20,169 bases of DNA, taken from positions 1 through 20,169 of the IMG/VR virus record IMGVR_UViG_3300024359_000050; one strand, given 5' to 3'. The notes beneath the pieces were generated by a model. That model was not told where the DNA came from. It made no database searches and saw only the letters and a program-made list of their open reading frames with translations. The position numbers were made by a program, and so were the translations under genes. Shown here piece after piece: positions 1 to 20,169 of this stretch. This DNA is from a virus. How positions within the stretch are numbered: position 1 is the stretch's first letter; each line of letters starts with the position of its first letter.

Positions 1-3000
1 TTAACTTTAACATATCGTCCATAGTACCAGTAGTAGGAAGTATTATCTTTATAGCTCCCGTGTGTACGTTTGTAGTAGAGTTTAAATAATCAGCGCCCCA
101 AGGTCTCATTATATAACCACCTCTTGCTCCTATATCTTGATATACATTTTTATCAGCTTCTATGTTTCCTAAAGCCTTAAGTTCTTTATTTGAGGAAATT
201 TGTACAGCTGCTTCCATAGCACCTGAATTAACTCTTGTATTAAAAATTAATTTACCTCCATAGTCTCCATCAGTTGCATTTTCTTTACCGCCAGTAATCT
301 GAGCTAAATTTGCTAAAGACCCTCCTGTATTATATTTACCAGTAAAGACTATACCTGCTTGGTTTCCGCTGTCATAAGCGTCTTCCTGCACAACATCTAT
401 CATATAGCCGTTGTTAGCACCACTTTGAACAGTTAGTCTTGCTCCGCTATGTACAGTTCCTGTTCCAATTGTAGTGTTACCTTGTACCGCTAAACCTGAA
501 TTTGCAGCTGGTGCTACAGTATCGTAAGCAGATCCTATAGATACACCACCATCAACGTGTAGTTTTTTTCCAGCAACACTACTTCCACCTCCACCAAGAG
601 CAAATGTACCATTGGCAGCATTATGCCATATATGATCAGGAGCTGTTCCGTTATCATCAAAATAAATACCAGACCAAGAATTTGTAGAATGCAATCTTAG
701 CTGCGCATCTTGTGTACTTGATAATGTAATTTGAGAAGAGGCTGCTGTTGCGCCAGATTGAGTAATCATACTATTACCTAAAGTGTCTGAATCTGTAACA
801 GAACTTGGTCCTTCCCATAAAGGCACAGTTGATCCAGTTCCTACACCTGATAATACAGATGAGTTATCAATTTTTTGCCATTGACCAGTACCACTAACAT
901 CGTTATATATACACCAGTCACCAACACTCCAAGTATTAGGCTCTGAGTTTGCTCCGTTTGGAGTTGCTGAACCTGCTTCACTACATATATAATAATATCC
1001 AGAAGTCTGTGTTACACCATCTAAAGAAGGCGCTCCATATATTGGAGAGAATATATAAGCTGTTGCTGTTGCGTCTATTGCTGTATCTAATTCATATACT
1101 GTAGATGAGGTAACTGTTGATACTTTTACAACACCTGTTATTCCTTCACCAGTAACTACAGCTCCTACTAAAACAGGTGTGTTACCATCTGCATCAAGTA
1201 TTGCTGCTGAAACTGTTAATGTAGTACTTGCTGTTGTTGTTCCAGTTGATGTAGCAGAGATACCTGCTTGCCAAGCGCCTCTATATATTGTAGCACCAGT
1301 AATTAAACCGTCTACATAACCTTTTGTTGTTAAGGTTGATGATGCGTTTCCAGAAGTTGTAGCTGCACTATATGCTTGAGTAGCAAAAGTTGCATAACCA
1401 TCTTGAGTAAAACTCAAGGCATCTACATCACTGCCTGCATTTTCGGATCTAATTATTAATTTATTACCGTTTCCAGAACCAGAACCTTTATAAAAAAACC
1501 TCCAACCATAACCAGTGCCATCACCTGCGTTACCTAAATATATAGCCCCATCAGTACCATCTAAACCATCACCTCCAATATATAAATAATCTGTTCCTGC
1601 GCCCTCATAAGTTCCAGAGTGATTAAGAATTTTTAAATGAGAACCTTTTACCGTAACGTCAGACTCAAAAGTTGCATTACCGTTTTCTCTGTCTAAAGTC
1701 AAAGCAAAACCTGCTAATCCGTAGCCATAAAATTTTAAATCACCTGTGGTAGAGTGATTAAGTATTTGCCAATCATTTTGCGCATTACCGCCTGCTGGTT
1801 TTGATTTTAAAAGAATACCACCGTCTTTGTCTTGAGCTTTTCCTATTATTAAATACTCATTAGTTGCAGCATAATCAAGATTCATACGCAAACTCAAAGC
1901 AGTTACGTCACCAACAAATTCAGCATTTTGATTTGTGTCTACCGAAAAAGATAAAGTACTATCACTGTAAAATGTAAGTGGATGAGAAGAGTATGTTCCA
2001 ACCACAGCATTGCTGTCTTGAGCATACATTAATAATTTTACATCATTAGTTGTATCTTGTAAAGTTATTTTTGGACTGCTTGCCGCTTCTATAGCAAGAT
2101 TTCCAGACATTGTACCACCTGCTAATGGAAGATATAAGTTATTTGCTCCTGCGAGTAATTCACCTAATCCAGGTTCATTACCGTCTACTGTATAAAATCC
2201 TGGGTGACTAAAACTTAAATTAACAGCGGTATTTGTTGAATAAAAATGATATACTCTTTGTGATTGCTGAGTACTGTTTTGTTTCATTTTTAAAACAGCT
2301 GTACTACCAACCTGTTCTCCAGTATCTAATCTATAAACACCATTTATTGTAGGTGGTGCTGTGCCATTTTGTGTATCATCATATGCTTGAAGAAAACCTA
2401 TAGAAACACACCAAACATCTATGGGTAAATTTGAAACCGCTAATCCAACAAAATAAGGATTAGTGTTTGGCGTACCATTTAAATTTAAAGTATGATTACC
2501 ATCACATCCGTGATAAAACTCTCCTAAATTTGTAGTTTCGCTACCATTTCGTCTTACATAAATAACAGACATATATGGTTTATTAGAGCCTGGTAATTCT
2601 TTTATTGTTTTATTCCAACCACCATCAGCATCTGATGCTGCATCATTTATAGTTGTCCAAACAAGAGATCTTGATCCAAAAGGATCTACATCCCAAACTA
2701 CAGAGTTTGCAGCTGATGTACCTATAGCGCTAAAGCTTCCCCCATAGTAACCATTTTCACCAGTGTTTGGTGCAGCATCTTCTACCCATCCTTGTGATGT
2801 AGCATAATTTACTGTTCCACCAATAAAACTACCACCCTCTGTTCCTACTAATAGATTATGACGAACAAGTGTTGAGTTTGTTGGAAAATTACCACCGCTT
2901 GCTGTTCCGTGTGTTTTAAGTTGAGCAGTACCACCACCATATATTGTTGTTGCCGTTGCATCTCCAAACAAATTATGATTACCAGTTGTTTTTATAGCTA

Positions 3001-4399
3001 CTTGATCTGTACCTGGAAAACCTATAAAAGTATTTGTATCTCCACTATGATATAAATAGTTAGGCATATAAACCGAACCACCAAATGTAACACCATTACC
3101 ATTTTGATTTAAATACATCATAGATGATGTACCAACAAGATCTGTAACTAATATAGAGTCTCTACCTAAAATTAATTTTCTTGCGTCATCCTCAAGTATT
3201 AAAGTGTCGTTTGTTCCATTGCCATCATACACTATATGCATTTTAGCATCTGGACCGTCTGTACCTACACCAACATCTCCATCATTATAAAAAAGATCTG
3301 TTGTTTTTCTTTGCCATTGAAAATCTGAACCAAAGAAATGACCATCTACATCTTGATCACCTGTATCAAAAGTTTCTACCCAATATCTTATATTGTATTG
3401 ACCAGGATGATTATGGTATGCATACATAGATGTACCAGTTGCATCACTATCTACATTTAATAAAGCGTGATTTGATCCTGTACCTGCTAAGTTAACAGCT
3501 CTTGCTACCCAGGCAGAAGTAGTATTATTATAAAAAACTATGTAATTAGCACCTGTATCTGTACCTGTACCTGTCACAGTTAGTTTTACCTTAAAAGCAT
3601 ATGCTAAAGAAGGTATATAATGAGTCTCTTCGTTCCACTTTATTGGTTGCTGATTTGTTGTACCAGCCCCAGTTACCGATACATCATCGGAATTAAACAC
3701 ATACCTTTGACCATCTATGTTAAAAGATCCTGCAACTTCCAGTCTTGATATAGGAGTTGTTTCACCTATACCTGTGAAACCTCCTTGACTTATTGTTAAT
3801 CTTTCTCCACCACCTTGAACAATACCATATCTGGCATTATTAAAGTAGCTGTTAGGAGCAATAAGACCTGTATAAAAGTTTTTGCTTGTTTCACTACCTA
3901 TCTGATCAAAAATATCAGTACTTGTTTCCGTTAGTGTAGTACCTATAAAAGATGTTACATTATATTGCAGTGCATTTGTAGTAGAATAGCCACCATCAAT
4001 TATAGCTGATATTTTTTTATTTGTAACAGCACCCAAAGATCCACCAGAACCAATTTCAAGTAAAGCTCTTGGAGTCTCTGTTCCAATACCAAAGTATTGT
4101 TCGTGAGAAAAAGTAGCTGTAAATAATCCATCTGTATAAATATTTACTTCGTGTCCACTTCCTGCGTCTCCTGCTCTTATCTGTAAATTTCCAGTGCTTG
4201 TATTAGAGACTATACTATGGTATATATTACCGTTATTAAGCGCATCAAATTCTATTTTGTTATTATCCGAGTGTGCGTTAGAAGAAAGTCTTATTATAGA
4301 CCCATCTGGATCATTTAAATGAAGAGTTGTTAATGGTACTTCCACTCCAATCCCCACCTTACCTGCGAAATACCCGCTATTAAGAAATCTTAATGCCAT
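1..4399 (-). CDS. giant tail fibre / adhesin, C-terminus beyond the window
   Basis: An open frame starts at ATG 4399 and stays open for 1466 codons to the left edge, so the C-terminus is missing. The protein is low in Cys and rich in Gly, Thr, Ser, Ala and Asn, as fibrous phage tail proteins are. It carries recurring G(I/V)G-x(4)-P repeats, e.g. VGIGVEVP near residue 15, FGIGTETP near 103, TGIGETTP near 208 and VGVGTDGP near 377. A segment YHSGDTNTFIGFPG (about 446) and LYLPLAGGTMSGNL (about 757) are typical of fibre shaft domains. Residues about 550-690 form a distinct module (GGSF...VVWDVDPFGS to GVYRLDTGEQVG) that could be a globular carbohydrate-binding insert; this is inferred. TTKGYVDGLI near 1023 is another shaft signature. 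It is probably the receptor-binding fibre and the last gene of the late operon within this window. Confidence 0.85.
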   Translation of the reverse strand, partial: MALRFLNSGYFAGKVGIGVEVPLTTLHLNDPDGSIIRLSSNAHSDNNKIEFDALNNGNIYHSIVSNTSTGNLQIRAGDAGSGHEVNIYTDGLFTATFSHEQYFGIGTETPRALLEIGSGGSLGAVTNKKISAIIDGGYSTTNALQYNVTSFIGTTLTETSTDIFDQIGSETSKNFYTGLIAPNSYFNNARYGIVQGGGERLTISQGGFTGIGETTPISRLEVAGSFNIDGQRYVFNSDDVSVTGAGTTNQQPIKWNEETHYIPSLAYAFKVKLTVTGTGTDTGANYIVFYNNTTSAWVARAVNLAGTGSNHALLNVDSDATGTSMYAYHNHPGQYNIRYWVETFDTGDQDVDGHFFGSDFQWQRKTTDLFYNDGDVGVGTDGPDAKMHIVYDGNGTNDTLILEDDARKLILGRDSILVTDLVGTSSMMYLNQNGNGVTFGGSVYMPNYLYHSGDTNTFIGFPGTDQVAIKTTGNHNLFGDATATTIYGGGTAQLKTHGTASGGNFPTNSTLVRHNLLVGTEGGSFIGGTVNYATSQGWVEDAAPNTGENGYYGGSFSAIGTSAANSVVWDVDPFGSRSLVWTTINDAASDADGGWNKTIKELPGSNKPYMSVIYVRRNGSETTNLGEFYHGCDGNHTLNLNGTPNTNPYFVGLAVSNLPIDVWCVSIGFLQAYDDTQNGTAPPTINGVYRLDTGEQVGSTAVLKMKQNSTQQSQRVYHFYSTNTAVNLSFSHPGFYTVDGNEPGLGELLAGANNLYLPLAGGTMSGNLAIEAASSPKITLQDTTNDVKLLMYAQDSNAVVGTYSSHPLTFYSDSTLSFSVDTNQNAEFVGDVTALSLRMNLDYAATNEYLIIGKAQDKDGGILLKSKPAGGNAQNDWQILNHSTTGDLKFYGYGLAGFALTLDRENGNATFESDVTVKGSHLKILNHSGTYEGAGTDYLYIGGDGLDGTDGAIYLGNAGDGTGYGWRFFYKGSGSGNGNKLIIRSENAGSDVDALSFTQDGYATFATQAYSAATTSGNASSTLTTKGYVDGLITGATIYRGAWQAGISATSTGTTTASTTLTVSAAILDADGNTPVLVGAVVTGEGITGVVKVSTVTSSTVYELDTAIDATATAYIFSPIYGAPSLDGVTQTSGYYYICSEAGSATPNGANSEPNTWSVGDWCIYNDVSGTGQWQKIDNSSVLSGVGTGSTVPLWEGPSSVTDSDTLGNSMITQSGATAASSQITLSSTQDAQLRLHSTNSWSGIYFDDNGTAPDHIWHNAANGTFALGGGGSSVAGKKLHVDGGVSIGSAYDTVAPAANSGLAVQGNTTIGTGTVHSGARLTVQSGANNGYMIDVVQEDAYDSGNQAGIVFTGKYNTGGSLANLAQITGGKENATDGDYGGKLIFNTRVNSGAMEAAVQISSNKELKALGNIEADKNVYQDIGARGGYIMRPWGADYLNSTTNVHTGAIKIILPTTGTMDDMLKL

Positions 4400-4421
4400 T
4401 TATTTTATTGGATTAATTAGT

Positions 4422-6032
4422 TTATACATATACAAGTAGAGCAGCGTAAACATCGCTTGCTACACTTCCTGTGAAAGCAAAAGATATTGTTCCTGATCCA
4501 CTTCTTGCTACATCAGCATACACTGTTTCATAAGGTGCGGCTATTTGAGTTATTTCAGCTTTTACATTTGAAGCTAAAGCACTTGTTCCAAAAAGACTTG
4601 CGTCCGTTAAATCAATTGTAAATGTTGTTAACCCACCAGATTCTGCTCTTGAACAAGGAGATGTATTATTTAAATCTTGCTTAGCTCCGTAAGGATTTGA
4701 TTGAGGTTTTAATTGTACCCAACCAGTAGATGATACCGTAAAGCTTTCGCTATCAAAACCAGCTACTCCTTTTTCAGTAGCTGAGTCTGTTGCTCCTGCT
4801 CCTGCTATATTTGCATCTGCTATAACAAAAGTATATTCTGTTGATGCTGGGTCTGAATTAACTGTAATTGCTGCGGCAGCAAATATAAAATCACCAACCT
4901 CTACAGAAACTGTAGTGTCGCTAAATGTTATGTCTCCATCATTAGTAACTACATAGTAATCACCTTGATCTAAAGCTATGTTTGAAGCTCCACTTATAAC
5001 TGGAACTCCTGGATCTGTTGAAGCATTATAACCTCCTTGAAATACACCAACTCCTGCAACAAGTAATTCTACTTGAGCTAAGTTAGGTGCGCTTGTTCCT
5101 GCTGTTGCAGTTGGAACTGTTACCTCCCCTGTAAAATCACCTGTACCTACAACAGTTAAACTACCGTCTACAGTTGCATCGTTATCTACTTGTAAGTCAT
5201 TTCCAATTGTAACATCAGAAGGTTGACTTATAACTATTTTATTTGCTGTTGCTGATTGTGCAACAACTATTTCACCAGCTGTTCCTATAAAGTTAACTGT
5301 TGAATCTATAACTCCTCCTGAATCTACTAAATCTACATCAGCTCCTGCTGTAGCATTTGCTTTTGAAACAATACTATAATCATCTCTTGGAAGTGTAATG
5401 GTTTTAACATTTATTCCTGTAACGTGACCTGTTGTATCTCTTGTAACAGAATCAACTGTTGTGAATGTTCCTCCTGCTGAAGGTGAACCTGTTGATGTGG
5501 TATCTGTTTGAGCTTGTAAGTCGTGAACTATATTTAAAGTTCTATTAGCAGCTATATCGGTAGTTATTTTTAATCCTCCTGCAATATCTACTGTTTCTCC
5601 AGAACTTACTGATTCAGGAGTTCCAGAATCACCAGTTAATGTCCAGCTTACATAATTATCAACTACAGCCCAAGCATTATCACCTCTTAAAAAAGTTGTA
5701 TTGCTTGCAGTTCCTGTAGCAGACAAGTCAGCAGTTATAACAACATTACCTGTTGTTTTTGATGTTGGCGTAAGATTTATAAATGTACCGTTTGTAGTAT
5801 TAATAGACTCAACCGCACTTGTAGCACCTACCTCAATCCAACCTGGAGTTGGTGAAGCTGGAACTGGTGGGTTTTGAGTATCAGCAACATATTGCTTTAA
5901 CGTGTCGGCAGATGTGTTGAATATAATTTGACCAACTACACCTGTTGCAGGATCAGTACCTACATTTTGTATAACTGCCTGGTTTAATTGATTCTGATTA
6001 AGATCAACTGTGTTTAAATATTGTATTGCCAT
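4422..6032 (-). CDS. tail fibre-like structural protein
   Basis: A 536-residue protein, rich in Thr, Ser, Ala, Val and Asp and nearly free of Cys. It begins MAIQYLNTVDLNQNQLNQAV, an N-terminal style seen in phage fibres that dock on a baseplate or tail tip. TTFLRGDNAWAVV (about residue 112) and DNDATVDGSLTVVGTGDFTG (about 285) are classic fibre-repeat signatures. A C-terminal part beginning FQGGYNASTDPGVP (about 332) reads as a beta-rich module seen in other marine phage adhesins, from memory of such proteins. Its stop lies 22 bases before the start of the giant fibre and its start 6 bases after the stop of the upstream 234-residue gene, so the three are co-transcribed. Role in attachment is inferred from composition and neighbours. 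Confidence 0.8.
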   Translation of the reverse strand: MAIQYLNTVDLNQNQLNQAVIQNVGTDPATGVVGQIIFNTSADTLKQYVADTQNPPVPASPTPGWIEVGATSAVESINTTNGTFINLTPTSKTTGNVVITADLSATGTASNTTFLRGDNAWAVVDNYVSWTLTGDSGTPESVSSGETVDIAGGLKITTDIAANRTLNIVHDLQAQTDTTSTGSPSAGGTFTTVDSVTRDTTGHVTGINVKTITLPRDDYSIVSKANATAGADVDLVDSGGVIDSTVNFIGTAGEIVVAQSATANKIVISQPSDVTIGNDLQVDNDATVDGSLTVVGTGDFTGEVTVPTATAGTSAPNLAQVELLVAGVGVFQGGYNASTDPGVPVISGASNIALDQGDYYVVTNDGDITFSDTTVSVEVGDFIFAAAAITVNSDPASTEYTFVIADANIAGAGATDSATEKGVAGFDSESFTVSSTGWVQLKPQSNPYGAKQDLNNTSPCSRAESGGLTTFTIDLTDASLFGTSALASNVKAEITQIAAPYETVYADVARSGSGTISFAFTGSVASDVYAALLVYV

Positions 6033-6038
6033 AGTTTT

Positions 6039-6743
6039 TTAATTTAAATATGCTGTTCCAGCAAACGGTGCTGAAAATGTTAATGTCACGTTGTTTATAT
6101 CGTTATATGTATATTGTCCAGTTACAACTGTTCCTGCACTATCAATTACTGTTATAGAAGGAAACTTTCCTAAATTATGCTGTATACTCCAACTCGTAGA
6201 AGGAACTCCTTGTACATAAGTAAAGTGTAAATCACCATCCCCTGCGTAACTAAGCAAAGATATGAAATAATCTTCACCAGCAGTCAAGCTCCCATATCCT
6301 GCTCTAAAACTTAAATCTATCTGATATTCATCTTTAACACCAGACGAAACAGCTGAATCCCATGAGTATATAGCCCAGTTATTTAGATCGTCACACTGTG
6401 TTAACAATACATCTGAATTTAAAAGAGCTTTAGTTATCCAGTCACCTAAATCTAATACAGGACTTCTTAAGTCATGAGAACTTATATTAAAAGTTGTAAT
6501 AGTATCTAACGCTTTTGAATACGGTCCACCACCTGTAAAAGATAATGTTCCAGTTTCATAACCTGTAGTGTCATTGTAAGTATAACGTAAGTTTTGATCC
6601 TCTCCACCTTTTTTGTTAATAAAATCAGCAACATCTTGAGCTGTGAAATTTCTGGTACGCATTTGATTCTGAGAGTCAGAACCTATCCATTTATCTGCAG
6701 CTACAACAGGAACAGTTTTCTTGTATGTACTTATTCTTGCCAT
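6039..6743 (-). CDS. tail protein with beta-rich C-terminal domain, first gene of the fibre operon
   Basis: A 234-residue protein. The N-terminus MARISTYKKTVPVVAADKWI, followed by IGSDSQNQMRTRNFTAQDVA, looks like a virion-anchoring segment of fibre proteins. The C-terminal 60 residues contain SWSIQHNLGKFPSITVIDSA and end NVTLTFSAPFAGTAYLN, a short beta domain that recurs at the ends of phage tail and fibre proteins. The two halves suggest an adaptor or short fibre. A TAACTTTG box lies 25 bases upstream on the same strand, so the gene probably starts its own transcript, read on into the two fibre genes. It could alternatively be a tail-tip or baseplate subunit. Confidence 0.72.
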   Translation of the reverse strand: MARISTYKKTVPVVAADKWIGSDSQNQMRTRNFTAQDVADFINKKGGEDQNLRYTYNDTTGYETGTLSFTGGGPYSKALDTITTFNISSHDLRSPVLDLGDWITKALLNSDVLLTQCDDLNNWAIYSWDSAVSSGVKDEYQIDLSFRAGYGSLTAGEDYFISLLSYAGDGDLHFTYVQGVPSTSWSIQHNLGKFPSITVIDSAGTVVTGQYTYNDINNVTLTFSAPFAGTAYLN

Positions 6744-6768
6744 CTATATAAGTTATTTTTTACAAACA

Positions 6769-6776
6769 CAAAGTTA
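6769..6776 (-). promoter_or_regulatory. candidate Bacteroidota -7 promoter box (TAACTTTG) for the fibre operon
   Basis: On the minus strand the sequence reads TAACTTTG, matching the Bacteroidota -7 consensus TAnnTTTG, and ends 25 bases before ATG 6743. No clear TTG/TTTG -33 element is seen at the expected distance; an A-run lies there instead. Three other minus-strand transcription units have an equivalent box. Confidence 0.5.
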
Positions 6777-6793
6777 ATCTTTTTTTTTGTAGT

Positions 6794-7189
6794 TTATTTT
6801 TTAGAAATATGTATATTTTGAGATATCTTCTCTGCACTACGCCCAATAACATAACCGCCTATACCTAATTGTAATAAGTTCCAAAATTCATTTTCTAATT
6901 CTGGAATTTTTAAATCAAATAAAGGAGCTAAAAATTTTACATATATAACAATAAATCCAAAAGCTAACATTAATATAGGCCTCCATGATCTTTGCAACCA
7001 ATTACCTTTTGCTTCAGCTAAAATAATTTCAGTTTGCATTTTTTGTAACTCTAATTCTTTTTGTATTAGAATTTGCTTTATAACATTTTCAGCTTTTATT
7101 TTTTCTTCTTTAGAAGTAAATAATTTATCTAATCCACCTAACAAATCCTTAACAACAGTTCCACCGAACCAATCTATTATTTTTTTCAT
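6794..7189 (-). CDS. holin, GTA/3TM holin-like
   Basis: A 131-residue membrane protein. Residues about 28-60 form a charged helix (KEEKIKAENVIKQI...). The motif EAKGNWLQRSWRPILM (58-73) leads into a hydrophobic segment (about 71-91), and a second lies at about 101-117 (WNLLQLGIGGYVIGRSAE). This helix, WLQRSWRP and hydrophobic-segment order is what I know from the 'holin of 3TMs' family of gene-transfer agents and tailed phages. Holins permeabilise the inner membrane so that endolysin reaches peptidoglycan. The start codon overlaps the stop of the upstream basic protein by 4 bases (ATGA). The amidase at 8570-8998 lies upstream in the same direction and would be its partner. Confidence 0.75.
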   Translation of the reverse strand: MKKIIDWFGGTVVKDLLGGLDKLFTSKEEKIKAENVIKQILIQKELELQKMQTEIILAEAKGNWLQRSWRPILMLAFGFIVIYVKFLAPLFDLKIPELENEFWNLLQLGIGGYVIGRSAEKISQNIHISKK

Positions 7190-7440
7190 TTTCTTGATTT
7201 TTTACCAGAACACTTCCATCTTTTACGAGACAAATTGTTTGGAGTATTAGGATCACTTTGTTTTTTCTTAGATAATCTTTTCTTAATTCCAAAACTACGT
7301 GCGCAATAAGAATCACCTTTAGACGTTCCAGGCTTTACTCTTGGACCGCCGCCTCTTGCTCTACCTGCTTGTCCATAACTAACTTTCTTTCCAGAAGATG
7401 TTATTTTTACTTTTGCTTTTCCTTTTCTTGGTTTTGCCAT
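7186..7440 (-). CDS. small basic phage protein (KGDSYCARS motif)
   Basis: An 84-residue, strongly basic protein. The N-terminal half carries KVKITSSGKKVSYGQAGRA, followed by a Gly-rich turn and VKPGTSKGDSYCARSFGI; the end is NLSRKRWKCSGKKSRK. From memory, small proteins with SYGQAGKA...KGDAYCARS...LSRKKWKC recur in marine phage genomes, where the function is unknown. Two Cys (in SYCARS and WKCSG) could bind metal or form a disulfide, but this is speculation. It overlaps the upstream gene by 1 base (TAATG) and the holin by 4, so it is translationally coupled. The charge suggests contact with nucleic acid or another acidic partner. Confidence 0.7.
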   Translation of the reverse strand: MAKPRKGKAKVKITSSGKKVSYGQAGRARGGGPRVKPGTSKGDSYCARSFGIKKRLSKKKQSDPNTPNNLSRKRWKCSGKKSRK

Positions 7441-7760
7441 TATAACTTATCTCTCTTTTTTTTCATTCTACTTTGAATGAACTTGCCTCTTAATTTAGAA
7501 ACTTTGCTGGTTTTACATTTACCTCTTTTACACTTAGACAATGTGTAAGTACCATCTTTGTTTTTTTTAATTTCTTTAAAAGTTTCAGTTGATTTTCTAT
7601 TTTTAAGCTTTGATTTTACACGACTAATACGGTTACCATCCATGCTTGTATCATAAATAGTCTCTTTCGCACTTTCAGTTGCCCTGTTTTTTTTAATTTT
7701 TTCTTTAAGCTCAATTTTTGACTTAATTCTTGATGCTGGTATTTTTTTTGGATCTGGCAT
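7440..7760 (-). CDS. Lys-rich small protein, paralogue A (MPDPKK start)
   Basis: A 106-residue, very basic protein of unknown function. The C-terminal two thirds closely match the next gene upstream: both contain TE(T/S)FK(E/Q)IKKNKDGTY(T/A)LSKC, then SKVSKLRGKFI or RKVSKLRGKFI, then SRMKKKRDK or SRMKKNRDK. Both start MPDPKK. The pair therefore arose by tandem duplication. This copy is shorter because its N-terminal part differs. The KNKDGTYxLSKC segment looks like a short beta hairpin followed by a CxxxKC(K/T) pair of Cys. Start and stop overlap the neighbours by 1 base (TAATG). Possible roles are virion-internal DNA binding or a scaffold; nothing in the sequence decides. Confidence 0.7.
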   Translation of the reverse strand: MPDPKKIPASRIKSKIELKEKIKKNRATESAKETIYDTSMDGNRISRVKSKLKNRKSTETFKEIKKNKDGTYTLSKCKRGKCKTSKVSKLRGKFIQSRMKKKRDKL

Positions 7761-8164
7761 TATTTCTTCTTTTTCATTTTATCTCTATTTTTTTTCATTC
7801 TACTTGTAATAAATTTACCCCTTAATTTAGAAACTTTTCTGTTTGTACATTTACCTTTTTTATTACACTTAGACAACGCATAAGTTCCGTCTTTGTTTTT
7901 TTTAATTTGTTTAAAAGATTCAGTTCCTTTACCTTTTTTATTAGTCTTCATTTTTACACGACTAATTTTAGTATCATCCATGTTTGAAACATAAGATTTG
8001 CTTTTAAAAGTTTCAGTATTTTTACCTCCCTTTCTACCCTTCATTTTTACCTCACTTCTTTTAGTTACCTTAAAAGAGCCAGGCACTTTTACATTGCTTT
8101 CACCTTTAGTTTTTTTTGCTCCCTTAGCATAGACTATAGTTTTTTTCTTTTTTGGATCTGGCAT
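7760..8164 (-). CDS. Lys-rich small protein, paralogue B (MPDPKK start)
   Basis: A 134-residue, very basic protein, the longer member of a tandem duplicated pair with the gene at 7440-7760. Beyond the shared C-terminal core it carries two similar internal segments: NTETFKSKSYVSNMDDTKIS (about 49-68) and GTESFKQIKKNKDGTYALSK (about 79-98), so the (N/G)TE(T/S)FK unit is repeated within the protein as well. The N-terminus MPDPKKKKTIVYAKG shares MPDPK with two other genes here. Unknown function; the high charge and its place among late genes suggest a virion or DNA-packaging accessory role, which is inference. Confidence 0.7.
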   Translation of the reverse strand: MPDPKKKKTIVYAKGAKKTKGESNVKVPGSFKVTKRSEVKMKGRKGGKNTETFKSKSYVSNMDDTKISRVKMKTNKKGKGTESFKQIKKNKDGTYALSKCNKKGKCTNRKVSKLRGKFITSRMKKNRDKMKKKK

Positions 8165-8445
8165 TATTTCTTCTTTTTTAAAACTTTAAGTTTAAATGGG
8201 TATTTATCTTTCGGGTCATTGCTCTTAACAAGTTGCTCTTTAACTGCTCCTTTTAAATTCCTTTGAACTACAAAATTTCTTTTATTATTACGCATTCTTT
8301 CTACCATACCTCGATTGTTGGTTTGTATTGCAGTTGATACTGTATCTAAATCCTTATTAAATGAAGGAAAAGTTCTTTTAGACTGTTTAACATAAGCCTT
8401 CATACACTTTCTATATTTTCTACCTTTTAATCCTTTACAACTCAT
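8164..8445 (-). CDS. small basic protein with Cys-containing N-terminus
   Basis: A 93-residue basic protein. The N-terminus MSCKGLKGRKYRKCMKAYVK has two Cys eleven residues apart in a helix-like basic stretch, reminiscent of the CKGLKGxxYxxCMKxY pattern seen in small phage proteins. The centre (FNKDLDTVSTAIQTNNRGM) is less charged and probably helical, and the C-terminus ends in four Lys. No function recognised. It follows the 36-residue gene by 2 bases and overlaps the next gene by 1 base, so it is part of the translationally coupled series. Confidence 0.65.
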   Translation of the reverse strand: MSCKGLKGRKYRKCMKAYVKQSKRTFPSFNKDLDTVSTAIQTNNRGMVERMRNNKRNFVVQRNLKGAVKEQLVKSNDPKDKYPFKLKVLKKKK

Positions 8446-8447
8446 AA

Positions 8448-8558
8448 TTATTTCTTCTTTTTAGGAACACAATTTGGAACTTTCTTTCCGTTTTTAGTTT
8501 TAGTACCGTATGCTATAAATCCTTTCCAGCATGGGTTTTTCATTTTCTTTTTAGCCAT
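8448..8558 (-). CDS. 36-residue protein carrying a free-standing CWKGF...PNCVP motif
   Basis: The frame from ATG 8558 to TAA 8448 encodes 36 residues: a Lys-rich start, then NPCWKGFIAYGTKTKNG, then KKVPNCVPKKKK. From memory, the pattern CWxGYxxxGxKxKxGKxVPNCVP occurs as a C-terminal tag on various marine phage proteins. Here it makes up nearly the whole gene. The two Cys flank the motif and could pair or bind metal. It sits 11 bases after the amidase stop and 2 bases before the next start, so it belongs to the lysis/basic-protein operon. Function unknown. Confidence 0.65.
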   Translation of the reverse strand: MAKKKMKNPCWKGFIAYGTKTKNGKKVPNCVPKKKK

Positions 8559-8569
8559 AATTATAAATT

Positions 8570-8998
8570 TTAAATATTACAATATTCTGTTGTTGCATCA
8601 AAACTTGGGCATGCTTTAGCAGCAAAGTCTCGATGGGAATGAATTTTTGCATCTGGATACATTTTACGTAACACATGCAATAATTCTAACAATGTTTCTT
8701 TTTGTTCTGGTGTTCTTGTATCTTTTGCAGGATACTTTCCTTTTGAATCTTTTTCAGACTCTACTCCTCCCACATAACAAATCGATATAGAGCTGCAATT
8801 CAAACCTTTTGTATGCGCACCGCATTTATTTATCATTCTTCCAGTCTCAATAGATCCGTCTATTAAAACTAAAAAATGATACCCAATACCTTTCCAACCT
8901 CTTTTTTTATGCCATCGATCTATAACCTCAGCATTAATAGAGTCATCACCTTCTCTTGTAGCAGAGCAATGAATGATAATTTTTTCAACTTTTTTCAT
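8570..8998 (-). CDS. N-acetylmuramoyl-L-alanine amidase, T7-lysozyme type endolysin
   Basis: A 142-residue Amidase_2-family enzyme that cuts the bond between MurNAc and L-Ala in peptidoglycan during lysis. The zinc ligands expected from T7 lysozyme are visible: His10 in KIIIHCSAT, His122 in HSHRDF and Cys130 in KACPSF. The catalytic residues Tyr40 (GIGYHFLV) and Lys128 are present as well. Length is close to T7 lysozyme (about 150). There is no signal peptide, so it needs a holin; candidates are the 54-residue membrane protein just upstream and the GTA-type holin downstream. A strong hairpin plus T-run ends only 11 bases before the start codon, which is an odd place and may limit read-through into this gene. 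Confidence 0.93.
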   Translation of the reverse strand: MKKVEKIIIHCSATREGDDSINAEVIDRWHKKRGWKGIGYHFLVLIDGSIETGRMINKCGAHTKGLNCSSISICYVGGVESEKDSKGKYPAKDTRTPEQKETLLELLHVLRKMYPDAKIHSHRDFAAKACPSFDATTEYCNI

Positions 8999-9009
8999 AA
9001 CGTATATGT

Positions 9010-9042
9010 AAAAAAAAAGACACAGTTGTTCTGTGTCTCTTA
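9010..9042 (-). terminator. hairpin terminator just before the amidase gene
   Basis: AGACACAG (9018-9025) pairs with CTGTGTCT (9031-9038) around a 5-base loop. On the minus strand it is followed by a run of nine T. The plus strand also has a T-rich tail, so it may work in both directions, but no rightward gene feeds it. It follows the 54-residue membrane-protein gene and lies immediately before the amidase start. Confidence 0.75.
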
Positions 9043-9068
9043 TTTTTTTAATTAAGATTTAGAACTTT

Positions 9069-9233
9069 TTATTTCTTTTTCTTATCTCTTCTATCTTTAT
9101 CTAACAAATACCACTTTTGTGCAGTATACCCCACACTTAAAAGTAATAAAATAATTTTCAAGACCATATCAAGATGTGAAAAAGATAGGGCCAAAGACGT
9201 TGCGTTTAATGCGTATAATTTTATATCTGACAT
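9069..9233 (-). CDS. 54-residue single-helix membrane protein, possible holin or holin partner
   Basis: ATG 9233 to TAA 9069. The N-terminal part MSDIKLYALNATSLALSFSH is mildly hydrophobic; residues about 21-37 (LDMVLKIILLLLSVGYT) form a clear membrane helix; the tail (about 41-54) is basic and ends in four Lys. Small phage proteins with this plan occur beside endolysins in marine phages. Position directly upstream of the amidase, separated only by a hairpin, supports a lysis role (holin, pinholin or spanin-like helper). It follows the 177-residue structural gene by 13 bases. Confidence 0.62.
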   Translation of the reverse strand: MSDIKLYALNATSLALSFSHLDMVLKIILLLLSVGYTAQKWYLLDKDRRDKKKK

Positions 9234-9246
9234 ATTAAATTCCATA

Positions 9247-9780
9247 TTACCAAATTGCTATACAATTATTTTGAACAGGTGTGTCTGTACCAGTAGAATA
9301 CAATTGTAATACTTGAACTGGTAAATAATGTCCTATTGGAAAATTTGTAAATGTTACAATACTTCCAGCTACTGTTTTTACTTTAACATCTTGAATTGAT
9401 TCATTGAAGTTCATTCCAGGATCATTACTTCCAACATATAACAAACATCCTTCAGACGAGTCTATTCTTGAAGATCCATTTGGTCCTCCTAAAAATATAG
9501 TATATGTTTTTCCAGATGTAAAAATATCAGCACTTAGTTCTAATGTTGTTGTGCTTTCTACAGCAACTACTGATGCTGATGTTTTATCGGCTGTATTATA
9601 TACAATGTCTCCGACAGATGCGTCATTGAAGTTTCCGAAAATAGATACTAATTTATTTGTTGATGTTGCTGATGCTGTTCCAGATAGTACTGGAAGGCTT
9701 GGTGCTGGGATTGGTAATGTGTCACTGGCTATTATTTCTAATGCTACTCCAGTGTTTACCGTAATTTTTGGATATGCCAT
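9247..9780 (-). CDS. virion structural protein, beta-rich
   Basis: A 177-residue acidic to neutral protein rich in Thr, Ser, Val and Ile, without Lys tracts, unlike its basic neighbours. The C-terminal third DVKVKTVAGSIVTFTNFPIG followed by HYLPVQVLQLYSTGTDT and ending NCIAIW is a beta-strand pattern that I associate with a small structural protein family of marine phages (KVxTVAGxxVTFxxxPxGxxLPVQVxxVxxTGT...IIALW). It may be a head decoration or head-tail protein. The start ATG 9780 is preceded by an A-rich stretch, and the upstream Cys-rich gene ends 30 bases before it. Confidence 0.7.
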   Translation of the reverse strand: MAYPKITVNTGVALEIIASDTLPIPAPSLPVLSGTASATSTNKLVSIFGNFNDASVGDIVYNTADKTSASVVAVESTTTLELSADIFTSGKTYTIFLGGPNGSSRIDSSEGCLLYVGSNDPGMNFNESIQDVKVKTVAGSIVTFTNFPIGHYLPVQVLQLYSTGTDTPVQNNCIAIW

Positions 9781-9810
9781 TTCTTTTTTTTTGAGGGTTA
9801 AAAATCTCGT

Positions 9811-9987
9811 TTATTTCTTATAAGGAAACATTCTATTTAATGTATCCCTACGTTTGTTGCAACCACAATCACCTTTTGTAACTGTGTCTACAACTTTTTT
9901 TATTCCTGTTGCTTTAGTAAATTTCTCTACTGTATCTCCAAATCCTTTTGACCTGTTATTTTTTTGCATTCGAGTATAATCTTTCAT
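9811..9987 (-). CDS. 58-residue protein with GDCGCxKRRDTLNRMFPY motif
   Basis: ATG 9987 to TAA 9811. The sequence contains GFGDTVEKFTKATGIKKVVD (about 15-34) and then GDCGCNKRRDTLNRMFPYKK at the C-terminus. From memory, a short family with GIKKxVDxxxxxDCGCxKRxxxLNxxFPY recurs in phages of Bacteroidota and in marine viromes, function unknown. The CGC pair with basic residues after it could bind metal or nucleic acid. The start overlaps the stop of the upstream gene by 4 bases (ATGA). Confidence 0.65.
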   Translation of the reverse strand: MKDYTRMQKNNRSKGFGDTVEKFTKATGIKKVVDTVTKGDCGCNKRRDTLNRMFPYKK

Positions 9988-10124
9988 TTCTTACAAGTAC
10001 ATAATTTATTTGGACATGAATTAACGCTAAATAATAATTTAGATACTCCATAGTTCCAGGCACATTGGAATTTACACCACACTGCCTGCATCCATAATCC
10101 TACTTTTACTAATAATCTTCCCAT
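9984..10124 (-). CDS. 46-residue Cys/Trp-rich small protein
   Basis: ATG 10124 to TGA 9984. The sequence starts MGRLLVKVGLWMQAVWCKFQ and ends VNSCPNKLCTCKK, with five Cys and three Trp in 46 residues. It could be an amphipathic or membrane-associated peptide with a C-terminal CxxxxCxC metal site. No family recognised. It is the first gene after a TATATTTG box and overlaps the next start by 4 bases (ATGA), both of which support it being real despite its size. Confidence 0.55.
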   Translation of the reverse strand: MGRLLVKVGLWMQAVWCKFQCAWNYGVSKLLFSVNSCPNKLCTCKK

Positions 10125-10153
10125 TGTATTCAGCTATTAATTTTGGTATATTA

Positions 10154-10161
10154 CAAATATA
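10154..10161 (-). promoter_or_regulatory. candidate -7 promoter box (TATATTTG) inside the late region
   Basis: Minus-strand TATATTTG, matching TAnnTTTG, ends 29 bases before ATG 10124. A second partial copy, AATATTTG, begins one base upstream on the same strand. It lies in the 58-base gap between two genes, the largest gap in this part of the late operon. No clear -33 element. Confidence 0.5.
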
Positions 10162-10182
10162 CAAATATTTATAAAAACTTTT

Positions 10183-10497
10183 TTAGTTCTTAGTGTTACG
10201 ATCTAATCCTCTTCTTCTGCTGCTTTGTACAGCTCTTCTTTTTTTGGCAACCGCTCTGCGGTTTTTAAAATTTGTAATTAATTGTGTTGCTTTTTTCTTT
10301 ATCTTAGATGGGGAGTTTTTCTTTTTATTTGGCTTAGGTGTTTCTTTTTTATTATTACGTGACCTACCAGCAACGCTATCAAATTGGCGCTCCATCTTTT
10401 CCTTTGCTTTCTGAAATCTCGCTTTTAACTTAGCACACTGTTCTGGTGTATTACCAGTAACATGCTCTCCATTAAAATTATAACTACATTTTCCCAT
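10183..10497 (-). CDS. basic small protein with N-terminal Cys segment
   Basis: The frame is open from 10542, but I choose ATG 10497 because it lies 4 bases after the stop of the upstream gene, whereas the longer start would overlap that gene by 41 bases. The 104-residue product begins MGKCSYNFNGEHVTGNTPEQ with CAKLKARFQKAKEKMERQF next, a compact start plus helix. The rest is a disordered Lys/Arg/Asn/Pro stretch ending with a doubled RRAV unit (RRAVAKKRRAV) and RRRGLDRNTKN. Unknown function; the basic tail suggests binding to DNA or RNA. Confidence 0.62.
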   Translation of the reverse strand: MGKCSYNFNGEHVTGNTPEQCAKLKARFQKAKEKMERQFDSVAGRSRNNKKETPKPNKKKNSPSKIKKKATQLITNFKNRRAVAKKRRAVQSSRRRGLDRNTKN

Positions 10498-10501
10498 GAA
10501 C

Positions 10502-10711
10502 TTATCTTTGTATAGGCCCTGGACTTGTAATATCAAGATCACTTAGTTTTCCAAAACTTGAGTTACGTTTTTTATTTGACGATTTCATTGCGTCATAAGC
10601 TTTTAACTGCTTTGGTGTTCTTTTAACCATCTTGTACTTACACTTTTTTTCTCCTTTTTTGTTTGTTTTACAAACTTGAGTTCTTACTCTTTTTCTTTTT
10701 GGATCTGGCAT
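10502..10711 (-). CDS. Lys-rich small protein, third MPDPK-type N-terminus
   Basis: A 69-residue basic protein starting MPDPKRKRVRTQVCKTNKKG, sharing MPDPK with the paralogous genes at 7440-7760 and 7760-8164. A CKTNKKGEKKCKYKMVK segment resembles the SKCNKKGKC segment of the longer paralogue, so distant relationship is possible. The C-terminus (KLSDLDITSPGPIQR) is less charged. It follows the 32-residue gene by 2 bases. Function unknown. Confidence 0.65.
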   Translation of the reverse strand: MPDPKRKRVRTQVCKTNKKGEKKCKYKMVKRTPKQLKAYDAMKSSNKKRNSSFGKLSDLDITSPGPIQR

Positions 10712-10713
10712 AA

Positions 10714-10812
10714 CTATTTCTTTTTTTTCTTAATAACCTTCTTCTTAACTACTTTCTTTTTTGATTTTGGCCTTCCAACCTTAGAACCGTATGTTCCCAT
10801 TCCTTGTGGCAT
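10714..10812 (-). CDS. 32-residue protein with GTYGSKVGRP motif
   Basis: ATG 10812 to TAG 10714. The N-terminal MPQGMGTYGSKVGRPKSKKK is followed by Lys and Val only. From memory, MPxGxGTYGSxxGRP is a recurrent tiny phage protein or tail motif in marine viromes, with no known function. It is the first gene of the leftward late operon: a TATATTTG box lies 33 bases upstream. Its conservation of the motif and position make it a likely real gene despite the size. Confidence 0.6.
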   Translation of the reverse strand: MPQGMGTYGSKVGRPKSKKKVVKKKVIKKKKK

Positions 10813-10837
10813 AACTTATAATTTTAATTAATTATTT

Positions 10838-10853
10838 TATCTTTACAAATATA
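10838..10853. promoter_or_regulatory. overlapping divergent -7 boxes between late operon and 10868 gene
   Basis: On the minus strand TATATTTG (10853-10846) points to the late operon starting at ATG 10812. On the plus strand TATCTTTA followed by C (10838-10846) points to ATG 10868, 22 bases away. The two boxes touch head to head, so RNA polymerase can hardly sit on both at once. The plus box has A where the Bacteroidota consensus has G in its last position. Confidence 0.5.
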
Positions 10854-10867
10854 AAAAATTTAATTTA

Positions 10868-11332
10868 ATGAAGTTTAAGGGAGTCTATCCAAGAAAAAAT
10901 ACTACACGAACATTACCTGACCATGACTTTCTAAAATACTGGAGAGTTATAAGGTACTGGGTAAAAGCTAAATACGGACTTGGTACTCCAGACTTAGAGA
11001 TGCTTTTGTTTTTATATAGCGAACAAATATTTAATAAAAGCCAATTCAAAGAGTACGAAGAAATAATGTCCTGGGACGTAAATCGTTTTGGTAAATTATT
11101 AAAAGAAGAGTGGATTCACGTATGGAGAAAACGTAATGGAAAAGAAGCCACACTGTATGAGCTTACATACAAGTCTAAAAGAATAATAAATACTATTTAT
11201 AAAAAAATTAATGGAGAAGAGATTGCTGAAAGTGCTGCTGTAAATCCATTGTTTAGAAACGATGCATCATACATGGATAAAGTTTATCGAAATATGATTA
11301 AAGAAATGAATAAAGAAATTAGAGAACAATAA
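10868..11332 (+). CDS. possible winged-helix DNA-binding protein of unknown function
   Basis: A 154-residue basic protein. The segment FLKYWRVIRYWVKAKYGLGT, then PDLEMLLFLYSEQIFNKSQF (about residues 41-60), looks like helices of a MarR-like winged helix. The stretch SWDVNRFGKLLKEEWIHVWR (about 68-87) fits a recognition helix, and GKEATLYELTYKSKRIINTI (about 91-110) the wing and last helix. From memory, similar proteins occur in marine and flavobacterial phages. It is the only rightward gene between two leftward blocks, with its promoter overlapping that of the late operon, so a regulator of the late switch is plausible but unproven. Its end overlaps the end of groES by 14 bases, tail to tail. 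Confidence 0.65.
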   Translation: MKFKGVYPRKNTTRTLPDHDFLKYWRVIRYWVKAKYGLGTPDLEMLLFLYSEQIFNKSQFKEYEEIMSWDVNRFGKLLKEEWIHVWRKRNGKEATLYELTYKSKRIINTIYKKINGEEIAESAAVNPLFRNDASYMDKVYRNMIKEMNKEIREQ

Positions 11333-11576
11333 CTACATCTCGCTCCTGGATAATAGTGTAAGGCTCTTCATCTATCAACATAGTAAATCCAGAATTCTTA
11401 TCGTAATAAATAATATCTTCTGGTTTAACAACAGAAACATCTGTCCCTGGCTTGATTACAGATCCTTTTCTATACCTAAATTCATCAACGTCTGTTGCAG
11501 ACAACAATAAACCTGAAGAGGTTTTAATCTCTTCCTCTATGGTTTTTATTACAATGTACTTTCCAACTGGTTTCAT
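11319..11576 (-). CDS. groES: GroES-like co-chaperonin
   Basis: An 85-residue Cpn10 protein, about ten residues shorter than bacterial GroES. It caps the GroEL ring during folding in the cytoplasm. The start MKPVGKYIVIKTIEEE matches the first beta strand. The mobile loop is residues about 17-30 with a hydrophobic triplet LLL (23-25) where bacterial GroES has IVL. RYRKGSVIKPG and DIIYYDKNSG follow the usual strand order, and RDVVIVL closes the barrel. The segment corresponding to the roof loop appears short. It lies 3 bases after groEL, the reverse of the usual bacterial groES-groEL order. It presumably assists folding of a phage protein together with the adjacent GroEL. Confidence 0.9.
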   Translation of the reverse strand: MKPVGKYIVIKTIEEEIKTSSGLLLSATDVDEFRYRKGSVIKPGTDVSVVKPEDIIYYDKNSGFTMLIDEEPYTIIQERDVVIVL

Positions 11577-11579
11577 AAT

Positions 11580-13178
11580 TTATTCTTTAGCTCGCGCGTG
11601 TGTTATTATTGCATTAGTTGTTAAAATAGTAGTAGCTACACTTACTGCATTTTCAAAAGCAGTCTTAGTTACTTTCAATGGATCTATAACACCCATCTTA
11701 AAAAAGTCTCCATACTTTTCAGTCTTTACATTGTAGTCCTCATTTTTTTGTATATCTTCATGAGGATAAATGTCTCCATATTTTTTTCCAGCATTCTCTA
11801 AAATTTGCACAGCTGGAGCTTCAATAGCATCTGACAAAATTAGAAACGCTGTTTTCTCATCATCGTTTACTTTAGTCATAAATACTTCTTCTATTTTTCT
11901 TTGACAATTTAATAGTGCCATTCCTCCACCTTTTACAATACCTTCTTCTAAAGCACTACGGACAGCACACACGGCATCTTCAACCCTGTCATACTTTTCT
12001 TTTTGCTCTACATCAGAATTACCTCCAACATAAATAGCTCCAATAGATCCAGACAAACTTGCAATACGCTCGTTTATAAATTCTTTGTCTGCAACTAACT
12101 CTGTATTCTCCTGCTGTTCTTTAAGATCAGAAATTCTTTTTTCTATCTCTTCAGTTATTTGATTATTTTTAATAATAACCGTTTGACTTTTTCCTGAAAT
12201 AATTTTATCTGCATGACCAAGATCTTTCATGCTTAACAGACTTAAATCATCTCCAGTCTTTTCTGAAAAGTATTTCGCCCCTACCGACAACGCAATGTCT
12301 TGCATAAGCTCGTGTTGTTTATATCCAAATTGTGGAGGTATAATATTACATAACTTAAGTCCGTTACGCACCACGTTTGCCGCCAGGGTGTTCACAACAT
12401 TGACTGAGCATGGACCAATGATGAGAAGCTTTTTGTTTTGCTGAATGATTGGCTTTAATATACTTTCTATTTGTAGAATGTTACTTATCTCCTGGTCACA
12501 AACTAAAACCAACACGTCTTCTAAAACTGACTCGTCATTTTTTTGGTTTGTGATAAATAAGTTTGAAGTATAGCCTCTATCAACTTTTATTCCGTTTGTA
12601 ACAGTTGCATACGTCTCATGGTTTTGAGAACGCTCTACAGTAACTATTCCATTTTTGCCAACCTTGCTATATGCGTCAGCAATTATTTTTCCTAAAACTT
12701 TATCGTTGTTTGCTGAAATTGTTGCAACATCCAGTAGTCTTGCTTTAGTAATTTTTCGTGAGTTCTTTTTTAATTCTTTAAGAATAATTTTACTGAATTG
12801 GTTTATTGATTTCACAACCTCAGTTATATTATTCTCTTTTGATAAATTTCTTTCTCCAGCTTTTATAATAGCCTCGGTTAATACAATTGCTGTAGTAGTT
12901 CCATCCCCAGCTGAGTTAGCAGTCCTACGTGCTGCATCTTTTAGCATTTGAACCGCAAGGTTTTCTACAGGATCATCTAAAAAAATAGAGTTAGCAACAG
13001 TTACACCATCTTTTGTAATTGTCATACCTCCGATATGTTCAGGTGATTCTATTAGAACCGTTTTTCCGCGTGGGCCTAACGTACTCTTAACTGCTTTAGA
13101 AATTTTTGTAATCCCTTTGATTAATTTATTTCGACCAGGTTGATCGAACTCAAGGTTCTTTGGAATGTAATTGCTCAT
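11580..13178 (-). CDS. groEL: phage-encoded GroEL chaperonin
   Basis: A 532-residue Cpn60 with all three domains. ATP-site elements are seen: STLGPRGK (32-39), DGVTVA (57-62), GDGTT (91-95, with the equivalent of E. coli Asp87), the hydrolysis Asp in RVEDAV (Asp401) and GGG at 417-419. GVIDPLKVTKTAFENAVSVA (496-515) is the conserved closing helix. The apical domain (about 195-375) is the most divergent part: LLIIGPCS and IIPPQFGYKQHELM differ from the bacterial forms, so substrate or GroES binding may be tuned. The protein stops at ITHARAKE and lacks the Gly-Gly-Met tail. It is transcribed with groES from a unit that begins with a TATATTTG box. Expected role: folding capsid or other virion proteins. 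Confidence 0.95.
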   Translation of the reverse strand: MSNYIPKNLEFDQPGRNKLIKGITKISKAVKSTLGPRGKTVLIESPEHIGGMTITKDGVTVANSIFLDDPVENLAVQMLKDAARRTANSAGDGTTTAIVLTEAIIKAGERNLSKENNITEVVKSINQFSKIILKELKKNSRKITKARLLDVATISANNDKVLGKIIADAYSKVGKNGIVTVERSQNHETYATVTNGIKVDRGYTSNLFITNQKNDESVLEDVLVLVCDQEISNILQIESILKPIIQQNKKLLIIGPCSVNVVNTLAANVVRNGLKLCNIIPPQFGYKQHELMQDIALSVGAKYFSEKTGDDLSLLSMKDLGHADKIISGKSQTVIIKNNQITEEIEKRISDLKEQQENTELVADKEFINERIASLSGSIGAIYVGGNSDVEQKEKYDRVEDAVCAVRSALEEGIVKGGGMALLNCQRKIEEVFMTKVNDDEKTAFLILSDAIEAPAVQILENAGKKYGDIYPHEDIQKNEDYNVKTEKYGDFFKMGVIDPLKVTKTAFENAVSVATTILTTNAIITHARAKE

Positions 13179-13198
13179 TATATTAGATTTAATTTAAG

Positions 13199-13206
13199 CA
13201 AATATA
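13199..13206 (-). promoter_or_regulatory. candidate -7 promoter box (TATATTTG) for groEL-groES
   Basis: Minus-strand TATATTTG, identical to the boxes before 10812 and 10124, ends 20 bases before ATG 13178. No -33 TTG is seen at 17-23 bases; the nearest lies about 31 bases upstream. Confidence 0.5.
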
Positions 13207-13238
13207 GTAAAAATATATTTATACTAAAATAAAAATGC

Positions 13239-13420
13239 AATGTCGAATGTCGACAAAAGTTCCCCACTTACTCTTTATATATATTTCTATTCTTCTTCTT
13301 TTTTTATATATTATTATTCTATTTATTATTGACATTATCGACATTAAAAGAATAAAGAACTAAGAACTAATAAGTTAGCAAAAAAAAGTCGACACAATAA
13401 CTGTCATAAGAATGTCGATA
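13239..13420. repeat. AATGTCGA-type short repeats around an AT-rich tract
   Basis: AATGTCG occurs as a tandem pair at 13239-13252, running into the palindrome TGTCGACA (13248-13255). TATCGACATT at 13336-13345 and AATGTCGATA at 13411-13420 are perfect inverted copies of each other. GACATT occurs again at 13331, and GTCGAC at 13388. Between the first and second groups lies an AT- and pyrimidine-rich tract (about 13270-13330). The arrangement is like repressor operators or replication iterons beside an unwinding element; the sequence alone does not tell which. Confidence 0.6.
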
Positions 13421-13448
13421 ACAAACACGCTTTAAAATACAAAAATTA

Positions 13449-13497
13449 GTTACTGACATTTTACTGACACAAATAAGTTATTTACATTTTACTGACA
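13449..13497 (+). repeat. direct repeat ACATTTTACTGACA, two copies
   Basis: The 14-mer ACATTTTACTGACA occurs at 13456-13469 and 13484-13497, exactly 28 bases apart. A further TTACTGACA lies at 13450-13458. The same TGACA core returns at 13970-13991. The regular spacing suggests protein binding on one or similar faces of the helix. Confidence 0.65.
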
Positions 13498-13589
13498 TAA
13501 ATTAAGGGATCAAAATAAAAAATATTATTAAATTTTTTTTTGGGTTCAGACACTTATAAGTTTAGGGCTATAGTAGCTTATACAGTTGT

Positions 13590-13850
13590 GGTTGGCCTGA
13601 GGAAAGTCGTTTTTTTCTCAGCTTGTCAGAACTTTTCAAACTTTTTTGTTGGATTGTTTCAGGATTCCTTATGACCAGCTCCAGCTCCAGTGCTGCAGCT
13701 CCAGTAATAGCTGCAGTATCTGTGCTGTACTGCTGTTGATTACAGCTTTGATTAGCTGCTCTGCTCCAGTGCTGCCTACCATCCCCCCACAGGGGGAAAG
13801 AAAAGAAGAAGGAGAGACCCTTCTCTTAACCCCAGTACGGATGTCACACA
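13590..13850. other. GC-richer non-coding patch with hairpins and repeats
   Basis: This stretch is clearly richer in G+C than its surroundings. CTGCAGCT (13693-13700) and AGCTGCAG (13709-13716) form an 8-bp stem. CCCCC (13784-13788) and GGGGG (13792-13796) pair around ACA. AGAAGG (13807-13812) pairs with CCTTCT (13819-13824). GCTCCAGTGCTGC is a 13-base direct repeat at 13684-13696 and 13763-13775. The short frames through it have no protein-like composition or family signature and read across the hairpins on both strands. It may be a structured RNA, part of an origin, or a packaging site. Confidence 0.55.
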
Positions 13851-13969
13851 CCCCAAACAAAACATAGTTAAAGCTTTCCAGTTAACATGTTAGTAATACG
13901 CAAGTAAAAGTATTAGAGAGTTTGTATAAAGTATATAAAGAGAGTTGAGTGCTGGACAACAGGAGTTAC

Positions 13970-13991
13970 TGACAAGTTATTGACAAGTTAT
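13970..13991 (+). repeat. perfect tandem repeat TGACAAGTTAT x2
   Basis: The 11-mer TGACAAGTTAT is repeated head to tail at 13970-13980 and 13981-13991, one helical turn apart. The second copy contains the TTGACA of a possible promoter, so it may be an operator for the early transcript. Confidence 0.7.
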
Positions 13992-14022
13992 AGTAATATT
14001 AAAGTATAATTCCTTATATTTA
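13980..14022 (+). promoter_or_regulatory. candidate early promoter(s) for the rightward operon
   Basis: TTGACA (13980-13985) and TATAAT (14005-14010) are 19 bases apart, a slightly long but recognisable sigma70-type pair. TATATTTAC (14015-14023) resembles the Bacteroidota -7 box with A for the last G. The second would start RNA near 14028-14030 and give a leader of about 85 bases before ATG 14114. The tandem TGACAAGTTAT overlaps the upstream element. Confidence 0.45.
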
Positions 14023-14113
14023 CAGCATGGGAGAGCTAAATATCATAGAGAAATCACTTAACACGCTGAGAGTCAGCACGTTATCTCCTACAAATCATTT
14101 AAATTCAACTACA

Positions 14114-14257
14114 ATGAAAGAATCAAAAACAGTAATTAAGTATGTACGTATCGACTGTGCATTAATCAAGACAGCACAAAAGCTGTATGAGTTAGACCAA
14201 GTAAAAAAGAATGTAATAGCACTAAGCTATTTTGTAACATCTAATCCATTTCAATAA
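14114..14257 (+). CDS. 47-residue protein, first gene of the early operon
   Basis: The frame is open from ATG 14027, but that start lies within or next to the putative promoter. I prefer ATG 14114, preceded by CAACTACA, close to the ACTACAATT leader of later genes. The 47 residues (MKESKTVIKYVRIDCALIKT...) look like a short beta strand followed by an amphipathic helix (TAQKLYELDQVKKNVIALSY). No family recognised. Its stop overlaps the next start by 1 base (TAATG). If the longer start were used the protein would have 76 residues. Confidence 0.55.
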   Translation: MKESKTVIKYVRIDCALIKTAQKLYELDQVKKNVIALSYFVTSNPFQ

Positions 14258-14496
14258 TGAGTAATATGATAGCATTAAACAAGAAGCACCAAGCAATAGT
14301 AAACAAAGCAGTGTACTGGTTAATCCAGCATAACGAGGCAGATAGACAGCGTAACATTGCTGACAGTGCTGGTAACGAAAAGAACTACAAGTACTGGGAC
14401 AAAAGATGTCAGAAGACATTTGACAAGTACGAAGAATATACCAGTGAACTACCAGCAAGAGAGGTAAAACAAATCGAGAAATCAGAATTATATTAA
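14257..14496 (+). CDS. 79-residue early phage protein of unknown function
   Basis: A small hydrophilic helical protein: ALNKKHQAIVNKAVYWLIQH then NEADRQRNIADSAGNEKNYK, ending LPAREVKQIEKSELY. The closing LPxREVKxIEKxxxY pattern resembles small proteins of marine myo- and podophages known to me only as hypothetical. Coupled to the preceding gene by a TAATG overlap and followed after 19 bases by the next gene. Likely an early host-interaction or regulatory protein, judged by position only. Confidence 0.62.
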   Translation: MSNMIALNKKHQAIVNKAVYWLIQHNEADRQRNIADSAGNEKNYKYWDKRCQKTFDKYEEYTSELPAREVKQIEKSELY

Positions 14497-14515
14497 TCAA
14501 TTAAAAACTACAATT

Positions 14516-15040
14516 ATGAGCAATTTAAACAAAGCACCAAGAACGTGTATTATTACTGGAGCAGGAATGTATGAAGGTTTCCTTCTTCACAATGGAGAGA
14601 CCATTAAAGAAGAGTCAAGTCTATTACTATGGCTAAAGGAAAACCACAAAGAAGAGTATATTAATTATGATTTTAAAAATGACAAAGAAGTGTGGTATTC
14701 TGATGAATTTATCTTAGAAGATGCACACGAGCAGGAGCTGTACATATGGACAGAATGGTATGACGAGTATGACGAAGCAGAAGAGAAGAAAGATGCTGCA
14801 GCTGACCAAATAACTAACTTCATGTACTTTGCGTATAACTTTCCAGCAGGCTGGATACAAAAAGCTTTTGGAGAGGGTACGTCACTGGCTAATCATATAG
14901 AGGCTAAATGGCAGAACCTCAACAAGAGAAATGGTCATGGTGGAACTGCGAATGTATTTAATCTATTCATGGAGCTGTCAGAGGGCAATAGAGAGACTTT
15001 ATGTACGTGGGTAGCAGAGAACTATAGTTATAAGCTTTAG
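14516..15040 (+). CDS. acidic 174-residue early protein of unknown function
   Basis: The protein begins MSNLNKAPRTCIITGAGMYE and is followed by an acidic central part, DAHEQELYIWTEWYDEYDEA with EEKKDAAADQ after it (about residues 71-100). The C-terminal half (FMYFAYNFPAGWIQKAFGEG, then HIEAKWQNLNKRNGHGGTAN, then LFMELSEGNRETLCTWVAENY) looks like a compact helical domain with conserved Trp residues. Strong acidity and early position suggest a DNA-mimic such as an anti-restriction protein, but I do not see the ArdA signature and do not assign it. The start is preceded by AAAACTACAATT, the same leader as the lipoprotein gene. Confidence 0.72.
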   Translation: MSNLNKAPRTCIITGAGMYEGFLLHNGETIKEESSLLLWLKENHKEEYINYDFKNDKEVWYSDEFILEDAHEQELYIWTEWYDEYDEAEEKKDAAADQITNFMYFAYNFPAGWIQKAFGEGTSLANHIEAKWQNLNKRNGHGGTANVFNLFMELSEGNRETLCTWVAENYSYKL

Positions 15041-15057
15041 CACACGCTGTTCGACTA

Positions 15058-15097
15058 ACTGGAATGGTTGTAAGCAAGGTTCGATTCCTTCTCCAGT
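15058..15097 (+). ncRNA. tRNA-like minihelix 1 (acceptor-like stem plus T-arm)
   Basis: ACTGGA (15058-15063) pairs fully with TCCAGT (15092-15097). An 11-base linker (ATGGTTGTAAG) leads to the T-arm: CAAGG (15075-15079), loop TTCGATT (15080-15086), CCTTC (15087-15091), with four of five pairs formed. The next base is A, then TCA, one base off the ACCA end of a tRNA. D-arm and anticodon arm are missing. It sits between the acidic gene and the lipoprotein gene, and a second copy with different stems lies at 16612-16651. Confidence 0.6.
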
Positions 15098-15102
15098 ATC
15101 AA

Positions 15103-15116
15103 TGCCAATATTGGCA
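15103..15116. promoter_or_regulatory. 14-bp perfect palindrome TGCCAATATTGGCA
   Basis: TGCCAAT (15103-15109) is the exact reverse complement of ATTGGCA (15110-15116), with no spacer. It starts 5 bases after the tRNA-like element and 20 bases before the lipoprotein start. It could be a dimer-binding operator or, as RNA, a processing or dimerisation site. Confidence 0.5.
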
Positions 15117-15135
15117 GATATTTAAAACTACAATT

Positions 15136-15303
15136 ATGAAGAAAATTTTAATGTTTGTGATGTGTATGCTTATAGCTACACCCACGTTAACGAGCTGTGC
15201 ATCATCACGAGGATGCAAGACCTCTAAAGCCAAAAAAAAATGGGCAAAGAACAACTACTGGAAGTCTAACAAAAAACACAAGAAATCAAAATGGGGAAGA
15301 TAG
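15136..15303 (+). CDS. small lipoprotein, early expressed
   Basis: I choose ATG 15136, not the upstream frame opening at 15064, because AAAACTACAATT precedes it and the product then begins with a signal peptide: MKKILMFVMCMLIATPTLTS then Cys21. LTSC is a lipobox, so the mature part would be a lipid-anchored, strongly basic 35-residue peptide (SRGCKTSKAKKKWAKNNYWK and more). Small phage lipoproteins made early often block superinfection or receptor function (e.g. T5 Llp); that role is inference. The end overlaps the next gene by 13 bases. Confidence 0.72.
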   Translation: MKKILMFVMCMLIATPTLTSCASSRGCKTSKAKKKWAKNNYWKSNKKHKKSKWGR

Positions 15304-15542
15304 ATAAATTCAATCAAGTATGGGAAGATGTCATGAGCATCGCAACCGAAGAAGAAATGCGATTAGTGTGCAACATCAATGGCACAAGTATAGAGTCATT
15401 AGAGTCTATTATTTATGTGCGTACAACCTACAGGAGTTATGACCAGTGGATGGAAATGGAAGGATGTGAAGAGCCAAAATCAAATGTGATTGCTGGAGTA
15501 GATTTCAGTGATAGTATTAACCAGTTAAACAATCTTTTATGA
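15291..15542 (+). CDS. 83-residue acidic protein of unknown function
   Basis: A soluble, acidic protein: MGKIDKFNQVWEDVMSIATE then EEMRLVCNINGTSIESLESI, ending GVDFSDSINQLNNLL. The N-terminal part is probably two helices; the middle has aromatic residues (YVRTTYRSYDQW). It overlaps the lipoprotein gene by 13 bases in another frame and its own stop overlaps the next start (ATGA). No family recognised. Confidence 0.65.
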   Translation: MGKIDKFNQVWEDVMSIATEEEMRLVCNINGTSIESLESIIYVRTTYRSYDQWMEMEGCEEPKSNVIAGVDFSDSINQLNNLL

Positions 15543-15763
15543 GCATTTGGAATGACGAAATATTCACTTACAAAGTGGATGACATAGAGCTTGATGTATA
15601 CTATGAGTATGCACACGCTGAACCTCAGACTCACGACTATTGTGGTAGTCCAGCTGAGATAAGTATTACATCTATCACGCACTGTGGAGTATGCATATGG
15701 GACATGATTTCACAAAATACAATTGATGATATTGAGCAAGCTATAACAGAGAGCAAAGAGTAA
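15539..15763 (+). CDS. 74-residue acidic phage protein
   Basis: The sequence pattern YKVDDIELDVYYEYAHAEPQ, then GSPAEISITSITHCGVCIWD (about 37-56), then IDDIEQAITESKE matches a general type I know from many phages: a beta strand with YxY, a G(S/W)PxExxI segment, 'I-x-x-x-G-V-x-I-x-D' and a closing 'IxxIExxI' helix. Function of that type is unknown. It is the last gene before a strong terminator and is coupled to the previous gene by an ATGA overlap. Confidence 0.65.
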   Translation: MSIWNDEIFTYKVDDIELDVYYEYAHAEPQTHDYCGSPAEISITSITHCGVCIWDMISQNTIDDIEQAITESKE

Positions 15764-15789
15764 AATCCACAGATCCCTAAACACCCCTA

Positions 15790-15817
15790 CCTCACTTCCA
15801 AAACGGAGTGGGGTTTT
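15790..15817 (+). terminator. rho-independent terminator after the first early gene group
   Basis: CCTCACTTCC (15790-15799) pairs with GGAGTGGGG (15805-15813) around AAAAC, with one bulged T and one T-G pair, followed by TTTT. It ends the group 14114-15763. The 18 bases from 15810 (GGGGTTTT to GTACAA) recur almost unchanged at a second terminator, 17650-17667. Confidence 0.75.
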
Positions 15818-15858
15818 GGTGGTACAAGGCAATAATGCCATAACTTAAATTTAATACA

Positions 15859-16092
15859 ATGAGCAGTTATCAAGAAACACAAAAAGACAGAGATTTCAAC
15901 AGAATCACTGAATTAATGGGAGACTATTTAGAGTCTCAAAAGAAAGTAAAATCATTACGTAAAGACTTAAATGAAGTCAGAGCTGCAGTCAAAGGAATAC
16001 TGGACTGGAGTCAAAGAATAGGTAGTGATGAGATTTATGAGCTGAATCAAATAGTGACTTTTATTAATCGTAGTGCAATCAAAAACAAGTAA
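15859..16092 (+). CDS. 77-residue helical protein of unknown function
   Basis: A hydrophilic, probably coiled-coil protein: ITELMGDYLESQKKVKSLRK then DLNEVRAAVKGILDWSQRIG (about 16-55). Heptad-like spacing of L, V and I is visible in the first part. There are no Cys. It is the first gene after the terminator at 15790-15817, with leader CATAACTTAAATTTAATACA, which partly matches the leader of the 16686 gene. No promoter with a good -7 box is seen before it, so read-through may supply it. Confidence 0.62.
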   Translation: MSSYQETQKDRDFNRITELMGDYLESQKKVKSLRKDLNEVRAAVKGILDWSQRIGSDEIYELNQIVTFINRSAIKNK

Positions 16093-16095
16093 GCT

Positions 16096-16230
16096 ATGAA
16101 AGATAAAAAACCAAGACAGTATCGTTCAAGACAAGGACGTTCTGATAGAAAATACAGCGACAGCATGATTGCAATATTTATTGGAATCTTAGGAGTAGTA
16201 ATATCATTAATAATATTCAAATTAACTTAA
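16096..16230 (+). CDS. 44-residue single-pass membrane protein
   Basis: ATG 16096 to TAA 16230. The first 20 residues are basic (MKDKKPRQYRSRQGRSDRKY), followed by one membrane helix (MIAIFIGILGVVISLIIF, about 24-41) and a short end (KLT). By the positive-inside rule the N-terminus stays in the cytoplasm. Such small early phage proteins can act on host membrane enzymes or in superinfection exclusion; no specific target can be named. It begins 3 bases after the stop of the preceding gene. Confidence 0.6.
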   Translation: MKDKKPRQYRSRQGRSDRKYSDSMIAIFIGILGVVISLIIFKLT

Positions 16231-16240
16231 ATAAATAGAC

Positions 16241-16606
16241 ATGGGATACAGTACAGATTTTAGAGGCAGTTTAAATTTTGATAAACCATTAACAAAGGAC
16301 ATGGTTGAGACATACGAAAAGTTTGCTAATCAGCGACACGAGGATGGCTACCAGCCAAACGGAAAGCCATCAATATGGCTGCAGTGGGAGATTATAGAGC
16401 AGAACGGAGAATATCGCTTAGAATGGGATGGTGGAGAAAAATTCTACGAGTACGTAAAGTGGTTAGAGTACGTAATCAAGTACATCTTCAAAGGATGGGG
16501 ATTGAAACTGACTGGAGAGATTGAATGGAGAGGAGAAGAGTGGGGAGACACAGGTACTATTGTTGTAGAGGACAATAATATTACAGTGATGCTACCAGCA
16601 GAATAA
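16241..16606 (+). CDS. conserved phage protein, MGYSTDF type
   Basis: A 121-residue acidic protein. MGYSTDFRGSLNFDKPL opens it, PSIWLQWEII lies near residue 43, WDGGEKFYEYVKWLEYVIKY near 62 and GEIEWRGEEWGDTGTIVVED near 92. From memory, proteins with this same order (MGYxTDFxG, P-S-x-W-C/L-QW, EWDGGEKFYxYxxWLxYLI, GxVxWxGE) are widespread in phages of many hosts and usually lie among early genes. Their function is unknown. The start lies 10 bases after the membrane-protein stop; minihelix 2 begins 5 bases after its own stop. Confidence 0.75.
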   Translation: MGYSTDFRGSLNFDKPLTKDMVETYEKFANQRHEDGYQPNGKPSIWLQWEIIEQNGEYRLEWDGGEKFYEYVKWLEYVIKYIFKGWGLKLTGEIEWRGEEWGDTGTIVVEDNNITVMLPAE

Positions 16607-16611
16607 TTAAA

Positions 16612-16651
16612 GAATAGCATGGTGCTTGGGAGGTTCGATTCCTCCCTATTC
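16612..16651 (+). ncRNA. tRNA-like minihelix 2 (acceptor-like stem plus T-arm)
   Basis: GAATAG (16612-16617) pairs fully with CTATTC (16646-16651). The linker is again 11 bases (CATGGTGCTTG). The T-arm is perfect: GGAGG (16629-16633), loop TTCGATT (16634-16640), CCTCC (16641-16645). The following bases are A, then CGA. Architecture and sizes equal those of the element at 15058-15097 while the stems differ, so pairing is kept by compensating changes. It lies between two early genes. Confidence 0.65.
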
Positions 16652-16685
16652 ACGACATAAGTCACATAACTTAAATTAAATAAAA

Positions 16686-17288
16686 ATGGCAAACAATTGT
16701 TGGAATTACGTAACGTTTAATGGAAACGCTGCTGCATTAAAAAAACTAAGAAACAAGTTCAAGGAGTATGATAAAACCAATTACTTCGTAGAGTTTGGAG
16801 ACTTCGTACTGGACAAGGGTAAGATTGGAGTTACTCAAGAGGAGCTTGCAAAAAAGTATAAAGATTTTTACCACTACGGAACACGCTGGTGGGACTTCGA
16901 CTTAGATGATTATCCATGTGATGATGAGGAAACTTTCACTGTTGCTGGAGACAGTGCATGGAGTCCACCAGTAACATTAGTTGAAGAGATATGTAAGCAC
17001 TACAGCTTGACAGCTGAGATGGAATATGAAGAGTGTGGAGAGGATTTTGCTGGTACAGTTAAATTCAATCATACTGGAACAGTAGAACATCAAGAAATGA
17101 CTTATCATGAGTACAGATACCATGATTGTGTTCATTCTTGGATGGAAAATCTGCAATACAATTTCGAGGATGAAACCGACAGAGAGGAGTTAGAACACGC
17201 TATGAAAGAGCATGATTATGCAGAGGAAAGACACATAAAAGAATTCATAGATATGGTGTTAGAAACTAATTCTGTTGTTAATTCGTAA
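16686..17288 (+). CDS. YubB/Api92-like protein with ferredoxin-like fold
   Basis: A 200-residue acidic protein. It opens MANNCWNYVTFNGNAAALKK, has HYGTRWWDFDLDDYP at about 63-77 and AGDSAWSPPVTLVEEICKHY at about 87-106, then AEMEYEECGEDFAGTVKF. The order 'MANxCxNxV...G', 'GTRW', 'WSPP' and 'ECGxDFAG' is that of Api92/YubB-like (DUF1281) proteins of phages and plasmids, whose function is not known. The C-terminal 70 residues are acidic and helical and look less conserved. It starts after a leader ATAACTTAAATT shared with the 15859 gene and ends the second early gene group. Confidence 0.75.
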   Translation: MANNCWNYVTFNGNAAALKKLRNKFKEYDKTNYFVEFGDFVLDKGKIGVTQEELAKKYKDFYHYGTRWWDFDLDDYPCDDEETFTVAGDSAWSPPVTLVEEICKHYSLTAEMEYEECGEDFAGTVKFNHTGTVEHQEMTYHEYRYHDCVHSWMENLQYNFEDETDREELEHAMKEHDYAEERHIKEFIDMVLETNSVVNS

Positions 17289-17301
17289 CAAGCGTTTTTT
17301 G

Positions 17302-17344
17302 GGTACGGCATCATATCTTTTTAGGTATGGTGTCATATCTTTTT
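17302..17344 (+). repeat. two 21-base direct repeats (GGTAyGGyrTCATATCTTTTT)
   Basis: Copies at 17302-17322 and 17324-17344 differ at three of 21 positions, all transitions. TTTTTGG at the left (17296-17302) and CCAAAAA at the right (17345-17351) are inverted copies flanking the pair. It lies between the YubB-like gene and a TACCTTTAC box, so a binding site for a regulator or a transcript end is plausible. Confidence 0.65.
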
Positions 17345-17378
17345 CCAAAAACATAGTGGAGTTATAACATATTTATAG

Positions 17379-17386
17379 TACCTTTA
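17379..17386 (+). promoter_or_regulatory. candidate -7 promoter box (TACCTTTA) for the replication block
   Basis: TACCTTTAC (17379-17387) matches the Bacteroidota -7 form TAnnTTTG except for the last base and ends 32 bases before ATG 17419. No clear -33 TTG is seen. The tandem repeats at 17302-17344 lie just upstream. Confidence 0.45.
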
Positions 17387-17418
17387 CAAACCAAGTATAA
17401 TTAAAATTTAATCAAATT

Positions 17419-17592
17419 ATGAGCATATTACAAAAACTTTTCGAGTCGTTTGACCCAAGCGACCCTATCACAAGAAACAACGCTATCCACATGGCTATGT
17501 GTCACAATATAATAAACAATGTTGATGACGAAGAAAACACAATCGATGTTGAGCATGAAGAAGTAGAAGATGATTACCCACTGGGAATATAG
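17419..17592 (+). CDS. 57-residue acidic protein
   Basis: ATG 17419 to TAG 17592. The N-terminal half (MSILQKLFESFDPSDPITRN) is amphipathic; the C-terminal half is a run of acidic residues (NVDDEENTIDVEHEEVEDDY) ending PLGI. The leader AAATTTAATCAAATT before ATG fits other genes here, and a -7 box lies upstream. No family recognised. The acidic tail could mimic DNA or bind a basic partner. A terminator follows after 39 bases, so it is a one-gene unit. Confidence 0.6.
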   Translation: MSILQKLFESFDPSDPITRNNAIHMAMCHNIINNVDDEENTIDVEHEEVEDDYPLGI

Positions 17593-17631
17593 TTAGCCAT
17601 TAATCTGAATTGTAGTTGATTCAAGCAATCG

Positions 17632-17658
17632 CCTCCATGTTTACGCATGGGGGTTTTT
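17632..17658 (+). terminator. rho-independent terminator after the 57-residue gene
   Basis: CCTCCATG (17632-17639) pairs with CATGGGGG (17646-17653), with one T-G pair and a 6-base loop, followed by TTTTT. The end of the hairpin and the following bases (17650-17667) nearly repeat those at 15810-15827. Confidence 0.8.
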
Positions 17659-17679
17659 GTGGTACAAAACATAACGAAA

Positions 17680-17931
17680 ATGGATATAAACAAAAAATAC
17701 TGGACCACCACCAGCTCTGACCAAGGGAAGGTTGAAACGCCATCGTACTACGATGGTAAAAATAATTACAAAGCTATAGACGTAGTGACCAATTTTGATT
17801 TAAATTACAACCTTGGAACTGCATGTACTTATATCTTGAGAGCATACAAAAAGCACGAGTCTCCAAACGAGGATATTCAGAAAGCTATAGATCACTTAAA
17901 TTTTGAATTAAACAAACTAAAAAACCAATAG
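17680..17931 (+). CDS. DUF3310-like small protein (SaV-like)
   Basis: The frame opens at ATG 17647, but that codon lies in the terminator stem; I choose ATG 17680, preceded by ATAACGAAA. The 83-residue product has SYYDGKNNYKAIDVVTNFDL, then NYNLGTACTYILRAYKKHES, then DIQKAIDHLNFELNKL. The pattern 'HYxxxxxAIDVIxxxxLxFxLGNAxKYIxRAxKK...EDLxKAxxYLxxEL' is that of DUF3310 proteins, common in phage replication regions, function unproven (a link to nucleotide metabolism has been suggested for related folds). The stop directly abuts the next start. Confidence 0.75.
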   Translation: MDINKKYWTTTSSDQGKVETPSYYDGKNNYKAIDVVTNFDLNYNLGTACTYILRAYKKHESPNEDIQKAIDHLNFELNKLKNQ

Positions 17932-18225
17932 ATGAAGAGAGACATATTTGATGTTTATGCTACAGCAATAGCTAAAAAATTTCATATCACATTAGATGAT
18001 ATGTTTACAAAAAACAGAAGACGAGACATTGTAGATGCAAGGCAGCTGCTTTATTATTTATGTATGGAGAGACCTATTAGAGTTTCCTACATAAAAAGAT
18101 TTATGGAAGAGAACGGACATGCCGTGACGCACTCCAATATTCTTTACAGCTACAAGAAAGCTAAAGAGTTGATTGATGGGGATGCTGACTTTCAAAACTT
18201 TATAACAGAAATATTAAAAAAGTAA
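17932..18225 (+). CDS. stand-alone DnaA domain IV-like DNA-binding protein
   Basis: A 97-residue basic protein resembling only the C-terminal DNA-binding domain of DnaA. FDVYATAIAKKFHITLDDMF (6-25) matches the first helices; RRRDIVDARQLLYYLCME (29-46) matches the 'R-x-x-x-I-x-x-A-R-Q-x-x-M-Y-L' segment; GHAVTHSNILYSYKKAKELI (62-81) matches the 'RDHSTVLHAxxKI' recognition helix, with divergent basic residues. There is no AAA+ domain. Such proteins may direct replication initiation at phage sequences, or counter host DnaA; both are inference. It follows the DUF3310-like gene without a gap and precedes the next gene by one base. Confidence 0.72.
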   Translation: MKRDIFDVYATAIAKKFHITLDDMFTKNRRRDIVDARQLLYYLCMERPIRVSYIKRFMEENGHAVTHSNILYSYKKAKELIDGDADFQNFITEILKK

Positions 18226-18226
18226 A

Positions 18227-18625
18227 ATGTACAGTCTTAAAGAAATATTACATCAAGCATCTGAACAGAATCAGGCAGTTATAAGTGACCAGCCTGTAGG
18301 TTTTAATGTTATAAAAAGAGGTGTGAAGATTCAAAAATTTAGTGACCGAATCGAAATACTAAATACTGGTAAAGGAGGTTCGTATTATAAAGAGTGTACA
18401 CCAATAGAATATTCTTATTTCTATGAAAATGGTTGGAACGTGGGCTGTGTAAAATTAGGCATATCAAACTGTCTGCACAAGCTGGACCTTATTGAAACAA
18501 AAATCAAGAATGAAGTGAACACACGGAAAAACGATAAGCATATTAAGAACTTAAAAAATAGAAGAGAAGTAGCTTTGAATAAGTATGCAGAGCTGCAGTT
18601 AAAATTAAAATCAATTATTAATTAA
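18227..18625 (+). CDS. 132-residue protein with C-terminal coiled coil
   Basis: Unrecognised protein. The N-terminal 75 residues (MYSLKEILHQASEQNQAVIS ... KIQKFSDRIEILNTGKGGSY) suggest a small alpha/beta domain with a YKECTPIEYSYFYENGWNVG stretch. Residues about 80-132 are strongly charged and helical (HKLDLIETKIKNEVNTRKND to KYAELQLKLKSIIN), likely a coiled coil for dimerisation. Placed between the DnaA-like and annealing-protein genes, it may be a replication accessory protein. The stop TAA is followed 11 bases later by the next start. Confidence 0.65.
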   Translation: MYSLKEILHQASEQNQAVISDQPVGFNVIKRGVKIQKFSDRIEILNTGKGGSYYKECTPIEYSYFYENGWNVGCVKLGISNCLHKLDLIETKIKNEVNTRKNDKHIKNLKNRREVALNKYAELQLKLKSIIN

Positions 18626-18636
18626 ATTAAAATCAA

Positions 18637-19263
18637 ATGAGTACAAAACAAAGTTATTTTGAAAAGCTTGTTGCAGTTAATGTAAAGAGCAAGGTAGAAA
18701 AAAAAGGTAACCTCGATTACCTATCATGGGCAAATGCGTGGGCATACCTAAAATTAGAGCATTCCGATGCACAAAGAAATGTATACGAATCTCCTGAGAC
18801 TGGATTAAACTGGTTCACTGATGGCGTTACAGGATATGTAAAGGTTGGAATAGTAGTCAACAGTATTGAACATATTGATTATCTTCCAATTAAAGATTTC
18901 AGAAACAAGTCTATTACAGTTGACAAGATTACATCTATGGACGTTAACACAGCTATTCAAAGAGCAACAGCAAAAGCAATTGCTATGCATGGACTTGGAT
19001 TAAGTTTGTATGCTGGAGAGGACCTATTAGAAACTACAGGACAGGATATTGCAAAAGCACCAGTAAAAGCCAGTGCCAGTGATAAAAAAACTGTAACTAC
19101 ATACGAGCTTAACATTGGAGATACAAACTGGAGCAAGGTGCTGACTTATGTTTCTAAAAACAAAGAGTTAGGATTGGCTACGATAGTAAAGAATCTTGAG
19201 ACCAAGTATAAGATTAGTGCCAAGGTTAAGACTGAAATCAAAAAAAATATAAAGAATGACTAA
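18637..19263 (+). CDS. single-strand annealing protein, Sak3/DUF1071 type
   Basis: A 208-residue recombinase-like protein. The DUF1071 signature is clear: LDYLSWANAWAYLK (26-39), NWFTDGVTGYVKVGIVVNSI (58-77), EHIDYLPIKDFRNKSI (78-93) and MDVNTAIQRATAKAIAMHGL (101-120) with GLSLYAGEDL after it. This family belongs to the Rad52-like annealing superfamily (Sak3) that pairs complementary single strands in phage recombination. The C-terminal 60 residues are a variable basic part, perhaps for protein contacts. Its end overlaps the start of the adjacent nuclease gene by 8 bases, the usual nuclease-plus-annealer partnership. Confidence 0.87.
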   Translation: MSTKQSYFEKLVAVNVKSKVEKKGNLDYLSWANAWAYLKLEHSDAQRNVYESPETGLNWFTDGVTGYVKVGIVVNSIEHIDYLPIKDFRNKSITVDKITSMDVNTAIQRATAKAIAMHGLGLSLYAGEDLLETTGQDIAKAPVKASASDKKTVTTYELNIGDTNWSKVLTYVSKNKELGLATIVKNLETKYKISAKVKTEIKKNIKND

Positions 19264-19996
19264 AGCAGATATACTCAAGGCTCTTGAGGATGACAGCAAA
19301 TACTATGGAGAGTTCGGACAACAATACCTGTCCAACTCTGATATAGGTAAGCTGCTCAAGAATCCTACGCAATTTAGAGTTAGCTCTGAATTTACAAAGC
19401 CCATGTTAGAGGGCAGATACTTCCATACTAAAATCTTAGAGCCACACAAGTTAGATGACTTTCAGGTTGTTGATGTAGCGTCACGTAACACTGTGCGTTA
19501 TAAAGAGAAGGAAGCTGAAGTCGGAGAAATGCTTTTACTTAAAAAAGAGAAAGAGCATCTTGATTTCCTGTGTACTAAAATGACATCTAACATGGAGATG
19601 TGTGACCTCATCTATGAGGAAGGAAATCAGTTTGAAGTTCCTGAGATTCAAAAAATAATGAATTTAGATTGGAAAGGAAAAGCTGATATTATAAACAACG
19701 GCAGCGAGTTAATTATTGACATTAAAACAAGTTCTGATATTGATAAATTTATGTACAGTGCAAAGACTTATAATTATGACAGTCAAGCTTACATTTATCA
19801 GAGACTATTCAATAAGCCCCTTGTATTTTTTGTTATTGACAAGAGAACTGGAAGACTCGGTATTTTTGATTGTTCTTCTACTTTTTTAAGTGGTGGACAG
19901 GAAAAGGTAGAAAGAGCTGTTGAAGTTTACACTAAATTTTTTAGCAATGAATCAACTGAAGACATCAATGCGTACATACATAGACAGACTCTGTAG
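19256..19996 (+). CDS. PD-(D/E)XK exonuclease, RecE-like (DUF3799/PDDEXK_1)
   Basis: A 246-residue nuclease. SNSDIGKLLKNPTQF (26-40) is the usual N-terminal helix, GRYFHTKIL (53-61) holds the conserved His57, WKGKADII (139-146) the first acidic metal ligand Asp144, IIDIKTS (153-159) the Asp155-x-Lys157 core, and YDSQAYIY (174-181) the Gln-x-x-x-Tyr motif. All catalytic residues expected for a RecE-type 5'-3' exonuclease are present. It would resect double-strand ends to give 3' single strands for the Sak3-like partner immediately upstream, supporting recombination-dependent replication. The frame overlaps the next gene by 29 bases. Confidence 0.87.
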   Translation: MTKADILKALEDDSKYYGEFGQQYLSNSDIGKLLKNPTQFRVSSEFTKPMLEGRYFHTKILEPHKLDDFQVVDVASRNTVRYKEKEAEVGEMLLLKKEKEHLDFLCTKMTSNMEMCDLIYEEGNQFEVPEIQKIMNLDWKGKADIINNGSELIIDIKTSSDIDKFMYSAKTYNYDSQAYIYQRLFNKPLVFFVIDKRTGRLGIFDCSSTFLSGGQEKVERAVEVYTKFFSNESTEDINAYIHRQTL

Positions 19997-20129
19997 TCCG
20001 TTTAAGTTAACGCCAAAAGAAACTGTTATGTGGATAGAAGTTCCAATGTCCTGTGACAGCGTAGAGCAGAAAAATAAAATTATGTTATCTACATTAAACC
20101 ATATGGAGCGAACAATTAAAATTAAATAA
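19968..20129 (+). CDS. short protein after the exonuclease gene
   Basis: The frame is open from ATG 19920; I choose ATG 19968, which leaves a 29-base overlap with the nuclease gene. ATG 19947 is an alternative. The 53-residue product contains RLCSPFKLTPKETVMWIEVP then MSCDSVEQKNKIMLSTLNHM. No family recognised. It is basic, likely two strands and a helix. The 20131 start follows its stop by 1 base, so it continues the coupled replication operon. Confidence 0.55.
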   Translation: MRTYIDRLCSPFKLTPKETVMWIEVPMSCDSVEQKNKIMLSTLNHMERTIKIK

Positions 20130-20130
20130 A

Positions 20131-20169
20131 ATGAGTGAACAAAAAGACAAAATTTACGTAGGAAGTGGA
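20131..20169 (+). CDS. start of a CDS cut by the window edge
   Basis: ATG 20131 is followed by 13 codons in frame to the end: MSEQKDKIYVGSG. The leader is AAATTAAATAAA. The KIYVGSG start is one I recall from small phage proteins near recombination genes (KIYVGxGKEFxxYG), but with this little sequence it is only a suggestion. Confidence 0.5.
   Translation, partial: MSEQKDKIYVGSG

Follow-up and report, generated by a model that had tools for sequence, protein, structure and literature searches.

A candidate two-copy, oriC-like replication origin in groEL-carrying phages that encode stand-alone DnaA domain IV proteins

The non-coding DNA upstream of groEL in an uncultured phage carries an ordered set of elements resembling those of a bacterial chromosome origin, and it is probably (at roughly 55%) one copy of a two-copy, oriC-like phage origin that would be read by stand-alone DnaA domain IV proteins. 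The window, i.e. the whole stretch of DNA that was analysed, is an entire virus-fragment record of 20,169 bases. A gap separates leftward groES and groEL (11319-13178; groEL itself at 11580-13178 on the minus strand) from a rightward operon starting at 14027. Also encoded are an exonuclease, an annealing protein of the Sak type and a protein that matches the DnaA domain IV profile.

The gap had been described by a sequence-only reading as a candidate origin or control region built from two repeat families, and the repeats themselves were confirmed. The inverted pair at 13336-13345 and 13411-13420 matches perfectly and can be lengthened to 11 bp (13335-13345 and 13411-13421), the repeated 14-mer is ACATTTTACTGACA (13456-13469 and 13484-13497, 28 bp apart), the 11-mer tandem consists of two copies of TGACAAGTTAT (13970-13991), and the AT-rich tract said to lie among the repeats is 82% A+T over 13260-13335. 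The sequence AATGTCGA occurs on the plus strand at 13239-13246, 13246-13253 and 13411-13418, and on the minus strand at 13338-13345. Counting either strand, all six TGTCGA sites of the window lie in the gap. In 300 first-order Markov copies of the whole window the gap contained 0.12 such sites on average and at most 2, and Markov copies of the gap alone gave a mean of 0.075, with six reached in 0 of 2000. The gap repeats are therefore genuine and beyond chance. The exact DnaA box TTATNCACA is absent from the window, and one-mismatch DnaA boxes are present in it at chance level (35, with 35.6 expected).

The whole oriC-like element (element 1) spans 13239-13421, and its order, i.e. outer boxes, AT-rich tract, tandem boxes, IHF-like site and right boxes, is kept upstream of groEL in relatives. 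The outer boxes are two minus-strand copies of TCGACATT overlapping by one base (13239-13253). They are followed by a candidate duplex unwinding element, an AT-rich segment of low duplex stability at 13271-13325; only 0.009% of the 60-bp windows of a longer record (G001), in which 13271-13330 is identical in sequence, are softer. Box 1 (TTATTGACA, 13326-13334, plus strand) differs from the DnaA box TTATNCACA by one change and abuts box 2 (TTATCGACA, 13335-13343, plus strand), so that the tandem consists of adjacent 9-mers. The left TGACA site (13330-13334) belongs to a box. As in oriC-type origins, an AT-rich tract, recognized here by its low stability, lies beside a box; the boxes carry one change in place of the exact TTATNCACA. 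The place of the IHF-type site is occupied at 13365-13377 (plus strand) by AACTAATAAGTTA, which by eye has 2 mismatches to WATCARNNNNTTR, the E. coli IHF consensus; the site is exact in many relatives. The right boxes comprise TCGACA (13389-13394, plus strand), the variant ATGACA (13402-13407, minus strand), which lies 11 bp from the next box, and a minus-strand TTATCGACA (13413-13421) that is the inverted partner of box 2. Three extra plus-strand ACTGACA sites, 11 and 28 bp apart, occupy 13452-13497. Similar sites occur in one relative (L003) and are lacking in three others (L004, L006 and L007), and the three sites are possibly an extension of the box array.

Relatives were collected by searching viral contigs with groEL (362 stretches confirmed, of which the best 80 were kept), by a first search with the DnaA-like protein (158 confirmed, best 80 kept) and by further DnaA-like protein searches yielding 292 (best 80 kept, two of them new), 137 (best 80 kept) and 13. 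Including stretches of other contigs, the pooled set held 276 partly overlapping sequences, among which the DnaA-like protein was present in 224 (108 distinct), the groEL upstream region in 141, the primase-helicase upstream region in 161 and both regions in 61; the relatives share ancestry, and counts across them are not independent. Record G001 equals the window over the gap and over 17 compared proteins (L002) and was taken as a fuller version of the same phage. Upstream of groEL, relatives show outer boxes followed by an AT-rich tract, a tandem of TNNNCA(T/C) boxes at a spacing of 8 or 9, an AT stretch, more boxes and often, by eye, a terminator-like hairpin. Under a fixed definition, 64 of 103 distinct segments upstream of groEL carry such a tandem, compared with a mean of 1.7 in shuffled segments and 1.4% of random segments. 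The counts rest on the tandem form only, by design missing clades with other boxes, and the 39 segments without a tandem include such clades (e.g. TTGGAATA) as well as two loci (L030 and L033) in which the DNA upstream of groEL is coding. An automated 7-mer search of each locus was dropped, as many loci yielded low-complexity or terminator words.

Scans with each phage's own box revealed a second cluster in the early arm, with the same order of parts and directly before the primase-helicase gene. This copy 2 was seen first in five genomes and then in many loci, about 7-12 kb from copy 1; for the phage of the window it falls past the window end, and its sequence was taken from G001. Copy 2 adjoins the start codon of the primase-helicase gene and is preceded by a terminator-like hairpin, identified by eye. 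Tandem boxes were present in 48 of 92 distinct copy 2 segments and missing in 44 (shuffled mean 1.4; 1.0% of random segments). Both tandems could be scored in 20 distinct phages, some of them near-duplicates, from the 61 partly redundant loci with both regions. The smallest box distance between the copies averaged 0.35 within a phage versus 1.00 when permuted (0 of 10,000 permutations), and box spacing was equal in both copies in all 20 phages (fourteen at 9, six at 8), a likeness within phages that shared ancestry inflates. The agreement of boxes and spacing within a phage suggests a trans-acting reader common to both copies. In G001, boxes differ within the phage (TTGACA/TCGACA in copy 1, TTAACA/TCAACA in copy 2). 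One record, G006, has no such element at its primase-helicase gene. Six exact TACGACAA sites are present in this phage (L281-L284), three clustered upstream of groEL and three isolated.

The same arrangement was observed in a metagenomic, circular record, MW202828.1 (Podoviridae sp. ctfjg026), which has the same gene order, including groEL, and box clusters at both places. Its annotations include 'dnaA' and 'chromosomal replication initiation protein', with no origin among the annotated features shown, and its DnaA-like protein is only 34% identical to that of the window.

Duplex stability in 60-bp windows was compared across eight genomes. The two copies are the two softest loci in four of the eight (G005, G023, G025 and G007) and rank first and fourth in G009. 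The groEL upstream region of G001 is second softest, its softest window lying in the groEL leader beside element 1, and copy 2 is fourth. Copy 2 is the softest locus of MW202828, with copy 1 outside the six softest, and copy 1 of G006 is fifth. Furthermore, the interval from the tandem to the right boxes contains an exact plus-strand WATCARNNNNTTR in 30 of 48 first copies and 18 of 49 second copies, compared with 0.25 and 0.15 in shuffles; on the reverse strand there were nine in copy 1 and one in copy 2. IHF-type sites with at most one mismatch fall at offsets 9-11 and 20-22 in 33/37 (copy 1) and 25/26 (copy 2) cases. These two offsets are ~11 bp, about one helical turn, apart, and they may simply mark clades. 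Right boxes are spaced by 11 bp in 33 of 34 copy 2 intervals and by 11 or 20-22 bp in 50 of 59 copy 1 intervals; the repeats are thus in helical phase, as in iteron arrays. No right-hand direct box was detected under the phasing criterion in 9/58 (copy 1) and 6/48 (copy 2) elements.

A DnaA domain IV-like protein had been noticed near the gap, and its identity was upheld by profile, predicted fold and synteny. This protein, DnaA1 (17932-18225, plus strand, 97 aa), is the candidate box reader. It matches Pfam Bac_DnaA_C (PF08299) at E 2.7e-9 with 37.4 bits (curated cut-off 31.5), and its AlphaFold model (pLDDT 89.9) superimposes on the E. coli DnaA-DNA complex 1j1v_A with Z 14.0 and rmsd 1.6 over 90 aligned residues and on the M. 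tuberculosis DnaA-DNA complex with Z 13.5, non-DnaA rows scoring Z 4.6 or less. The top Foldseek folds were DnaA-DNA complexes of M. tuberculosis (E 1.1e-3) and E. coli (E 1.7e-3). DnaA1 is accordingly predicted to be a DnaA domain IV with its helix-turn-helix; all 97 aa belong to domain IV, with no AAA+ ATPase domain. It was found in 25/25 records searched, which had been picked for length and were mostly known beforehand to carry DnaA1 (18 came via groEL, 7 via DnaA1). Two contigs (L286 and L287) assigned to Pseudomonadales and Aliivibrio MAGs also carry DnaA1 relatives; these may be phage contigs that were placed in the bin of the wrong host.

Downstream of the primase-helicase gene lies the gene for a further domain IV protein, DnaA2 (174 aa in G001; PF08299, E 3.5e-11), which is predicted to have a long helix after domain IV (pTM 0.55). 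DnaA2 is present in 21 of the 25 records; 22 had a match, but the sole match in G006 was DnaA1. It is absent from G004, G006, G007 and G015, and in G007 its neighbours keep their synteny but the gene between them is missing. One clade (L274, L265, L275 and G007) has TTGGAATA-type boxes in both copies and the DnaA1 helix QHNTIM; DnaA2 was not found in this clade, the whole-record search being that of G007. The idea that loss of DnaA2 tracks the most deviant boxes failed, as G007 is the deviant one among the four records without DnaA2. The box form of G004, TAAGCAT, is shared with L227-L229, which have DnaA2, the box of G006 (ACGACAA) is close to TCGACA, and G015 has TTAACAT/CTGACAT. With no like change in these other three records, any link between DnaA2 loss and boxes is limited to one clade. 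The 803-aa protein encoded at copy 2 is of primase-helicase type (BT4734-like_N, E 8.6e-18; DUF5906 at 26.0 bits, just below the cut-off of 27.6). No match to the lambda O or Rep_3 initiator families was obtained among 16 Pfam queries (15 different proteins, the protein encoded from 10868 being queried twice). G001 encodes a SNF2/ResIII-type helicase, and no DNA polymerase was recognized by eye among the ORFs listed for its early region (reverse complement, 15073-21255).

In the mechanism that we propose, element 13239-13421 would be one of two copies of a phage replication-origin module. DnaA1, in most relatives alongside its longer paralogue DnaA2 with the long helical tail, would bind the 9-mer boxes, and host IHF or an IHF-like protein would introduce a bend between the tandem boxes and the right boxes, which are in helical phase. 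The resulting strain would open the AT-rich tract next to the tandem, and the phage primase-helicase, encoded immediately downstream of copy 2, would be loaded. Through the two copies, groEL and primase-helicase expression may also be coupled to replication. Binding, opening, helicase loading and which copy fires are all steps that we infer. A more far-reaching form of the proposal, which we regard as tentative and would not yet favour, is that each genome carries two miniature oriCs (DUE, boxes, IHF and boxes, in the sequence known from E. coli) whose opening needs no phage-encoded AAA+ DnaA, that the domain IV proteins read private, fast-changing boxes, and that box form and spacing of the two copies co-evolve, so that related phages keep separate initiation codes.

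The right-hand part of the gap stands apart from this element. The sequence-only reading had taken the two repeat families together, as iterons plus an unwinding element or as operators of an early repressor, but they do not form one system. The iteron view was supported for 13239-13421, a conserved and in relatives usually duplicated element, and had to be given up for the far-right TGACA tandem (13967-13991, plus strand). The far-right pair is still TGACA in L005 and L129, whose tandem boxes are TTAACA, and this constancy when the boxes change places it outside the box system. Given its place before the rightward operon, it is likely an early promoter region. More broadly, 13520-14021 forms a second conserved non-coding block in nearer relatives, separate from element 1 in some. 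The core of the block, TTTAGGGCTATAGTAGC (13561-13577), is present in 22 of the collected sequences, which include overlapping loci from a single contig, and CAAATATA, a possible leftward promoter core, lies at the left edge of the block in relatives and is degraded in the window. An RNA element in the right half was considered and rejected: there was no Rfam match at gathering scores, and a nine-sequence alignment gave -1.33 kcal/mol with both-side changes in 2/15 pairs. A sigma-70 scan of 13000-14300 gave 7 matches, with 5.6 expected.

GC skew, proposed earlier as a means of locating the origin, was undecisive, since skew follows gene direction (the plus-strand gene 10868-11332, within the leftward arm, has positive skew) and the early arm is short, at about 14-17 kb. 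In G005, G023, G025 and MW202828 the extremes of cumulative skew fall 0.5-1.6 kb from the groEL start. Those of G001 and G009 are at contig ends or elsewhere, and skew was rejected as origin evidence.

The leading competitor to an origin, which we consider unlikely yet worth serious attention, is that the boxes are shared operators, i.e. control sites of DnaA1, DnaA2 or the 10868 protein that time groEL and primase-helicase expression and start no replication. Copy 1 lies upstream of the groEL promoter core, TATATTTG at 13199-13206 (minus strand, -7 element), which is of the Bacteroidota type TANNTTTG; TANNTTTG occurs in the first 75 nt of 106/106 distinct groEL upstream regions, with 8 expected, pointing to hosts among the Bacteroidota. 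Copy 2 similarly reaches the start of the primase-helicase gene, after the hairpin seen by eye, and the 10868 protein, which adjoins groES in most loci shown, has a weak match to a PHROG 'transcriptional regulator' (E 2.9e-4). However, operators need neither an AT-rich tract among the softest of the genome nor an IHF-type site at fixed offsets, and the Bacteroidota promoter core is found on the plus strand of copy 2 in only 5/108 cases, a count that would miss other promoter types.

Still less likely, in our judgement, is an origin with a different phage protein as box reader, for instance the primase-helicase through its C-terminal part, in the manner of the alpha protein of phage P4 at ori and crr; the DnaA-like proteins would then be helpers or have no role in it. 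The primase-helicase gene begins at copy 2. Covariation with box sequence was examined for seven proteins by partial-distance correlations. Best-column values over all sequences were 0.70 for VirE, 0.59 for the 18227 protein and 0.57 for DnaA1; the primase-helicase covaries above DnaA1 (0.70 vs 0.57 and 0.37 vs 0.21), with 791 vs 97 columns available. The DnaA1 signal stems from the TTGGAAT clade, 7 of 84 sequences, and falls to 0.21 without it, below all six of the other proteins (0.26-0.42). Phage pairs with similar DnaA1 yet different boxes exist: L152 and L251 share the recognition helix SVAHSTIIHG, and their boxes are TTGTCAT vs TCGACAT/TTAACAT. Covariation thus did not identify the box reader and gave DnaA1 no advantage, and because protein lengths and sample sizes differ, it points clearly to no other protein. 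Neither the 17932 protein (DnaA1) nor the 10868 protein, both named earlier as possible binders, was singled out by the tests run. A DnaA-type reader is nevertheless favoured by the domain IV proteins (two in most records), the DnaA-box-like boxes and the IHF-type site in oriC order; the changed DnaA1 helix (QHNTIM) and missing DnaA2 of the TTGGAATA clade also speak against another reader, in one clade only.

Another IHF-using nucleoprotein site, for recombination, packaging or partition, is very improbable: IHF-bent sites are established in recombination and packaging, but neither copy in MW202828 has an annotated integrase, partition or terminase gene next to it, none was seen among the searched neighbours in the window, and two copies with phased boxes fit such a site poorly.

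If the reading as a two-copy origin is true, these phages carry working miniature chromosome origins in which the box-binding domain of DnaA has been freed from its motor. It would then be testable which oriC parts (tandem box, IHF bend, phased boxes) suffice without the DnaA ATPase. The phages would also offer a view of how origin codes diverge between closely related replicons, and a sequence rule for locating origins in a large uncultured phage group.

Each of the parts is of a familiar kind; in searches of the open-licence literature no earlier description of their combination was found, nor any account that pairs a phage origin with a stand-alone DnaA domain IV protein. A review describes E. 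coli oriC as a DUE, box R1 (consensus TTATnCACA) and an IHF site, with strict spacing (PMC5742627). The phage element shares the order of parts (DUE, DnaA box, IHF, boxes), an AT-rich tract that is T-rich on the upper strand, 9-mers in the window one base from TTATNCACA and, in relatives, the IHF consensus at fixed places. It differs in that its boxes vary between phages (TTAACA, TCAACA, TGAACA, TTGTCA, TTGGAATA), its reader candidates have no AAA+ domain, there are two copies per genome, and the boxes are fewer; the orientation of R1 relative to the DUE is also opposite to that of the phage tandem. Iteron origins (lambda ori with O, iteron plasmids) similarly have replicon-specific repeats in helical phase beside an AT-rich tract, and a second review states that plasmid iterons are generally in helical phase and that IHF or a similar protein acts in plasmid origins (PMC5043065). 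In contrast, the phage reader candidates have the DnaA domain IV fold, and the two 9-mers that adjoin each other at the tract do not resemble lambda's inverted repeats. Lambda O is likewise an initiator without an ATPase domain. Lastly, the ori and crr of P4, both required in cis for its replication, are two separated sites with the same repeats, used with a primase-helicase, as in the phages described here; a DnaA-like protein and the oriC order of parts, both of which P4 to our knowledge lacks, set these phages apart.
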